The position numbers and the translations under genes are program-made. From Paracoccaceae bacterium (lineage in GTDB: Bacteria > Pseudomonadota > Alphaproteobacteria > Rhodobacterales > Rhodobacteraceae): a stretch of DNA of 64,000 nucleotides. Location of the stretch: positions 434,001 to 498,000 of the forward strand of contig JASMHC010000014.1 in assembly GCA_030750975.1 (NCBI GenBank), written 5' to 3'. The notes beneath the pieces are model-generated. The model saw only the letters and a program-made list of their open reading frames with translations. It did no database searches and was not told the DNA's origin. The stretch's first letter is position 1, and every line of letters starts with the position of its first letter. This document shows positions 1 to 64,000 of this stretch, in pieces.

Positions 1-163
1 TGAGTATCAGGCCCCGTTCGACACAATCGACTGGAGCGGCGTCGGCGATAGAACCCTGACCGATGTTGTTGTCACCCGCCCGCGTTTTGCACCTAAACTG
101 GATTGGGACGGCACAGTTGGCAATGACGGCATCGTAGATATCGAAGGCGATATTCCGGCGTAA
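1..163 (+). CDS. C-terminal end of an unidentified protein (partial)
   Basis: An open frame enters from the left edge (first complete codon at base 2) and stops at TAA 161-163, giving about 53 residues. They include the stretch PFDTIDWSGVGDRTLTD and end in EGDIPA. The tail is acidic and has no membrane segment or motif that I recognise. The rest of the gene lies outside the window, so no function is proposed. Confidence 0.5.
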   Translation, partial: EYQAPFDTIDWSGVGDRTLTDVVVTRPRFAPKLDWDGTVGNDGIVDIEGDIPA

Positions 164-265
164 CCCTTCGTCGCAAATCAGGACCACCGGCGCGATTCCA
201 CACCTTCACGCCAAGATCACTTGGCCCTATGCTGGCCCAAGCAGGTTGCAGGCCAAGCAGGTGTC

Positions 266-1258
266 ATGAGTTCAAGTAAGCGCCCCAACATCCTAATCGT
301 CGGGCAGGCAGGGCGATTATCCTATGAGGCGCTGTTGTTCGCGCGTTCTCTTGAACGGGCCTCGCCCGCTTCCGCCAAACGTCTTTTTGTCGCCGAACCG
401 GAAAACGGACCGCTTTGGAAGGGCAATCCGCGGATGCGGGACAGCGATATGCGCAAGGCGATTGAAAAAACAGGGGCGCGTATCGTCAGTTTCAAATCCA
501 TCCATTTCGGGCAAAGCTACCCTTATGGCAACAAGATCGAAGCCCTGCGCGCCCTGCCCCCGAATGAGCCGTTTATCTTCTTCGACACCGACACGTTAAT
601 TCTCGACGACCCTGCCAATGTGCCGCTTGACTTCAAGCGCCCGTCAGCAAGCCTGAAACGCGAAGGCACATGGCCCAAACTGGAACTTTATGGCCCCGGC
701 TATCACGAGATTTGGGGGGCGCTTTACGAAATGTTCGGCATGGATGTGAACAAAGCCATGGACCGCACGCAGCCAAAGGAATTCTGGAAGCGATATCCGT
801 ATTACAACGCCGGCATGTTCTATTACCGATGCCCCCGCGAATTCGGCCGCATATATGAAGACATCGCCACCGCCATCCGCGACCGGCCGCCAAAAGAACT
901 GGTGTGCCAACCCCTCGATCCCTGGCTGGATCAGGTGGCCCTGCCGCTGGTCATCCATAAGCTGGGCGGCAGTCCGAAAGCCCTGCCCGAAGGCTGGATT
1001 GACGGAAAAACAAGTTGCCATTACCGCTTTCTGCCGCTGCTTTACGCCCGTGAAAGCGACGAGGTGATCGCCCTGCTAGAAGATATCGCGGCGCCCAACG
1101 ACGTAAAAAAGCTGCTCAAACAATACGAACCTGCCTTACGCTTCATCTATCAGGGCCGCGGGGCCAAGGCGCGTGCCCTTTTTGACCGCAACGACATGCC
1201 CCGCACCGAACAGGCCGTCCGCCAAAGGCTAAAGAAAAACGGCTTCTGGATGCGATAG
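266..1258 (+). CDS. Glycosyltransferase-like protein with DxD motif
   Basis: This gene encodes 330 residues. The ATG at 266 (MSSSKRPN) is preferred over an in-frame TTG at 221 because the conserved-looking part begins there with a short beta strand (NILIVGQAG). Residues 103-112 contain FFDTDT, with a DxD pair at D107 and D109. That is the metal and nucleotide-sugar binding signature of many GT-A glycosyltransferases, and it follows a predicted strand as expected. No signal peptide or membrane helix is visible, so it is probably cytoplasmic. It stands alone before metY, and no sugar or acceptor can be assigned. The fold call rests mainly on the DxD context and could be wrong. Confidence 0.55.
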   Translation: MSSSKRPNILIVGQAGRLSYEALLFARSLERASPASAKRLFVAEPENGPLWKGNPRMRDSDMRKAIEKTGARIVSFKSIHFGQSYPYGNKIEALRALPPNEPFIFFDTDTLILDDPANVPLDFKRPSASLKREGTWPKLELYGPGYHEIWGALYEMFGMDVNKAMDRTQPKEFWKRYPYYNAGMFYYRCPREFGRIYEDIATAIRDRPPKELVCQPLDPWLDQVALPLVIHKLGGSPKALPEGWIDGKTSCHYRFLPLLYARESDEVIALLEDIAAPNDVKKLLKQYEPALRFIYQGRGAKARALFDRNDMPRTEQAVRQRLKKNGFWMR

Positions 1259-1406
1259 GCGCTAATCTCAGCCGCCACGCCCCGCATGACAACCTGACAA
1301 AACCGCTTGAAAAGGGTCAAAGGAACGCCTTTCAGGTGCTTTCCGTAAGGGATTTTTCCAAGCAAACACCAATCAAGCGCGTATATTTGCAGAACAGAAT
1401 GTGATT

Positions 1407-1449
1407 GCGAGGCGTGTCTTCGCTATTGCCCATCCGGGCGAAAAAGCCC
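1407..1449 (+). promoter_or_regulatory. metY leader with mutually exclusive hairpins
   Basis: The 5' region of metY contains a GCGAGG/CTTCGC hairpin (1407-1423, one G-T pair). It is followed by GCCC (1428-1431), GGGC (1436-1439) and GCCC (1446-1449). The central GGGC can pair with either neighbour but not with both. The second option is followed by an AT-rich run and the ribosome-binding site about 20 bases on. This resembles an attenuator, but the stems are short. The GCTAAA element of SAM-II riboswitches was looked for and is absent. Confidence 0.3.
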
Positions 1450-1480
1450 CATAAATCGCAGGACTTTTCAGGAGGACATT

Positions 1481-2773
1481 ATGAACGACACCCCCACCTA
1501 CGGCTTTGATACGCTGCAAATCCACGCTGGCGCCCGACCCGATCCCGCAACCGGTGCGCGTCAGGTGCCGATCTATCAGACCACGGCCTATGTGTTCCGC
1601 GACGCCGAACATGCTGCGGCACTCTTCAATCTCCAAGAAGTGGGATATATCTATTCTCGCCTGACCAACCCGACCGTGGCTGCCCTGCAAGAGCGCCTTG
1701 CCACGCTGGAAGGCGGCGTTGGCGCGGTCTGCTGTTCCTCGGGCCACGCGGCCCAGATCATGGCCCTGTTCCCGCTGATGGGGCCGGGCACCAACGTGGT
1801 GGCCTCAACCCGGCTTTACGGTGGTTCGATCACGCAGCTTAGCCAAACAATCAAGCGCTTCGGTTGGTCGGCGAAATTTGTCGATTTCGACGATCCGGCA
1901 GCGGTCGAAGCCGCGATTGACGATGACACCCGCGCGATCTTTTGTGAAACCATCGCCAATCCGGGCGGTGTCATCACCGATCTCGACGCCATCGCAGCCG
2001 TTGCCAACAAGGCCGGCCTGCCGCTGATCGTCGATAATACCACGGCCACGCCCTACCTCTGCCGCCCGATCGAACATGGTGCAACGCTGGTGGTCCATTC
2101 CATGACCAAATACCTCACCGGTAATGGCACGGTCACCGGCGGCGTGGTGATTGACTCGGGCAATTTCGACTGGTCCGCCTCGGGCAAATTCCCCTCGCTC
2201 AGCGAACCCGAACCCGCCTATCACGGTCTGAAATTCCACGAAACCTTCGGCCCGCTGGCCTTCACCTTCCACGGTATCGCCATCGGATTGCGCGATCTTG
2301 GCATGACCCTGAACCCTCAGGCCGCCCATTACACCCTCATGGGGGTCGAAACGCTGTCACTGCGCATGCAACGCCATGTCGAGAACGCCAATTCCGTGGC
2401 CAAATGGCTGGAGGGACACCCGCATGTGGCAGGCGTCACCTATGCAGGCCTCGAAGGCTCGCCTTATAAAGAGATCGAAAGCCGCATCTGCCCGAAAGGC
2501 GCAGGCGCACTTTTCACCGTGCAACTGAAAGGCGGCTATGATGCATGCGTGAAATTCGTCGATAGCCTGCAGATTTTCAGCCATGTCGCCAATCTCGGCG
2601 ACACCCGCTCGCTGGTGATCCACTCGGCGTCGACCACCCACCGCCAGTTGACCACCGAACAGCAGGAAGCCGCAGGGGCCAATCCGGATGTGGTGCGTAT
2701 TTCCATCGGAATCGAGGATCCAGACGACCTGATCCGCGATCTCGATCAGGCCCTCAACACAGCACATGGATAA
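1481..2773 (+). CDS. metY: O-acetylhomoserine sulfhydrylase (MetY)
   Basis: A 430-residue PLP enzyme of the Cys/Met metabolism family. It would convert O-acetyl-homoserine plus sulfide into homocysteine (direct sulfhydrylation) in the cytoplasm. The N-terminus FDTLQIHAGARPDPATGAR and the motif YSRLTNPTVAALQERLATLEGG are typical. The PLP lysine lies in HSMTKYLTGNGT, and DNTTATPYLCRP is the usual cofactor-binding strand. The length matches the MetY family (about 430) rather than the shorter MetB/MetC/MetZ enzymes. The start has a strong AGGAGG ribosome-binding site (about 1471-1476). It is transcribed alone and faces the MFS gene. A leader with competing hairpins lies just upstream. Confidence 0.93.
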   Translation: MNDTPTYGFDTLQIHAGARPDPATGARQVPIYQTTAYVFRDAEHAAALFNLQEVGYIYSRLTNPTVAALQERLATLEGGVGAVCCSSGHAAQIMALFPLMGPGTNVVASTRLYGGSITQLSQTIKRFGWSAKFVDFDDPAAVEAAIDDDTRAIFCETIANPGGVITDLDAIAAVANKAGLPLIVDNTTATPYLCRPIEHGATLVVHSMTKYLTGNGTVTGGVVIDSGNFDWSASGKFPSLSEPEPAYHGLKFHETFGPLAFTFHGIAIGLRDLGMTLNPQAAHYTLMGVETLSLRMQRHVENANSVAKWLEGHPHVAGVTYAGLEGSPYKEIESRICPKGAGALFTVQLKGGYDACVKFVDSLQIFSHVANLGDTRSLVIHSASTTHRQLTTEQQEAAGANPDVVRISIGIEDPDDLIRDLDQALNTAHG

Positions 2774-2782
2774 AAACCCAAT

Positions 2783-2811
2783 GGGCACTCGGCTCTCCAA
2801 GGGTGCCCTTT
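2783..2811 (+). terminator. Possible metY terminator
   Basis: GGGCAC (2783-2788) and GTGCCC (2803-2808) form a 6-bp stem followed by TTTGCATTT, ten bases after the metY stop. The 14-base loop and the short T run make it a weak intrinsic terminator. Confidence 0.4.
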
Positions 2812-2812
2812 G

Positions 2813-2935
2813 CATTTCATCTTTTCAAAAATACTTCGGGGGTGAACCCAGCCGCGCCCTGCGGCTGGGGAGGGGGCAGCGCCCCCTGCCACAGCGACGC
2901 GGCGAAGCCGCGGCGCAATCCCCAAAAGCAACATG
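2813..2935. repeat. Roseobacter-type GC palindrome element, copy 1
   Basis: This is a noncoding block between convergent metY and the MFS gene. A core (CATTTCATCTTTTC then AAATACTTCGGGG) is followed by three GC-rich inverted repeats: CAGCCG/CGGCTG, GGGGGC-AG-CGCCCCC, and GCCGCG/CGCGGC-type arms. Related cores occur near 6,800 and 16,280 and a relic near 39,830. The family resemblance is by eye. Confidence 0.5.
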
Positions 2936-2944
2936 TGTCCCAAG

Positions 2945-2960
2945 TTAATCTCGAAACGCT
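2945..2960. repeat. 16-bp dispersed motif, copy 1
   Basis: TTAATCTCGAAACGCT abuts the stop codon of the MFS gene (minus-strand stop at 2961-2963). Exact copies occur at 63825-63840 (same orientation) and 41879-41894 (inverted). Function unknown. Confidence 0.5.
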
Positions 2961-4187
2961 CTACTCTTGCGGATCCCTGATCCGCTTCATCAGGCGGCCA
3001 ATGGTGAAGGATGTTCGCGGCGCATAAACATATGGCGTTTTTTCTTCCATGGTCGGACGCACACGCATCCGCGCCAACCCGAAGATAACCAAACCCGCAT
3101 GCCCAGCGGCGATCATGATAAACATCGACGGCGGGCCAAACATCTCCATCAGCCTTGACGCCAGAAGCGGCGCCGCAATCGCCCCGAGTGCAAAAAAGAA
3201 CATCAACGCCGCGGAAAGCTCAACCCTTTCATCCGAACTGGCAAAATCATGGGCATGGGCGGCAGCGACCGAGTAAATCGGAAAAGTCGTCAATCCAAAG
3301 AAACCGGCGGTCAGCAAAATGCCGACGGTGGACAGATCCTGCACCAATACTGTGACCACGCTGCTTACGATGGCCGCCACCGATAGCCAGATCAGCACCC
3401 AGCGCCGGTCGAACTTGTCTGCCAGCCAGCCTACAGGAACCTGCGCCAGCGCACCGCCTGCGACGAACGCGGCCAGGAAATAGGCGATTTCACCGATCTG
3501 TAGCCCGACCTCTTGGCCATAGACCGGCCCGACCATTCGAAACGAGGCGCTTGACAAAGCGGCCACCACAACCCCTGCCGCCGCCAAAGGAGAGCGCCTG
3601 ACCGCCAGCATTGGCCGCAACCGCGGGGCCTTGCCGGTCGAAGGCGGGCTGGCCTTGGTCAGGGTCAACGGCAGGATGGCCGCACAACACAGCAGCGCCA
3701 AAATATTATAAGACACATAGCTTGCCGGTTCGAGCACCGAGATCATCATCTGCGCCGCAAGCGACGCCCCCATATCGGCCACGCGGTAAACCCCCATGGT
3801 CCGGCCGCGCGTCTCGTTGGTGACTTTGGCCTGCAACCACGCTTCGATCACCGTATAGCAGCCTGCGATGCAAAGCCCGGTCGCGATCCGCATCAATGAC
3901 CACGCCAGTGGATTGATTATCAACATATGCCCCAACAGGCCAATGGCACCGGCGGCGGTGAAGGCGGCGAATGCCCGACTGTGCCCGATACTGCCCATCA
4001 GTCGCGGTGCCCACCAACAGCCGATGAAAAAGCCCAGAAAATGCGCCGAGCCAAGCAGGCCCACATCGGTTCTCGTGAAATCCAGTGTCAGCCCGGACAG
4101 GGCGTCCAGCGGACCGACAGCCCCCGAGGACAATTGCAGCAGGATCACTGAAAGGAATAGGGCGGCGAATGATATAAGCGTGCGCAT
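2961..4187 (-). CDS. MFS transporter
   Basis: A 408-residue membrane protein of the major facilitator superfamily. The start at 4187 (MRTLISFAALFLSVILLQ) is chosen because it begins the first membrane helix; the in-frame extension upstream is polar and Cys/Arg-rich. About twelve hydrophobic segments alternate with short loops. The loop between helices 2 and 3 has the basic pattern W-APRLMGSIGHSRAF, and GRTMGVYRVADMGASL is typical of helix 4-5 of this superfamily. The second half starts after a basic loop (TGKAPRLRPMLAVRRSP). The substrate cannot be read. It ends convergently against metY and lies 146 bp downstream of the ImuA-like gene on the same strand. Confidence 0.85.
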   Translation of the reverse strand: MRTLISFAALFLSVILLQLSSGAVGPLDALSGLTLDFTRTDVGLLGSAHFLGFFIGCWWAPRLMGSIGHSRAFAAFTAAGAIGLLGHMLIINPLAWSLMRIATGLCIAGCYTVIEAWLQAKVTNETRGRTMGVYRVADMGASLAAQMMISVLEPASYVSYNILALLCCAAILPLTLTKASPPSTGKAPRLRPMLAVRRSPLAAAGVVVAALSSASFRMVGPVYGQEVGLQIGEIAYFLAAFVAGGALAQVPVGWLADKFDRRWVLIWLSVAAIVSSVVTVLVQDLSTVGILLTAGFFGLTTFPIYSVAAAHAHDFASSDERVELSAALMFFFALGAIAAPLLASRLMEMFGPPSMFIMIAAGHAGLVIFGLARMRVRPTMEEKTPYVYAPRTSFTIGRLMKRIRDPQE

Positions 4188-4333
4188 GGCCGGTGCCGTC
4201 TGGCTGAAGAATGTCCCCCCAAAGTGACAGGCTGACCGGCCACGGCAAGCGGGTTTTCGACAAACCGGGTCGGTATTGGCGGATACCCAGCAACGAATCG
4301 GCACTGCGTGATGGCTGATTGGTTGTTTGCGTT

Positions 4334-4927
4334 TTATCCCGCCAGCCGGAATCCCTGCATATCCCGAGCGACCTGCCAGCCCATTTCCGGCTCGGTTCGG
4401 GCACGCAACCGCCGAAGATGCCAGCCCTCACCCTCGGGCCGGTGGGCAGGATCAAGCCGCCAGCGGCTTTCCACCCCCTGCGCCCCGCCATCGCCCGGGG
4501 TCAGCAGCAGGCCCAGCGGTTTGTGCTGACCTTCCGCCGCACCGGTTTCGGCGGCCAGATGCAGACGGCGCACCGGTGTCAGACCGGGCAAACCGGGGAT
4601 ATCCGCCACCGCCAGCGCAACCACCCCGCTGCGCAGGATTTCCTCGAGCACCCAAAGACTATCCTCGGGCCGTTCGGGATGGACAAAGACGAACCGGCCC
4701 GGATCGGTAAGGCCGCTTATCCCGTCAGGGTTCAGATGATCCGACACCCAGGGCGGGGCAATCCAGAAAACCGGCCCCTGAGTCTGCGCCGCCAGAAGCA
4801 GCGCGAACAACTGCCGCGCCCGGCCGCAGCATTCATGCAGCCGCCCCTGTTTCAACGTCAGATCGCCCATCAAAGGCAGACCGGCGCGGGGGCGGTGTTT
4901 GCGGCGGGAAAGAAGCTGAGTCGTCAT
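4334..4927 (-). CDS. ImuA-like (SulA/RecA-related) SOS protein, orphan
   Basis: A 197-residue protein resembling the ImuA family, RecA-like accessory factors that act with ImuB and DnaE2 in damage-induced mutagenesis. Family-like stretches are LHECCGRARQLFALLLAAQTQGPVFWI near the N-terminus, EDSLWVLEEILRSGVVALAVADIPGL in the middle and LTPVRRLHLAAETGAA. No intact Walker A is present, as is usual for ImuA. A perfect alphaproteobacterial LexA box begins 16 bp upstream of the start, which supports SOS control. No imuB or dnaE2 gene follows; the next gene on the strand is an MFS transporter. The family name comes from recalled pattern similarity and is less certain than the SOS control. Confidence 0.65.
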   Translation of the reverse strand: MTTQLLSRRKHRPRAGLPLMGDLTLKQGRLHECCGRARQLFALLLAAQTQGPVFWIAPPWVSDHLNPDGISGLTDPGRFVFVHPERPEDSLWVLEEILRSGVVALAVADIPGLPGLTPVRRLHLAAETGAAEGQHKPLGLLLTPGDGGAQGVESRWRLDPAHRPEGEGWHLRRLRARTEPEMGWQVARDMQGFRLAG

Positions 4928-4942
4928 GGGACGAGTATATAT

Positions 4943-4957
4943 GTTCGCTTAATGTTC
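4943..4957. promoter_or_regulatory. LexA (SOS) box, GTTC-N7-GTTC
   Basis: GTTC (4943-4946), seven bases, then GTTC (4954-4957) exactly match the direct-repeat LexA site of Alphaproteobacteria. It lies 16-30 bp upstream of the minus-strand start of the ImuA-like gene, where bound LexA would block the promoter. It is 135 bp from the plus-strand DsrE-like gene, so control of that gene is less likely. Confidence 0.75.
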
Positions 4958-5091
4958 TCAAGCACCACCGCAAAACATTCAAAAAATCATAAATTCATTG
5001 ACTTGAAAGTGTTGGCCCGCGCACGATTACCGAAGGTAACCAGTATGAATGTTTTAATCAAAACAAAACAAACAAAACAATGGGGACTAAC

Positions 5092-5544
5092 ATGAAAATC
5101 AAAGCACTATTGGCGATTATCGCGACCATATTTGCATTTGCCATTTCTCCGGCTCAGGCCGATGAAGATGATGGCATAAAGCGATTGGCCATTCAAGTGA
5201 GCGACAATTTCGACGGCACCATGACAAAGGCTCTGAATGTTGCTGCAAACTTTGCCCGGATGCAAAGCGAAGCCGGCAATCTTTACGAGATCGAGATCGT
5301 AACCTTCAATGCCGGGCTTCACATGCTGCGCGAGGACACATCGCCCGTTCTTGAACGCCTGAAAAGCTTTTCCGAATCCATCCCCGATGTCCGCTTTTCG
5401 GCATGCGGCAACACAATCGCGGGAATGACCCGCCAGTCCGGCGGCACACCGCCTCCGATCCTTGAATTTGCCGAGGTTGTACCGGGTGGCGTCGAACGTC
5501 TGATGCAACTGGATGCCGAGGGCTGGTTCGTCATCAGGCCGTAA
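5092..5544 (+). CDS. Periplasmic DsrE-family protein
   Basis: A 150-residue secreted protein. The ATG at 5092 is preferred over one at 5080: it is preceded by GGGGA at the right distance and opens a classical signal peptide (MKIKALLAIIATIFAFAISPAQA, cleavage after AQA). The mature part (KRLAIQVSDNFDGTMTKALNVAANFARM, IEIVTFNAGLHMLRED, VRFSACGNTIAGMTR) has the layout of DsrE/DsrF-like sulfur-handling folds, including a single cysteine in the SACGNT loop, where the family often has its reactive Cys. Periplasmic DsrE-like proteins are poorly understood. The gene stands alone, followed by a strong terminator, in an AT-richer leader. Confidence 0.7.
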   Translation: MKIKALLAIIATIFAFAISPAQADEDDGIKRLAIQVSDNFDGTMTKALNVAANFARMQSEAGNLYEIEIVTFNAGLHMLREDTSPVLERLKSFSESIPDVRFSACGNTIAGMTRQSGGTPPPILEFAEVVPGGVERLMQLDAEGWFVIRP

Positions 5545-5561
5545 AAATTCATCAAAGTGAC

Positions 5562-5596
5562 AAAAAAAGCGGCGAGCCTCAACCTCGCCGTTTTTT
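5562..5596 (+). terminator. Intrinsic terminator after the DsrE-like gene
   Basis: An A-run, then GGCGAG - CCTCAAC - CTCGCC with outer C-G and G-T pairs, followed by TTTTTT. The A/T flanks make it usable in both directions. It starts 17 bp after the stop. Confidence 0.85.
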
Positions 5597-5752
5597 ATGA
5601 CGGCCAACGGGAAGACCATTTAACAGGCGGTACAAATCAAAGATTGCGAAGCCAGCAGAAAATGAACACAACATCAACAGGTTTCGCGCGTTTCGTCACA
5701 TTTCCTGTGCCTCGACACGATGGCGAAACGCAGTATCAGAAGGAAAGCCGCA

Positions 5753-6796
5753 ATGAAAATGAACCCGCTTGGCCGGACAGGCATAAAGGTCAGCGAATTG
5801 TGTCTGGGCACAATGACTTTTTCAACACAAACGCCCGAGTCCGATGCACATATCCAGATCGACACGGCTCTGGATCACGGGGTCAATTTCATCGACACGG
5901 CGGAAATGTACCCGACCAACCCATTAAGGGCGGAAACCACCGGCAATACCGAACGAGTGATCGGCAATTGGTTTGAAAAAACCGGCCGACGCAAAGATGT
6001 CGTACTGGCCACCAAGCATTCCGGCGAAGGGTATATGGGCGTTCGCAATGGCGCGCCCATCACAGCAAAATCGATCCCTAAGGTGATCGAGGGCAATCTG
6101 CGGCGGCTCAAGACAGACTATATCGATCTATACCAATTCCACTGGCCCAATCGCGGTTCATATATGTTCCGCCAGAACTGGACTTATGATCCGAGCACCC
6201 AGAACCGGCAAGAGACCCTGGACAATATGTCGGAATGTCTAGAATCGCTGCAAAGCCTTGTGGACCAGGGAAAAATCCGGGCTTTCGGTCTGTCCAATGA
6301 AAGCGCCTGGGGCACCGCACAATGGCTGCGGATATCCGAAGATCGCGGATTGCCACGGGTGGCAACGGTTCAGAACGAATACTCGCTGCTCTGCCGGCTT
6401 TATGACACGGATATGGCCGAGCTTTCCCATAACGAAGACGTTGGACTATTGGCCTTTTCGCCTTTGGCGGCGGGGTATCTGACGGGAAAATATCAAGGCG
6501 GCAAACTGCCCGCAGCGTCGCGCAAAACATTTCAGGCTGCGATGGGCGGGCGCGAAACCGCGCGGGTGCGGCCTGCGGTGGCGGCCTATCACGCCATCGC
6601 TCAGCGGCACGGGGTTGATCCGGTTCATCTGGCTTTGGCGTTTTGCACGTCAAGGCCGTTCATGGCGTCCGTGATCTTCGGGGCGACGACACAGGCCCAG
6701 CTTGAACTCCTGTTGGCTGGAATTGGATTGGTTCTGTCCGACGAGATTTTGGCCGAAATTGACGTGGCGCACCGGGCGCATCCGATGCCCTATTGA
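5753..6796 (+). CDS. Aldo/keto reductase (Tas-like)
   Basis: A 347-residue NADPH-dependent oxidoreductase of the aldo/keto reductase superfamily. The start at 5753 ([14 protein letters not shown]) has AGGAAAG just upstream. The catalytic tetrad is visible: Asp and Tyr in FIDTAEMYP, Lys in LATKHSG and His in YQFHWPN. The C-terminal cofactor region contains [13 protein letters not shown]. The insertion with [15 protein letters not shown] and the length are typical of the Tas branch (about 346 residues). The substrate is unknown. It is a single-gene unit between the DsrE-like terminator and metG, with a repeat element after its stop. Confidence 0.88.
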
Positions 6797-6802
6797 TTTT
6801 CG

Positions 6803-6873
6803 GCACTTCCCCGCAGCAGGGGGTGCTGTCCCCTTAGCTGAGTATTTCTGGCAAGATGAAGATGCAGGGAGTG
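6803..6873. repeat. Roseobacter-type palindrome element, copy 2
   Basis: Between the aldo/keto reductase and metG. In reverse complement it reads CATCTTCATCTTGCCAG then AAATACTC, followed by a GC-rich arm (AGGGGACAGCACCCCCT). The order matches copy 1 in the opposite orientation. Confidence 0.45.
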
Positions 6874-6926
6874 GCCCTTTTGGAAGTGGTGCGGTAAAGG
6901 GGTTCGAAACGAATTCGGGGACGCAA

Positions 6927-8639
6927 ATGTCACGTCATCTAATCACTTCGGCAATTCCCTATATCAACGGGATCAAACATCTGGGGAATCTGGTGGGCAG
7001 CCAACTGCCAGCGGATTTGTTTGCCCGCTACCAACGGGCGCGGGGCAACGAGGTGTTGTTCCTGTGTGCCACCGATGAACACGGCACCCCAGCGGAACTT
7101 GCTGCCGCCAAGGCGGGCAAACCCGTGGCAGAATATTGCGCCGAGATGTGGGAAGTGCAGAGCGAAATCGCCGAAGGTTTCGGGCTAAGCTTCGATCATT
7201 TCGGACGCTCGTCGAGCGACCAGAATAAGAAACTGACCCAGCATTTTGCCAAAGTGTTGGACGATGCGGGTTTGATCCGCGAAGTCAGCGAAACCCAGAT
7301 GTATTCCCATACCGACGGCCGCTTTCTGCCCGATCGCTATATCGAGGGCACCTGCCCCAATTGCGGCTTTGACAGCGCCCGTGGCGACCAATGCGACAAC
7401 TGCACCAAGCAACTTGATCCGGTGGACCTGATCAACCCGCATTCCACCATTTCCGGCTCGACCGATCTGGAAATGCGCGAGACCAAGCATTTGTATCTGC
7501 GCCAGTCGGCGATGAAGGACAAGCTTGAGGAATGGATCGACACCCGCGAGGGCTGGCCGGTTCTGACGACTTCGATTGCCAAGAAATGGTTGAACGATGG
7601 CGACGGCTTGCAGGATCGTGGCATCACCCGCGACCTTGATTGGGGCGTGCCGGTGATGCGTGGCGACCAGCCCTGGCCGGGGATGGAGGGCAAGGTGTTC
7701 TACGTCTGGTTCGATGCCCCCATCGAATATATCGCCTGTTCGCAGGAATGGGTGGATGCAGGCAAGGGCAGCGACTGGGAACGCTGGTGGCGCACCGACA
7801 AGGGCGCCGACGATGTGACCTATACCCAGTTCATGGGCAAGGACAACGTGCCCTTTCACACGCTCAGCTTCCCCGCCACGATCCTCGGGTCGGGCGAGCC
7901 TTGGAAGCTGGTCGATTACATCAAGTCGTTCAACTACCTCAACTATGACGGCGGCCAGTTCAGCACCTCGCGCGGACGTGGGGTTTTCATGGATCAGGCG
8001 CTTGAGATTCTGCCCGCCGACTACTGGCGCTGGTGGCTGCTGGCGAACGTGCCCGAAACCTCGGACAGCGAGTTTACCTGGGAACAATTCCAAAGCGGCG
8101 TGAACAAGGATCTGGCCGATGTGCTGGGCAATTTCGTCAGCCGGATCACTAAGTTCTGCCGTTCGAAATTCGGCGAGGCGGTGCCCGAAGGTGGCGCGTT
8201 CGGCGCGCAGGAAGAGACGTTGATCGCTGATTTGACAGCGAAAATCCGTGCCTATGAAGGTTTCATGGAAGAAAAGGAAATCCGTAAGGCCGCGCAGGAA
8301 TTGCGCGGCATCTGGGTAGCGGGGAACGAGTATTTGCAGGCCGCTGCACCGTGGTCGACCTTCAAGACTGACCCCGATCTTGCCGCTGCGCAGGTGCGGC
8401 TTGGCCTGAACCTGATCCGGCTTTATGCGGTTCTTGCAGCGCCGTTCATTCCTGCGACCTCAGAGGCGATGCTGACGGCGATGCAGACCGACAACAATGA
8501 CTGGCCAGACGACGTGAACGCCGCGTTGACCACCCTGCCCGCTGGTCATGCCTTTACGGTGCCGGATGTGCTGTTTGCCAAGATCACGGATGACCAGCGC
8601 GAAGAGTGGCAGGCGCGGTTTGCGGGGGTGCGCGGCTAA
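6927..8639 (+). CDS. metG: Methionyl-tRNA synthetase
   Basis: A 570-residue class I aminoacyl-tRNA synthetase that charges tRNA-Met. The start at 6927 gives [22 protein letters not shown], with the HIGH-type motif as HLGN at residues 18-21. A four-Cys zinc knuckle [17 protein letters not shown] sits in the connective domain. The KMSKS equivalent is FSTSRGRG, a common variant in this subgroup. The anticodon-binding domain begins near [18 protein letters not shown]. There is no C-terminal EMAP/tRBD extension, which fits the short form. It is convergent with the MetE-like gene at the end of the catabolic operon, with only 36 bp between and no clear terminator. Confidence 0.96.
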
Positions 8640-8675
8640 GCGCAATTCCCCCGTATCAGACCGGATCAGGCGCGG

Positions 8676-9791
8676 TTAAACCAGTTTGCGACCCTCGGAT
8701 AATGCCGCAAGCTTGGCGTAGGCAATATCCGGGTCAACCGCGCCAAATCCGGCGAAAGTCCCAAAGCCGCAATCGCTGCCCGCAATCACGCGATCTTCAC
8801 CGACGATGTCAACAAAGCGTTGAATTCGTTGGGAAACCAGCTCGGGATGTTCAACAAAGTTCGTTGTCGTATCGACCACACCAGGAACCAGAACCTTGTC
8901 GTCGGGAATGTCCGCCTTTCGGTCGCGGAACACGCTCCATTCATGACCGTGGCGCGGGTTGGAGGTTTCGAACAGGACATAGCGCGACTTGGTTGACATC
9001 AGGGTATCGAACATCTTGCTCATCGGGATATCGCAGCAATGCGGGCCTTCGTAGTTGCCCCAGCAAATATGCACCCGCACCCTGTCCTGAGGCACGTCGC
9101 TTAATGCGTGGTTCAAAGCTTCGACATGCATGTTGGCGACTTTGATGAATTCGTCATCGCTGAGGTCTGTGAACAGCATGTGACGTGACAAGGCAAGGTC
9201 GGGGCAATCCAGTTGCAGATCCAATCCGGCGGCGACAATGGTTTCGTATTCTTCCTTCATCGCATCCGCCAGAGCGGCCAGATATGCCTCGCGCGTTGGA
9301 TAGTAATCATTCTGCAAAAACAACGAGATAACCCCCGGAGAGGCGGCGTTCATAAAGCCGCGTTCGACACCATGTTCGGACATTGCGGCTTTGAGATTGT
9401 CGATGTCTTTCTGCAATTCCCCCTGTCCTTTTGACTTCACGTCACCCACACACATGGGGCGGGCATATTGGGGGGTGCCGCCGTCATCGGCGAGCCGTTT
9501 CAGAAAGCCCGGGAACATTTTCAGGTCGGCGGGGGCGTTGCGGGGGCTGTCTCCGTCAAATCCCGTATAGCGGTCTTTGACATAGGTTGCGTAGGAAATT
9601 TTCGAGGTTTCTCCGTCACTTACGATATCCACACCCGCCTCGGCCTGTTTACTGACCGTTTCGGAAACAGCCGAGGTCATGCAGGCATCAAAGGCGGCCT
9701 GGCTGTAATCAGTGCCGTTTTCACGGGCAAATATGAAATCCACCACAGCTTGCGTGCGTGGCAGTGAACCCACATGTGTTGTCAGAACCAT
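8676..9791 (-). CDS. MetE-like Zn-dependent methyl/alkyl transferase, last gene of the island
   Basis: A 371-residue protein of the C-terminal domain family of cobalamin-independent methionine synthase (Meth_synt_2). The ATG at 9791 has GGGAGAG upstream and starts VLTTHVGSLPRTQ; the earlier ATG at 9815 has no ribosome-binding site. Zn ligands are visible as His241 and Cys243 (HICWGN) and Cys341 (GSDCGFG). Stand-alone members include epoxyalkane:coenzyme M transferases and poorly defined catabolic enzymes, so it need not make methionine. It closes the minus-strand operon, 67 bp after the RraA-like gene, which argues for a catabolic thiol or methyl transfer role. Confidence 0.75.
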   Translation of the reverse strand: MVLTTHVGSLPRTQAVVDFIFARENGTDYSQAAFDACMTSAVSETVSKQAEAGVDIVSDGETSKISYATYVKDRYTGFDGDSPRNAPADLKMFPGFLKRLADDGGTPQYARPMCVGDVKSKGQGELQKDIDNLKAAMSEHGVERGFMNAASPGVISLFLQNDYYPTREAYLAALADAMKEEYETIVAAGLDLQLDCPDLALSRHMLFTDLSDDEFIKVANMHVEALNHALSDVPQDRVRVHICWGNYEGPHCCDIPMSKMFDTLMSTKSRYVLFETSNPRHGHEWSVFRDRKADIPDDKVLVPGVVDTTTNFVEHPELVSQRIQRFVDIVGEDRVIAGSDCGFGTFAGFGAVDPDIAYAKLAALSEGRKLV

Positions 9792-9858
9792 TTCGTCTCT
9801 CCCGTTTGATGACATTTGTAAATTTTGTACATTGAAACGCTACAAAAGCGTCCCCGGT

Positions 9859-10569
9859 TTAAGTTCGGGCCTTTTCAAAGGCGGCCCAGGCCTTTTCCAG
9901 CGCCGCGAAATCGAAGCCGTCACTTCGTGCCGGCCCGATGATCAGGGCCTCGGTTTCGACCAGCTTGGTGATGGCCGCTTTCAGGTTCGGAATGACCTCG
10001 GGTGGAACCACGAGTGCCCCGTGCAGATCTGCGTGGACAAGATCTCCGTCCAGAACGTCCATGCCGAAGATATGCACCGGCGTGGCAATTTCGCGGACAT
10101 GCACAAAGGCGTGGCTGGGACCGATCGCGCCTGCCAATACCGGAAAGCCGGGTTCCATGTCGCCAAGATCGCGCATCACCCCATTCGTCACGGCCCCGCG
10201 CAAACCGAGACCTTTGTGAACAGCCGTGTGAACGCCGCCCCACCATGCGCTGACCGCATTCTCACCGTCCATGTCTTCGACGACGGCCAGTGTTGGCCCA
10301 TCGCCTGATGCCATGTGACGGAAATAATCCATGCGCCGCGCGCGTATCACCTCGGCCGGATCGCTCGGAGCTTCGCGACCGGCGATTTTTGCCGTGCGGG
10401 CGAACCCGATCATCGGGGCGGCTTGCGGATCGGATGCAAGCATCGTGCGTTTGGTATAGTTGCTGAAGCCCCGTTTGCCCTGGGCGACCTCGATGGCGTT
10501 ACACACGGTCGGGGTATCAACAGAGACCATCAGGTCCAGCAAGCCGTCAGGCAGGATCAGTTCAGCCAT
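9859..10569 (-). CDS. RraA-family protein (possible pyruvate aldolase/decarboxylase)
   Basis: A 236-residue member of the RraA fold. Family signs are the loop GLRGAVTNGVMRDLGDM and the metal-binding segment GDLVHADLHGALVVPPE. Family members include class II aldolases (4-hydroxy-4-methyl-2-oxoglutarate and 4-carboxy-4-hydroxy-2-oxoadipate aldolases), oxaloacetate decarboxylases and the RNase E inhibitor RraA. The catabolic context and the NGVMRDL motif favour the aldolase/decarboxylase side, releasing pyruvate or CO2 from a ring-cleavage product. Its start overlaps the end of the hydrolase gene by 13 bp, indicating translational coupling. Confidence 0.78.
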   Translation of the reverse strand: MAELILPDGLLDLMVSVDTPTVCNAIEVAQGKRGFSNYTKRTMLASDPQAAPMIGFARTAKIAGREAPSDPAEVIRARRMDYFRHMASGDGPTLAVVEDMDGENAVSAWWGGVHTAVHKGLGLRGAVTNGVMRDLGDMEPGFPVLAGAIGPSHAFVHVREIATPVHIFGMDVLDGDLVHADLHGALVVPPEVIPNLKAAITKLVETEALIIGPARSDGFDFAALEKAWAAFEKART

Positions 10570-11249
10570 GCATCAAGTGCCTTGTTAGTTTGGTTTGGTT
10601 TTTCGAGGACGGGCAAATGCCCCGCCCCTTCGATTATGACCAGCGACGATTCCGGGACAAGCCCGTGCATCAGCTCATGCCGTTCAACAGGACATGGGAT
10701 ATCATCGCGGCCACAAAGGATCAGAGTTGGCACCTTTATGGCCTTGAGCGTCTCTTGCTGGTCGGGACGTGTGGCCAAGGCCCGTGACTGGGAGATGAAA
10801 ACCCCGGCCCCAAGGGTCAATGCCATCGTCATGCACAGATCGAGAATGCGGGGCTTGTCGAGACCATCAACCAGATAGTTCGGCTTCATCTCGTCGCGCA
10901 TCACCTTTTCAAGACCGCCTTCGCTAACAGCGTCGATCTGAGGCAGACGATTGCGTGCGACTTGGGGCAGCTCGGCGCGGGGGTTCGTGTCGAGTAGCGC
11001 AAGCCGTGACACCCGGTCAGGGGCCTGACGGATCACCTCCATCGCGACGATACCACCCATGGAAAGCCCCGCCAGGGAAAAAACCGGCGGGGCGTTGTTC
11101 AGGATGTCTTTTGCCAGTTGCACGACCGTATCGGCGCCGGTCAATGGCATCACCATGACCGGTCGCTCGGCCGAAAATGACGCGATTTGCGGCGCAAACA
11201 ACCGCCCGTCGCACATCATCCCCGGCAAAAGGACAAGAGGCTCTTTCAC
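10557..11249 (-). CDS. Alpha/beta hydrolase
   Basis: A 230-residue serine hydrolase. The oxyanion strand LVLLPGMMCDGRLF, the nucleophile elbow GLSMGG (Ser63), an Asp in LILCGRDD and the His in IEGAGHLPVLE form the usual triad. No signal peptide is seen, so it is cytoplasmic. It resembles enol-lactone hydrolases and carboxylesterases of catabolic operons, but the substrate is not determined. The gene starts one base after the cupin stop and overlaps the RraA-like gene by 13 bp. Confidence 0.8.
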   Translation of the reverse strand: MKEPLVLLPGMMCDGRLFAPQIASFSAERPVMVMPLTGADTVVQLAKDILNNAPPVFSLAGLSMGGIVAMEVIRQAPDRVSRLALLDTNPRAELPQVARNRLPQIDAVSEGGLEKVMRDEMKPNYLVDGLDKPRILDLCMTMALTLGAGVFISQSRALATRPDQQETLKAIKVPTLILCGRDDIPCPVERHELMHGLVPESSLVIIEGAGHLPVLEKPNQTNKALDAWLN

Positions 11250-11250
11250 C

Positions 11251-12216
11251 TTAGCCCTGCCAGGTCAGACCTGCCGGATCGCCGGTGCCGGTAATCTGAT
11301 AGATCGCCGCCTCGCCGGTCATCGACGGAAGGACGGTATGGCCAAGGTTTTCCGGCACCGACATGGTATCGCCCGGTGCCAGCGTTGCCGAGCCACCATC
11401 CCAAGTGACGTTCCAGTGGCCTTTGACCGGCATCAGGACCGAGGGGCGGTCGTGGGCTTGTTTGGTGTCATGGGCGCTGGCACGGGTCATGAAGTTGACC
11501 TCGAACCCCGGTTTGTCTTTCAGCACACCGGTTTCGCCGATCACCTGAATGGGGGTCTTGTCGGCGAAAGCCACCAGATCCCAGTAGCGGGCAACGAAAT
11601 TCGGGATGACCTGACGAGTGGTTGGTTCACCACGCTTGGCCAGTTCGTCATCCGACATCAGCGGCATCGGGGCCACGCCTTCGGGCAGGCGTTCCTGGTT
11701 CTTGGTGTCATAAAGCTTGCCCGTTTCCGCCAGAACAAGCCCGTGGTCTTGTGCATCCTCGATCACCTGTGGTGCCCACATGACGCCACCGCCGGCATCA
11801 TCACCACCGAGGATGGCCATGATCATGCCGTAGTCTGTGCCGATGTTTTCAAAGCCGCGAAAGACGCCAGTGGGGATGTTAAAGATATCGCCCGGCTCCA
11901 TGACAACTTCGCCCGCGTCGCCCCAGCGGCCCCAGAAGAAGCGCCATTTGCCCGAGAGAACAAAGAAGGCTTCTGCCGTGCGGTGGTCATGCAGCGAGTT
12001 GCGGCATTTGGGTGGCTGGCCTGCTGCACCGATATTAAAGCCGTGTGGGGTGGTGATGTGGACGTGCTGGTCGGGGCTTTCCGAGACGCCGCCGCCGATG
12101 ATGGTGAAGTTTTCCTTTTGATCGCTGCCCGGTGTGTGGGCATCAATAAAGGCGGTTTTGCAGGGTTGCAGATCGCCGTAGCGGACGATGCGGGCTTCCA
12201 TTTCCTGGGGGGTCAT
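11251..12216 (-). CDS. Bicupin protein, gentisate dioxygenase-like
   Basis: A 321-residue two-domain cupin. The first cupin has the metal-binding pattern HDHRTAEAFFVLSGKWRFFWG with GDIFNIPTGVFRGFEN. The second (residues about 230-310) has SVLMPVKGHWNVTWDGG and GDTMSVPENLGHTVLP, with fewer possible ligands. Two-cupin architecture and this length are shared with gentisate 1,2-dioxygenase, but that assignment needs a demonstrated Fe site, and the family also holds isomerases. In this operon it could open a ring or isomerise an intermediate. It starts 40-odd bases after a possible small gene. Confidence 0.7.
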   Translation of the reverse strand: MTPQEMEARIVRYGDLQPCKTAFIDAHTPGSDQKENFTIIGGGVSESPDQHVHITTPHGFNIGAAGQPPKCRNSLHDHRTAEAFFVLSGKWRFFWGRWGDAGEVVMEPGDIFNIPTGVFRGFENIGTDYGMIMAILGGDDAGGGVMWAPQVIEDAQDHGLVLAETGKLYDTKNQERLPEGVAPMPLMSDDELAKRGEPTTRQVIPNFVARYWDLVAFADKTPIQVIGETGVLKDKPGFEVNFMTRASAHDTKQAHDRPSVLMPVKGHWNVTWDGGSATLAPGDTMSVPENLGHTVLPSMTGEAAIYQITGTGDPAGLTWQG

Positions 12217-12254
12217 TATCTTAATCCTTTGTCAATTTTCGGGGTTTTCCGAGG

Positions 12255-12392
12255 TCAGCCCGTGCCCCCCGGCGGATGCGGATTAAGCCGTTTGGCCCGA
12301 AGTGCGGCGCGATGCATGTGGAAACGGCAAATGCTTTGCCGTCCGTCCAAACGATATGCGCCGCAGTCGATCATTTGTTCTTCTAGTCCCAT
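12255..12392 (-). CDS. Possible 45-residue protein inside the catabolic operon
   Basis: The 239-bp gap between the SnoaL-like and cupin genes holds an open frame starting MGLEEQMIDCGAYRLDGR and ending PHPPGGTG. GAGGCG lies about 8 bases upstream of the ATG. It has no membrane segment and no match to a family I know. The same gap is otherwise empty, which is unusual in an operon where most genes overlap. It could be a real small protein or the remnant of a longer gene. Confidence 0.3.
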   Translation of the reverse strand: MGLEEQMIDCGAYRLDGRQSICRFHMHRAALRAKRLNPHPPGGTG

Positions 12393-12455
12393 AGTCTGCG
12401 CCTCAAGCCTTTCAGGGGCCGCCGGCGCGATAAGGCCCACGAGGGCCGAAAAGCG

Positions 12456-13445
12456 TCAGCCGGTTTGCAGCAGGATCTGTTTCCAGACCGAGGTTTCGTC
12501 AAACAGGGTCCATTCGCGGCGAAGCCTGACATCACCGCCGATCAAGGCACCGAATTCGGCCTGGGTGATGCCCAGCACGAACACCTCTTTACCGGTCGGT
12601 GTTCCGAACGATCCCCAGCCGTCATGTTTGCCGTGAAGCGTCCAGCGTATGGCCGCCCGGGGCGGCATATTGGGATCGTCACGTCCGATGACATGCTGTA
12701 CTTTGAATTCGGCATTCGGAAAGCTGGCCCGCAGGCCCATCCAGAATTCATCCGCACCGTCAAACGACAGGGTTTCCACGCCACCCGGATAGCACAGGTT
12801 TGCAGCGCGGTCGTATTCTTTCGGGATTACCGTGAAGTCTGCGTTCATCATGCGGGTGATGATATCCGCCAGCCGCTGCCCCCATTCATTGTCGTTGCCC
12901 GTGCCCTTGTAGGGGCCTGCAACCTCATTGGCGGGGGTGTAGGGGGGCACGCAATTCTCTGGCCCGCCTTCGCGTTCAATCAGATCGCGGGCATAGTCCT
13001 TCGGGTCCCAACCCAGCTGCCGGACAATGGCGCCCTGATCCCGGATCAGCCATTCGTCGTTGATCTGATTGTTGATCGCGTGGCAGTCGGCCAGGATGCG
13101 GTAATGCAGTTTCTTGCCGGTTGGTTCGCCATAGATGCCAGGCTTGGCGTGGGTCGCGGTTGAGTGCAGGCGGTGCGAAGACAGCATCCCCGCGTCCGGG
13201 GTGCCTGACCAGATCACGTCTTCGCCAAAAAGCGTCCGGTCGGGAAACTCGGCCAATGTTGCCATTGTCGCGGCGATGACCCCCTGATTGCCTACCACAA
13301 CCGATGCCGGCGAGCGGACAACGATATCCGGCGCATAATAATCATGCAGCGTCGAGATCCCGCGATCTTCCCAGATCTCTTTGGTGATCCCTATGATGTA
13401 ATCGGGAAAATCCGTGAATTTCGGGTCAAATCCCTGCATATTCAT
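12456..13445 (-). CDS. Tandem NTF2/SnoaL-like protein
   Basis: A 329-residue protein with two SnoaL/NTF2-like halves. The first runs from about residue 10 to 145 (KEIWEDRGISTLHDYYAPDIVVRSPAS) and the second from about 190 to 325 (MNADFTVIPKEYDRAANLCYPGG, WGSFGTPTGKEVFVLGITQAEF). SnoaL-like folds carry out ring closure, isomerisation, hydrolysis or dehydration in a hydrophobic pocket. It is the most divergent of four such proteins in the island and lacks the F/W-rich ending of the others. Its ATG overlaps the stop of the LacI regulator gene by 4 bp. Confidence 0.7.
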   Translation of the reverse strand: MNMQGFDPKFTDFPDYIIGITKEIWEDRGISTLHDYYAPDIVVRSPASVVVGNQGVIAATMATLAEFPDRTLFGEDVIWSGTPDAGMLSSHRLHSTATHAKPGIYGEPTGKKLHYRILADCHAINNQINDEWLIRDQGAIVRQLGWDPKDYARDLIEREGGPENCVPPYTPANEVAGPYKGTGNDNEWGQRLADIITRMMNADFTVIPKEYDRAANLCYPGGVETLSFDGADEFWMGLRASFPNAEFKVQHVIGRDDPNMPPRAAIRWTLHGKHDGWGSFGTPTGKEVFVLGITQAEFGALIGGDVRLRREWTLFDETSVWKQILLQTG

Positions 13446-14455
13446 TGTTCCTTTGGATTGCGGGCCGATCCTCGAACGATCAGAGGCCCATCGATTTCAA
13501 TGCGTTTGGGTTCAGTATTCTTGTCGTTTATCTTGCTCAGCAGGATATCGACTGTCTCGGCCACCATCCGGTTGGCGGGTTGGCGGACAGTGGTCAGATT
13601 GTAGGCCGGCCAAGCCGATGTCGGTACGTCATCATAGCCCACGACCGAGACGTCCTCGGGCACTTTGAGGTTCAGCTCGTATCGCAGCGTGTCCATCACG
13701 GCCATCGCCATGTGGTCATTGGCGACGAAAACCGCATCGGGCGGATTGCTGGCGAACATCCTCAAGGTCGCTTGTCGGGCATCTTCCATGGTGAACTGGC
13801 CGACTTCGCGTGCGAACAACGCCATATTTGCCGCCGCCAATCCGTCGGTGAACCCTTTTTCCCTGTCCCGCTGGGTTGACGCCCCTTCCCAACCGGCGAT
13901 GTAGCCGATTTTCTTGTGACCGCCGGCAATCAGGAACTCGGCCACCTTGCGGCCTCCGGCCAGATTGTCCGACGTAACCGCCGACATGTCCTTGTCATCC
14001 TGAGAACGGTTGAAAAGCACCATCGGCACGCCCGCGGCGTTGCATCGGTTCGACAGGTCCGAGGACAGCGCGACCGATGCGGCGATGATACCGTCAACCT
14101 GATAATCAAGGATTTCTTCGACAACCGTATCGATATTTCCAGCCGTATGCGAGGCCATGAAGACCAGAACGTGATACCCTTTTTCCTGAAGGGCATTCGA
14201 CAGCCGTTCAAGAACATCCGGATAGAACTGGTTTTCAAGATAGGCGACCACAAGACCGATCATCCGGCTTTTGCCCGACACCACCGCCCGGGCCAGAGCA
14301 TTCGGGCGATAGCCCAACTCGCGGGCCGCCTTGCGCACCTTTTCAACCGTCTTGCGTGAAGCCGAGGCCCCCGGGGTGAACACACGGCTGACCGCCGACT
14401 GGCTGACGCCAGCGCGGGCTGCAACTTCTGCCGATGTGATCTTTGCCTGTGCCAT
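13442..14455 (-). CDS. LacI-family transcriptional regulator of the island
   Basis: A 337-residue repressor. The N-terminal helix-turn-helix (ITSAEVAARAGVSQSAVSRVF) and hinge (RPNALARAVVSGKSRMIGLVV) are canonical. The periplasmic-binding-protein-like effector domain follows, ending in VVGYDDVPTSAWPAYNLTTVRQP. The gene is embedded in the operon, overlapping SDR and SnoaL-like genes by 1 and 4 bp, so it is probably autoregulated. Its likely targets are two identical 16-bp palindromic sites at 24237-24252 and 24291-24306. LacI members usually bind a sugar or related pathway intermediate as inducer. Confidence 0.93.
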   Translation of the reverse strand: MAQAKITSAEVAARAGVSQSAVSRVFTPGASASRKTVEKVRKAARELGYRPNALARAVVSGKSRMIGLVVAYLENQFYPDVLERLSNALQEKGYHVLVFMASHTAGNIDTVVEEILDYQVDGIIAASVALSSDLSNRCNAAGVPMVLFNRSQDDKDMSAVTSDNLAGGRKVAEFLIAGGHKKIGYIAGWEGASTQRDREKGFTDGLAAANMALFAREVGQFTMEDARQATLRMFASNPPDAVFVANDHMAMAVMDTLRYELNLKVPEDVSVVGYDDVPTSAWPAYNLTTVRQPANRMVAETVDILLSKINDKNTEPKRIEIDGPLIVRGSARNPKEQ

Positions 14456-15219
14456 CAGTCCGCGGTCCAGCCTCCGTCAATCATCAAGGCCGTGCCCGTG
14501 ATCAGGGCACTTGCTTCCGAGGCAAGAAACACCGCTGCCCCCATGATATCCTCGACTTCGCCAATGCGGCCAAGTTTGATTTTCTCTTCCACCCAGGCCC
14601 GGCGTTCCGGGCGGTCAAAGGTCTGCCGGGTCAGCGGGGTGACGATAAAGGTCGGGCAAATCGTGTTGACGCGAATGCCCAATGGTCCCCACTCGATCGC
14701 CATCGACTTGGTAAAGCCTTCCACCGCATGTTTCGTGGCCGCGTACACCGCGCGGTCAATGCCACCGACCTTTGCCATCTGGCTGGAGATATTGATCAAC
14801 GATCCGGCCCGCCCGGCGGCAACCAACCCTTCGGCAACGGCCTTGGTCAGGAAATAGGCCCCCTTGATATTCAGGTCAGCAACGGCGTCAAAATCTTCCT
14901 CGGTCGTCTCCAATGCCGCGCTGTGACGGGCCAGCCCGGCCGAATTGACCAGAACATCAAACGGCCCCGCCTGTCTGACCCTGTCGGCCGTGGCCGATAC
15001 ATTGGACACATCAAGTTCCAAAATATCCGTATCCCAGTTTTCCGCCGCCATGTGATCCGCGATCTCGCGCAGCTTGTCGCCCGACCGGGCGGCCAGCGTC
15101 ACCTCGGCCCCGTGTTCGGCCAGCGCGACAGCACAGGCCAGCCCGATACCCGAAGACGCTCCGGTCACAAGCGCCCGTTTGCCGCGCAGATGAAAAGACG
15201 GGGTACGAGGGAAGTGCAT
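14455..15219 (-). CDS. Short-chain dehydrogenase/reductase
   Basis: A 254-residue classical SDR. The NAD(P)-binding motif TGASSGIG is at residues 19-26, followed by NSAG. The catalytic residues are Ser in INISSQMAK and Tyr/Lys in VYAATKHAVEG. The C-terminus ITGTALMIDGGWTAD is typical. The basic residue after the second strand (AARSGD) suggests, but does not prove, NADP preference. In the island it would oxidise a secondary alcohol or reduce a ketone. Single-base overlaps with both neighbouring genes show tight coupling. Confidence 0.9.
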   Translation of the reverse strand: MHFPRTPSFHLRGKRALVTGASSGIGLACAVALAEHGAEVTLAARSGDKLREIADHMAAENWDTDILELDVSNVSATADRVRQAGPFDVLVNSAGLARHSAALETTEEDFDAVADLNIKGAYFLTKAVAEGLVAAGRAGSLINISSQMAKVGGIDRAVYAATKHAVEGFTKSMAIEWGPLGIRVNTICPTFIVTPLTRQTFDRPERRAWVEEKIKLGRIGEVEDIMGAAVFLASEASALITGTALMIDGGWTAD

Positions 15220-16274
15220 CAGATATCTCCGACCGGAAATGGAATACTGCCCTGCACACGCGCCTTGTTAAACTCGCGCATGCGGGCCAGCACATCTACG
15301 CCCAGTTGGCGGTAGGCGTCCAGAATATCCACCATAACCCAGTTTTCACGGATCAACCCGTCTTCGATCCGCCAGAAATCCAGAGATTTCATCGTGATCT
15401 TCTTGCCCGCAGGGGCGATCCCCATCCAGCCGTCATGGGTGACAGTCTGGATCATGTTCGGCCAGCCGGTCACGGCGATGTAATCGCCGTCACCAAAGAA
15501 ATGATAGATGATCTTGTGACGCTCAAACCCCCGGTCCGGCATGGCGCTCAGAAACGGGATCTGGTGCCAGTTGCGAAAGCCCGAAATCCCGCGTCCCGTG
15601 CCGATCCCGGCAGGACCGTACCAGTTCATCTTGGGATGCCAGAACCTTTCCATCTCCATCACCTCCGGCCCGCCCTGGCTGGGGTGTTTCTTGAGATGCT
15701 CGAGCATGTTGATCACATGATCACACGAGGTGTTGGACCGCGCTTCGTCCCACGGTCCGCTGACAATTCCGTCCAGCGTGGCCGGTCCGGGAATGCAAAA
15801 CTCCAACCCCAAAGAGGGCGCCATCGGCCAGGCCCTGGCCTGCATCATCAATTCGGGGATGTCCCACAGCGCCTGCACCTCGACCACCTTGCCGTCGACA
15901 AAGCGAAAAAACTCGTGAAAGCGCATATGCGCCAAATGACCCGTCGGAGGAATGTCCATCCAGGGGGCAACGAAAGTCCCGACATAATGGCCGCCACAGC
16001 CGATCCAATCATCATGATGATCCGCCGTCAGCCCGCCCATGACGATCCAGTCACGACGCTCGAGATCCGGCATGGATTGGAACAACGGCGCATAGCAGAT
16101 GTCGTAAAACTCGTCCGGTCCGGTCATGTCGCCCAGCGGGTGCGGCATGTGGATCACCGCATCCGGCGCAATCAATGCGCGCAATGCGGCCCGCACCCCT
16201 GCCGCATCAAAATTATACATCGCCGTCCGAAGGGGGGCGATCAGCTCTTTGTTTCTGGTGTGAACGTCTTTCAT
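15219..16274 (-). CDS. Tandem NTF2/SnoaL-like protein
   Basis: A 351-residue protein. The start at 16274 (MKDVHTRNKELIAPLR) excludes an upstream extension made from the repeat element. There are two SnoaL-like halves: about 10-165 (ALIAPDAVIHMPHPLGDMTGPDEFY, GTFVAPWMDIPPTGHLAHMRFHEFFRFVDGKVVE) and about 195-330 (WHPKMNWYGPAGIGTGRGISGFRNWHQIPFL, GWMGIAPAGKKITMKSLDFWRIEDGLIRENWVMVDI). The second half matches the divergent 24328-25332 protein closely in motif order. Such pairs suggest a bulky or two-ring substrate. No catalytic residue can be named with confidence. Confidence 0.78.
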   Translation of the reverse strand: MKDVHTRNKELIAPLRTAMYNFDAAGVRAALRALIAPDAVIHMPHPLGDMTGPDEFYDICYAPLFQSMPDLERRDWIVMGGLTADHHDDWIGCGGHYVGTFVAPWMDIPPTGHLAHMRFHEFFRFVDGKVVEVQALWDIPELMMQARAWPMAPSLGLEFCIPGPATLDGIVSGPWDEARSNTSCDHVINMLEHLKKHPSQGGPEVMEMERFWHPKMNWYGPAGIGTGRGISGFRNWHQIPFLSAMPDRGFERHKIIYHFFGDGDYIAVTGWPNMIQTVTHDGWMGIAPAGKKITMKSLDFWRIEDGLIRENWVMVDILDAYRQLGVDVLARMREFNKARVQGSIPFPVGDI

Positions 16275-16330
16275 TTCTTTTGTCTCAAAATATCCCGGGG
16301 TCCGGGGCAGCGCTCCGGTCCGCACCTTTC
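16275..16330. repeat. Roseobacter-type palindrome element, copy 3, inside the operon
   Basis: TTCATTTCTTTTGTCTC then AAATATCCCGGGG is followed by GGTCCGG - GGCAGCGCT - CCGGTCC. It fills the gap between the HisD-like stop (16334) and the next start (16274). It could act as an mRNA-stabilising hairpin. Confidence 0.5.
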
Positions 16331-16333
16331 ATC

Positions 16334-17662
16334 TCACTCAGCCGCTTCCCGCCGTGGCGCGCCTTCACCATAAGGCACATTGACGCCGCCATAGCGGCGC
16401 ACACGGACGTTGCATTGCTCGGCATGTCCGACAAAGCCTTCAAGCATGCACAGGCGTGAACCGTATTCACCGATCATCGTCGCCGCTTCGTCCGTCAGAA
16501 CCTTCTGGTAGGAATGCGTTTTCAGGAACTTTCCAACCCAAAGCCCGCCTGTGTACCGCCCCGCCTTCTTGGTTGGCAACGTGTGGTTGGTCCCGATCAC
16601 CTTGTCACCGTTTGACACGTTGGTGCGTGGCCCGAGGAAAAGCGCCCCGTAGCAGGTCATATTGTCAAGGAACCAGTCGTCCCGATCCGTCATCACCTGC
16701 ACATGCTCCGAGGCGATATCGTCGGCCACTTCCAGCATTTCCTCGTAAGTGTCACAAAGGATCACTTCGCCGTAGTCGGCCCAGCTGACGCTTGCAGTTG
16801 CGGCGGTCGGCAGGATTTTCAGCAGCCGGTCGATTTCCGCCAGCGTTTGCTCGGCAAGCGGTCTGGAATTGGTCACAAGAACAGCGGGCGAGTTATAGCC
16901 ATGCTCGGCCTGTCCCAGAAGATCCGTCGCGCAGAGTTCGGCATCCACGGTTTCGTCGGCGATCACCATGGTTTCGGTCGGACCGGCAAAAAGGTCGATA
17001 CCAACCCGGCCAAAAAGCTGCCGCTTGGCCTCGGCGACGAAGGCGTTTCCGGGACCGACCAGCAGGTGAACCGGGTCGATGGATTCCGTGCCGATCGCCA
17101 TGGCGCCGACGGCCTGGATGCCACCCAGAACATAGATTTCATGTGCGCCGCCCAAATGCATGGCAGCAATCACGGCCGGGTTCGGTTCGCCGTTGAACGG
17201 TGGTGTGCATGCGATGATGCGCGGCACGCCTGCGACAGACGCCGTCGCCACGGACATATGGGCCGAGGCAACCATCGGGAATTTGCCCCCCGGCACGTAG
17301 CACCCGACCGACTGCACGGGAATGTTCTTGTGGCCAAGGATCACGCCCGGAAGGGTTTCAACCTCGATATCCAGCATCGAATCCCGCTGGGCCTGCGCGA
17401 AGTTGCGCACCTGCTCTTGGGCGAATTTGATATCGGCCATGTCCTCGGGCGAGACCTTGGCGATGATCGCCTGAATCTCGTCCTCGCTCAGCCGGTAGCT
17501 GTCGCGGTCATAGCCATCAAACTTGTTTGCCAATTCACGCACAGCGGTGTCACCGCGCTGTTCGATGTCTTTCAGGGTCGCCGATACGATCGCAGCCGTC
17601 TTCGCGTCGTCCTCGGCCCGGTCGGCTTCGGGTTTTCCTCGTTTCAGATACTCAATCGCCAT
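16334..17662 (-). CDS. HisD-superfamily dehydrogenase, HpsN-like
   Basis: A 442-residue Zn/NAD enzyme of the histidinol dehydrogenase superfamily. The start at 17662 (MAIEYLKRG) has AAGGAA upstream and overlaps the preceding gene by 11 bp. Every key residue of HisD has a counterpart at nearly constant offset: Zn ligands Gln251 and His254 (GQAEHG), Asp353 ([10 protein letters not shown]), His413 (GFVGHAEQ), and the catalytic pair Glu319-His320 (SEHVQ). The run [25 protein letters not shown] resembles HpsN (sulfopropanediol 3-dehydrogenase) more than biosynthetic HisD, and no his genes are nearby. It should oxidise a primary alcohol to a carboxylate in two steps. The substrate is open. Confidence 0.85.
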
Positions 17663-18203
17663 TTTCATTTCCTTCTTTGCCGGGTCGTGGGGCAACACGC
17701 TCGCCGCGATCAAAAGCCTCCCAGCCTTCGCCGTTGAACAGATCAACGCCAAGCTGCGCGGCCACATATGCGAAATCGACATTCACCCAATTGTCGACGA
17801 TCTTGCCGTCAACGACTTTCCAAAAGTCCATATAGCGGATTTCCACCCGCTTGCCGGTGGGGGCAATTCCAAGAAACTCGCCTGAATGGGTGGCCTCTTG
17901 TCGGCCAAAGGCGGCGGCCCATTCGCCCATATAAAGGCGGGCTTCGTCGATACAGACCTTGTCGGAAAACGCCGCCTGAAAGGGGCGTTGCCAATTGTCC
18001 TGAAACTCTTTGAGGCCGGTCTTGGTGCCGCAGCCCTGGTTTCCCATCCAGCGGAAGCCTTCGGCAAAAAACTCGCCTATGTCGTTGATGCGGTGATCAT
18101 TCAGACCATCCACCATGCCTTCGATAACGGCACGGGTTTCTGCGGTTTTGGTGATGTCGGTGTCGCGGGTCAGAACCGCTTGTTCGGGGCGTGAACCTTT
18201 CAT
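17652..18203 (-). CDS. Single-domain SnoaL-like (ester cyclase-type) protein
   Basis: A 183-residue protein with one SnoaL-like domain. Typical parts are [31 protein letters not shown] at the N-terminus and [40 protein letters not shown], the last ending the barrel as in ester cyclases of this fold. It is half the length of the other three relatives in the island. It lies between the GMC oxidase and the HisD-like gene, overlapping the latter by 11 bp. The function is unknown beyond the fold. Confidence 0.78.
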
Positions 18204-18327
18204 CTGGTCTCTCCTGTTTGAATGCGTTTGGAATTTGTCAGGGGTGCTGCGCGTCCCGTTATGAAATCCCTTGGCATCCTGTTCAGGGCCGGATGGCGTG
18301 ACATGAATGAATTGCGGGCGGAGGAAC

Positions 18328-19809
18328 TCATGCGGCGTCCTCTGCGATGAATTCTGCGCCCTTCCAGCCGATCATCATCGACGGGGCGTTGGTGTTGGCC
18401 GAGGTCACGGCGGGCATGATGCTGGCATCCGCGACCCAAAGGTTTTCGGTACTTTCGACCTTCAGGCGGCTTGAAACGGGACCGCCCATCCTAAGCGTGC
18501 CGACCGGATGGTAGGCGGTGCCGCACGTGTTGCGAATGTGGGTTTTCAACGCTTCGCCGGTGACGGCCTCGGACGGGAAAATCTCTGCTCCCCGGCGCGG
18601 ACCGAAATCAGCGTCCCGCAACAGGGTTCGCAGGCGTACGACCCCTTCCGCCATTGTTTCGAGATCGCTTTCATCCCGGAAAAGCCCAAGGTCGATGACA
18701 GGGGCGGCGTTGGGGTCTTTTGACGCCAGCCGAAAGCTGCCGCGCGATTTGGGGCGGCAAAGGCAGATATCCGCGAAATATCCCGCTTTCATCGGGAATT
18801 TCGGGCCTTGGTGGGCAAGATAGAACGGAATGAAATGGGTTTGCACATCGGGGAGGTCATCCGTTCCCCGCGCGTTGAAGAACAGGCCGCCTTCGACCGT
18901 GGGCGAGGCCAGCGCCCCTGCCCTTCGCAACCCATAGTTCAGCGGGGCGAGCGCCCAGCTTAGCCATTGGCGGGGTTCCAGACCATAGCCCGACCCGGGG
19001 CCTTCGAAGTGCAATCCGATACCGGGATGATCGTGCAGATTTTCGCCAACTTCGGGCGCGTCCTGTCGGGTATCGATACCAAGCGCGGTCAGGTGATCCT
19101 TGGGACCGATCCCCGAGCGCATCAGGATCGCGGGGCTGGCGACCGACCCCGCTGAAAGGATCACACCTTTGGCGACACGGATTTCGCTGCCATCGGCAAG
19201 GACTGCGCCGACCGCTTTGTCACCTTGCCAGATCAGGCGATCGACGTTGCAGCCGGTGCGGACCTCAATATCGTGACGGGTGCGCAGAAAGGCCCGCGCC
19301 GCCGAATTTCGACGTCCGTTGATCAGGTTATAGGAAAACACGCCCGCGCTTTCATGTTCGGGCGTCGGGGTGGTGTCGGGGAAGATACCTGTCAGTCCAC
19401 GGGTCAGCTTGTGGGCAGTTTTCAGCGGGGTTGGGCGCAACTTGGCCTCAACCGCCTGGAAGGCAGGTTCGACATCGGCAAAGCGCCAGCCTGGGACGTT
19501 CCAACTGTCAAAATCATCCTTGCGGCCCCGGAACCAGACCATCGAGTTGATCGAGCCTGATCCACCGACCATACGCCCACGCGGGACAGTGATTTGACGG
19601 TTGCCCGCGCATTCCTGCGGGCTGGTCTTGAACTGCCAGTCACGGCTGCTTCCCATCAGCCAGACTAGGCCCATGGGTATCGTGACCAGCGGGTGCACCT
19701 CGCTCGGCCCCGCCTCAATCACAATGACCGATCCGGCCTCGCGCCGCGCAAGTTCGGCGGCGAGTACGCACCCCGAAGAGCCTGCGCCGATGACGAGGTA
19801 ATCCCGCAT
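18328..19809 (-). CDS. GMC-family FAD oxidoreductase
   Basis: A 493-residue flavoprotein of the glucose-methanol-choline family. It opens with the dinucleotide motif YLVIGAGSSGCVLAAELA and carries the GMC signatures PRGRMVGGSGSINSMVWFRG and GVILSAGSVASPAILMRSGIGP. The C-terminal active-site region CGTAYHPVGTLRMGG supplies the usual catalytic His, followed by NLWVADASIMPAVTSANTNAPSMMI. Members oxidise alcohol groups of sugars, polyols, choline or terpenoids. It probably performs the first oxidation after import. Its start codon shares one base with the stop of the permease gene (TAATG). Confidence 0.92.
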   Translation of the reverse strand: MRDYLVIGAGSSGCVLAAELARREAGSVIVIEAGPSEVHPLVTIPMGLVWLMGSSRDWQFKTSPQECAGNRQITVPRGRMVGGSGSINSMVWFRGRKDDFDSWNVPGWRFADVEPAFQAVEAKLRPTPLKTAHKLTRGLTGIFPDTTPTPEHESAGVFSYNLINGRRNSAARAFLRTRHDIEVRTGCNVDRLIWQGDKAVGAVLADGSEIRVAKGVILSAGSVASPAILMRSGIGPKDHLTALGIDTRQDAPEVGENLHDHPGIGLHFEGPGSGYGLEPRQWLSWALAPLNYGLRRAGALASPTVEGGLFFNARGTDDLPDVQTHFIPFYLAHQGPKFPMKAGYFADICLCRPKSRGSFRLASKDPNAAPVIDLGLFRDESDLETMAEGVVRLRTLLRDADFGPRRGAEIFPSEAVTGEALKTHIRNTCGTAYHPVGTLRMGGPVSSRLKVESTENLWVADASIMPAVTSANTNAPSMMIGWKGAEFIAEDAA

Positions 19810-20690
19810 TACCCTTTCACCGCCCCTGCGGTCAGGCCCGAAACGATCTGGCGCTGGAAGAACAGGATCAGCACGAACAAAGGCGCGGTGGCCGAAACAA
19901 CGGCGGCGACAGCGAACATGATGTTGCCTTGCACCTGCACCGAACCAAGGAAACTGGCAACAGCCGGCACCATGGTTTCGTTTGGCTTGCTTAGAAGCAT
20001 CGACGTCACCGCATAATCGTTATAGGCCAGCAAAAAACTGAACAGACCCGTGGTGATCACCCCCGGCCACATCACCGGCACGATCACGTGCCAGAAGGCC
20101 TGAAAACGGGTGCAGCCATCGACCATGGCGCTTTCGTCCATATCCTTGGGGATATTCTTGAAAAACGAATGCAACATCCAAAGGGTGAACGGCTGGTTGA
20201 TTGCCACAAGAACAATGATCGCAGTGCCTTTCAGCCCCCAGACGTTCCATTCAAAGAAGGGCAGCATATAGCCCGAAACCAAAGTGATATGCGGCATTGC
20301 GCGGAAGATCAGCGCGGCCATCAAAATCCAGAACGCATAGCGGAAACCGGAACGGGCCAGCGCATAGCCACCCAATGTTCCGAAAGTTAGAGAGATGATC
20401 ACGGTAAAGAACACGATCACCGTGGTGTTCAGGACGTTCTTCCAAAACGACTCTTGCACCCAGGCGCCGATATATCCGTTGGCCGTGAAGGCTCCGCCGG
20501 TTTCGCGGGTGGTGAATACGCCGTAGATCGCGTTGGTCCAATCGGCCTTTGAGAAGAAATCACCCTGCACCTTGAAGCTGCCCCAGAACGTCCAGAGGAA
20601 CGGGAAGGCCGCGATGATCAACCATACCCCTACAAGCACGTAAGAGACGATTTTAAGTGTTGTGAGACGGGATTCTGCCTTGGTTGCCAT
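19809..20690 (-). CDS. ABC transporter permease, MalG-type
   Basis: A 293-residue inner-membrane protein with six predicted helices. The cytoplasmic EAA loop is visible as ESAMVDGCTRFQAFWHVIVPVMWPG, the contact site for the ATPase. It ends in the basic sequence FFQRQIVSGLTAGAVKG typical of MalG/UgpE-like permeases. It pairs with the 20703-21734 permease (12-bp spacing) to make a CUT1-type importer channel. That family carries oligosaccharides, polyols, glycosides and related solutes. Confidence 0.93.
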   Translation of the reverse strand: MATKAESRLTTLKIVSYVLVGVWLIIAAFPFLWTFWGSFKVQGDFFSKADWTNAIYGVFTTRETGGAFTANGYIGAWVQESFWKNVLNTTVIVFFTVIISLTFGTLGGYALARSGFRYAFWILMAALIFRAMPHITLVSGYMLPFFEWNVWGLKGTAIIVLVAINQPFTLWMLHSFFKNIPKDMDESAMVDGCTRFQAFWHVIVPVMWPGVITTGLFSFLLAYNDYAVTSMLLSKPNETMVPAVASFLGSVQVQGNIMFAVAAVVSATAPLFVLILFFQRQIVSGLTAGAVKG

Positions 20691-20702
20691 ATCATCGTCT
20701 CC

Positions 20703-21734
20703 TTAGTGGGAAGTGGCGTTGAAATCGCGCCATGTGCGGATCACAACAGGCGTCAGAAGGATTGCCACGCCAATGATGGTCAGGATCGAGGTGGCGCCCG
20801 CCGAGGCGTATAGCGGATTACCCGCTTCGCGCAGATCGCTTAGGATGAAGGTGCTAAGCGATTGCGCATGGGCTTCGGCCTGAAAACTGACGATCGGTTC
20901 GAATACGCGGAAATTATCCATCAAAAGCATGAGTGTCACGAAAGACACCAGCGGCATCAGGTGGGGCACCACAACGCTGATCATGGTTTGCCACTTGCTG
21001 GCACCATCCACGCGGGCGGCCTCAAGCGTATCCTGCGGCACGGTCTGAAGACCTGCATAAAAGGTGATGAAACTGAAGGGAAGCGTGTGCCAGATACCAT
21101 AGATTATCAGGGCGATCCACATCAGCGGGGTCGAGGATTTGATCGTCAGGTTCGGATCATTGAAGATGTTTTGCAGGGTCGCGCCGATGATACCTTCGCC
21201 GTCAAGCATCCATGACAGGATCATCGAGCCAACGATGGTTGCGACAAGGAAAGGCAAAAGCGAGATGAATATCGCCACTCCGCGCATGGCCCTGGGCAGA
21301 TTGTTTACGCCGACAGCGACTGCAAGGCCGAAGACCAGAACCGCCGGGGTCACGATGAACGTATATGTCAGGGTGAAGATCAGGGCCTTGTAGAATTTAA
21401 GGTCCATCAGCCCATTAAAAAAGGATTTCAGACCATTGGATTCCCGCCAGATTTCGGCGACTTCGGCCGTGGCAAGGTGCGAGCGGTCAAAATAGGTGCC
21501 CAGCCCATTGAAGCGTCCGAGCGGTTGCGCCTCTCTCAGGGCGGCGGTCGCCTCGGCATCGATCGAGGTTGTCGGCGTACACCCGAAAGGGCCACAGCTT
21601 TCCGACACCACCAGAACCTGTTCATGTTCAACGAAAAGCGATTGGATCAGGACCGAAACAATCGGTAACGCAATGAACAGGATCATGGCCGATAAAGTCG
21701 GCAGGATGAACCAGAAGAACGTGCGGTGTTTCAT
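20703..21734 (-). CDS. ABC transporter permease, MalF-type
   Basis: A 343-residue permease. The first helix (FFWFILPTLSAMILFIALPIVSVLIQSLF) is followed by a periplasmic loop of about 90 residues with two Cys in SESCGPFGCTP, a possible disulfide. The EAA motif is LEAARVDGASKWQTMISVVVPHLMP. The enlarged first loop is a MalF-like trait. It is the partner of the MalG-type permease just downstream. Confidence 0.93.
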   Translation of the reverse strand: MKHRTFFWFILPTLSAMILFIALPIVSVLIQSLFVEHEQVLVVSESCGPFGCTPTTSIDAEATAALREAQPLGRFNGLGTYFDRSHLATAEVAEIWRESNGLKSFFNGLMDLKFYKALIFTLTYTFIVTPAVLVFGLAVAVGVNNLPRAMRGVAIFISLLPFLVATIVGSMILSWMLDGEGIIGATLQNIFNDPNLTIKSSTPLMWIALIIYGIWHTLPFSFITFYAGLQTVPQDTLEAARVDGASKWQTMISVVVPHLMPLVSFVTLMLLMDNFRVFEPIVSFQAEAHAQSLSTFILSDLREAGNPLYASAGATSILTIIGVAILLTPVVIRTWRDFNATSH

Positions 21735-21806
21735 TGCTCGGACCTTTGTAAGGAAATTCGAGGGGGAAAGGGGCCATCGCTGGCCCCCTTCCGAGGGAGA
21801 GACTTC

Positions 21807-23060
21807 TTAGTTCAGAAAGCCTGCTTCTTTTGCCGCGGTCACGTAAGCTGCTTCCACATCTGCCAAAGCGTCTTCCGCGCTTTCGGTGCCTTTGTAGAAA
21901 TCAACCAGTTCCGAGCCCAATGCGTTGTGCATGAAGTTGATATACGGGATCATCGGATATGGCTTGGCGCCGCCTGCTGCGGTTGCCGAAACGCCCGCTG
22001 CCGCCGGACCAGGCTGGAAGCCGTCGATCAGCCAGATGGCCTTGTCGTTGTTCTCAACCATCAGATCCGCATTCAGACCGCTGACCAGAGCCGCGAACGA
22101 AGCTTCTGCATCTGCGTCGGGAATGTTTTTGGCAATGGTGATACCATCCCACCACAGCGTTGCCGCCGGGATCGATCCGCCGCCTGCGGTTGGGGCCGCC
22201 GAAAGAACCGTGTTTTCGGTCACTTCCGCAGTGGAACCTTCGTCATCCAGAACCGCGCCACCGCGCGAACCCCACATGATCGCCATGGCGGCCTGACCGG
22301 CTTCCCAAAGCGCCTGCGTTTCGTTCGATGCGTGGCTCAGGAAATCGGGGTGGGTGTATTCAAGCAGCGACTTGATCGAGTTCAGCGCGGCAACACCTGC
22401 CGGCGAGTTCACGTTCGGCTCGGCTGTGCCTGGCTTGAACAGCTCGCCACCATTGGCAAAGAAGAACAGGTTGAACACCTCACCCACGTTCCAGCCAACT
22501 TTCATGTTCATCGCAATCGGATATTCCATGATGCCCGCTGCGCGGATTTTCTCGGCTGCGGCCACCATTTCTTCGACGGAAGACGGGATACCGTCGACGC
22601 CTGCTTGCTCAAGGATATCCGTGCGCGAGAACAGGTGCTGCGAGTTCGCCATGAATGCGACCGCCATGACGTTACCATCGATGGTGATCAACTGGCTTGG
22701 CTGAAGGTTTTGGCCATATTTTTCGACCAGATCGTTCAGTGGGCGAACCAGATCGTCATTCATCAGCTGGGTCAAGGTCGAGTTTGCGACGATGACGCTG
22801 GTGTATTCCGCCGGGTTGGGCGTCAGCGCCTGGTTCATCATATCGCGGGTGTTGTCACGCAAGTTGATGGTGAACTCGCCCGCGCCCGACGCACAATTGG
22901 CTTCGGCAGCACCTGCGACGGCCTGAATGGCCGGGAAGTCCGATCCCAGGATGCGAACTGAGGCACCATCCGGTCCGCAATTCGCATTCGCGTCTGCATA
23001 GGCAGCGGTGCCAAGAAGTGCCGACATTGCGCCAGCGACGACTACTTTCTTTAGAAACAT
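21807..23060 (-). CDS. Sugar-type ABC substrate-binding protein
   Basis: A 417-residue periplasmic binding protein of the extracellular solute-binding family 1. The start at 23060 opens a signal peptide (MFLKKVVVAGAMSALLGTAAYA). The body shows the usual order: SQLITIDGNVMAVAFMANSQHLFSRTDILEQAGVDGIPSSVEEMVAAAEKI, then AMAIMWGSRGG and PYINFMHNALGSE. Ligand-contacting aromatics cannot be named without a structure. It lies behind two mRNA hairpins, which may raise its level over the ATPase. Confidence 0.93.
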   Translation of the reverse strand: MFLKKVVVAGAMSALLGTAAYADANANCGPDGASVRILGSDFPAIQAVAGAAEANCASGAGEFTINLRDNTRDMMNQALTPNPAEYTSVIVANSTLTQLMNDDLVRPLNDLVEKYGQNLQPSQLITIDGNVMAVAFMANSQHLFSRTDILEQAGVDGIPSSVEEMVAAAEKIRAAGIMEYPIAMNMKVGWNVGEVFNLFFFANGGELFKPGTAEPNVNSPAGVAALNSIKSLLEYTHPDFLSHASNETQALWEAGQAAMAIMWGSRGGAVLDDEGSTAEVTENTVLSAAPTAGGGSIPAATLWWDGITIAKNIPDADAEASFAALVSGLNADLMVENNDKAIWLIDGFQPGPAAAGVSATAAGGAKPYPMIPYINFMHNALGSELVDFYKGTESAEDALADVEAAYVTAAKEAGFLN

Positions 23061-23086
23061 GTTAATCTCCCTGTTTCCTGTTTCTT

Positions 23087-23138
23087 CGGATGCGTCTTGC
23101 AACCACGCATCCGTTTTCATGCCTCTGCTTGCGCAGAG
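23087..23138 (-). promoter_or_regulatory. Two intercistronic hairpins before the binding-protein gene
   Basis: In the transcript, CTCTGC-GCAA-GCAGAG (23138-23123) has a GNRA-type tetraloop. It is followed by CGGATGCGT with a 9-base loop and ACGCATCCG (23113-23087). Neither has a T tract. Stable hairpins at this position in ABC operons often protect or process mRNA, so that the binding protein is made in excess. Confidence 0.6.
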
Positions 23139-23152
23139 ACAAACCAAAGGGG

Positions 23153-24202
23153 TTAGTCCCCCACACGCTCGCCTGTTTGGGCATCAAACAGGTGGCAGTG
23201 TTCCATCGGCACCCTGATCGAGACGGTGTCCCCGATTTCGGCGCGGTAGTTTTTGTCGGCCTTGACGCTGACCAGCGCGCCGCCGATGCGGACCGAGACC
23301 ATGGTCGCCTCGCCCAGCAGTTCCATCGTGTAGATCGGTGCGTTGATCTGGCCGCCGCTTGCGACAACCTCGGCGTCTTCGGCGCGGAACCCCAGCGTGG
23401 TTGGCCCGTCAGGCGCACCAAGGCCCGCGACTTCCACGCCCTCGGCCCTGAAAGACCCCCCGTTCAGTTCGCCATCCATCAGGTTCATCGCCGGGTTGCC
23501 GATAAAGCTGGCCACAAAGGCGTTGGCCGGGCGGTCGTAAATCTCGGTCGGGCTACCAACCTGCTGCACCACGCCCTGTTTCATCACCACAACGCGATCC
23601 GCAAGGGTCATCGCTTCGATCTGATCATGGGTCACATAGATCGTCGTGACCGCCAGTTCATGGGAAAGGTTCTTGATCTGCGCCCGCGTAGATACCCGCA
23701 ATTTCGCGTCGAGGTTCGACAGCGGTTCGTCCATCAAAAACACGTTCGGTTCGCGCACGATCGCGCGGGCAAGCGCGACGCGCTGACGCTGACCGCCGGA
23801 CAATTCCGCCGGCTTGCGATGCAGGAAATCATCCAGCTCAACCATGGCCGAGGCGCGGCGCACCCGTTCGTCATGAGATTTGGGATCAATCCCGCGCACC
23901 TTCAAAGGAAAGCGGATGTTTTCATACACGTTCATGTTCGGGTAAAGCGCGTAGCTTTGGAACACCATCGCCACATCGCGATCCTTGGGCTCCAGATCAT
24001 TGACGCGGGTGCCGTCGATCAGAATGTCGCCACCGGTGGCGTCTTCCAGCCCTGCAATCATCCGCATGGTGGTGGTCTTGCCGCAGCCCGAAGGGCCAAG
24101 CAGCACCAGAAACTCTTTATCCGCAATCGTCAGATCAAAGTTGTCCACACCAACAAAGCTGCCCCAACGCTTGGAAATGTTCTTGAGTTGGATTTCGGCC
24201 AT
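23153..24202 (-). CDS. ABC transporter ATPase, UgpC/MalK-type
   Basis: A 349-residue ATPase and the first gene of the operon. Walker A GPSGCGKTT is at residues 36-44, then LSGGQRQRVALARA (signature), VFLMDEPLSNLD (Walker B) and the switch His in YVTHDQIE. The C-terminal TOBE/MalK-like domain follows (GFRAEDAEV, MELLGEATMVSVRIGG). A strong GGGAGG ribosome-binding site precedes the ATG. ATPase-first order is less common in CUT1 operons. The promoter region upstream is shared with the divergent SnoaL-like gene. Confidence 0.95.
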   Translation of the reverse strand: MAEIQLKNISKRWGSFVGVDNFDLTIADKEFLVLLGPSGCGKTTTMRMIAGLEDATGGDILIDGTRVNDLEPKDRDVAMVFQSYALYPNMNVYENIRFPLKVRGIDPKSHDERVRRASAMVELDDFLHRKPAELSGGQRQRVALARAIVREPNVFLMDEPLSNLDAKLRVSTRAQIKNLSHELAVTTIYVTHDQIEAMTLADRVVVMKQGVVQQVGSPTEIYDRPANAFVASFIGNPAMNLMDGELNGGSFRAEGVEVAGLGAPDGPTTLGFRAEDAEVVASGGQINAPIYTMELLGEATMVSVRIGGALVSVKADKNYRAEIGDTVSIRVPMEHCHLFDAQTGERVGD

Positions 24203-24236
24203 GCAGGCACCTCCCGGATAGAATCGATGCGCGTCT

Positions 24237-24252
24237 TTGCATACGCTTGCAA
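24237..24252. promoter_or_regulatory. LacI-type operator O1
   Basis: TTGCATACGCTTGCAA is a 16-bp near-palindrome with central CG and TTGCA/TGCAA half-sites, a form typical of LacI-family operators. It lies 35-50 bp upstream of the ATPase start. It is the exact reverse complement of O2. Confidence 0.8.
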
Positions 24253-24290
24253 AAGGCTAGACTTGGATGCATGAATTTGGCAAGAAGTTT

Positions 24291-24306
24291 TTGCAAGCGT
24301 ATGCAA
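24291..24306. promoter_or_regulatory. LacI-type operator O2
   Basis: TTGCAAGCGTATGCAA, the exact inverse of O1, lies 22-37 bp upstream of the divergent SnoaL-like start. The centres of O1 and O2 are 54 bp apart, close to five helical turns, so one repressor tetramer could close a loop over both promoters. Confidence 0.8.
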
Positions 24307-24327
24307 TTTTGATCAAGCGGAGGCCGC

Positions 24328-25332
24328 ATGGCGGATTTTCAGACAGAAAAACAAGTGGTTCGCGATTATTATTCGGCTCTGGACAGCGCCGAGCCTGCGT
24401 TAATCCCGCAGGTGATGAAAAAATTTGTGGCATCGAATTGCCTCTGGAGGGGATTTCACCCCTTCAACGAGATCGAAGATCCGGATCAAGTTGCGGCCGA
24501 ATTCTGGCAACCTTTGCGCAAATCATTAACGCGCCTGCAACGACGCCAGGACGTCTTTATGGCAGGCCTGAATGAAACCGATGGTTTCCGGTCGGTTTGG
24601 GTCGTGTCGATGGGCCATCTTATGGGACTGTTTGACAAGGCCTGGCTGGGCATAGCCCCGACACGCAAGATGGCCTTCCTGCGCTATTGCGAATTCAACC
24701 GTGTCGAAGCTGGCAAAATCGTCGAGACCGCCATGTATTTCGACATTCCGCATCTCATGATGCAAACCGGCCTGAACCCTTTCCCCCCGCAAACCGCCGC
24801 GCATCTGGTTCAACCCGGTCCGGTGACCCATGACGGGCTGTTGTTTGACGCCCAGCCGGACGCTGAAGGTCGCGCTACCCTGGCCGCGATCAATGCGATG
24901 ATCGGCGATCTTGGAACCTGGCAGCTTGGCCTGCCGCTTGAAGAAGAGCTGGCCCGCACCTGGACGGATGACATGATCTGGTGGGGACCGGCGGGGATCG
25001 GTGCGACCTACACGATCGAGCGCTACGCAAAGCAACATTCCGGCCCGTTTCGCGCGGCCTTCACCGACCGCTCAAAAACCAAACACCTGTGCCGCATGGC
25101 CGAGGGTCACTATGGTGGTTTCTTTGGCTGGCCCAATTTCACGGCGCGACACACCGGAGGCTTCATGGGGATGCCCGCCAGCGAGACACCCGGAGAAATG
25201 CGCGTGATCGACATCTATCGTCGCGACGGTGGCAAGCTTGCCGAAAACTGGATATTTATCGACCTTCTGCATTTCTGGAAAACCCAAGGGGTTGATATTC
25301 TGTCGCGGATGCAAACGGTTCCGCGCACGTGA
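24328..25332 (+). CDS. Tandem NTF2/SnoaL-like protein, divergent from the island operon
   Basis: A 334-residue protein with two SnoaL-like halves: about 1-160 (VVRDYYSALDSAEPALIPQVMKKFV, WLGIAPTRKMAFLRYCEFNRVEAGKIVETAMYFDI) and about 185-330 (TWTDDMIWWGPAGIGATYTIERYAKQHSGPF, GGFMGMPASETPGEMRVIDIYRRDGGKLAENWIFIDLLHFWKTQGVDIL). Its second half shares motif order with the 15219-16274 protein. GGAGG sits 5 bp before the ATG. The shared operator region shows it is co-regulated with the operon. The convergent neighbour is the FAD oxidase, 54 bp away. Confidence 0.8.
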   Translation: MADFQTEKQVVRDYYSALDSAEPALIPQVMKKFVASNCLWRGFHPFNEIEDPDQVAAEFWQPLRKSLTRLQRRQDVFMAGLNETDGFRSVWVVSMGHLMGLFDKAWLGIAPTRKMAFLRYCEFNRVEAGKIVETAMYFDIPHLMMQTGLNPFPPQTAAHLVQPGPVTHDGLLFDAQPDAEGRATLAAINAMIGDLGTWQLGLPLEEELARTWTDDMIWWGPAGIGATYTIERYAKQHSGPFRAAFTDRSKTKHLCRMAEGHYGGFFGWPNFTARHTGGFMGMPASETPGEMRVIDIYRRDGGKLAENWIFIDLLHFWKTQGVDILSRMQTVPRT

Positions 25333-25386
25333 GCCTGTGATCAAATCTTAGCGTCGCCAATGGTTTGGGTAAAATTTGCTGCCCGC

Positions 25387-26805
25387 TTAAGGCAATGCAA
25401 GGATTGCGCCCGGGTTCATGATACCGTTCGGATCGAACTGCGCCTTGATCGCTTGCATCAGGGCCAGCTTTACCGGATTGCCGTATTTTCCAAGCTCGCC
25501 CGTCTTCAACCGTCCGATCCCGTGTTCGGCACTGATCGAGCCTTCCATTCGGCTGACCAATTCATGCACGCAGGACGAGATTTTCGCGCGGTCCGGCAGA
25601 TAATCTGACTTTTGGCGCCCTTCGGCGGGGAAGACATTGAAATGCAGATTGCCATCGCCCAGATGGCCAAAGCAATTGACCCTCACATCCGCCAGTTCCG
25701 CCAGGGCGGCCGAGGTTGCTTCGATAAACGCGGGGATCGACCCGATGGGCAGCGAAATGTCGTGGCTGGCAATCGCTCCGATGGCGCGGTTAGCCAGGGG
25801 GATGGTTTCGCGCAAGCTCCAAAGCATATCGCGCTGAGACAGCGACGCGGCCAGCAGGCCGTTGCTGACCATGCCTGCCTCAAAGCCTTCCGCAAAAACC
25901 TGTTCAAGCAGGTCCTGCCCATTGATCCCAGCGGAAAGACCAAGATCCAGAAGCACCGACCATTCTGGGATATCGTCGAATGGCTGACGGATATCCGGCA
26001 TGGTATCGCGCAAAAAGGCATAGCCGTTGCGATGCAGCAGTTCAAAGGCCGATACAGCCTCGCCCGCGTGTTCGCGTACAAGCCCAAGAAGCCGGATCGC
26101 CGCATCGGGTGTGGGAACCGCAAACAAACCCGTGGCATAGGAAGACGGGCGCGGGAACAGTTTCAGACTGGCTGCGGTTATAACGCCCAACGTGCCCTCT
26201 GACCCGATCATCAGGTTGCGCAGATCATAGCCCGTATTGTCCTTGCGAAGCCGCGACAGGCCGTTCCAGATACGGCCATCGGGTAATACAACCTCAAGCC
26301 CAAGACAAAGGTCGCGGGCATTGCCATAGCGCAGCACGTTTACACCACCGGCATTGGTGGCCAGATTGCCGCCGATTTGGGCGGTGCCAGAGGACGCGAT
26401 GGCCAAGGGGAACAACCGGTTCTGTCCCTCGGCGGCGTTGTGCAGGCTTTCCAAAATCGCCCCGGCCTGGGCGATGATGATGTTTTCCCGACGGTCAACG
26501 GCAAGGACACGGTTCATCCGTTCCAGCGACAAAACCAATGGGGTCGGGCCGTCAGAATAAATCTGCCCCCCGACCAATCCCGTCCCCCCGCCAAACGGCA
26601 CCACGGCGACACGGGCGGCATTGGCAGCCGCCATGATGATTGAAACCTCGTGGGTGTTGCGGGGCAGTGCCACGCAACCGGCCTTGCCGTGCAAGTGCCC
26701 CCTTGGTTCTTCCAAATAGCGCGGTTCCGCAGGCCGAAGCGTCTGTTCCGGCAGTTGCCCTGCCAGCGCTGTGATAAAGGCTTCATCTGCCGGCTGCAAA
26801 CCCAT
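25387..26805 (-). CDS. FAD-linked 2-hydroxyacid dehydrogenase (GlcD/D-2-hydroxyglutarate type)
   Basis: A 472-residue flavoenzyme of the VAO/PCMH family. The FAD-binding segment VVPFGGGTGLVGGQ and SSGTAQIGGNLATNAGG precede the FAD-oxidase C domain, with CFGHLGDGNLHFNVF and SISAEHGIGRLK as metal and substrate motifs. Relatives oxidise D-lactate, glycolate or D-2-hydroxyglutarate and pass electrons to the respiratory chain or ETF. It belongs to the thrC-M16-GNAT transcription unit (3-bp spacing from GNAT) rather than to the catabolic island, although it lies beside it. Confidence 0.88.
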   Translation of the reverse strand: MGLQPADEAFITALAGQLPEQTLRPAEPRYLEEPRGHLHGKAGCVALPRNTHEVSIIMAAANAARVAVVPFGGGTGLVGGQIYSDGPTPLVLSLERMNRVLAVDRRENIIIAQAGAILESLHNAAEGQNRLFPLAIASSGTAQIGGNLATNAGGVNVLRYGNARDLCLGLEVVLPDGRIWNGLSRLRKDNTGYDLRNLMIGSEGTLGVITAASLKLFPRPSSYATGLFAVPTPDAAIRLLGLVREHAGEAVSAFELLHRNGYAFLRDTMPDIRQPFDDIPEWSVLLDLGLSAGINGQDLLEQVFAEGFEAGMVSNGLLAASLSQRDMLWSLRETIPLANRAIGAIASHDISLPIGSIPAFIEATSAALAELADVRVNCFGHLGDGNLHFNVFPAEGRQKSDYLPDRAKISSCVHELVSRMEGSISAEHGIGRLKTGELGKYGNPVKLALMQAIKAQFDPNGIMNPGAILALP

Positions 26806-26808
26806 GAC

Positions 26809-27393
26809 CTAGCCCGCCTCGGTCCGTCCACGCCGGTCGTGGCGCAGGCACGAGTAGATCACGTGGTTGCGCCAGCGTCCGTTGATTTGCAGATAGCTTT
26901 GCGCAACGCCTTCATATTTGAAGCCGGTCTTTTCCAGAACACCGCGCGATGCCTCGTTTTCCGGCAAACACGCCGCCTGAATGCGGCTGAGATCCATCGC
27001 GTCAAAGACGTAATGCGTCAGGCTGACGATTGCTTCGCGCATATACCCCTGCCGGGCATAGGGCTGGCCGATCCAATAGCCCAACGTACCCGACTGCGAA
27101 GGCCCACGAACCACATTATCAAGCGTAATCGCGCCAAGCAGCGCGTTGTCACTGCGGTTGAACATGAACAAGGGCAGGCCTGTGCCGCCGCTAACCGACC
27201 GTTGTGCCCAATGCACACGGTTGGTGAATGATTTGCGTGTCAGATGATCTGCGGCCCAGACCGGCTCCCACGGGGTCAGAAATTCCCGGCTCATCTGGCG
27301 CAGCGACGTCCATGCGATAAAGTCGGAATGCGAAGGCAGGCGGAGTGTCATCCGCTCGGTCTCGATCCTGACTTTCCGCTTGGCTAGAAACAT
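26809..27393 (-). CDS. GNAT acetyltransferase, RimJ-like
   Basis: A 194-residue GNAT-fold N-acetyltransferase. It starts IETERMTLRLPSHSDF, typical of RimJ/RimL-type enzymes that acetylate N-termini or small amines. The acetyl-CoA loop is GYWIGQPYARQGYMREAI (QxxGxG-type), followed by RIQAACLPENEASRGVLEKTGFKYEG. Its ATG overlaps the M16 peptidase stop by one base (TGATG). The target is not known. Confidence 0.85.
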   Translation of the reverse strand: MFLAKRKVRIETERMTLRLPSHSDFIAWTSLRQMSREFLTPWEPVWAADHLTRKSFTNRVHWAQRSVSGGTGLPLFMFNRSDNALLGAITLDNVVRGPSQSGTLGYWIGQPYARQGYMREAIVSLTHYVFDAMDLSRIQAACLPENEASRGVLEKTGFKYEGVAQSYLQINGRWRNHVIYSCLRHDRRGRTEAG

Positions 27394-28652
27394 CAGGCCG
27401 CCAGCCTTTGTTTCAATGCGGCCAGATCAGGCGCACCCGAAACCGGCCCGTATAGCGCCATCGCCATTTTTGCACTGATCAATCGCTCGCCAAACCCCCG
27501 CACCCGCGCCACATCAACAGCGTCGATCTGTTCGATGGTTTCGCCTAATTCGGGCACACGCCCCCAAATCTGGATCATCCGCGCCATCCGCTCGGCCCGG
27601 GATGAGGGGCTTTCCAACCCCATCAGCAATCCTGCCTTCATTTGCGATCGCGCACGGTTCACTTCGGCTTCGGACATATCTTCCGCCGCGCGTTTGATTT
27701 CGTCCATGCAGACCAGCGCCAGTTCCTCGATCTGACCTGCCCCGGTGCCCGCGTAAAGCATCGTCATACCAGTGTCAGAGTAGGCACCGGCCTGAGTAAA
27801 GATCGAATAACACATGCCGCGCTTTTCACGGATTTCCTGAAACAGGCGCGAAGACATCCCCCCACCCATCGCCGTGGCATAGATCTGGGCCGCATAGATA
27901 TCGGGATCGCGGTAATTCGGGCTGTCAAAGCCCAATGTGAAATGCACCTGTTCCAGCGACTTGTCGACAATACGCTGACCACCAAGGAAATCCGAAGGCT
28001 GATAGGCCAGTTGCGGACGTTTTTGCAGGCCGCCCAGACGGCGTTCGGCCTCGGCGACAAGCGCATCGTGATCCACAGCACCCGCCGCCGACAGGATCAT
28101 CTGTTCCGGCCCGTAATGTTCAGCAACGAACCCGGTCAGATCCTCGCGGGAAAAACCGCTGACCCGCTCGGCCGGGCCAAGGATGGTGCGCCCGATGGGC
28201 TGGCCGGGATAGGCCTCTTCCTGAAGCCAGTCGAAAATCACGTCGTCCGGCGTGTCCAGCGCCTGCCCGATTTCCTGAAGGATCACGCCGCGCTCGACCT
28301 CGATCTCGCGCTGGTCAAAGACCGAGTTCATTAAGATGTCCGAAATCACATCCAGCGCCAGCGTGGAATCGTCTTTCAGCACCCGCGCGTAATAGGCCGT
28401 TACCTCGCGTGATGTGTAGGCGTTGATATAGCCGCCCACATCCTCGATCGATTCCGCAATCTGCAAGGCGCTGCGGTTTCGGGTTCCCTTGAAGGCCATA
28501 TGCTCAAGAAAATGGGCAATGCCATTCTGCTCGGTCCGCTCGTTCCGGCCGCCGGCAAGAACCCAGATACCAATGGCGGTGGATTCCATACCGGGCATAT
28601 GCTCGGTCACGACGCGCAGGCCGTTGGACAGGGTGGTGGTTTCGACAGTCAA
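27393..28652 (-). CDS. M16 (pitrilysin/MPP-like) zinc peptidase
   Basis: A 419-residue peptidase of family M16, close in layout to the beta subunit of mitochondrial processing peptidase. The inverted zinc motif HFLEH is at residues 47-51, with a downstream Glu in VERGVILQEIGQ. The second, inactive half begins near LAYQPSDFLGGQRIVDKSLEQVHFTLGF. Family members often work as dimers or with an inactive partner, but no partner gene is adjacent. It overlaps the thrC stop by 4 bp, an order seen in many Alphaproteobacteria. Confidence 0.93.
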   Translation of the reverse strand: MTVETTTLSNGLRVVTEHMPGMESTAIGIWVLAGGRNERTEQNGIAHFLEHMAFKGTRNRSALQIAESIEDVGGYINAYTSREVTAYYARVLKDDSTLALDVISDILMNSVFDQREIEVERGVILQEIGQALDTPDDVIFDWLQEEAYPGQPIGRTILGPAERVSGFSREDLTGFVAEHYGPEQMILSAAGAVDHDALVAEAERRLGGLQKRPQLAYQPSDFLGGQRIVDKSLEQVHFTLGFDSPNYRDPDIYAAQIYATAMGGGMSSRLFQEIREKRGMCYSIFTQAGAYSDTGMTMLYAGTGAGQIEELALVCMDEIKRAAEDMSEAEVNRARSQMKAGLLMGLESPSSRAERMARMIQIWGRVPELGETIEQIDAVDVARVRGFGERLISAKMAMALYGPVSGAPDLAALKQRLAA

Positions 28653-30037
28653 CGGGCGATCCGCTTCTGAATAAGTGCTTCCAGTGCGGTCAGGTCATTG
28701 GCGACCTGAGTCACGCGCTCTGATCGGTCATATAGATCAGCCATCCGCTTGGGAAGTCCCGGGCGGATCGCAGTAGCTGCTTCTACCGCATCGGGGAATT
28801 TCGCCGGATGCGCGGTGGCGAGGCTGATCATCGGGGTTGCACCGTCCTGATGCTGATCCCCAACTTTCGCGGCGATGGCTGAATGCGGGCACAGGATTTC
28901 GCCGGTGCGGGCTTGCATATCGGCGATAGCAGCTGAGGTTTCCTCTTCACTCAAGCGGCCGCTGTCGAAATGTTCCCGCAGTGCCTGCAAAGCACCCTGT
29001 GATACGCTGAACCCGCCCTCTTTCAACTCGGCCATCAACTGCGCCACCGCCTTGCCGTCTTTTCCATAGGCATAGAACAATGCACGCTCAAAGTTGGACG
29101 AGACCTGAATATCCATAGACGGGCTGATCGAGGGGTGAACCTGCGAGGTTTGATAGGCGCCGGTGGACAGGCAGCGGTGCAAAATGTCGTTCTGGTTCGT
29201 TGCCACCACCAGACGGTCAATGGGCAGGCCCATTTTTTTGGCGATGAAACCGGCAAAAATGTCTCCGAAATTGCCCGTGGGCACGGTGAAGCTGACCTTG
29301 CGGTCCGGTGCCCCCAGCGACACGGCGGATGAGAAGTAATAAACCACTTGCGCCAGCACCCGCGCCCAGTTGATCGAGTTCACGCCAGCCAAACGCACCC
29401 CGTCACGGAATTCGAAATCGTTGAACATGTCTTTAAGGCGGGCCTGACAATCGTCGAAATGGCCGTCCACTGCCAGCGCATGAACGTTGCTTTCAGAAGG
29501 CGTCGTCATCTGGCGGCGCTGGACTTCAGACACGCGGCCATGCGGGTAGAGGATAAAGACATCCACCGCGTCCAGCCCCTTGAACGCCTCGATGGCGGCT
29601 GAACCCGTGTCGCCCGAGGTGGCGCCCACGATGGTCACTCGTTCGCCCGAGCGGCCCAAAGCCGCCTGAAACAGCTGACCGATCAGTTGCATGGCAAAAT
29701 CTTTGAAGGCCAGCGTCGGGCCGTGGAATAATTCCAGAAGGTAGTGGTTGCTATCAAGCTGCACCAAAGGCGCGCGGGCGTCATGACCGAAACCGGCATA
29801 GGCCTTGGCGATAATTTCGCGGAATTCGGCGTCGGTGAACGTGTCACCGATGAAAGGGCGCATGACGCGGAAAGCGATCTCTTCATAGGACAGGCCCCGC
29901 AGCGCCTTGATGTCCCCGGCGCTCATCTGCGGGATCGATTCCGGTACGTAAAGCCCGCCATCACGGGCAAGGCCGGTCAGCATCGCCTCTTCAAAGTTCA
30001 GAACGGGTGCGTTGCCGCGGGTCGAGATGTAACGCAT
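28649..30037 (-). CDS. thrC: Threonine synthase
   Basis: A 462-residue PLP enzyme making threonine from O-phospho-homoserine. MRYISTRGNAPVLNFEEAMLTGLARDGGLYVPE is the hallmark N-terminus. The PLP lysine is in FHGPTLAFKDFAMQ, the phosphate loop in GATSGDTGSAAIEAF, and NSINWARVLAQVVYYF is diagnostic. The length fits the class I (fungal/proteobacterial) enzymes. It starts 4 bp after the surf1 stop and overlaps the M16 gene by 4 bp. Confidence 0.97.
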   Translation of the reverse strand: MRYISTRGNAPVLNFEEAMLTGLARDGGLYVPESIPQMSAGDIKALRGLSYEEIAFRVMRPFIGDTFTDAEFREIIAKAYAGFGHDARAPLVQLDSNHYLLELFHGPTLAFKDFAMQLIGQLFQAALGRSGERVTIVGATSGDTGSAAIEAFKGLDAVDVFILYPHGRVSEVQRRQMTTPSESNVHALAVDGHFDDCQARLKDMFNDFEFRDGVRLAGVNSINWARVLAQVVYYFSSAVSLGAPDRKVSFTVPTGNFGDIFAGFIAKKMGLPIDRLVVATNQNDILHRCLSTGAYQTSQVHPSISPSMDIQVSSNFERALFYAYGKDGKAVAQLMAELKEGGFSVSQGALQALREHFDSGRLSEEETSAAIADMQARTGEILCPHSAIAAKVGDQHQDGATPMISLATAHPAKFPDAVEAATAIRPGLPKRMADLYDRSERVTQVANDLTALEALIQKRIAR

Positions 30038-30041
30038 ATCG

Positions 30042-30725
30042 TCAGCCTTCGTCTTTGCGCAATTGCCGCCAGATCATTAGCCCCGACATGGCCAGCCATA
30101 CAATGCCAAGCCCATACCAGGTGACGGCATATTCGAAATGTTTGTTGGGAATAAGCGAGGTGTCTACAGGCAAAGGCGTAATCCCGTTGCCTGATTGCGA
30201 CGTGCGACGAACCACCAGCAAGACAGGTTCGGTGCCCAGCGCCCTGGCCATGTTCGGAATATCCCGCGCAAACCAGATACCCGCGTCAAGATCGGGTTCA
30301 GGTGTGAACGAGTCGACTTCGTCCGGCCAGTAAAGATTGCCGACCAGAGTGGCGGCACCTTTCGGGCGGGGCCTGTCGCGCAATTCGTCCAGAACGAAAC
30401 CGCGATCAATCATGATCATCCTGCCCCCGTCAGTGCGGAAAGGGGCAATGATCCGGTACATCGCGCCAACCTGCTTGGTCGAGGCAAGCACGGTTATTTC
30501 GTTTTCCAGAAACGTGCCGGAAACCTCAACCGGCAGATACCGGTCATTATCGACTTGCGGCGCATCGGGTATGCCAACCGGCGCGGCGTCAACGCGGGCT
30601 TCGATATCGGCTATGACACGCTCTTTCCATTCAAGCCGATCCATCTGCCACGAACCAAGCCAGAACAGAATGGCGGCGCCAAAAAAGCCGACGACAGAAG
30701 GAAAGATCAAACGAGTGCTAAGCAA
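30042..30725 (-). CDS. surf1: SURF1-like cytochrome c oxidase assembly protein
   Basis: A 227-residue membrane protein with two terminal helices (IFPSVVGFFGAAILFWLGSWQMDRLEWKE and YAVTWYGLGIVWLAMSGLMIWRQLRK) around a periplasmic domain. WLGSWQxxRxxWK, VLASTKQVGAMYRIIAPF and the final NKHFEYAVTWYGL are SURF1 family marks. It helps insert heme a into subunit I of aa3 oxidase. It is the last oxidase gene of this block and runs into thrC. Confidence 0.95.
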   Translation of the reverse strand: MLSTRLIFPSVVGFFGAAILFWLGSWQMDRLEWKERVIADIEARVDAAPVGIPDAPQVDNDRYLPVEVSGTFLENEITVLASTKQVGAMYRIIAPFRTDGGRMIMIDRGFVLDELRDRPRPKGAATLVGNLYWPDEVDSFTPEPDLDAGIWFARDIPNMARALGTEPVLLVVRRTSQSGNGITPLPVDTSLIPNKHFEYAVTWYGLGIVWLAMSGLMIWRQLRKDEG

Positions 30726-30748
30726 TGCCGGGGTTTCCCTAAATGAAA

Positions 30749-30776
30749 ATCGCGGACGAAACCCGCCCGCGATTTG
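30749..30776 (-). terminator. Hairpin between ctaE and surf1
   Basis: AAATCGCG and CGCGATTT form an 8-bp stem (plus one G-C pair) around a 10-base loop, followed in the transcript by a broken T run (TTTTCATTT). It probably lowers read-through into surf1-thrC. Confidence 0.55.
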
Positions 30777-30829
30777 CTTTTCTCGTTTTGTCGGCGGTTT
30801 TTCAACCGCAAACCGTCAGCAGCCGGCGC

Positions 30830-31630
30830 TTAACCGCCCCAGATGTAAACCGCGACGAAGAGGAACAGCCAGACAACATCAACGAAGTGCCAGTACCACG
30901 CGGCGGCCTCAAAGCCGATATGGCTTTCGGGGGTGAAATGCCCCTTGAGCACACGCAGCAGGCAGACGAACAGGAAGATGGTGCCGATGATCACGTGGAA
31001 GCCGTGGAAACCGGTCGCCATAAAGAAGTTCGCGCCGTAGATATTGCCCGAGAAGCTAAACGTAGCGTGGATGTACTCATACGCCTGAAAGAAGGTGAAG
31101 ATCAGGCCCAGTACAACGGCAATGGCCAAACCCCACACGATGTCCTTGCGGTTGTTTTCATGCGCAAGCGAATGGTGCGCCCAGGTTGCGGCGGCACCCG
31201 AACACAGCAGAATCAGCGTGTTGATCAGCGGCAGGTGGAACGGGTCGAGGGTTTCGATGCCCACCGGCGGCCAAACACCGTCTTTCATCGGGCTTTCCGG
31301 ACCCATCGGATAGAGCGCGTGCTTGAAGAAGCTCCAGAACCAGGCCGAGAAGAACATGACCTCGGACATGATGAAAAGGATAAAGCCATAGCGCAGGCCG
31401 ATACGAACCACCGGGGTGTGATCGCCGGCATGTTCTTCGGCAACCGTTTCCGACCACCATGCGAACATGACATAAAGAACGCCGACAAAGCCGATCAGCA
31501 GGATCCATGGACCATTGTCCTGAAAATACTGTACGGCTCCGAAGAGCATGACAAACGCCGCGACCGCGCCCAAAAGGGGCCAGATCGAGGGGTTCAGAAT
31601 GTGATAGTCGTGGTTTTTTTCGTGCGCCAT
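30830..31630 (-). CDS. ctaE: Cytochrome c oxidase subunit III
   Basis: A 266-residue, seven-helix subunit of aa3 oxidase. Family marks are the N-terminus [37 protein letters not shown] with its conserved Glu region before it ([16 protein letters not shown]), and the end [28 protein letters not shown]. It stabilises subunits I and II and proton uptake. It lies 21 bp downstream of ctaG. The gene for subunit I (ctaD) is not in the window, as in Paracoccus, where it lies elsewhere. Confidence 0.97.
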
Positions 31631-31651
31631 CGCGTGTCCCTCAGTTGGAGG

Positions 31652-32233
31652 TTAGTTTAGTTTTGTTGTTTCGCTTGCCCCCGAGGCGGCATAATCCTCG
31701 GGAACGTCGATTTCGTGAAAAGTGTAGGAAAGCGTAATGCGCTTGGCAAACTTTGCGTCGCGATCATTAACAATTTCCGGATCCACATAGAAGCTGACAG
31801 GCATCAATACCCGCTCGCCGGGTTGCAGGACCTGCTCTTCAAAGCAAAAACAGTCCAGTTTCACGAAGAAACTGCCTGTATCATAGGGAAAGACATTATA
31901 GTTGGCTGATCCGGCGACAACGCGGTCGGTGGGATTGTACGCTTCGTAATAGGCCAGACCCGTTTCCCCGATGCGAATATCCATGCTGCGCTCAACCGGC
32001 TTGAATTCCCACGGCATGCCGCGGGTTTTTGATGCGTCGAAGTTGATCGTCATGATCTGATCAAGAACAACATCCGATTCCTGATCGGACTGCGCCGTGG
32101 TTCCGCCATATCCGGTGATCCGGCAGAACAGATCGTAAAGCGGAACCGAAGCCCAGGCCAGCGATCCCATAAGCAGGATCACCCCCAAAAGCTGCAACAG
32201 GGTGCGGTTCTTGCCGACGGCTAAGGCGCTCAT
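31652..32233 (-). CDS. ctaG: Cytochrome c oxidase assembly protein CtaG (Cox11)
   Basis: A 193-residue, single-helix copper chaperone for the CuB site. The membrane anchor is LLQLLGVILLMGSLAWASVPLYDLFCRITGYGGT, and the Cox11 copper motif appears as KLDCFCFEEQVLQPGERVLMPVSFYVDPE. The C-terminus ITLSYTFHEIDVPEDYA is typical. The start overlaps the stop of the small upstream gene by 4 bp. Confidence 0.96.
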   Translation of the reverse strand: MSALAVGKNRTLLQLLGVILLMGSLAWASVPLYDLFCRITGYGGTTAQSDQESDVVLDQIMTINFDASKTRGMPWEFKPVERSMDIRIGETGLAYYEAYNPTDRVVAGSANYNVFPYDTGSFFVKLDCFCFEEQVLQPGERVLMPVSFYVDPEIVNDRDAKFAKRITLSYTFHEIDVPEDYAASGASETTKLN

Positions 32234-32430
32234 TCCGCCCCTCCGGCGTTCTCATCTACGACAAGCCCGGGGCGAACCGTATGATCGAATCCTTCCATCG
32301 ATCCGCCATTGTCGATTTTGACAACGGTCAGGGCAAAGACGATGATGATGAATGCGCCCAGCGTCAGACCGACGCCAAGATTGCGGCCAAGACGGCGGCT
32401 GTGCATCTCGTGTGGTTCGTGAAAGCTCAT
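32230..32430 (-). CDS. Small membrane protein of the cta operon (position of Paracoccus ORF2)
   Basis: 66 residues from the ATG at 32430 (MSFHEPHEMHSRRLGRN). There is one membrane helix (VGLTLGAFIIIVFALTVV) and an acidic C-terminal tail. It sits between ctaB and ctaG, 1 bp from the first and overlapping the second by 4 bp, exactly where a small reading frame occurs in the Paracoccus cytochrome oxidase operon. It probably assists oxidase assembly, but its role is not established. Confidence 0.8.
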   Translation of the reverse strand: MSFHEPHEMHSRRLGRNLGVGLTLGAFIIIVFALTVVKIDNGGSMEGFDHTVRPGLVVDENAGGAE

Positions 32431-32431
32431 G

Positions 32432-33370
32432 TTACCAGCCTCCCAGGCCGAATGGTGCCAATGCGGCTTCGCCCAATAGCGCACCGAATTGAACAAAGAG
32501 GAACAGCAGAGAAAGTTTGAAGAAACTTCGCTCGGCCAGATAATTGTCGGCTTCCGCCACCGCATCGTCACGGCGCCAGATCTGGACGGCACTGCGGATG
32601 AACAACAGGTTCATGACAACAGCCACGGTCATGTAAAGCGGGCCACCGATCGAGGTGAAGCCAACCGCGATAGAAACCGCGGCAAGAATGAACGTGTAGA
32701 CCAGAATATGCAGGCGGGCGGATTTGCGGCCATGGGTCACGGTCAGCATCGGCACATCGGCGTCGCCATAGTCGGACTTGGTGAACAATGCCAACGACCA
32801 GAAATGCGGAGGCGTCCACATGAAAGTGATCATAAACATCAGCACGCTTTCGATGCTGACACCACCGGTGGCCACAGCCCAGCCGATCATCGGAGGGAAC
32901 GCGCCCGCCGCCCCACCGATCACGATATTCTGCGGGGTCAGACGCTTAAGCCACATCGTGTAGATCACGACGTAAAAGAAGATCGTGAAAGCCAGCAAAA
33001 GGCCCGCGAAGACATTCGCGGCAAGGCCCAGCATGACAACCGAAATGGCGGACAGACCAATTCCGAGGGCCAGCGCTTCGGTGTCTTCTACCCTGCCCGA
33101 TGGGATCGGGCGGTTGCGTGTGCGCTTCATCTTGCGGTCGATATCCGCGTCCCACCACATGTTCAGCGCACCCGACGCGCCTCCGCCCACGGCGATGAAC
33201 AGGATCGAAGCGAATGCGACAACCGGATGCACAGGCACTGGCGCGACCAGAAGACCGACCAGCGCGGTGAATACGACCAGCGACATGACGCGCGGCTTCA
33301 GCAGGGCGAAGTAATCGCCGAAACCGGCCTCGCCCTTCTTAAGCTGCGTATTGATGCTTGCGTCGCTCAT
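32432..33370 (-). CDS. ctaB: Heme O synthase (protoheme IX farnesyltransferase)
   Basis: A 312-residue polytopic prenyltransferase. The start at 33370 (MSDASINTQLKKGEAG) is preferred over upstream ATGs because the family-like sequence DYFALLKPRVMSLVVFTALVGLL follows soon after. The Asp-rich diphosphate site is NMWWDADIDRKMKRTRNRP, and the second loop has FMWTPPHFWSLALF. It makes heme O, the precursor of the heme A used by the oxidase subunits encoded around it. Confidence 0.96.
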   Translation of the reverse strand: MSDASINTQLKKGEAGFGDYFALLKPRVMSLVVFTALVGLLVAPVPVHPVVAFASILFIAVGGGASGALNMWWDADIDRKMKRTRNRPIPSGRVEDTEALALGIGLSAISVVMLGLAANVFAGLLLAFTIFFYVVIYTMWLKRLTPQNIVIGGAAGAFPPMIGWAVATGGVSIESVLMFMITFMWTPPHFWSLALFTKSDYGDADVPMLTVTHGRKSARLHILVYTFILAAVSIAVGFTSIGGPLYMTVAVVMNLLFIRSAVQIWRRDDAVAEADNYLAERSFFKLSLLFLFVQFGALLGEAALAPFGLGGW

Positions 33371-33415
33371 GGTGCCCTGCATGTGTAAGCCCCGGAATAT
33401 TACGGGGGTCAAATA

Positions 33416-33435
33416 GCGCCCGGGCTACCGGGCGC
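33416..33435 (-). promoter_or_regulatory. Perfect hairpin between ctaC and ctaB
   Basis: An 8-bp perfect GC stem, GCGCCCGG and CCGGGCGC, around a 4-base loop, lies 8 bp after the ctaC stop. There is no T tract. It may protect the ctaC message or partly stop transcription so that subunit II exceeds the assembly factors. Confidence 0.6.
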
Positions 33436-33443
33436 CAGTCCGA

Positions 33444-34283
33444 TCAGTCCAGTGCGGCAATCTGGAACGTGCCTGCGTCGGCATATTCCTCGATCGCGCC
33501 CTTCAGCCAGGCCTCATAGGCTTCTTCCGATACGACCTTGACGGTGATCGGCATGTAGGCGTGGTCTTTGCCGCAAAGCTCGGAACACTGGCCGAAGAAG
33601 ATACCTTCCACCTCGGGCTTGAACCAAAGCTCGGCAAGGCGGCCAGGAACGCCGTCCTGTTTGACGCCGAAGGACGGGATGGTCCAGCTGTGGATCACGT
33701 CTGCCGCAGTCACCTGCATGACGATGGTCTTGCCAACCGGAACAACAACCGCGGTGTCGGTGGCCAGCAACCATTCGCTTTGGCTGTAACCATAGTCTTC
33801 CAGCTCGTCTTTTTGCAGCATGAAGCTGTCAAAGCCGAAATCGTAATCCACATATTCATAGCCCCAGTACCACTGATAACCGGTGACTTTGATGGTTACG
33901 TCCGCCTCAGGGATGATCTGCTGTTTGAACAGGACCGGAACCGAAACCGATCCGATTGCGATCAGAATGACGATTGGAATGATGGTCCAGGCAACCTCGA
34001 TCGGCGTGTTGTGTGAAAAAGTTGCCGGCGTCGGATTGGCGCGTTTGTTGTAACGCACGATGATCCAAAGCACCAAGCCGATTACAAAAACGCTGATCGC
34101 GGTGATGATAACCAGAAGGAAACCGTCAAACCACTGGAGATCACGGGCCAGCTCGGTCGTTGCCGGCTGGAAGCCAAGCGCTTTCGGCCGGGGCGTGCCG
34201 ATGATTTCCAGGCCTTCCTGCGCAGTTGCAGGCAGTGCCATCATTGTGGCCAGAAGGCCCAGAAGTGTCGTCAGAAGTCGCAT
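33444..34283 (-). CDS. ctaC: Cytochrome c oxidase subunit II
   Basis: A 279-residue subunit II with a signal peptide ([22 protein letters not shown]), two membrane helices and a periplasmic cupredoxin domain. The CuA ligands are clear: His in [11 protein letters not shown], then [16 protein letters not shown] with two Cys, Glu, His and Met. The aromatic YQWYWGYEY is the cytochrome c electron entry patch. First gene of the block, with a 168-bp divergent region towards tldD. Confidence 0.97.
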
Positions 34284-34451
34284 GTTTCACCCTGATCGGT
34301 TATTTGCTTGTTAACGTGGCTGGGAATCCGGTCGGAATCCCGTTGTGTTGTCGGCAGGAGAAACCATATTCTAGAGCGTGGGACAAGAAATAAGCTTGCG
34401 GCAAACGGACGCTTTTCTTGATTTGGATCAAAAAACTGCACCGGAGAGCCT

Positions 34452-35870
34452 ATGTCGGACCAACAATTCAGCCCATTTGACAGAAACTTGCCCTTCGATG
34501 ATGCGCTTTCGGTGCTGCGTCGGGCCACGGACGGGGCCAATGACGGCGAAATATTTGCCGAACGCAAACGGGCCGAGATGCTGGGCTTCGATGACGGGCG
34601 GTTGAAGACCGCCAGCTATGACGCCTCGGAAGGGTTTGGCCTTCGTGCCGTCAAGGGCGAAGTTACGGGCTATGCCCATTCGACCGAGATGACGATGGCG
34701 GCGCTGGAACGCGCATCCGACACCGCGCGTTTGGCGGTTGGCAATGGCGGAGGCAGGCTGGCGGACGGCCCGAAAGCCCCGGCTGCGGCGCTATACTCAG
34801 ACCGGGACCCGATTGGCGACGCGGGATTTCCGGTAAAGGTTGATACCTTGCGCGAGATCGACGCCTATGCGCGCGGGCTTGACAAACGGGTGGTCCAGGT
34901 CTCGGCCTCGATCGCGGCGGCTCTGCAAGAGGTGGCGATCCTGCGACCGGACGGGCAGTTGCTGACGGATACCCGCCCCATGGTTCGGTTGAATGTTGCG
35001 ATCATTGTCGAAGAAAACGGCCGACGCGAAACCGGCAGCGCAGGCGGCGGCGGGCGCGTGGCCCTGGACGGTTTGCTGGAACCGGAAAGCTGGAAGGCCA
35101 CGGCCAACGAAGCTTTGCGTGTTGCGTTGGTCAATCTTCAGGCGGTTCCGGCGCCTGCGGGAACGATGGATGTGGTGCTTGGCCCCGGCTGGCCCGGTAT
35201 CTTGCTGCACGAAGCCGTCGGCCATGGTCTGGAAGGCGATGCCAACCGTAAGGGCGCAAGTGTGTTTGCCGGATTGATGGGCCAGCAGGTCGCCTCAAAA
35301 GGTGTCACCGTGATTGATGACGGCACAATTCCCGACCGTCGCGGATCAATCACGATAGATGACGAGGGCACGCCCTCGGGCCGGAATGTGCTGATCGAGG
35401 ACGGTATTCTTGTGGGTTTCATGCAGGATCGGCAGAACGCCCGGCTGATGGGGGTCGAACCAACCGGCAATGGACGCCGCGAAAGCTATGCCCATGCGCC
35501 GATGCCTCGGATGACCAATACGATGATGATGGGCGGGGATACCAACCCTGACGATCTGGTGGCAGAGATGAAGGATGGCATCCATGCGGTCGGGTTTGGC
35601 GGCGGTCAGGTGGACATCACCAACGGCAAATTCGTGTTCTCCTGTACCGAGGCCTATCTGGTCAAAGACGGCAAACGCGGAGCGCCGGTGAAGGGTGCGA
35701 CCCTGATCGGTGACGGGGCGACCTCACTGACGAATATCCGCGCCCTTGGCAACGATATGGCACTTGACCCGGGCATGGGAACTTGCGGCAAGCAAGGCCA
35801 ATGGGTGCCGGTCGGCGTCGGCCAGCCCAGTGTTTTGATCGGTGGGCTGACTGTGGGTGGTTCGAAATAA
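34452..35870 (+). CDS. tldD: Metalloprotease TldD
   Basis: A 472-residue protein of the TldD/PmbA family, half of a Zn protease that trims leaderless peptides and acts on microcin-like substrates. The motif HEAVGHGLEGD (HExxxH, residues 253-258) is intact. GVEPTGNGRRESYAHAPMPRMTNTMM and GMGTCGKQGQWVPVGVGQPSVLIGGLTVGGS are family signatures. A partner tldE/pmbA is not in the window. No peptide-toxin gene was seen nearby. Confidence 0.95.
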   Translation: MSDQQFSPFDRNLPFDDALSVLRRATDGANDGEIFAERKRAEMLGFDDGRLKTASYDASEGFGLRAVKGEVTGYAHSTEMTMAALERASDTARLAVGNGGGRLADGPKAPAAALYSDRDPIGDAGFPVKVDTLREIDAYARGLDKRVVQVSASIAAALQEVAILRPDGQLLTDTRPMVRLNVAIIVEENGRRETGSAGGGGRVALDGLLEPESWKATANEALRVALVNLQAVPAPAGTMDVVLGPGWPGILLHEAVGHGLEGDANRKGASVFAGLMGQQVASKGVTVIDDGTIPDRRGSITIDDEGTPSGRNVLIEDGILVGFMQDRQNARLMGVEPTGNGRRESYAHAPMPRMTNTMMMGGDTNPDDLVAEMKDGIHAVGFGGGQVDITNGKFVFSCTEAYLVKDGKRGAPVKGATLIGDGATSLTNIRALGNDMALDPGMGTCGKQGQWVPVGVGQPSVLIGGLTVGGSK

Positions 35871-35880
35871 TCTGATCGCA

Positions 35881-35929
35881 GGTTACGGGCTGTTAACCAA
35901 GCATCGCTACACCTGATTCCGTAATCAGG
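35881..35929 (+). promoter_or_regulatory. Two hairpins between tldD and dprA
   Basis: GGTTA/TAACC (35881-35898) is followed by the perfect stem CCTGATT-CCGT-AATCAGG (35912-35929). The second ends next to GAGG, the likely dprA ribosome-binding site, and could limit its access. There is no T tract, so termination is less likely. Confidence 0.4.
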
Positions 35930-35939
35930 CGAGGCCGCG

Positions 35940-37097
35940 ATGTCAGGAACCACAGTTTCTTCCACTCATCCCCCACTCCCACCCACCACGGAAGATGACC
36001 GGGTGTCGTGGCTTCGTCTGTTGCGCTCGCGGCGCGTGGGAATTGCCACGTTTTACCGGCTGATGGCTGAACACGGATCAGCAGCTTCGTCGCTTCAGGC
36101 TTTGCCGGAAATCGCGCGGGAAGCGGGTGTGGAAAACTACACCCCCTGCCCCGAAGATGCAGCGCTTGCGGAAATGCGCCTCGGCCAAAAGGCCGGGGCG
36201 CAACTGATTTTCTTCGGGCAGGACAGCTATCCCCAGCGCCTGACCGATCTGCCCGACCCGCCCCCGTTTCTTTGGGTGCGCGGGTCTGTGGCAAGTCTGG
36301 CCCAGGATTCCATCGCGCTGGTCGGGGCCAGAAATGCCTCGTCCTTGGGCACCCGCATGGCGCGAAGACTGGCGGAAAATCTTGGGCAACGCGGATATCG
36401 GATCGTGTCCGGTCTGGCCCGCGGCGTCGATACGGCGGCGCATCTTGGCAGTCTGGAAACCGGCAGCATCGCGGTGATGGGGGGGGGAATCGATGTGATC
36501 TATCCGGCGGAAAACGCAAAACTGGCTGGCGATATTCTTGAACATGGCGCATTGATTGCCGAACAGGCGGTCGGCACCATCCCGCAAGCGCGGCATTTTC
36601 CGATGCGCAACCGGCTGATCGCGGCCTTGTCCCGCGCCGTGGTCGTGGTTGAAGCCGCCGCACGATCGGGCAGCCTGATCACCGCCAGAAATGCTCTGGA
36701 TCAGGGGCGCGATGTGCTGGTGGTGCCGGGCCATCCGATGGACAACCGTGCAGGCGGGTGCAACATGTTGATTCGCGACGGCGCAACGCTGATCCGCAAC
36801 GCAGATGATGTGATTGAGGCGCTCAGCCCTGTCCACGCCCCCGCGCGACAGCCTGAATTGCCGAATTTTTCCGGACAAGCGCCAAGGGCGGCAAAACCCG
36901 ACCGTCGCACATTGCGGGAAACCGCGGATTTGCACAGCCAGATACTCGGCCGGCTCAGCCCGTCGCCAATAGCGGAAGATCAGCTAATTCGGGACCTTTG
37001 CACCCCATCTCAGCGGATCACGCCCGCCCTGACCGAGCTTGAGCTTGACGGCAAGATCAAACGCCATTCCGGCGGGCTGCTGACGCTATGTAATTAG
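35940..37097 (+). CDS. dprA: DNA processing protein DprA
   Basis: A 385-residue protein that loads RecA on incoming single-stranded DNA during transformation. After an N-terminal SAM-like part (LLRSRRVGIATFYRLMAEHGSA), the Rossmann-like core shows LVGARNASSLGTRMARRLAENLGQRGYRIVSGLARGVD, VMGGGIDVIYPAENA, FPMRNRLIAALS and ARSGSLITARNAL. The C-terminal winged helix (ILGRLSPSPIAEDQLIRDL) is kept. Roseobacters commonly carry DprA without proven natural competence. Confidence 0.96.
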   Translation: MSGTTVSSTHPPLPPTTEDDRVSWLRLLRSRRVGIATFYRLMAEHGSAASSLQALPEIAREAGVENYTPCPEDAALAEMRLGQKAGAQLIFFGQDSYPQRLTDLPDPPPFLWVRGSVASLAQDSIALVGARNASSLGTRMARRLAENLGQRGYRIVSGLARGVDTAAHLGSLETGSIAVMGGGIDVIYPAENAKLAGDILEHGALIAEQAVGTIPQARHFPMRNRLIAALSRAVVVVEAAARSGSLITARNALDQGRDVLVVPGHPMDNRAGGCNMLIRDGATLIRNADDVIEALSPVHAPARQPELPNFSGQAPRAAKPDRRTLRETADLHSQILGRLSPSPIAEDQLIRDLCTPSQRITPALTELELDGKIKRHSGGLLTLCN

Positions 37098-37151
37098 CCG
37101 GGTTTTCCCTACGGCAAGCGGTGAAGACCCACGATTGTGTAAATGGCCATG

Positions 37152-37180
37152 TTGACAAACGGCAAAAGCGCACGACATTT
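37152..37180 (+). promoter_or_regulatory. Candidate topA promoter
   Basis: A perfect TTGACA (37152-37157) is followed after 16 bp by GACATT (37174-37179), a weak -10 match. It lies about 40 bp before topA in the otherwise empty dprA-topA gap. The -10 is the weak part. Confidence 0.35.
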
Positions 37181-37220
37181 TGCGCCGCCATAAGCCATAT
37201 ACATAAAAGAGTAGTCCCCC

Positions 37221-39761
37221 ATGCCAGTCGTTGTTGTCGAGTCTCCGGCCAAAGCCAAAACCATCAACAAGTATCTGGGCAAGGATTTTACCGTTCTGGC
37301 GTCATATGGCCATGTGCGCGATCTGCCAGCCAAAGACGGCTCGGTCGATCCCGAGAACGGTTTTGACATGACTTGGGAAGTCGGCGTCGATTCGCGCAAG
37401 CACGTCAAAGCAATCGCCGACGCGCTGAAAGACGATGATGCACTGATCCTCGCAACCGACCCCGACCGCGAAGGCGAAGCGATCAGCTGGCACCTGCAGG
37501 AAGCGCTGACCAAACGCCGCGCCATCAAGAAATCGACCGCCGTCAGCCGCGTAACCTTCAACGCGATCACCAAAGCGGCGGTGAACGAGGCAATGCAAAA
37601 CCCGCGCGAGGTGGATGCCCCGCTGGTTGAGGCTTACCTGGCCCGGCGTGCGCTGGACTATCTGGTGGGGTTCAACCTGTCGCCGGTTCTGTGGCGCAAA
37701 CTGCCCGGCGCGCGGTCGGCCGGGCGTGTACAGTCGGTCTGCCTGCGGCTGATCGTTGAGCGCGAGATGGAGATCGAGGCGTTCAATCCGCAGGAATACT
37801 GGACCGTCAAGGCGATCCTGAGCACCCCGCGCGGTCAGGAATTTGAGGCGCGGCTGGTCACTTTGGCCGGGGACAAGCTTGACAAGTTCGATCTTGGCAA
37901 TGCCACCCAGGCCGAATTGGCCGTCCAGGCAATCCAGAGCCGTGATCTGACCGTAAAAGCGGTCGAAGCCAAGCCCGCCAACCGCAACCCCTCGGCCCCG
38001 TTCATGACCTCAACCCTGCAACAGGAAGCAAGCCGCAAGTTCGGCATGGGAGCGCGGCAATGCATGAACGCCGCCCAGCGCCTCTATGAGGCTGGTCACA
38101 TCACCTATATGCGAACCGACGGCATCGACATGGCACCCGAAGCGGTCATGCAGACCCGCGACGCGATCAAGGATCGTTATGGTGATGATTACGTGCCCCA
38201 AAGCCCGCGCATGTACAAGAACAAGGCCAAGAACGCGCAGGAAGCGCATGAATGCATCCGCCCAACGGATGCCCGCGCCGATACGGCCAGCCTGAAACTG
38301 ACCGATGCGGATCAGCGCAAGCTTTACGATCTGATCTGGAAACGAACCATCGCCTGCCAGATGGCCGCCGCACGGCTAGAGCGCACCACGGTCGATATCA
38401 CCAGCGACGACGGTCAGGTGGGTTTACGGGCAACGGGTCAGGTGGTGCTGTTTGACGGCTTTATGCGCGTATACGAAGAAGGCCGCGACGATGTGGTCGA
38501 TGATGACGACAAGCGCCTGCCACAGCTGATGCAGGGCGACAAGACCGCCAAGCGCGATGTGCAGCCCGAACAGCATTTCACCCAGCCGCCGCCACGCTAT
38601 ACCGAAGCAACGCTTGTGAAGCGGATGGAAGAGTTGGGAATTGGCCGCCCGTCGACCTATGCCAGCGTGATCACCACGATTCAGGATCGTGAGTATGTGC
38701 GCAAGGAAAAGAACCGCCTGTTCCCCGAAGACAAGGGCCGGATCGTTACGATCTTTCTTTTGAACTTCTTTAGAAAATATGTCGGATACGAATTCACCGC
38801 CAACCTTGAAGAACAGCTCGACGACGTTTCGGCCGGTGAGGCTGATTACAAAGATGTGCTCGGCCAGTTCTGGCGTGATTTCTCAGCGGCAATTGCCGAA
38901 ACCTCGGAATTACGGATCACCGAGGTGCTGGATGTGCTGGACGAAGCGCTTGCCCCGCAGCTTTACCCACCCAAAGACGATGGCAGCGATCCACGTATCT
39001 GCCCGAAATGCGGCGTTGGCCGGCTGCATCTGAAGACTTCGCGCACCGGCGGGTTCGTCGGCTGCGGGAATTACCCCGAATGCACCTATACCCGCCCGAT
39101 TGCCGGAGAAGGTGCCGACGGAGACGAGCGGGTTCTGGGCGAAGATCAGGGCGATGAGATTCATCTGAAAGCAGGCCGCTTTGGTCCTTATGTTCAGCGC
39201 GGTGAAGCAACGCCCGAAAACAAAAAGCCCCCACGCGCATCGCTGCCCAAGGGTTGGAGCAAGGATGACATGGACCTTGAAAAGGCCCTCACCCTGCTTT
39301 CACTGCCGCGCGAAATCGGATCGCACCCCGAGGGCGGAATGATCAACGCAAACTTCGGGCGTTTCGGACCATATGTGATGCACCAGCTGCCGGACGAGGC
39401 AAAGCCGGTTTATGCGAACCTTAAAGATCCCAATGACGTGTTCGAGATCGGCATGAACCGCGCCGTGGAAATACTGGCCGAAAAACGCGCCAACCCGGGA
39501 CGGCGCGGTGGCGGGGCCGCCGCAAAGCCGCTGAAAGAACTGGGCGACCATCCCGAAAGCGGTGGACCGGTCAACGTACTGGACGGGCGCTATGGGCCAT
39601 ATGTGAAATGGGACAAGGTGAATGCCACCCTGCCAAAGGACATCAAACCCGAAGATGTGACGATGGACATGGCCGTGGCGCTGATCGCCGACAAAGCCGC
39701 CAAAAAAGGCACCAAGCGCAAGGCGCCCGCGAAAAAGAAAACCGCCGCCAGAAAGAAGTAG
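37221..39761 (+). CDS. topA: DNA topoisomerase I
   Basis: An 846-residue type IA topoisomerase that relaxes negative supercoils. The toprim domain opens it (VVVVESPAKAKTINKYLGKDF, ATDPDREGEAISWHL). The catalytic tyrosine is Tyr296 in HITYMRTDGIDM. One four-Cys zinc ribbon (CPKCGVGRLHLKTSRTGGFVGCGNYPEC) is followed by several C-terminal repeats, each with a GRFGPYV or GRYGPYV core, and a Lys/Ala-rich basic tail. This single-ribbon, repeat-rich C-terminus is the alphaproteobacterial form. No LexA site was found upstream. Confidence 0.97.
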   Translation: MPVVVVESPAKAKTINKYLGKDFTVLASYGHVRDLPAKDGSVDPENGFDMTWEVGVDSRKHVKAIADALKDDDALILATDPDREGEAISWHLQEALTKRRAIKKSTAVSRVTFNAITKAAVNEAMQNPREVDAPLVEAYLARRALDYLVGFNLSPVLWRKLPGARSAGRVQSVCLRLIVEREMEIEAFNPQEYWTVKAILSTPRGQEFEARLVTLAGDKLDKFDLGNATQAELAVQAIQSRDLTVKAVEAKPANRNPSAPFMTSTLQQEASRKFGMGARQCMNAAQRLYEAGHITYMRTDGIDMAPEAVMQTRDAIKDRYGDDYVPQSPRMYKNKAKNAQEAHECIRPTDARADTASLKLTDADQRKLYDLIWKRTIACQMAAARLERTTVDITSDDGQVGLRATGQVVLFDGFMRVYEEGRDDVVDDDDKRLPQLMQGDKTAKRDVQPEQHFTQPPPRYTEATLVKRMEELGIGRPSTYASVITTIQDREYVRKEKNRLFPEDKGRIVTIFLLNFFRKYVGYEFTANLEEQLDDVSAGEADYKDVLGQFWRDFSAAIAETSELRITEVLDVLDEALAPQLYPPKDDGSDPRICPKCGVGRLHLKTSRTGGFVGCGNYPECTYTRPIAGEGADGDERVLGEDQGDEIHLKAGRFGPYVQRGEATPENKKPPRASLPKGWSKDDMDLEKALTLLSLPREIGSHPEGGMINANFGRFGPYVMHQLPDEAKPVYANLKDPNDVFEIGMNRAVEILAEKRANPGRRGGGAAAKPLKELGDHPESGGPVNVLDGRYGPYVKWDKVNATLPKDIKPEDVTMDMAVALIADKAAKKGTKRKAPAKKKTAARKK

Positions 39762-39807
39762 GTAGGACTACGTATAGGCGGCGGATTCATTGACTCTGCA
39801 CCGTGGA

Positions 39808-39843
39808 TACGCCCATACCGCCCCTGAGTATTTTCACCACGGG
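39808..39843. repeat. Relic of the palindrome-element core, copy 4
   Basis: GCCCATACCGCCCCTGAGTATTTTCACCAC lies between topA and scoA and resembles the inverted core of copy 2 (GAGTATTTCTGGCA). The GC arms are almost lost. The similarity is short and may be chance. Confidence 0.25.
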
Positions 39844-39851
39844 AGGACTTT

Positions 39852-40556
39852 ATGGGAAAAGTCTATGCAAATGCCACCGAGGCCTTAGACGGGATCCTTC
39901 ATGATGGCATGTTGATCGCGTCAGGCGGTTTCGGCCTGAGCGGCATTCCAGAGCTGAGCCTGAAAGCCATCAAGGAAAGCGGCGTCAAGGATCTGACCTT
40001 TGCGTCGAATAACGCAGGCGTTGATGATTTCGGCATCGGAATTCTGTTGCAGACCAAGCAAGTCAAGAAAATGATTTCGTCCTATGTGGGCGAAAATGCC
40101 GAATTCATGCGCCAATACCTGTCGGGGGAGCTTGAGCTTGAATTCACCCCTCAGGGCACCCTGGCCGAGCGGATGCGCTCGGCGGGCTGCGGAATCCCCG
40201 GTTTCTACACCAAAACCGGCGTGGGCACCGTAATTGCCGAGGGCAAGGAAGTAAAAGTGTTCAACGGCGAGGAATATATCCTTGAAGAAGGCATTTTTGC
40301 CGATCTGTCGATCGTGAAAGCGTGGAAGGCCGATACCACCGGAAACCTTGTCTTCCGCAAAACCGCCCGCAACTTCAATCCGCCAGCCGCGATGTGCGGC
40401 AAAATCTGTGTGGTCGAGGTTGAGGAAATCGTTGAACCCGGCGAATTGGACCCGGACGGCATCCACCTGCCCGGCGTCTATGTGCATCGCCTGTTTGCAG
40501 GCCAGCACGAAAAACGGATCGAACAGCGCACCGTGCGCAAGCGGGAGGAAGCATAA
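39852..40556 (+). CDS. scoA: 3-oxoacid CoA-transferase subunit A
   Basis: A 234-residue alpha subunit of succinyl-CoA:3-ketoacid CoA-transferase. The CoA-binding glycine loop is [16 protein letters not shown]. Other marks are [25 protein letters not shown] and [34 protein letters not shown], the last being characteristic. It lets the cell activate acetoacetate for the TCA cycle or recycle polyhydroxybutyrate. Its stop overlaps the scoB start (TAATG). A GGGAGG ribosome-binding site precedes it. Confidence 0.95.
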
Positions 40557-41182
40557 TGCCCTGGGATCGCAATCAAATGGCCGCCCGCGCGGCGCAGGAA
40601 CTTGAAGACGGCATGTATGTAAACCTTGGCATCGGCATTCCGACGCTGGTGTCGAACTACATCCCCGAAGGTATGACCGTTACACTTCAGTCGGAAAACG
40701 GCATGCTGGGCATGGGCCCCTTCCCTTATGAAGGCGAAGAAGACCCTGACCTGATCAACGCAGGCAAACAGACCATCACCGAATTGCCTCACTCGGCCTA
40801 TTTCGACAGCTCGTTCAGCTTTGGCATGATCCGTGGCGGCAAAATCGCCATGGCCATCCTTGGTGCGATGGAAGTGGCTGAAAACGGCGATCTGGCGAAC
40901 TGGATGATTCCGGGCAAGTTGGTCAAAGGCATGGGTGGCGCAATGGATCTGGTGGCCGGTGTTGGCCGGGTGATCGTGGTGATGGATCACTGCAACAAGC
41001 ATGGCGAGACCAAGGTTCTAAAGGAATGCACGCTGCCGCTGACCGGCAAAGGTGTGGTTGATCTGATCATCACGGACATGTGTGTGTTTGAAGTCGAACA
41101 TAAGGGCCTGCATATCGTGGAACTGGCCCCGGGCGTGACCCGGGAAGAGGTTATTGCAAAAACAGAGGCAACGATCGTCTAA
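40556..41182 (+). CDS. scoB: 3-oxoacid CoA-transferase subunit B
   Basis: A 208-residue beta subunit holding the catalytic glutamate, Glu47 in [11 protein letters not shown], which forms the glutamyl-CoA intermediate. [45 protein letters not shown] and GMGGAMDLV are family stretches. It is translationally coupled to scoA and followed by a strong terminator. Confidence 0.95.
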
Positions 41183-41207
41183 AACGCCTGTTTTTCAATG
41201 TGGAATC

Positions 41208-41245
41208 AAATTGGGTCGGCCCCGGTGGCTGGCCCAATTTTTTTT
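41208..41245 (+). terminator. Intrinsic terminator after scoAB
   Basis: AAATTGGG and CCCAATTT flank inner GC pairs (GGCC/GGCT region), followed by a T run of eight or more. It lies 25 bp after the stop codon. Confidence 0.85.
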
Positions 41246-41531
41246 GACTGTTTCAAAATTGGGCAGACCGCAAAACTTTCTTAACCCTAGGTAAGCCCTT
41301 ACAACCTATTGTTTTTATTGATGTACTTCAACCGCAAAACTCTTTTACCAGTCAATTCCACAAGATTTCAATTTCCAAAAGAAATCCCGAAATAAGCCCG
41401 AACCGGCCCAAATCCCGCCCGATTTCGACGGCAAAAACATAGTCATCCCAAGGCGGAAACGGCGATGAGAGGAAACCTTGGAAGCCAGGGGAGTAAACAG
41501 ACCATCAACTTGATCCTTGGAGGGATTCCAA
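41246..41531 (+). promoter_or_regulatory. Upstream region of the first Flp gene
   Basis: No gene is visible in this stretch, and it must hold the flp promoter. CTTAACCCTAGGTAAG (41280-41295) is an imperfect inverted repeat and a possible regulator site. From 41396 on, the sequence is repeated upstream of the second Flp gene. The ribosome-binding site is GGAGG (about 41519-41523). Confidence 0.4.
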
Positions 41532-41732
41532 ATGTTTAACTTTATCAAAACTTTCGCAAAAGACGAAGCTGGCGCCGTATCGATTGACTGGGTTGTTCTG
41601 ACCGCAGCCATCGTTGCAATGGGCGTTGCCGCAGGTTCGACCATCCGTTCGACCTCGTCGACCGTTGCTGGCAACGTAAACAGCTATGCAAGCAATGTTG
41701 ACGTTGCTTCGGGCGCTTACTCGGCCGAGTAA
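41396..41732 (+). repeat. Tandem duplication, copy 1 (leader plus flp1)
   Basis: This about 337-bp unit recurs at 42064-42396. The leader halves are recognisably alike (GAACCGGCC, CATCCCAAGGCGGA, GACCATCAAC, TGATCCTTGGAGGGA). The coding parts are almost identical. Confidence 0.85.
41532..41732 (+). CDS. flp: Flp/Fap-type pilin, copy 1
   Basis: A 66-residue pilin precursor. The leader MFNFIKTFAKDEAG should be cut after Gly14 by the prepilin peptidase, giving a 52-residue mature pilin starting AVSIDWVVLTAAIVAMGVAAG. The acidic residue at mature position +5 is Asp19 instead of the usual Glu, as in other roseobacter Flp proteins. The C-terminal half is Ser/Ala/Asn-rich. It is followed by its own terminator, so it can be expressed apart from the assembly genes. 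It differs from copy 2 only in leader residues 2 and 4. Confidence 0.92.
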   Translation: MFNFIKTFAKDEAGAVSIDWVVLTAAIVAMGVAAGSTIRSTSSTVAGNVNSYASNVDVASGAYSAE

Positions 41733-41765
41733 TTTCCCCGGTTATACGTCGGACCCAGGTCCGAA

Positions 41766-41796
41766 AAACGGGCGGCCCGAACGGGTCGCCCTTTTT
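41766..41796 (+). terminator. Terminator after flp copy 1
   Basis: GGGCGGCCCG-AA-CGGGTCGCCC (10-bp stem, one G-T pair) is followed by TTTTT, 34 bp after the stop. Confidence 0.9.
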
Positions 41797-42063
41797 CGTT
41801 GGCTGATCCGGTTTTTCAAGATCATTTAGCCGCAAACAATCAGCAATTTACAGGTATCATCCTGTTTTTATTACATAAAGCGTTTCGAGATTAACCTGAG
41901 TAACAGGTTGATTTTGAAACGTCCGCACCCCCGATAGGCTTCGCGTGCTTCGCCATATTACTTGTGACCAAACAATTTGGCGGAACGCTTCTGTTCAGAG
42001 GGCACACCGGTAACGCACCCTTCTGTCAATGTCTCTGCAATACCCGAAAAAATTCTCAAAATG
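41797..42063. other. Unassigned spacer between the two duplicated Flp units
   Basis: No convincing gene. It contains a short terminator-like hairpin (ACAGG/CCTGT then TTTTTA, 41850-41870) and a long imperfect palindrome at 41881-41921. The right part, before the second repeat unit, shows nothing clear. A small RNA is possible but unsupported. Confidence 0.3.
41879..41921. repeat. Long imperfect palindrome containing the 16-bp motif (inverted copy)
   Basis: CGTTTC (41881-41886) pairs with GAAACG (41916-41921), and TTAACCTG (41891-41898) with CAGGTTGA (41904-41911, one G-T pair). The left arm includes AGCGTTTCGAGATTAA, the exact inverse of the motif at 2945-2960 and 63825-63840. It could be a protein-binding site or an RNA hairpin. 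Confidence 0.5.
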
Positions 42064-42396
42064 AGCCTGAACCGGCCAAATTCCCGCCCCATTCCGCTGG
42101 CAAAACATGATCATCCCAAGGCGGACAGGCAATGAAGAGAGATGCCCGATGCTGCGGAATAATTGACCATCAACATGATCCTTGGAGGGACACCAATGCT
42201 TAACCTTATCAAAACTTTCGCAAAAGACGAAGCTGGCGCCGTATCGATTGACTGGGTTGTTCTGACCGCAGCCATCGTTGCAATGGGCGTTGCCGCAGGT
42301 TCGACCATCCGCTCGACCTCGTCGACCGTTGCTGGCAACGTGAACAGCTATGCAAGCAATGTTGACGTTGCTTCGGGCGCTTACTCGGCTGAGTAA
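42064..42396 (+). repeat. Tandem duplication, copy 2 (leader plus flp2)
   Basis: Second unit of the pair starting at 41396. The leader has diverged by scattered changes and small indels, while the coding part differs at only five bases. Confidence 0.85.
42196..42396 (+). CDS. flp: Flp/Fap-type pilin, copy 2
   Basis: A 66-residue pilin precursor (MLNLIKTFAKDEAG leader). The five nucleotide differences from copy 1 give Phe2Leu and Phe4Leu in the leader plus three silent changes, so the mature pilin is identical. GGAGGGA precedes the ATG. Its own strong terminator follows. Two genes for one mature product suggest high dosage or separate regulation. Confidence 0.92.
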   Translation: MLNLIKTFAKDEAGAVSIDWVVLTAAIVAMGVAAGSTIRSTSSTVAGNVNSYASNVDVASGAYSAE

Positions 42397-42433
42397 TTCG
42401 CACACGCTGTTCGGCATTCGCCGACAAAAACGC

Positions 42434-42461
42434 AAAGGCCGATCCGCTTGGATCGGCCTTT
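42434..42461 (+). terminator. Terminator after flp copy 2
   Basis: AAAGGCCGATCC - GCTT - GGATCGGCCTTT is a perfect 12-bp stem ending in TTT, 37 bp after the stop. Confidence 0.85.
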
Positions 42462-42580
42462 CGCGTGACAATTCGCAAGGTAACTTTGCCTATAGAATCT
42501 CTTTGGGAAAACAAATTTTAGCCTGAATTCAATGCACTACTCCCAAAGCACGACTCGTTCTTAAAGATTTGGAGATTACA

Positions 42581-42787
42581 ATGGAGCATGCGCCAAAACT
42601 GCTGAGTTTTGCATCCGACGAAGACGGTGCGGTGTCAATTGACTGGGTGGTTCTTACGGCCTCGATCGTCGCCATCGGGGTGGTTGTCGGCTCGAATGTG
42701 AACTCAATCCCTGGCGACGTGACCAGCGATGTTCAGACATATGCGGCCAGCGTTGACCCGGTAACAGGGACCATTTCCGCAGAATAA
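42581..42787 (+). CDS. Flp-type pilin, divergent third copy
   Basis: A 68-residue precursor. The start at 42581 has GGAG 6 bp upstream. The leader MEHAPKLLSFASDEDG is followed by AVSIDWVVLTASIVAIGVVVGS, identical in the first eleven mature residues to the other pilins but different afterwards (NVNSIPGDVTSDVQTYAASVDPVTGTISAE). It may be a minor pilin mixed into the fibre. No terminator separates it from cpaB, so it may be read with the assembly operon. Confidence 0.88.
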   Translation: MEHAPKLLSFASDEDGAVSIDWVVLTASIVAIGVVVGSNVNSIPGDVTSDVQTYAASVDPVTGTISAE

Positions 42788-42907
42788 TCCAGCGGTCTCG
42801 AAACCTGAACAATGCCCAATTCGCTGCCTGATTTGAACACAATCGCCTGAGAATATCGAACCGGAATTGGTGAGTGTCACCAACCTGTCGTGGGGAAAGG
42901 AAGTAAA

Positions 42908-43777
42908 ATGCGTACCTTGTTCGGACTTGTTCTGATTGTTGGCCTCGGATTGGCGGGATTGGCCGTCTATATGGCCCGCAACTATATCTCGGAATATCAG
43001 TTTGCGCTGGCAAAAGAGCGCGAAAACCGGAACCTGATCATCGAAACCACCGAAGTTTACGTGGCCAACAGGCCGCTGAAATACGGTGACGTCTTGAAAG
43101 AGGACGATGTCGAACTGGTGAAATACCCCACGGGATCGCTGCCTGACGGCGTCTTTACCGATCTGGCCATGCTGTTCCCCGAAAGCGAGGACGAGGACGA
43201 TGTCCGCCGCATCATCCTGCGCGCCATTGAGCCGAAAGAGGTTCTGCTGAACGTCAAAATGACAAATCCGGGTCAATCGGGCGGCATAACAACCCAGCTG
43301 GCCAAGGGGCAGCGTGCCTTTGCCCTTCGCGTAGACGTTTCCTCGGGTGTTTCAGGTTTCTTGCGCCCCGGCGATCGTGTCGACGTGTTCTGGACCGGCC
43401 GCGCCCGCAACGCCAATGGTAAGCTTGAGGAAATGACCACGCTGATCGGCACCAACGTGAAACTGATCGCCATTGACCAGATTGCCGATAGTGGTTCGAC
43501 CTCAACGATGATCGCCCGCACGGTCACGGTTTCGGCCTCGCCAAACGAAGTTGCGCGACTGGCACAGGGCCAATCAACCGGACGATTGTCGCTGGCGCTT
43601 GTTGGCGCGACGGACACCACCATGGCCGAAGCCGTCGAAGTGGATCAAAATTCTCTGCTTGGTGTGCAGGTCGCCGCCACCGAACCGGCTGAAATTCCAA
43701 AACGCGAAAAGGTCTGCACCATCCGGACCCGCCGCGGTGCGCAGGTGGTCGAAATACCGATCCCTTGCCGCGAATAA
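42908..43777 (+). CDS. cpaB: Tad pilus assembly protein CpaB/RcpC
   Basis: A 289-residue protein anchored by an N-terminal helix (LFGLVLIVGLGLAGLAVYMA). A SAF-like domain follows (VYVANRPLKYGDVLKEDDVELVKYP), then the RcpC domain with LAKGQRAFALRVDVSSGVSGFLRPGDRVDVFW and ARTVTVSASPNEVARLAQGQSTGRLSLAL. Two Cys close to the C-terminus (KVCTIRTRRGAQVVEIPIPC) could pair. It is a periplasmic partner of the outer-membrane secretin. AAGGAAG precedes the ATG. Confidence 0.92.
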   Translation: MRTLFGLVLIVGLGLAGLAVYMARNYISEYQFALAKERENRNLIIETTEVYVANRPLKYGDVLKEDDVELVKYPTGSLPDGVFTDLAMLFPESEDEDDVRRIILRAIEPKEVLLNVKMTNPGQSGGITTQLAKGQRAFALRVDVSSGVSGFLRPGDRVDVFWTGRARNANGKLEEMTTLIGTNVKLIAIDQIADSGSTSTMIARTVTVSASPNEVARLAQGQSTGRLSLALVGATDTTMAEAVEVDQNSLLGVQVAATEPAEIPKREKVCTIRTRRGAQVVEIPIPCRE

Positions 43778-43787
43778 CGCTGACACG

Positions 43788-43817
43788 GCCCGCCAATCGG
43801 CGGGCTGTTTTCATTTT
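43788..43817 (+). terminator. Hairpin after cpaB
   Basis: GCCCGCC-AATC-GGCGGGC (perfect 7-bp stem) is followed by TGTTTTCATTTT, 10 bp after the cpaB stop. It probably gives partial termination before cpaC. Confidence 0.7.
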
Positions 43818-43955
43818 GAACCAGGATCGCGTGACGAAATTGACTCACAGAACAGCCCGCAAACATCTGATTCTTGCAAAAAAACCGCAAATCACCGATA
43901 GTGCGGTCAAACGACCGGAGAAACCAAACATGTCCGGCACTATGAGGCAGAACAG

Positions 43956-45380
43956 ATGACCCTTAGAAACGTGATTGCGGCCACGCTGCTGGGCTGTGCC
44001 TTGGGCACGGTTTCTGCCGTTTCAGCAACGGCCCAAGCTTTACGTGTTCTGGACAGCAACGTGTCGGAAGCACTGAACATTCCGATGAACCGCGCCGTTG
44101 TTGTTGAAAGCGAGGTTTCCTTTGCCGAGCTGAGCATCGCAAATCCCGATATCGCTGATATCTCGACCCTTTCGGACCGCACGGTTTACGTATTAGGGAA
44201 AACGCCGGGCCTGACCACCCTGACCCTGCTGGACGAAGCAGGCCAACTTATCACCAATGTCGATGTGCGCGTGTCTGCGGATGTTTCGGAATTCAAGGAA
44301 CGTCTGCGCCAGATCCTGCCAAGTGAACAGATTGAAGTGCGCACCGCCAATGACGGGATCGTTTTGTCCGGCACCGTGTCCAGCGCATCGCGTCTTGCCA
44401 TGGCGGCAGAATTGGCCGAGCGCTACGCCCCTGGGAAAGTCTCGAACCTGATGAGCGTCGGCGGCGTACAGCAGGTCATGTTGAAGGTGCGCTTCGCGGA
44501 AATGCAGCGGACCGTCACCAAATCGCTCAGCGGATCGCTTGGCCTGTCCGGTGATCTGGGCGGCGTGCTTAATTCTTACGGCGGCTCTGGCACCTTGGCC
44601 GGCAGCACCGCACTGGCCAATGCGCTGACAAACGGCACCACTCCGGCTGTGAACTCAAACCGCGGCGCTTTGCTGTTTGGCCTTGATGTCGGCTCGGTCG
44701 AAGTTGGCGTATTGCTGGAAGCGCTGGAGTCCAAAGGCGCGGTCCGCACGCTGGCCGAACCAAACCTCGTCGCGCTTTCCGGTCAGGAAGCCACATTCCT
44801 TGCCGGCGGCGAATATCCGGTTCCGGTTTCCCAGACCAGCGGCAGGGTTACTGTTGAATTCAAACCCTTCGGTGTTCAGCTTGGCTTTATTCCGCGCGTC
44901 GTCGATTCGGATCTGATCAATCTTGAACTCAAGGCCGAAGTCTCGGCAATCGACCCGACGAACGGCTATTCGCAAGAGGGGCTTCAAATTGATGCCTTCC
45001 GCCGCCGCGAAACCTCAACCACGGTTGAAATGCGTGACGGCGAAAGCTTTGCCATCGCGGGCTTGCTGCAAGATGACTTCCGCGATTTGAACGGTCAGGT
45101 TCCGTGGTTGGGTGATGTCCCCGTGCTGGGTGCCTTGTTCCGCTCGGCTGAATATGCGCGCTCTCAGTCGGAATTGGTGATCATCGTCACGCCGCATCTT
45201 GTGTCGCCTACCAAGGGTCAAGCTCTGGCGCTACCGATCAACCGAATTTCGCCCCCCAGCGAAAAGGATTTGTTCCTGTTCGGTCAGGTTGCCAACCGCA
45301 AACGCGCCAATCTGGGCGGAGCGGTAGAAGAAGTTGCGCGGCAGGATTTCAACGGATCCTATGGTTATGTATTGGATTAA
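43956..45380 (+). CDS. cpaC: Tad secretin CpaC/RcpA
   Basis: A 474-residue outer-membrane secretin with signal peptide (to about SATAQA). The N-terminal pilus-type domain (MNRAVVVESEVSFAELSIANPDIADI, LGKTPGLTTLTLLDEAGQLI) is followed by a BON-like part (IEVRTANDGIVLSGTVSSASRL) and the secretin core (VQLGFIPRVVDSDLINLELKAEVS, ETSTTVEMRDGESFAIAGLLQDD, GDVPVLGALFRSAEYARSQSELVIIVTPHLV). It forms the pore through which the Flp fibre leaves. Confidence 0.94.
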   Translation: MTLRNVIAATLLGCALGTVSAVSATAQALRVLDSNVSEALNIPMNRAVVVESEVSFAELSIANPDIADISTLSDRTVYVLGKTPGLTTLTLLDEAGQLITNVDVRVSADVSEFKERLRQILPSEQIEVRTANDGIVLSGTVSSASRLAMAAELAERYAPGKVSNLMSVGGVQQVMLKVRFAEMQRTVTKSLSGSLGLSGDLGGVLNSYGGSGTLAGSTALANALTNGTTPAVNSNRGALLFGLDVGSVEVGVLLEALESKGAVRTLAEPNLVALSGQEATFLAGGEYPVPVSQTSGRVTVEFKPFGVQLGFIPRVVDSDLINLELKAEVSAIDPTNGYSQEGLQIDAFRRRETSTTVEMRDGESFAIAGLLQDDFRDLNGQVPWLGDVPVLGALFRSAEYARSQSELVIIVTPHLVSPTKGQALALPINRISPPSEKDLFLFGQVANRKRANLGGAVEEVARQDFNGSYGYVLD

Positions 45381-45384
45381 TCCC

Positions 45385-46068
45385 ATGGTCTTCACCCGCA
45401 GCAAACTGGCCCTCGGTCTTTCCGCAGCTTTGCTGGTTTCGGCCTGTTCTTCAAGCGGCCCGATCTACTCGACCTTCCGAAGCGAGGCGGGTGCATTGAA
45501 GAAAACCGATGCTTTCGGGGAAGCCACGAAATACAACCAAAACGTCATGACACGCGAGTTGGATTATACGATTGATCTGGCCGAGCGATTTGAAAAAGAA
45601 GTGCCCTCAACCGTCAATTTTGCTTTCAACAGCGCCGAGCTTAGCCCCTCGGCAAGGCAAATCCTGACGACGCAGGCAAACTGGATCATGCAGTTCCCGG
45701 AAATCGAATTCCGCGTCTTTGGCCACACCGACAAAGTTGGCGAAACCGCCTATAACAAATCCCTCGGAATGCGCCGCGCCCGCGCCGTTGTCGATTTCCT
45801 TGTTGAACAAGGCGTCGACAAATCGCGCTTGCAGGCGGTCGTCAGCGAAGGGGAAACCAAACCGCTGATCAACACCGAAAGCCGCGAGCTGAAAAACCGC
45901 CGCGCCGTGACCGAAGTGTCCGGCTTTGTTGCCGGGCACCCCAATGTGCTGAATGGCCAATATGCCATGGTCGTCTATCGCGACTACGTTGAATCAGCGG
46001 CGGCAAGCATGACGCTGGGCGGCAGCGCTGGCGGCGGCGGCATAACCGGTGGCGAAGGCGGCGGCTAA
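45385..46068 (+). CDS. OmpA-domain lipoprotein in the CpaD position
   Basis: A 227-residue lipoprotein. The ATG at 45385 starts MVFTRSKLALGLSAALLVSAC, with a lipobox ending at Cys21. An OmpA-like peptidoglycan-binding domain follows (STVNFAFNSAELSPSARQIL, FGHTDKVGETAYNKSLGMRRARAVVDFLVEQGV, ELKNRRAVTEVSGF). The tail is very Gly-rich (GGSAGGGGITGGEGGG). The expected CpaD/RcpB is absent, so this protein may anchor the secretin to the cell wall instead. It starts 4 bp after the cpaC stop. Confidence 0.88.
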   Translation: MVFTRSKLALGLSAALLVSACSSSGPIYSTFRSEAGALKKTDAFGEATKYNQNVMTRELDYTIDLAERFEKEVPSTVNFAFNSAELSPSARQILTTQANWIMQFPEIEFRVFGHTDKVGETAYNKSLGMRRARAVVDFLVEQGVDKSRLQAVVSEGETKPLINTESRELKNRRAVTEVSGFVAGHPNVLNGQYAMVVYRDYVESAAASMTLGGSAGGGGITGGEGGG

Positions 46069-46272
46069 AAACAATCCGCCTTTGGACGCGGAAATAGTTA
46101 ACGAATTCCGCACAATTGGGCCGATTGGGTCCAAATCTTGCCCAAATCCTAGGTCAAAACACAATGTAAGGAATGGTGTGCCGAATCCACGGCACCCCGG
46201 TTTTCCTTTGATGGGCGGTTTTTCGCATGAATTGCGCCGTATCGAGGGATTTGTGAGGATTGTGAGGCTGGT

Positions 46273-47526
46273 ATGAGCAACTCCGAGGTAGAAAACGAAG
46301 ATCAAATCGTGGCTTGCACGATTTCACGAGACGTACAGGTCTTTGATCTTTTGATCGAAGACATGGAGGCCGCGCTGGGTGAAAACTGGGGCGACCTGGG
46401 CTTTACCGATTCACTTGCATTCTTCAAACAACCCGATGCGGACAGTCTGAAATTCGTTGCTCTGGCAATGGATAACGAAGACGAAGACTCACTTGGATTG
46501 CTGGAAGACATTGTCACTTCGGCCCAGGACCACGGCATCAAAGTCATCCTGATCGCCGAAGATGTCTCGCCCGCGTCGCTGCATACGCTTTTGCGTGCCG
46601 GGGCCGATGAATTTATCCCCTACCCTCTGCCCGAAGGTGAACTTACAAAGGCGATTGAAAAAGTCACCGCGTCAGCACCCGAGCCTGTGGCCGAGGATTT
46701 TGACGAACCACGCCCCAAGCGCCTGCGCACCGGGGGAAACCGAAACGGGATCGTTATCCCGATCCACGGGCTTGCTGGTGGAACCGGAGCTTCGACCATG
46801 GCGGTTAACCTGGCCTGGGAGTTGACCCTGGTTGAAAAGGGACCAAACCCGCCGCGCATCTGCCTGCTGGATCTGGATCTTCAGTTCGGTTCCGTCGCGA
46901 CCTATCTTGATCTGCCGCGCCGCGAGGCCGTTTATGAAATGCTCTCGGATACCGAGGCGATGGACAGCGAAAGCTTCTGTCAGGCGCTGATCACCTATAA
47001 CGAAACGCTGCACGTGCTGACCGCTCCGCCGGATATCCTGCCATTGGATTTCCTGACGCCGGAAGATGTTGAGCGTATCATCGAAACAGCCAAGGCCGAG
47101 TTTGACATTGTCATCATCGACATGCCGTCAACTCTGGTGCAGTGGACGGAAACCGCGTTGAACGCCGCACAAATCTATCTGGCCACGTTTGAAATCGATA
47201 TGCGTAGCGTGCAGAACGCCTTGCGTTTGAAGCGGGCGCTTCAGGCCGAAGATCTGCCCTTTGAAAAACTGCGCTTCGCCCTGAACCGTGCGCCCAAATT
47301 TACCGACATCAACGGCAAAGGCCGTGTGAAACGGATTGGCGAGACTTTGGGCATCGCAATCGAGTTGCAACTGCCCGACGGCGGCAAGCAGGTCATGCAA
47401 GGTGCGGACCGCGGACTGCCGCTGGCAGAAGCCGCTGCGAAATCACCGCTGCGCAAAGAATTCCAAAAGCTGGCAGAGTCGCTTTACGCATTCACCGCTG
47501 ACGATTTGGACGAAGCTGTTGGTTAA
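46273..47526 (+). CDS. cpaE: Tad localisation ATPase TadZ/CpaE
   Basis: A 417-residue protein with an N-terminal receiver-like domain (about 15-135; LIAEDVSPASLHTLLRAGADEFIPYPL) and a MinD/ParA-like domain. The P-loop is GLAGGTGAST (residues 166-175), without the usual Lys, as is common in CpaE. ICLLDLDLQFGSVATYLDL and FDIVIIDMPSTLVQWTETAL are the Walker A' and B regions. It places the pilus machine at a pole. A 204-bp gap before it holds no gene and perhaps a promoter. Confidence 0.9.
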   Translation: MSNSEVENEDQIVACTISRDVQVFDLLIEDMEAALGENWGDLGFTDSLAFFKQPDADSLKFVALAMDNEDEDSLGLLEDIVTSAQDHGIKVILIAEDVSPASLHTLLRAGADEFIPYPLPEGELTKAIEKVTASAPEPVAEDFDEPRPKRLRTGGNRNGIVIPIHGLAGGTGASTMAVNLAWELTLVEKGPNPPRICLLDLDLQFGSVATYLDLPRREAVYEMLSDTEAMDSESFCQALITYNETLHVLTAPPDILPLDFLTPEDVERIIETAKAEFDIVIIDMPSTLVQWTETALNAAQIYLATFEIDMRSVQNALRLKRALQAEDLPFEKLRFALNRAPKFTDINGKGRVKRIGETLGIAIELQLPDGGKQVMQGADRGLPLAEAAAKSPLRKEFQKLAESLYAFTADDLDEAVG

Positions 47527-47537
47527 AGGCTTAGGGA

Positions 47538-49016
47538 ATGTTCTCGAGATATCAGAAAGCTGACTCAGCACGTACACGCAAACCTGCACCAAAGGCACCG
47601 GAAAAAGCGTCCGATGTAGGCAAATCTGCAAATCCGGTCGAAAATCTTGCCCAGGCAATCGAGGCCAAGAAAGAACCGACGCGATTGCGCAAAGCCGCAC
47701 CGAAATCCGCGGCGCAGCCCGTGGCGTCTGACAAGGATCGCAAGCGGAAAGAACGTCTTCAGGAAATCAAGCTCGAACTGCACCGCGAGCTTCTTGAAAA
47801 CCTGAACCTGTCAGCGCTTGAATCAGCGTCTGAAAAAGACCTGCGCGGCGAGATTCAGGAAATCACCTCGGAAACCCTGCAACTGCGCGGGATTGTTCTG
47901 AACCGGGAAGAACGGTCGCAGCTGAACCAGGAATTGTTTGACGAAGTAACCGGCCTTGGCCCGCTGGAAACCCTGCTGAAAGACGAAACCGTCAGCGATA
48001 TTCTGGTCAACGGCCCACAGCAGATTTTCGTGGAACGCGAAGGCAAGTTGCAGGTCAGCGACATTACCTTCAAAGATGAAAAACACCTGATGCGGATCAT
48101 CGACAAGATCGTCTCGGCGGTTGGCCGTCGCGTGGATGAATCCAACCCCTATGTGGACGCCCGCCTTGCCGATGGATCGCGTTTCAACGCTATGGTGCCG
48201 CCGATTGCCATCGACGGATCGCTGGTGTCGATACGTAAATTCAAAAAAGATAAACTGGCCATCGACGATCTGGTCCAGTTCGGAGCCTTCACCGAAGAAA
48301 TGGCCGCCTATCTTCAGGCCGCCGTGGCGACGCGGCTGAACATCATTGTCTCAGGCGGAACCGGTTCAGGGAAAACAACCACATTGAACGCATTGTCATC
48401 GTTCATCGACAATTCCGAACGCATCCTGACGATCGAGGATACGGCCGAGCTTCAGCTGCAACAGATTCACGTCGGACGCATGGAAACCCGCCCGCCGAAT
48501 GTCGAGGGCAAGGGCGAAGTCACCCCACGCGACTGTATCAAGAACGCCCTTCGTATGCGCCCCGACCGTATCATCGTCGGCGAGACCCGTGGCGAAGAAG
48601 TGATCGACATGTTGCAGGCCATGAATACCGGCCACGACGGCTCGATGACCACCATCCACGCCAACAACGCCCGTGACGGGATCAGCCGCCTTGAAAACAT
48701 GATCGCAATGGCCGGTATCGAAATGCCTTTGAAGGCGGTGCGCAGCCAGATCTCGGGCGCGGTAAACCTGATCGTGCAGGCCAGCCGTTTGCAGGACGGA
48801 TCGCGCCGCATGGTCTCGATCACCGAAATCACCGGGATGGAAGGCGACGTTATCTCGATGCAGGAAGTGTTCCGCTATCAACGCACCGGTCTGACACCGG
48901 ACAACAAGATCATCGGTCACTTCACCGCATCCGGTGTGCGCAGCCATTTCGCTGAACGCTTCCGCATGTGGGGCTATGACCTGCCGCCGTCAATCTATGA
49001 ACCGACCGTGGGGTAA
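47538..49016 (+). CDS. cpaF: Tad secretion ATPase CpaF/TadA
   Basis: A 492-residue type II/IV secretion ATPase that powers pilus assembly. The N-terminal about 75 residues are basic and Ala/Pro-rich. The core has Walker [12 protein letters not shown] (272-282), the Asp box [29 protein letters not shown] (Walker B) and the His box [16 protein letters not shown]. All catalytic boxes are intact. It starts 11 bp after cpaE. Confidence 0.96.
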
Positions 49017-49021
49017 CACCT

Positions 49022-49990
49022 ATGACACTCACACCTGATACCGTCATTTATGCGATGATCTTTATCGCGGTTCTGGCCGTGGTCGGAGGTGTCTATCTGA
49101 CAATTTTCGGCAAATCGATCAGCCTGAACACCAGTGTGAACCGACGGTTGGAGATGCTGGAAAAAGGCGTCGGTCGCGAGGAAGTGCTCGAACAACTGCG
49201 CAAGGAAATGACGCAGCACATGAGCTCGCGCTCGATTCCGATCTATTCGATCCTGGCCGACAAAGCCCAGAAAGCCGCCCTGCCCATTTCGCCCCAGCAA
49301 ATCCTGATGCTGATGGGCGGTGTGTCTTTGGTGGCTTTTATCGGTCTTACCGTTGCCACCACCGCCGCGCTTCCGCTGATCCTGCTGGTTTCTGTCGCCG
49401 CAGGGGTTGGCGGGGTCTATATCTGGATCAATGGCAAGGCCAAGAAACGGATGAAGGCCATCGAAGAGCAATTGCCCGACGCGGTTGAACTTATGGTTCG
49501 CTCGCTCAAGGTCGGGCATCCTTTCTCTTCGACGATCGCAATCGTGTCCAAGGAAATCTCTGACCCGCTCGCTTCAGAGCTTGGACTGATTGCGGACGAA
49601 GCCGCCTATGGCCGCGACGTTGGTGAAGCGCTTGCCGATTTCGCCGAGCGTCTGGACATGCAGGATTTGCGGTTCCTGTCCGTGGCCGTCACCATCCAGC
49701 AATCTTCCGGCGGCAACCTTGCCGACATTCTTGCCGGTCTGGCCAAGGTTATTCGCTCCCGGTTCAAGCTTTTCCGCAAAGTGCAGGCCATCTCGGCCGA
49801 GGCTCGCTGGTCCGGCACCTTCTTGTCATCCTTCCCGGTGATTGCGCTGATCGGCATCAACCTGCTGGATCCGAATTACTATGATGATGTGATCGACACG
49901 CCCTTCTTTGTCCCTGCCGTTCTGGTTGTTGCAGGCTTTCTGGTGGCGAATATCTTCATCATGAAAATGTTGACCACGATCAAGGTTTAG
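49022..49990 (+). CDS. tadB: Tad inner-membrane platform protein TadB
   Basis: A 322-residue GspF-type platform protein. An N-terminal helix, a cytoplasmic part (NRRLEMLEKGVGREEVLEQLRKEM), then the F-domain (LPDAVELMVRSLKVGHPFSSTIAIVSKEISDPLASELGLIADEAAYGRDVGEAL) and two C-terminal helices. AVTIQQSSGGNLADILAGLAKVIRSRFKLFRKVQAISAEARWSG is a TadB hallmark. It is linked to cpaF by a 5-bp gap. Confidence 0.94.
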   Translation: MTLTPDTVIYAMIFIAVLAVVGGVYLTIFGKSISLNTSVNRRLEMLEKGVGREEVLEQLRKEMTQHMSSRSIPIYSILADKAQKAALPISPQQILMLMGGVSLVAFIGLTVATTAALPLILLVSVAAGVGGVYIWINGKAKKRMKAIEEQLPDAVELMVRSLKVGHPFSSTIAIVSKEISDPLASELGLIADEAAYGRDVGEALADFAERLDMQDLRFLSVAVTIQQSSGGNLADILAGLAKVIRSRFKLFRKVQAISAEARWSGTFLSSFPVIALIGINLLDPNYYDDVIDTPFFVPAVLVVAGFLVANIFIMKMLTTIKV

Positions 49991-49998
49991 GGGCGCAA

Positions 49999-50991
49999 AT
50001 GGATATTCTCTTTATTATTCAAGATATTCTAACCGGTGCCCTTGGCCCGTTCGGCCCCTTGATCGCTGTCGGCACCATCGGCGCGATCCTGATCCTGGGC
50101 GCGGTTTTGCTGATCCTCCGCCAGCCGGCTGACCCGATGGAAAAACTGGCGCGGCGCGAATCCGGCCGTCATGCAGAGGAAAAAACGCAAAAGTCGCGCC
50201 TTAGAACGCGCAATGACAAGGACAAACTGCAAAAGTACTCCAGCCTTCTGGAACCTCAGGACGAAGAAACCTATTCCGCCATCCGCCTGAGATTGCTTCA
50301 GGCGGGCTACCGCTCGAAAGGGGCGGTGCGGATGTTCCACTTTCTGCAATTCGCCCTGTTCTTTGGCGGTCTTGTGCTGGGTGCGGGGTATGCCATCCTG
50401 AACGGTGCCCTGTCCGAGGAAACAACATCGACCGCAAAATTGGTGATCTCGATCGTTGGCCCCGGCGGTGCGGGGTACATGGCGCCAAAAATTTGGGTCA
50501 ACAAACGTCTGGCCGCGCGCCAGCAGGAAATCATCGACGGATTCCCGGACAGCCTTGATATGATGCTGATTTGTGTCGAGGCCGGTCAGTCGCTGGACCA
50601 AACCATTCTGCGCGTCGCACGTGAACTGCGCTCGGCCTTCCCCGATCTGGCCGAAGAATACGAAATCGTCGCCCATGAAATGAAAGCCGGCAAAGACCGG
50701 ACAGCCGTTCTGCGCGACATGGCCGAACGCACAGGCGTGCAGGACGTGTCCAGCTTTGTGACCGTTCTGATCCAGTCACAAACCTTCGGTACGTCGATTG
50801 CCGATTCCCTTCGGGTGTATTCGGACGAAATGCGCGACAAGCGCGTGATGCGGGCCGAGGAAAAAGCGAACAAGATTCCGACCAAAATGACACTGGCGAC
50901 GATGATGTTGACCGTGCCGCCACTAATCATTTTGCTGGTCGGCCCGTCGGTCTATGATATCTACACGATGATGACCACCATGTCGATTTGA
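49999..50991 (+). CDS. tadC: Tad inner-membrane platform protein TadC
   Basis: A 330-residue second platform protein, partner of TadB. The N-terminal helix (FGPLIAVGTIGAILILGAVLLIL) is followed by a charged linker and the F-domain: FPDSLDMMLICVEAGQSLDQTILRVARELRSAFPDLAEEYEIVAHEMKAGKDRTAVLRDMAERTGVQDVSSFVTVLIQSQTFGTSIADSLRVYSDEMR. It ends with a helix and the tail IYTMMTTMSI. The 8-bp spacing from tadB shows a shared message. Confidence 0.94.
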   Translation: MDILFIIQDILTGALGPFGPLIAVGTIGAILILGAVLLILRQPADPMEKLARRESGRHAEEKTQKSRLRTRNDKDKLQKYSSLLEPQDEETYSAIRLRLLQAGYRSKGAVRMFHFLQFALFFGGLVLGAGYAILNGALSEETTSTAKLVISIVGPGGAGYMAPKIWVNKRLAARQQEIIDGFPDSLDMMLICVEAGQSLDQTILRVARELRSAFPDLAEEYEIVAHEMKAGKDRTAVLRDMAERTGVQDVSSFVTVLIQSQTFGTSIADSLRVYSDEMRDKRVMRAEEKANKIPTKMTLATMMLTVPPLIILLVGPSVYDIYTMMTTMSI

Positions 50992-51003
50992 CAGGAGCTT
51001 TCA

Positions 51004-51561
51004 ATGGTCAGACTGAAACTGGCCCTTGCCGTGACACTGTTTCTGACCGCCTGCTCGCCGGGCGGTCTTGGCGTTTCCGATGACGGCCGCTATGCCCCGG
51101 GCGTGGACACGAAAGGCGAAGCGGTTGACAGCCTGATCGTCGGCGACCGGTTGATGGCAGCTGGCGAATATGAACTGGCCTATGACACCTATATCCGCGC
51201 CGCCGCGACCCAAGGTATGACCGCCGATGTTCTGACCGCACTGGGCAGCGCCAGCCTTGAGCTTGGCCGCCTGATCGAAGCCGAACAATTGCTGCGCCGC
51301 GCCATCGACAAGGATGATACCAGCGCCGCGGCCTGGAATAATCTGGGCGTCGTATTGATGAGCCGCGGCGAATTTTCCGAAGCCCGGCAGGTTTTTCGCC
51401 GCGCCTTCGTCCTTTCGGGCGGCTCAAGCGATCTAATCCGCGAGAATTTGCGCTTAGCTATCGCAAATTTGGAAAATCCCACTTATGATGCGGCCAACGA
51501 AAACGATTACAAGCTGGTGCGCCGGGGAAATGGTGATTTTCTGATCACCTCGCCGGAGTAA
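51004..51561 (+). CDS. tadD: TPR lipoprotein TadD
   Basis: A 185-residue lipoprotein. The signal peptide ends in the lipobox LTAC (Cys17), and two or three tetratricopeptide repeats follow (AGEYELAYDTYIRAAATQG, AAWNNLGVVLMSRGEFSEARQVFRRAFVLSG). TadD acts as a pilotin-like factor for secretin assembly. It lies 12 bp after tadC. Confidence 0.85.
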   Translation: MVRLKLALAVTLFLTACSPGGLGVSDDGRYAPGVDTKGEAVDSLIVGDRLMAAGEYELAYDTYIRAAATQGMTADVLTALGSASLELGRLIEAEQLLRRAIDKDDTSAAAWNNLGVVLMSRGEFSEARQVFRRAFVLSGGSSDLIRENLRLAIANLENPTYDAANENDYKLVRRGNGDFLITSPE

Positions 51562-51592
51562 CCGGAAACCGAGCAGCAGAGGCGCAAAATTC

Positions 51593-52459
51593 ATGCGATC
51601 TCCTTTTGTTATCAGCGCCCTATTGGGCAGTGCGCTGGTGTTAAGCGCCTGTGAAGAGGGCCTTCAACTGGGTGTCGATCCGGTGGCCGAGGCCCTTGAG
51701 GCTGTCAAAGGCGCCGATGGCGACAATCTGAACGAAATCATGATGACCGTGGCGGAACCTTCCGAAGCGGTCACGTATTTCCAGCGCGTGCTTGCACAGG
51801 ATCCTGAAAACATTGATCTCAAACGCGGGCTGGCGATTTCGCTGGTGCGCTCGGACCGATCGGCCGAAGCCGTGACCGTCTGGTCAGACGTCACCCGGCA
51901 TCCGGACTCGGTTACTGCCGATCTGGTCAATCTGGCCGACGCGCTGGTGCGGGCCGATCAATGGGATGCGGCGCGCGAGGTTATGAACCGTATTCCGGAA
52001 GAAGAAGGCTCGTATCAGCGCTATCGCCTGGCGGCGATGATCGCGGACGCCGGCGAGGAATGGGAAAAGGCGGACGAATATTACGAAACCGCCTCGGGCC
52101 TGACCATGAAACCGGCGGCGATCCTGAACAACTGGGGGTATTCGAACCTGATCCGCGGCAAGTTTCTTGATGCGGAAATGCTGTTTCAGGAAGCCATCCG
52201 CCAAAACGGCAAGCTGTTCACCGCCAAGAACAACCTGATGATGGCACGGGGGGCGCAGCGCAAATACGATCTGCCGGTCATGCCGATGACCCAGACAGAA
52301 CGTGCCGAGTTGCTGTATACGCTGGCCCTGACCGCGATCAAAAACGGCGATGTCCAGATCGGCACCGGCCTGCTGCGCGAAGCGGTCGACAGCCACCCGC
52401 AATATTTCGAGGCCGCCGTCCGCAGCCTGAACGCCCTTGAGAACAATGTGACGAACTGA
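51593..52459 (+). CDS. Second TPR lipoprotein of the Tad locus
   Basis: A 288-residue lipoprotein (lipobox LSAC). TPR-like helices run through most of it (PSEAVTYFQRVLAQDPENIDLKRGLAISLVRSDRSAEAVTVW, ILNNWGYSNLIRGKFLDAEMLFQEAIRQNGKLFTAKNNLMMA). The last part resembles the TadD family. It sits 31 bp after tadD and 2 bp before the prepilin peptidase gene, so it is part of the operon. It may share the secretin or pilin-handling role of TadD. Confidence 0.8.
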   Translation: MRSPFVISALLGSALVLSACEEGLQLGVDPVAEALEAVKGADGDNLNEIMMTVAEPSEAVTYFQRVLAQDPENIDLKRGLAISLVRSDRSAEAVTVWSDVTRHPDSVTADLVNLADALVRADQWDAAREVMNRIPEEEGSYQRYRLAAMIADAGEEWEKADEYYETASGLTMKPAAILNNWGYSNLIRGKFLDAEMLFQEAIRQNGKLFTAKNNLMMARGAQRKYDLPVMPMTQTERAELLYTLALTAIKNGDVQIGTGLLREAVDSHPQYFEAAVRSLNALENNVTN

Positions 52460-52461
52460 AC

Positions 52462-52947
52462 ATGCTGAACGTATCCAACCCCGAACTGTGGTTCTTTCTC
52501 ACCCTGATCCCAATCTGTCTGATCGTGGCCAAGAACGATCTGAAGGAAATGAAAATACCCAACTGGACGGTGTTGACCATGGTCGCGCTGTTCATTGTGC
52601 TGGGTTTTCTGGTGCTACCGTTTGAGGTTTACTATTGGCGTTTCATCGGCCTGGCCGTCACGCTTGTTGCCGGGTTCTTGCTGTCGATGGCCAAGCTTAT
52701 GGGGGCCGGAGACGCCAAATTCATGGCCGCCGCCGCGCTGTTCATCGCCCCGTCAGATGCGGGAACGGTGATCATTATCCTTGCCGTGTTGGGGCCGATC
52801 ACCTTGCTGTTCCACCGTCTGGCGGGGCGTCTTTATGTGAAGAAAAACCACCCCGATTGGGAAAGCTTTCAACGCATTCGCGAATTTCCATGGGGGCTGC
52901 CCCTTACGGCTACCTTGTTGATTTATTTGGGAATGGCCGCTTTCTAA
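52462..52947 (+). CDS. cpaA: Prepilin peptidase CpaA/TadV
   Basis: A 161-residue A24-family aspartic peptidase of the inner membrane. The two catalytic Asp are in AKNDLKEMKIPNW and in KLMGAGDAKF (GxGD motif). It lacks the methylase domain of PilD, as usual for TadV. It should cut the three Flp precursors after the Gly before AVSID. Confidence 0.93.
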   Translation: MLNVSNPELWFFLTLIPICLIVAKNDLKEMKIPNWTVLTMVALFIVLGFLVLPFEVYYWRFIGLAVTLVAGFLLSMAKLMGAGDAKFMAAAALFIAPSDAGTVIIILAVLGPITLLFHRLAGRLYVKKNHPDWESFQRIREFPWGLPLTATLLIYLGMAAF

Positions 52948-52961
52948 AGCGTCCCCCTTAT

Positions 52962-52985
52962 CCCCGCCACAGGTTTAAGGCGGGG
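52962..52985 (+). terminator. Possible end of the Tad operon
   Basis: CCCCGCC and GGCGGGG make a 7-bp stem with a 10-base loop, 14 bp after the cpaA stop. There is no T run, so the stop is weak or factor-dependent. Confidence 0.4.
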
Positions 52986-53096
52986 CGTTAGGCTGCCCAG
53001 CATTCAATCTCTCGCGAAATCGCCGACAGAGCGCCATAAATCCGCCCCATCGTGCTGACATCACCTTGGCCAGATACCCAAGACAGGTTTGGCCAA

Positions 53097-54410
53097 ATGA
53101 ACATGATGACAAACAACCCGATGGTGCCCGCCTCGCCCAAGCGGATCGAGGATTGCGGTCTGCCGGTTGTGATGATGATGGATCTTCTGCTGAAGACCAT
53201 GTTCCGCAAAAGTCTTGAACAGTTGAAAGACATTTCAGCCGTCTTGTGCCTAAGCCCTGTGGCCACGCAAGAGCTGCTGGATATTGCCAAAAGCCAGCTT
53301 TTTGTCGAAGTCACCGGCAAATTGTCAGCCTCGGCAGAGGCGAAAACCGATATTGGCTATCGCCTGTCAGATCGTGGCCGCGCCCGCGCCATCGACGCTT
53401 TGGCCCAGTCGGAATATTACGGCGCCATGCCCATCCCGCTGGAAAGCTATCGAACGCAGGTCAAAAAGCAGTCGATCCGCGATGTTCAGGTTACGCGCGA
53501 AAGCCTGTCTCAGGCGATGAGCCATCTGATCCTGCCCCCGACGCTGATCGACCAGCTTGGCCCTGCGGTCAGCTCTGGCCGGTCCATCCTGATGTATGGC
53601 CCTCCGGGCAACGGGAAATCGTCAATATCAAACGGTATCCGCAACTCGATGAACGATCTGATCTATGTGCCAAAAGCGCTGGAATATGCCGGTCAGGTGA
53701 TCACCGTGTTCGATCCGGTCCTGCACACCCCGGTTGAGGATCCCACAAGTGGCGCCACGTCACTGCGCAACCGCGACACCTATGACCGGCGCTATGTGCG
53801 CTGCCAGCGCCCGACGGTCATTACCGGAGGCGAGCTTTCGCTGTCCATGCTCGATCTGATCTATGACCACAAGGCCCGGACCTATCAGGCGTCGATGCAG
53901 TTGAAAGCCACCTCGGGCATTTTCATCATCGACGACCTTGGCCGTCAGGCGGAACCGCCGCAATCCATCGTCAACCGCTGGATCGTGCCGCTTGAAGAAC
54001 AACGCGATTTTCTTGCCCTGAACTCGGGCGAGAAATTCGAGGTGCCTTTCGATACGCTGGTGATTTTCTCGACCAACTTCCACCCGAATGAAATTTTCGA
54101 TCAGGCCGCCCTGCGCCGGATTTTCTATAAGGTGAAGATCGACGGGCCTGACAAACAGGATTTTCTGAAGATTTTCGGGCTTGTTGCCCGCGCCAAAGGG
54201 ATCGAGCTGGATCAGGCCTCGCTGGTACATTTGCTGCGTAACAAATACCCGACTGTGAACAATGTATTCGCCAATTATCAGCCGGTTTTTCTGGTCGATC
54301 AGATCAAGTCAATCTGCGATTTTGAAGGGCTGCCCTATAAGATGACACCCGAACTGGTTGACCGTGCCTGGGCCAACCTGTTTGTCAAAGATGAAGATAT
54401 TATTCGGTAG
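53097..54410 (+). CDS. AAA ATPase linked to the Tad locus
   Basis: A 437-residue AAA protein. The start at 53097 (MNMMTNNPMVP) is preferred over an upstream in-frame ATG. An N-terminal domain of about 150 residues (FRKSLEQLKDISAVLCLSPVATQELLDIAKSQLFVEVTGKL) precedes Walker A MYGPPGNGKSS, Walker B IFIIDDLGRQ and sensor 1 VIFSTNFHPNEIFDQAALRRI. The DLGRQ instead of DE in the B motif suggests a DnaC- or MoxR-like subtype. It follows the Tad operon on the same strand and could remodel the machine, but that is inferred from position only. Confidence 0.75.
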   Translation: MNMMTNNPMVPASPKRIEDCGLPVVMMMDLLLKTMFRKSLEQLKDISAVLCLSPVATQELLDIAKSQLFVEVTGKLSASAEAKTDIGYRLSDRGRARAIDALAQSEYYGAMPIPLESYRTQVKKQSIRDVQVTRESLSQAMSHLILPPTLIDQLGPAVSSGRSILMYGPPGNGKSSISNGIRNSMNDLIYVPKALEYAGQVITVFDPVLHTPVEDPTSGATSLRNRDTYDRRYVRCQRPTVITGGELSLSMLDLIYDHKARTYQASMQLKATSGIFIIDDLGRQAEPPQSIVNRWIVPLEEQRDFLALNSGEKFEVPFDTLVIFSTNFHPNEIFDQAALRRIFYKVKIDGPDKQDFLKIFGLVARAKGIELDQASLVHLLRNKYPTVNNVFANYQPVFLVDQIKSICDFEGLPYKMTPELVDRAWANLFVKDEDIIR

Positions 54411-54459
54411 ATTGTCACTTTGCCTATACTCTTCGCCTGCGAACTGATCGGAGGGGAAC

Positions 54460-54882
54460 ATGTATCAACTACTTCTAATCGTGCACTTTATCGCGCTCGC
54501 AATGGCAATTGGCGGGGGGTATGCAAACATAATCGCAAAACGCCAAATGCCCAAGGCCGATCCGGTGACCTATCCGGGCTTTGGCATCGCAGCCGCAGGC
54601 GTGGGCAAAATGGCCACATTGGGGCTGGTCATCCTGTGGATAACCGGCCTTTGGATGGCGTCTGTCAAATTTGGTGGTTTCACCGATATCCCTGCACTGT
54701 TCTGGGCAAAGATCGCCGCCGTGGTCGCCGCATCCGGCGTGTCGGCAAGCCTGAATGTGATGATCATCAAAGCGCAGAAATCGGGCACACCGCCCGATAG
54801 CGCCAAAGTCGACAAGCATGCCTATGCGCTGGCCGGGCTGGGCCTGATCATCATTCTTCTGGCTGTGTTGACATTTAACTAA
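54460..54882 (+). CDS. Small four-helix membrane protein
   Basis: 140 residues with four hydrophobic segments (LLLIVHFIALAMAIGGGYANII, KMATLGLVILWITGLWMASV, ALFWAKIAAVVAASGVSASLNVMI, AYALAGLGLIIILLAVLTF). A His in the first helix (VHFIA) and one in the last loop (DKHAYALAG) could bind heme or metal, as in CopD-like or DUF2269-like proteins, but this is a guess. It has a strong GGAGGGG ribosome-binding site. The function is unknown. Confidence 0.7.
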   Translation: MYQLLLIVHFIALAMAIGGGYANIIAKRQMPKADPVTYPGFGIAAAGVGKMATLGLVILWITGLWMASVKFGGFTDIPALFWAKIAAVVAASGVSASLNVMIIKAQKSGTPPDSAKVDKHAYALAGLGLIIILLAVLTFN

Positions 54883-54900
54883 GCGAAATCGCCCATTTTG

Positions 54901-54938
54901 CCGTGTCTTGGGAACACGGAGGAGCGCCTTTAACGCTC
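54901..54938. terminator. Bidirectional hairpin pair between convergent genes
   Basis: CCGTGT/ACACGG (54901-54919) and GAGCG/CGCTC (54922-54938) lie between the small membrane protein gene and the end of nadK. The second overlaps the nadK stop. No strong T runs. Confidence 0.4.
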
Positions 54939-55698
54939 AGACAAACTGTTCGCGGATCAGCCGTTCTTCCAGCCCGTGGCCCGGATCAAACAGGATTCGG
55001 TGGCTGATGGACGGCTCTGAATGGATTTCGACCGAAACCACATTCTGGACCGAGCGTGAATCCGCATCCGCCATCACCGGCCGTTTGATCGGATCAAGCA
55101 CATTAAACGTCACCCGCGCCGCACTGGGCAACAGCGCCCCGCGCCAGCGCCGTGGCCGGAAAGCAGCCATGGCGGTCAGCGCCAGCACATCCGCCCCGAT
55201 CGGCAAAATCGGCCCGTGGGCGGAATAATTATAGGCCGTGGACCCCGCCGGTGTTGCCAGCAACGCCCCGTCACAAATCAGTTCGTCCATACGCTTGCGC
55301 CCGTCCACCACGATCTCAAGCTTGGCGGCCTGCGGTCCTGCGCGCAGCAATGAAACCTCGTTGATTGCCAGCGCCTTATGCACGCTGCCATCGACACATG
55401 TGGCGGTCATCGCCAGCGGATGGATCACTTCCTCTTCCGCTTCCTCAAGCCGCTTGTCCAGCGCCTGAAGCGAAAACCGGTTCATCAAGAAACCGACCGT
55501 ACCACGGTTCATGCCATACACCGGCGCAGGATGGTGCTGCGTTGCATGCAGCGTTTGCAGCATGAACCCATCGCCCCCCAGCGCGACGATCACATCGGAA
55601 TCGTCCAAAGGAACCGACCCATAGCGTTCAGCCAGCGCCTGTTGGCTGTTTTGGGCAATCTCGGCGTCGCTGGCCAGAAAGGCGATCTTATTGGGCAT
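54937..55698 (-). CDS. nadK: NAD kinase
   Basis: A 253-residue NAD kinase making NADP. The start at 55698 ([18 protein letters not shown]) fits the family; upstream ATGs add unrelated sequence. The GGDG motif (41-44, [10 protein letters not shown]) and [31 protein letters not shown] and [19 protein letters not shown] are all present. It is divergent from glyA across 162 bp. Confidence 0.95.
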
Positions 55699-55860
55699 AT
55701 CTGTTTCTCGTCGGTCCCATTCCTTTCCGAAAGAAACATAAAGTTCCCTCATAGACCAGTCTTGCCGCGTCACATCGCCCAAATGCCGCAATCCGCTCTT
55801 GCGCTATGGGAAGTTTCCGATAGGAAATTCGTCAAATCATATCCCAACTGGAGACCAAAA

Positions 55861-57144
55861 ATGTCGAATCCCGGTTTCTTCACCGAATCCCTGTCGTCCC
55901 GCGATCCCGAGCTGTTTGACTCGATCACCGGCGAACTGGGCCGTCAACGCGACGAGATTGAGCTGATCGCCTCTGAGAACATCGTGTCCGCCGCTGTAAT
56001 GGAGGCACAAGGCAGCGTGCTGACCAACAAATACGCCGAAGGCTATCCGGGGCGCCGCTACTATGGCGGATGCCAGTTCGTGGACGTGGCCGAGAATCTG
56101 GCCATCGACCGTGCCAAGCAACTGTTCGGATGCGAATTTGCCAATGTGCAGCCAAACTCTGGCTCTCAGGCGAACCAGGGTGTTTTTCAGGCGCTGCTGA
56201 AGCCCGGCGATACCATTCTGGGCATGTCATTGGATGCGGGCGGACACCTGACCCATGGCGCCAAGCCCAATCAGTCAGGCAAATGGTTCAACGCCATTCA
56301 ATACGGAGTGCGTCAGCAAGACTTGCGCATCGATTATGATCAGGTTCAGGCATTGGCCACCGAACACCAGCCCAAACTGATCATCGCCGGAGGCTCGGCC
56401 ATCCCGCGCCAGATCGATTTCGCCCGGATGCGCGAGATCGCAGACAGTGTTGGCGCGTATCTGATGGTCGATATGGCCCATTTCGCCGGTCTGGTCGCGG
56501 CTGGTGAACACCCCTCGCCCTTCCCGCATGCGGATGTGGCCACCACCACAACGCATAAAACCCTGCGCGGTCCGCGCGGCGGGATGATCGTGACCAACAA
56601 TGAAGAGATCGCGAAAAAGGTGAACTCGGCCATTTTCCCCGGCATTCAGGGCGGCCCCCTGATGCATGTCATCGCCGGAAAGGCCGTCGCCTTTGGCGAA
56701 GCACTGCGGCCCGATTTCAAGGACTACATCAAATCGGTCCGCGCGAACGCTGTCGCAATGGCCGATCAGCTGATGAAAGGCGGGCTGGATATCGTCACCG
56801 GCGGCACCGACACTCATGTGATGCTGGTGGACCTGCGCCCCAAAGGGGTGAAAGGCAACGCAACCGAAAAAGTGCTCGGCCGGGCGCATATCACCTGCAA
56901 CAAGAACGGCATTCCGTTTGACACTGAAAAGCCGATGATCACCTCGGGCATCCGTCTGGGCACTCCGGCGGGCACAACCCGGGGCTTTGGCGAAGCCGAG
57001 TTCCGCCAGATCGCCGACTGGATCGTCGAAGTGGTCGACGGGCTGGCCGCAAACGGTGAAGATGGCAATGCCGAGGTTGAGGCCAAGGTCAAAGCCGAAG
57101 TGGCCGAAATGTGCGCAAGGTTCCCGCTTTATCCGAACCTCTAA
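55861..57144 (+). CDS. glyA: Serine hydroxymethyltransferase
   Basis: A 427-residue PLP enzyme converting serine and tetrahydrofolate into glycine and methylene-tetrahydrofolate. The substrate loop [33 protein letters not shown], and the PLP lysine in [14 protein letters not shown] are diagnostic, with [14 protein letters not shown] before it. The first residues [19 protein letters not shown] match alphaproteobacterial GlyA. No glycine riboswitch was seen upstream. A strong terminator follows. Confidence 0.97.
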
Positions 57145-57167
57145 TCCTCATTCGATTTCATATAAAG

Positions 57168-57196
57168 GCCCCAGAGCACCCTCTGGGGCTTTTTTG
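57168..57196 (+). terminator. glyA terminator
   Basis: GCCCCAGAG and CTCTGGGGC, a perfect 9-bp stem with a 4-base loop, followed by TTTTTTG, 23 bp after the stop. Confidence 0.92.
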
Positions 57197-57233
57197 TTTT
57201 GTCCCTTACCTCAATCCGCGCTACATCGCGGCC

Positions 57234-57998
57234 ATGCTGAACTATGTCGAACACGGACAACAGACCGACGCCCCCTCAATTTTGATTGTGCACGGGTTAT
57301 TCGGATCGGCCCGCAACTGGGGCGTGATCGCCAAGCGCCTGTCCTCGGACCATCATGTGATCGCGGTGGACATGCGCAATCACGGGGAGAGCGACTGGCA
57401 GGATAGCCACAACTATTTTGATCTGGCCAAGGATCTGGCCGAAGTCATTCGCCAGTTCAAAGCGCCGATGAACGTGCTGGGCCATTCCATGGGTGGCAAG
57501 GCCGCGATGGTGTTGGCTCTGCAAAATCCCGATCTGGTCAACCGGCTGCTGGTCGCGGATATCGCTCCGGTGTCTTATGGGCATACGCAAATGCCGCTGA
57601 TCCACGCCATGCGGGCACTTGACCTGTCGATGGTCGAGAAACGCTCGGACGCTGACCGGCTTTTGACGGCTGAGGTGCCCGAGGCCTCGGTTCGGGCCTT
57701 TTTGCTTCAGTCGCTCGATGTGAAGGCCAGACGCTGGCGTCTCAATCTGGACGTATTGGCGGCCGAGATGGACAAAGTGCTGGGCTTCCCGGCGGTTGAG
57801 GGCCTTTTTGACAAGCCCGCTCTGTTCCTGTCCGGCGGCAAGTCTGACTATGTTTTGCCTGAACACCGGTCCGGCATCAAAGCGCTGTTCACCGACGCCT
57901 ATTTTGCCAAAATCCCCGGCGTCGGTCATTGGCTGCACGCCGAAAAACCCCGCGAATTCGAGGCGTCCATCCGCGTGTTCTTCGAACGCGGGACGTAA
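57234..57998 (+). CDS. Alpha/beta hydrolase, YbfF-like esterase
   Basis: A 254-residue serine hydrolase. The start at 57234 (MLNYVEHGQQ) lacks a clear ribosome-binding site but is the only ATG before the conserved SILIVHGLFGSARNWG. MRNHGESDW, the nucleophile elbow VLGHSMGG (Ser85), and the His in IPGVGHWLHAEKP complete the pattern. This type acts on short acyl esters or acyl-CoA. It begins 38 bp after the glyA terminator. Confidence 0.85.
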   Translation: MLNYVEHGQQTDAPSILIVHGLFGSARNWGVIAKRLSSDHHVIAVDMRNHGESDWQDSHNYFDLAKDLAEVIRQFKAPMNVLGHSMGGKAAMVLALQNPDLVNRLLVADIAPVSYGHTQMPLIHAMRALDLSMVEKRSDADRLLTAEVPEASVRAFLLQSLDVKARRWRLNLDVLAAEMDKVLGFPAVEGLFDKPALFLSGGKSDYVLPEHRSGIKALFTDAYFAKIPGVGHWLHAEKPREFEASIRVFFERGT

Positions 57999-58085
57999 TC
58001 CGCCAAAACCTGCCGCCCTTGTTCCCATGGGCCGTCAGGGAACAATCTGTTGCGTCAAACCTCAGCCTGCCCTTAACTGAGGTTA

Positions 58086-59483
58086 ATGCTCTTTAACGAA
58101 TTGCAATATTGGGTTTTTTTCGCGCTGGTCATGACCGGCTATGTGCTGTTGCCGCACAAGGCCCAGAACCGGTTTTTGCTTGTCGCCAGCTATGTTTTCT
58201 ACGGCTTTTGGGATTGGCGGTTTCTCGGGCTGATCATGTTCAGCACCGTTGTCGATTACGTGATCGGCCAGAAAATCCACCACGAAACAGCCGAGACCCG
58301 CCGCAAACGCCTGTTGTGGATTTCCTTGGGGGTGAATCTCGGGCTGCTGGGGGTCTTCAAGTATTTCAACTTTTTCATCGATACATTCGCAGCCGTGCTA
58401 ACCCAGGCCGGGGTGTCGGCCAACCTGCCTGCCCTGTCGATTATCCTGCCCGTGGGCATATCGTTTTACACGTTCCAGACCCTCAGCTATACGATCGATA
58501 TTTACCGGCGCGAGTTGAAGCCGACGGATGATTTTCTGGACTACGCGCTGTTCGTCGCCTTTTTCCCCCAGCTTGTGGCCGGTCCCATCGAACGCGCCAA
58601 AAACCTGCTGCCCAATATCATCGCCCCGCGCAAACTGACTTGGGCGGCCTTTGAGCGCGGTCTTGGCCTGTGCCTGATCGGCCTGATAAAAAAGGTCGCC
58701 ATCGCCGATGCCATCGCCCCGACGGTGGATTCGGTGTTTGCTTCGCCCGATCCGACACGGGCGGATGTGATCCTTGCCTGCTGGCTGTTTGCCATCCAGA
58801 TCTATTGCGATTTTTCTGGTTATACCGACATCGCCCGAGGCACCGCCAAGGCGCTTGGGTTCAGGCTGATGCGCAACTTTGCCCAGCCCTATTTCGCGAT
58901 CAACCCGCGCGAATTCTGGCAGCGCTGGCATATCAGCCTGTCCACCTGGCTGCGCGACTATCTGTATTTCTCGCTCGGTGGCAGCCGGAAAGGGCGGGCA
59001 CGGACCCATATAAACCTGATCACCACCATGTTGCTTGGCGGGTTGTGGCACGGGGCGGCGTGGAATTTCGTGCTGTGGGGCGCCTACCAAGGCGGCATCC
59101 TTTCGCTCTATCGCGTGTTGCCGAAATGGTCTTTGGGGTCGTGGTTCGGCCTGAAACGACTGATCGGCATCGCCCTGTTCTTTCAGATCACAAGCTACGG
59201 CTGGCTTTTGTTCCGCGCTGACTCATTTGTGCAGATCAGGGATTTCACCAATCGTCTGCTGTTTGACAGCAACGCGCTGACCGCCCAGCTTCCGCCCTTC
59301 CCGGCGTTTGTCGCTATCCTGATCGTGCTGATCTGGGATATCCTGTCCGAACGCGCCGGACGCGGGCATTTCTACGCAAGTTGGCCCAACGCGGCCCGCG
59401 CTTTTGTCTATGCCGGTCTGATCTATCTGCTGGCCTTTGGCGGCACCGTTTCCACCCAATCCTTCATCTACTTCCAGTTCTGA
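58086..59483 (+). CDS. MBOAT O-acyltransferase, AlgI-like
   Basis: A 465-residue polytopic membrane protein of the MBOAT family. The order of motifs matches AlgI: YVFYGFWDWRFLGLIMFSTVVDY, LGVFKYFNFF, LPVGISFYTFQTLSYTIDIYR, FPQLVAGPIERAKNLLP, NPREFWQRWHISLSTWLRDYLYFSLGG and the catalytic His322 in GGLWHGAAWNFVLWG. Such proteins move acetyl groups across the inner membrane onto exported polysaccharides. The stop lies 4 bp before the SGNH-like gene, its likely partner. No alginate genes are present. Confidence 0.93.
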   Translation: MLFNELQYWVFFALVMTGYVLLPHKAQNRFLLVASYVFYGFWDWRFLGLIMFSTVVDYVIGQKIHHETAETRRKRLLWISLGVNLGLLGVFKYFNFFIDTFAAVLTQAGVSANLPALSIILPVGISFYTFQTLSYTIDIYRRELKPTDDFLDYALFVAFFPQLVAGPIERAKNLLPNIIAPRKLTWAAFERGLGLCLIGLIKKVAIADAIAPTVDSVFASPDPTRADVILACWLFAIQIYCDFSGYTDIARGTAKALGFRLMRNFAQPYFAINPREFWQRWHISLSTWLRDYLYFSLGGSRKGRARTHINLITTMLLGGLWHGAAWNFVLWGAYQGGILSLYRVLPKWSLGSWFGLKRLIGIALFFQITSYGWLLFRADSFVQIRDFTNRLLFDSNALTAQLPPFPAFVAILIVLIWDILSERAGRGHFYASWPNAARAFVYAGLIYLLAFGGTVSTQSFIYFQF

Positions 59484-59487
59484 TCCC

Positions 59488-60567
59488 ATGGCCCGCTTTT
59501 TGAAAACCCTCGCTTTGACGATCCTGCTTCTGGCGGGGCTTGATCTGTCGGTGGCCGGGGCATTGCGGGTCGCTGAAAGCCGGGGGATGCTGACCAGCCT
59601 TGTGCGCTTTTTTGAATATGGCCGCTCGGTGCCGGGTAAACATGCGGTATGGCAAAACACTCTTGGGTCTGTCGACAACCCGATGGAGGCTTCATGGATC
59701 GACGGTGTTCTTACCGGCCCGCTGTTTTATGAGGGCGCGACTGATGATCCCTCTGCACTGACCATTCGCAGTTACGGCATGTCCTTTTCGGCCAATATTT
59801 TCAGAGCGGCGGTAAAAATGGATCCCAGCCTGACATGGGACGCCCATGTGGCACCGGCCGCTTCGCCCAATTTCGTCTACTACGCCAACCAGTTGGACCG
59901 CCCCAACCGCGACGCGGGCGACATCGTGGTGCTAAGCTTTCTATCTTCGTCCGTCCCCGGCATGGCGTCACTGTCGAACCGCACATGGAACCCCGAACAG
60001 CCCATGCCCTTCACCTATCCGATCTATCGCGCGGTGAACGGTCAGCTTCAATCGACCCAGCCAATCGTCACCTCGCTTGAGGATGAACTGAACCCTGCTT
60101 TCCGCGAAAGCTGGAACCGGCAGTTGCGCACCGAAGACGCGAACTACCTTCCCATTGCCTTCGCCTGGCCGGCCCTCGACCGCTCGCCCTTCTTCCGTTT
60201 GATCCGCCGCGCGTTCACATCACGGCAGCAAACCAAAGCCAAACAGGCGATCCTTAAACCAGAAGCCTTCCCGATTGCAGAGACGCTGCAATTGATGGCC
60301 CTGAAATTCGCACAAGACGCGCGAAAGGACGGGCAGCTTCCGATCCTTTTCCTTATCCAGGGGCGCGACCCGGGCGATGTTCAATTGCTTGAATTGCTGA
60401 AACCCGTGCTGGACGCGAACAATATTGCCTATTTGGCCACTGTCGAACTTGTCGATCCGACCAATCCGGCAAATTTCCGCTCGGACGGTCATTATCAATT
60501 CATCAAAGACGACATTTTCGCCGAGGCCTTTCTTGATCTGATCAAGGACTGGACGCGCACGCCTTAA
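59488..60567 (+). CDS. Periplasmic SGNH-like protein paired with MBOAT
   Basis: A 359-residue protein with an N-terminal signal or anchor helix (FLKTLALTILLLAGLDLSVAGAL). IRSYGMSFSANIF could hold a nucleophile Ser, and FRSDGHYQFIKDDIFAEAF near the C-terminus gives a D-x-H-like pair, the arrangement of SGNH/AlgX/AlgJ-type acetyltransferases. It would take the acetyl group exported by the MBOAT and place it on a surface glycan. The triad is inferred, not certain. It converges on the dehalogenase gene, their stop codons overlapping. Confidence 0.7.
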   Translation: MARFLKTLALTILLLAGLDLSVAGALRVAESRGMLTSLVRFFEYGRSVPGKHAVWQNTLGSVDNPMEASWIDGVLTGPLFYEGATDDPSALTIRSYGMSFSANIFRAAVKMDPSLTWDAHVAPAASPNFVYYANQLDRPNRDAGDIVVLSFLSSSVPGMASLSNRTWNPEQPMPFTYPIYRAVNGQLQSTQPIVTSLEDELNPAFRESWNRQLRTEDANYLPIAFAWPALDRSPFFRLIRRAFTSRQQTKAKQAILKPEAFPIAETLQLMALKFAQDARKDGQLPILFLIQGRDPGDVQLLELLKPVLDANNIAYLATVELVDPTNPANFRSDGHYQFIKDDIFAEAFLDLIKDWTRTP

Positions 60568-63500
60568 AGATCAACCTCGATCACCCCGTCCGGTTCCGCC
60601 GCCCGGCTTTGGCACAGGATGATGCTGTGTTCGCGCTGCTTTTTGGACAGAACGAAATCGCGATGCTCAACCTCGCCCGAGATCAGGCCGCATTTACACA
60701 CACCACATATCCCGTCCGAGCATTTCACATCCACATGCACCCCGTTTTCGGCCAGAACGTCGGTCGGATTACGGTCGGCGGGCACATGAATTTCCCGCCC
60801 GGATTTTGCCAGCCGGATGGTGAAATCATGGTTCTCATAATCCGGCTGCTCGGGGACGCTGAAATACTCAAGATGCCGCGCCTCTTCAGGAAAACCCTGA
60901 CGCTCGGCAGCTTGCATTACCCCGTCCATATATCGGTCCGGTCCGCAGGTATACACATGCCAACCCGCCTGATATCCCGCCAAAACCTGATCCAGATCGG
61001 CCCGTGTGCCCTGATCCGAGAAATGCAGCCGCACTTTATCCGCCCAGGGCACCTGCTCCAGATCATCCAGATAGCCCGCGCCATCCTTGCGGCTGCATGA
61101 ATAATGAAGCGCGAAATCCCGGCCCAAAGCATGCAGCCGGTGGGCGAAGGCGATCATTGGCGTCACGCCGATCCCGCCGCCCATCAGAAATGTTTTCGTG
61201 GCGTCCTCGACCAGTTCGAAATGGTTGATGGGCCTTGAGATAAAAACCTTGCGGCCTTCGTTGAAAATCCGGTGCAGCATCAGCGACCCGCCGCGCCCTT
61301 CGTCTTCACGCAGCACGCCGATCTGGTATTTCGACCGGTCCGCCGGATCACCCGACATGGAATACTGCCGCAAAAAGTCCGGCGTCACCAACACATCCAA
61401 ATGTGCCCCCGCCGTCCATTCCGGCAGATCTGCCCCGTCCAGCGTTGAAAACTCGTATTTCGTCACATCGCCTGTCATCGGCTCGACCTTTGAGACCTGC
61501 ACCCGCACCACGGGCGAAGTTCCCTCGCCCTGGTAGCGATGCAGATGGCCGGTCTCGCCCCGCGCCAGCCTGGCGCGGTGCTCTGCCGCCGTCACCAGAT
61601 GGGCATAGGCCTCGATCCCCGCCTCGCGATCCATCGGGAACGGATAGGGCCAGGGATGCGGCGCAATATCGGCCGGATAGACGGCCAGCGTCTGATCCTC
61701 GTAAGTCACCTCAAGCTCGGGCTGCAATCCCCGGCGGTTCAGCGGCTTGCGGGTCGGGCGATAGGCGCCGTCGGCCTCAAGCTCGATATCCCACCACCAT
61801 TTCTTCACATCATTCAGCCCGCCATTGCCCAAGCGGTCATCCAGTTCGGCCAAAGGACGCGCCAGCGCCGGGATGTTCGATGCCGCCCAGCGAAAGGGGG
61901 CCTCGGCGAATAGCCCCTCAAGGTTCCACGGGCAGGTTTTCATGCAGCGCCCGCACATCGCGCCGCCTTCGGTCGTGATACGGTAGGTCGCGCATTTCTG
62001 GCTGTCGGATTTCCAGATCTCGTAGCCATTGAACATCAGCTTCGGACCCGCCGTAATCGCACCCGAGGGGCATTCGCGGGCGCATTTGTTGCAGTTTTCG
62101 CAAAAGTTCTGCAAGCCAAAGTCAATCGGCTTATCATGGGCCATGGGCATGTCCGTCGTCACCACACCGGATTTCAGGCGCGGCCCCAGATAGGGGTTCA
62201 GGATCACTTCGCCAATGCGGCTGACCTCGCCCAGGCCCGACAAAAGCAGCAATGGCGGCTGCAACACATCGCCATCCATCACCGTATGCGCCTTGGCCCC
62301 ATAGCCCAGGTTGCGGATTTGCTGGGCGATCACCCCCCCAAGCAAGGAAAAGCGCAGATAGGCCCGCATGGATTGTGCCACGCTGATCCAGTCATCGCCG
62401 CTGGCCCCCTCCATCGTTTGATAGCCCTGATCAATGATCATGCTGATCGCCTGATCATGCGGCGGATCCACAGGCTCGGCCGCCGCATTGTGGGAATACC
62501 ACGTCCAATCAGGGCAACGCGAAAGGCCCACCGCATCCACCCCAAGGAAATAGCAAGCGGCCTTTATGTTTTCGGCATTGCGCGCCGCGTCCGTTGGCCG
62601 CGGGCCATCGGCGTTGGCCTCGCCATCCTGCAAAAGCACGAACGCCCCCAATGCCCGCCGCTGGGCGAATGAGGGCGCGGCCTTGCGGGCGTAATAGCCC
62701 CCCCTTGCACCATCCTGCACATGTTTGCCCATATCGCCAAACTGGGCGCGGGCAAACATATCCGCGCGTTTGGGAACGCGGGGCACGTTCGGTTCATCAA
62801 TATAGGTGGTCGGGGCGTCGACCCGTTTGAGCTTTTCAAATGGGTGCGGACCGTCCACAAACCGGCGTCTGGCAAACGGGTCGCGGTTAAATCCGTTCTT
62901 CTCGAACCCTTTACCGAACCACCATGCGGGGCCATGGGTGCGCCAATAGGGCTGGGCATCCGCAGGGGCCAAAGGCTGATCAACCGCCAATTCAAGCGTG
63001 GTTGTCAGCACCGCAACCCCGAAATCACGCCCGATCCACGGGGCATACAACTGCCTCTTTTCGGCTGTTGCCAAACCGGCGGCCACGGTCAGTCGGTTCA
63101 AGTCCACATCGCTGGATGAACAGGAATGCGCCTTGGCATCCCAGCCAATAAGGCGGATGTAATTTGCCAGAACACAAGCCGTTTCATTGGCCCGCAATCC
63201 GGCCCGCTGGGCCTGCGCGTCGGTGATCCACGCGGCCCCTGCCTCGTCGCTGCGCGGTGCGCGTGGATTTTCATAAAGAAAGACAATCGCGTGGCTGTGC
63301 CCCTCGATACCCGAGGGCGGGGCCTTCATACTGTCCTTCAGATCGGCCATGATCATATCAATGCCCGAGGCCAACGTCTTGGTCTGCCGCGTCCGCATCG
63401 CCTCGGCCAGCCGGTCGATATCGGGATTACGGTATGGCTGATCCAGCACATCCCCGGCCTGCAACCGGCAAATTCCCACCATGGACGCATCCGAGAAATA

Positions 63501-63776
63501 GCCGAACGCCTTCAGATGATCCGCCCGCTCTTGCGGATCAGCGGGAATGTCCGACCTCACCTTGTTTACCAAACCGTCGCGGATCGCGTCCATCATCGCC
63601 TGATAGTCCCGCATGGCGTTGACGATATTTTCAGGGGCTTGCGGATTACGGAAGCTGACCGGCTGGGCGGCGGGCACATCCGACAGGTCGGCGCCTGTTA
63701 CGCGCTTCAGACGCTCGACCGGGTAAGGGCCAAGATGAACAGGCCTGTCCTTGGCAGAAAAAAACCGGATGTTCAT
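60564..63776 (-). CDS. Self-sufficient reductive dehalogenase (RdhA fused to an FMN/NAD(P)/[2Fe-2S] reductase)
   Basis: 1070 residues from the ATG at 63776 (GGAG 7 bp upstream; a GTG at 63782 is less likely). Residues about 70-300 and 390-555 look like two copies of the B12-binding nitroreductase-like fold (compare WDAKAHSCSSSDVDLNRLTVAAGL with YGAKAHTVMDGDVLQPPLLLLSGL). Two 4Fe-4S clusters follow: CENCNKCAREC (559-569) and C595 with CGRCMKTC (608-615). The rest is a phthalate dioxygenase reductase-like module: RQYS (803-806) for FMN, GGGIGVTPM (about 862) for NAD(P), and a plant-type [2Fe-2S] with Cys1019, 1024, 1027 and 1055. No Tat signal, so it is cytoplasmic, and no RdhB anchor is visible. 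This layout matches BhbA/NpRdhA-type aerobic enzymes. Confidence 0.88.
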   Translation of the reverse strand: MNIRFFSAKDRPVHLGPYPVERLKRVTGADLSDVPAAQPVSFRNPQAPENIVNAMRDYQAMMDAIRDGLVNKVRSDIPADPQERADHLKAFGYFSDASMVGICRLQAGDVLDQPYRNPDIDRLAEAMRTRQTKTLASGIDMIMADLKDSMKAPPSGIEGHSHAIVFLYENPRAPRSDEAGAAWITDAQAQRAGLRANETACVLANYIRLIGWDAKAHSCSSSDVDLNRLTVAAGLATAEKRQLYAPWIGRDFGVAVLTTTLELAVDQPLAPADAQPYWRTHGPAWWFGKGFEKNGFNRDPFARRRFVDGPHPFEKLKRVDAPTTYIDEPNVPRVPKRADMFARAQFGDMGKHVQDGARGGYYARKAAPSFAQRRALGAFVLLQDGEANADGPRPTDAARNAENIKAACYFLGVDAVGLSRCPDWTWYSHNAAAEPVDPPHDQAISMIIDQGYQTMEGASGDDWISVAQSMRAYLRFSLLGGVIAQQIRNLGYGAKAHTVMDGDVLQPPLLLLSGLGEVSRIGEVILNPYLGPRLKSGVVTTDMPMAHDKPIDFGLQNFCENCNKCARECPSGAITAGPKLMFNGYEIWKSDSQKCATYRITTEGGAMCGRCMKTCPWNLEGLFAEAPFRWAASNIPALARPLAELDDRLGNGGLNDVKKWWWDIELEADGAYRPTRKPLNRRGLQPELEVTYEDQTLAVYPADIAPHPWPYPFPMDREAGIEAYAHLVTAAEHRARLARGETGHLHRYQGEGTSPVVRVQVSKVEPMTGDVTKYEFSTLDGADLPEWTAGAHLDVLVTPDFLRQYSMSGDPADRSKYQIGVLREDEGRGGSLMLHRIFNEGRKVFISRPINHFELVEDATKTFLMGGGIGVTPMIAFAHRLHALGRDFALHYSCSRKDGAGYLDDLEQVPWADKVRLHFSDQGTRADLDQVLAGYQAGWHVYTCGPDRYMDGVMQAAERQGFPEEARHLEYFSVPEQPDYENHDFTIRLAKSGREIHVPADRNPTDVLAENGVHVDVKCSDGICGVCKCGLISGEVEHRDFVLSKKQREHSIILCQSRAAEPDGVIEVDL

Positions 63777-64000
63777 CGTCACGCTCCTGAAGGGGTTGCC
63801 AAAAAAGTTAACTTGTATCTCAATTTAATCTCGAAACGCTTTCATTGTTAAGCGCAACTCTGTGTATCGGGGAAATCATCCACACAGAAAGCCGAGGGTT
63901 TCGTTTTCTGCAACCTGGCTATACCAAATCGTCCGTGGTCGCAGTGGCTGAGGCGGGTTATTCACCCTTTCAGACAATGACACAAAGGAAGCAAAGCAAG
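63777..64000. promoter_or_regulatory. Upstream region of the dehalogenase gene
   Basis: No gene is visible. It holds the palindrome AAGTTAACTT (63805-63814), the 16-bp motif TTAATCTCGAAACGCT (63825-63840), and an inverted repeat CGCTT-N8-AAGCG (63837-63854) overlapping it. Any of these could be a regulator site for the dehalogenase. A divergent gene may start beyond the right edge. Confidence 0.4.
63825..63840. repeat. 16-bp dispersed motif, copy 3
   Basis: TTAATCTCGAAACGCT, identical to 2945-2960 and inverse to 41879-41894. It lies 49-64 bp upstream of the dehalogenase ATG. Confidence 0.5.

Follow-up and report, generated by a model that had tools for sequence, protein, structure and literature searches.

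A fused, self-sufficient reductive dehalogenase predicted in a Paracoccaceae bacterium and common among its relatives

Introduction

Reductive dehalogenases fused to their own reductase have already been described and expressed, and the enzyme reported here adds one more example of a type that is common among its relatives. According to its published account, JtRdhA of Jhaorihella thermophila (WP_104007082) is self-sufficient. It was produced in E. coli carrying the BtuCEDFB uptake plasmid, and in assays it removed bromine and iodine with NADPH, even in the presence of air; the chloro compounds tested are reported there as inhibitory and without turnover, and 3-bromo-4-hydroxyphenylacetate as converted at 99% of the dibromobenzoate rate, with activity on iodophenols too (PMC10463259). 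The same paper exemplifies fused enzymes with BhbA of Comamonas sp. 7D-2 (plasmid pBHB, WP_015585978), which debrominates 3,5-dibromo-4-hydroxybenzoate, as recounted in PMC13101508. For NpRdhA of Nitratireductor pacificus (PDB 4RAS, 6ZXU, 6ZXX, 6ZY0 and 6ZY1), on the other hand, the crystallized chain comes without a reductase module and activity was driven by non-physiological redox partners (PMC10463259, Discussion), which makes it a poor model of a self-sufficient enzyme. Ros_A3X954, the debrominase of Roseobacter sp. MED193, is a roseobacter RdhA that also has no Tat signal and acts on 2,6-dibromophenol, but its cluster motifs are placed at residues 283-345, it is reported to hold about 8 Fe per mole and to lose activity in oxygen, and, judged from this description, it is apparently a shorter, unfused subtype (PMC13101508). 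A tree legend of PMC10463259 also names RdhA proteins from Ruegeria pomeroyi (AAV93904) and Tropicibacter phthalicicus, and PMC13101508 restates from earlier work that putative homologues of bhbA are widespread in the Roseobacter clade.

Results

The window analyzed here is the whole 64,000-nucleotide stretch of contig JASMHC010000014.1 from a Paracoccaceae bacterium. Its minus strand carries at 60564..63776 an intact fused reductive dehalogenase gene encoding 1070 amino acids, a single uninterrupted ORF with its ATG at 63776 and its stop at 60564-60566. The preliminary description had given this interval without a strand; the frame stands, and the strand is supplied here, the plus-strand reading of 60564-63776 being interrupted by stops. 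A likely ribosome-binding site, AGGAG (63784..63788, minus), lies 7 bases 5' of the ATG, and an alternative GTG start at 63782, two codons upstream, would leave next to no spacing to it. The GC content of 60001-64000 (0.590) falls within the range of the other 4-kb blocks of the window, and a promoter and terminator scan returned counts close to the shuffled means (2 versus 2.2 and 6 versus 4.8). The gene is genuine and not a chance frame, since an essentially full-length relative is found in 77 of 198 family genomes and column identity averages 81% when the protein is aligned with 54 relatives.

The reductive dehalogenase family TIGR02486 matched at E=1.1e-57 (196.3 bits versus a curated cut-off of 160.35), and a phmmer search of the PDB aligned residues 4-109 and 159-748 with NpRdhA (4RAS, E=6e-161) and residues 757-1066 with phthalate dioxygenase reductase (2PIA, E=1e-55). 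From the N terminus, and with all coordinates on the minus strand, the chain begins with a degenerate copy of the B12-binding domain (residues 80-325, 62802..63539), found by hhalign against the catalytic copy, within which lies an insert that is missing in the NpRdhA alignment and from the solved NpRdhA chain (residues 110-158, 63303..63449) and is probably the one described for JtRdhA and related fusions (PMC10463259). The catalytic B12-binding domain (residues 395-560, 62097..62594), delimited by hhalign and the NpRdhA alignment, is followed by two [4Fe-4S] motifs (residues 559-570, 62067..62102, and residues 608-616, 61929..61955), by an FMN- and NAD(P)H-binding part that sequence and fold matches liken to phthalate dioxygenase reductase (residues 756-972, 60861..61511), and by a C-terminal [2Fe-2S] ferredoxin domain (residues 985-1070, 60567..60824) supported by Fer2 (E=1.4e-9) and the alignment, with its cysteines at 1019, 1024, 1027 and 1055. 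The Fer2 and 4Fe-4S families fall where expected. The duplication relating residues 80-325 to 395-560 has an hhalign probability of 99.3% (E=1.5e-20, 29% identity over 154 columns), as against 0.0% for a control comparing the same N-terminal part with the reductase part. The first 60 residues contain no RR and therefore no Tat motif, unlike respiratory reductive dehalogenases, which are marked by a Tat signal. The preliminary description had proposed a cytoplasmic reductive dehalogenase fused in frame to its own reductase, free of a Tat signal and equipped with two 4Fe-4S clusters, an internally duplicated B12 domain and a complete C-terminal FMN/NAD(P)/[2Fe-2S] module, and all of these features are borne out.

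This layout is that of the described fusions. By its published description JtRdhA likewise has no Tat signal, a duplicated B12 domain, two 4Fe-4S clusters, an insert relative to NpRdhA, a PDR-like reductase and the catalytic residues; JtRdhA was assayed, whereas the query is known from sequence, and the likeness rests on that published description (PMC10463259). BhbA matches over its full length, at 50.3% identity over 1065 columns, with the same layout and catalytic residues, and the RdhA part of NpRdhA is 42.4% identical over 583 columns, sharing catalytic residues and predicted fold. JtRdhA and BhbA are the right models for the query enzyme; of the proposed match to BhbA and NpRdhA types, the BhbA-like fused enzyme stands, but NpRdhA, crystallized without a reductase, does not serve as an example of self-sufficiency.

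Epoxyqueuosine reductases belong to the same B12 class (PMC10463259), and the QueG family TIGR00276 gave a weak match over residues 497-580, rejected as the identity of the protein at 22.8 bits versus a cut-off of 200, compared with 196.3 versus 160.35 for the dehalogenase family. That the protein should be QueG or another class III B12 enzyme instead of a dehalogenase is exceedingly improbable, as the dehalogenase residues are retained and the first PDB fold matches are NpRdhA. QueG is not known to carry such a reductase fusion.

The preliminary description had proposed comparing a predicted structure with NpRdhA for its catalytic Tyr, Lys and Arg, and all three are retained: the proton donor Tyr426 corresponds to Tyr473 (62358..62360, minus), its partner Lys488 to Lys535 (62172..62174, minus) and Arg552, which binds the substrate hydroxyl, to Arg599 (61980..61982, minus). 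Together with NpRdhA F291, S422 and M423, which are F341, S469 (the substrate-binding Ser) and M470 in the query, they are identical in 61 of 61 aligned sequences. Broken copies with stops do occur in relatives (a second copy in G193, pieces in G096), but the frame described here is open over 1070 residues and keeps its catalytic and cluster residues, so that a decayed or inactive copy is very unlikely. The AlphaFold model, built with 55 aligned sequences, has a mean pLDDT of 73.3 and a pTM of 0.68, with weak stretches (pLDDT <50) that include 452-464, 499-533 and 575-591. In a Foldseek search of the PDB, NpRdhA chains took the first 14 ranks (TM-score by target 0.79-0.80, rmsd 5.5-6.3); two P450 fusions (6LAA and 6KBH) and then 2PIA came next. 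The predicted fold therefore matches NpRdhA first, and by this match cobalamin binding is predicted; the model supports the fold and not the side-chain geometry.

The wall of the substrate pocket, on the other hand, differs from both characterized enzymes. NpRdhA F290, F310, A419 and N452 are replaced by M340, Y362, V466 and V499 in the query, and BhbA has F, S, S and A at these positions. All 55 sequences compared (the query plus 54 of 80 named loci, nine Hyphomicrobiales copies included) share the four query residues; since these sequences were picked by similarity to the query, the fixation applies to this set alone. At a fifth pocket position (NpRdhA P311), 36 of the 55 have A and 19 have V. 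Beyond the 55, M, Y, V and V are also found in the Ruegeria TM1040 and Aminobacter plasmid copies, but in the Jannaschia plasmid copy, which is more distant, L replaces M and the other three are kept. With four pocket residues replaced, substrate preference is not transferable from NpRdhA. In that enzyme, the second bromine, the one not bound to cobalt, has a pocket lined by A419, and the A419M variant has increased relative activity with a mono-bromo acid with no improvement in absolute rate (PMC7565698), which makes Val466 a testable difference.

The preliminary description had counted this type among the few known, yet it is not rare: full-length fused relatives occur in the 77 family genomes mentioned above (own genome included) at 52-100% identity, with partial, split or broken copies (e.g. 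G099, G102, G096 and G160) left out of the count. At E<=0.001, 160 of the 198 genomes match, many via the reductase part alone. At the class level, 31 of 385 genomes match at E<=1e-100, 9 of them full-length and the remaining 22 across all or some of the RdhA part; at the phylum level, 17 of 398 match at E<=1e-200, all from the same class and 16 of them full-length. Plasmid records gave 9 matches at E<=1e-60, 8 covering at least 80% of the query. Broken or split copies were seen in relatives at G193:C12:38798-40105, G096:C17:15109-16784 and G099:C4:333239-336432, the first coexisting with an intact copy on another contig. A contig titled Flavobacteriales (L099) has a copy nearly identical to that of the Rhodobacteraceae bin L098, with the same downstream neighbors, and is probably a misplaced bin contig.

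The only other genome of the same genus in the sample has a copy at 71% identity, whereas other genera reach 79%, and the two 1.5-kb flanks of that same-genus copy gave no blastn match (E<=1e-3) to the query's own 20-kb stretch. In a quick gene tree, Hyphomicrobiales copies are intermixed with Rhodobacterales copies, the Rhodobacterales label requiring 8 changes (6 forced by starred branches) versus a shuffled mean of 9.6, a value as low as 8 being reached in 32 of 500 shuffles; by itself this topology is compatible with transfer between orders and is no proof of it. Taken together, the identities, the unshared flanks, the mixed tree and the plasmid copies fit a dehalogenase that is a mobile single gene.

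At its own locus the gene looks solitary. Downstream lies a convergent 376-aa frame (window 59437-60564), followed by what reads by eye as an MBOAT-like acyltransferase; upstream, on the own-contig stretch L005 (window coordinate = L005 coordinate + 50000), lies a divergent 269-aa frame (L005:14101-14910), followed by ribosomal protein genes read by eye. Neither flanking frame had a match in Pfam or NCBIfam; with regard to the RdhB anchor gene of respiratory enzymes, these two are the ORFs called on either side among frames of at least 80-90 aa, compared with Pfam and NCBIfam and not with a model of RdhB. A transposase-like integrase frame, read by eye, is present near the end of the contig (L006:8315-9172), about 15 kb from the dehalogenase gene. 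BhbA, in contrast, is encoded near ligA on a conjugative plasmid, whereas the solitary query gene resides on a 513-kb contig that also carries ribosomal protein genes. A conserved operon, sought in 81 loci (80 named and the own locus), was not found as a general rule, the neighbors being conserved clade-wise only: neighbors were called on both sides in 77 of the 81, and in 28 of these 77 neither neighbor family occurs in at least 3 loci. For example, the neighbors of Ruegeria copies include a gene that looks LysR-like by eye and a molybdenum enzyme from the xanthine dehydrogenase family. The latter is directly downstream on the same strand in 21 of the 80 named loci (20 titled Ruegeria and one Alphaproteobacteria bin; e.g. 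L083:12341-15938), its alpha subunit being called near the gene in 20. In L083 it has three subunits, the alpha subunit best matching that of 4-hydroxybenzoyl-CoA reductase, with all matches below NCBIfam cut-offs. This Ruegeria-side enzyme may process the debrominated product.

The genome itself (G000; 3.19 Mb in 22 contigs) holds one fused dehalogenase gene, its three other matches being to the reductase part alone. The preliminary description had pointed to cobalamin genes elsewhere in the genome as something to look for, and synthesis genes were found: the cobaltochelatase CobN is above cut-off on contig C18, and the frames around it look by eye like genes of aerobic cobalamin synthesis. 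Of three cobalamin riboswitches that exceed the cut-off, C18 carries two and C14 one. On C3, pobA scores 670.9 bits, above its cut-off, beside an AraC-type regulator frame that is below the cut-offs of named regulators, and on C5, pcaH scores 333.9 bits versus a cut-off of 296.4. CobN, the riboswitches, pobA and pcaH together indicate that a B12 supply and a 4-hydroxybenzoate route exist, on other contigs.

Across the 198 genomes, the co-occurrence of pobA and the dehalogenase is only mild: pobA is above cut-off in 59 of 77 carriers versus 73 of 121 non-carriers (Fisher p=0.02, uncorrected for kinship and genome size). In 5 of the 59 genomes with both genes, pobA and the dehalogenase are no more than 20 kb apart (0.8 expected, p~0.001), and in 2 of the 59 within 1 kb (0.04 expected), one being G197, the best-scoring family relative at 79% identity; these expectations assume uniform placement in 3 Mb and one pobA place per genome, and ignore relatedness and contig ends. 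In the other 54 pobA is not within 20 kb, and 18 of the 77 carriers have no pobA above cut-off. In tblastn searches (E<=1e-15) of the 80 named loci, whose flanks extend up to 9 kb and are often shorter, pobA was found in one, a Nitratireductor bin (L054), 86 bases downstream; L045 has pcaHG-like genes and pcaC, L093 pcaC, L043 a weak pcaC-like match, and L107 and L114 each a LigB-like match. Going by the record annotations, BhbA is preceded, one gene upstream, by ligA together with a subunit of a class III extradiol dioxygenase, and the Nitratireductor OM-1 copy has pobA and dioxygenase genes no farther away than about 5 kb. The recurrence of pobA or protocatechuate genes nearby, in a minority of cases, favors brominated 4-hydroxybenzoate-like substrates.

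Discussion

Our analyses suggest, with a probability of about 0.93, that the gene encodes a soluble, self-sufficient catabolic reductive dehalogenase with the electron route, chemistry and substrates set out here. We infer its reaction, substrates, oxygen tolerance and use of NADPH, and the individual steps would follow by homology to JtRdhA and NpRdhA. In the C-terminal module, FMN would receive a hydride from NAD(P)H, and electrons would then travel one at a time via the [2Fe-2S] domain and both [4Fe-4S] clusters until they reach base-off B12 seated in the second B12 domain. An ortho-halogenated phenol would have its halogen placed on the cobalt and its phenol oxygen held by Lys535, Arg599 and Ser469, and Tyr473 would donate a proton while the carbon-halogen bond breaks. 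The freed phenolic acid would then enter the pobA/protocatechuate route present in the genome.

The enzyme very probably removes bromine or iodine from phenol-like compounds. The preliminary description had proposed removal of bromine or chlorine; bromine is kept as a prediction, but chlorine should not be assumed, and bromine and iodine are the safer prediction because JtRdhA is described as accepting these two halogens and as not turning over the chloro compounds tested (PMC10463259). The substrates are most likely bromo- or iodo-4-hydroxybenzoate-like acids and related bromophenols, for which algae and sponges are a plausible source. It is possible, if somewhat unlikely, that the natural substrate of a true dehalogenase is instead another ortho-halogenated phenol, such as bromo-4-hydroxyphenylacetate, a simple bromophenol or an iodophenol, the pobA neighborhood being one of several outlets. 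Pocket residues unlike those of NpRdhA and BhbA yet fixed in the 55 close sequences, the activity reported for JtRdhA on 3-bromo-4-hydroxyphenylacetate and iodophenols (PMC10463259), the 18 carriers with no pobA above cut-off and the highly varied gene surroundings all speak for such a substrate, whereas the recurrence of pobA or protocatechuate-ring genes near the gene in several settings speaks for the 4-hydroxybenzoates.

A purely detoxifying role, in which bromophenols are disarmed and the product is left unused, would agree with a solitary gene and with the lack of an operon common to the loci, including the 28 of 77 with no recurrent neighbor family; we consider it rather doubtful, since the own genome carries pobA and pcaH and pobA is closer than chance in some relatives. 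We also tentatively raise, as an unlikely but assayable proposal, that the roseobacter-type fused enzymes form a functional subgroup of their own, which may have shifted toward mono-brominated or iodinated phenolic acids and may have moved from one alphaproteobacterial order to another as a debromination cassette made of a single gene; it draws on the fixation of M, Y, V and V in the 55 sequences, unlike NpRdhA and BhbA, and on Val466 at the second-halogen site. The pocket differences offer clear and inexpensive assays. From an ecological point of view, a self-powered dehalogenase gene that is common in the family (77 of 198 genomes) bears on the natural cycling of bromine and iodine and also on the clean-up of brominated phenols.
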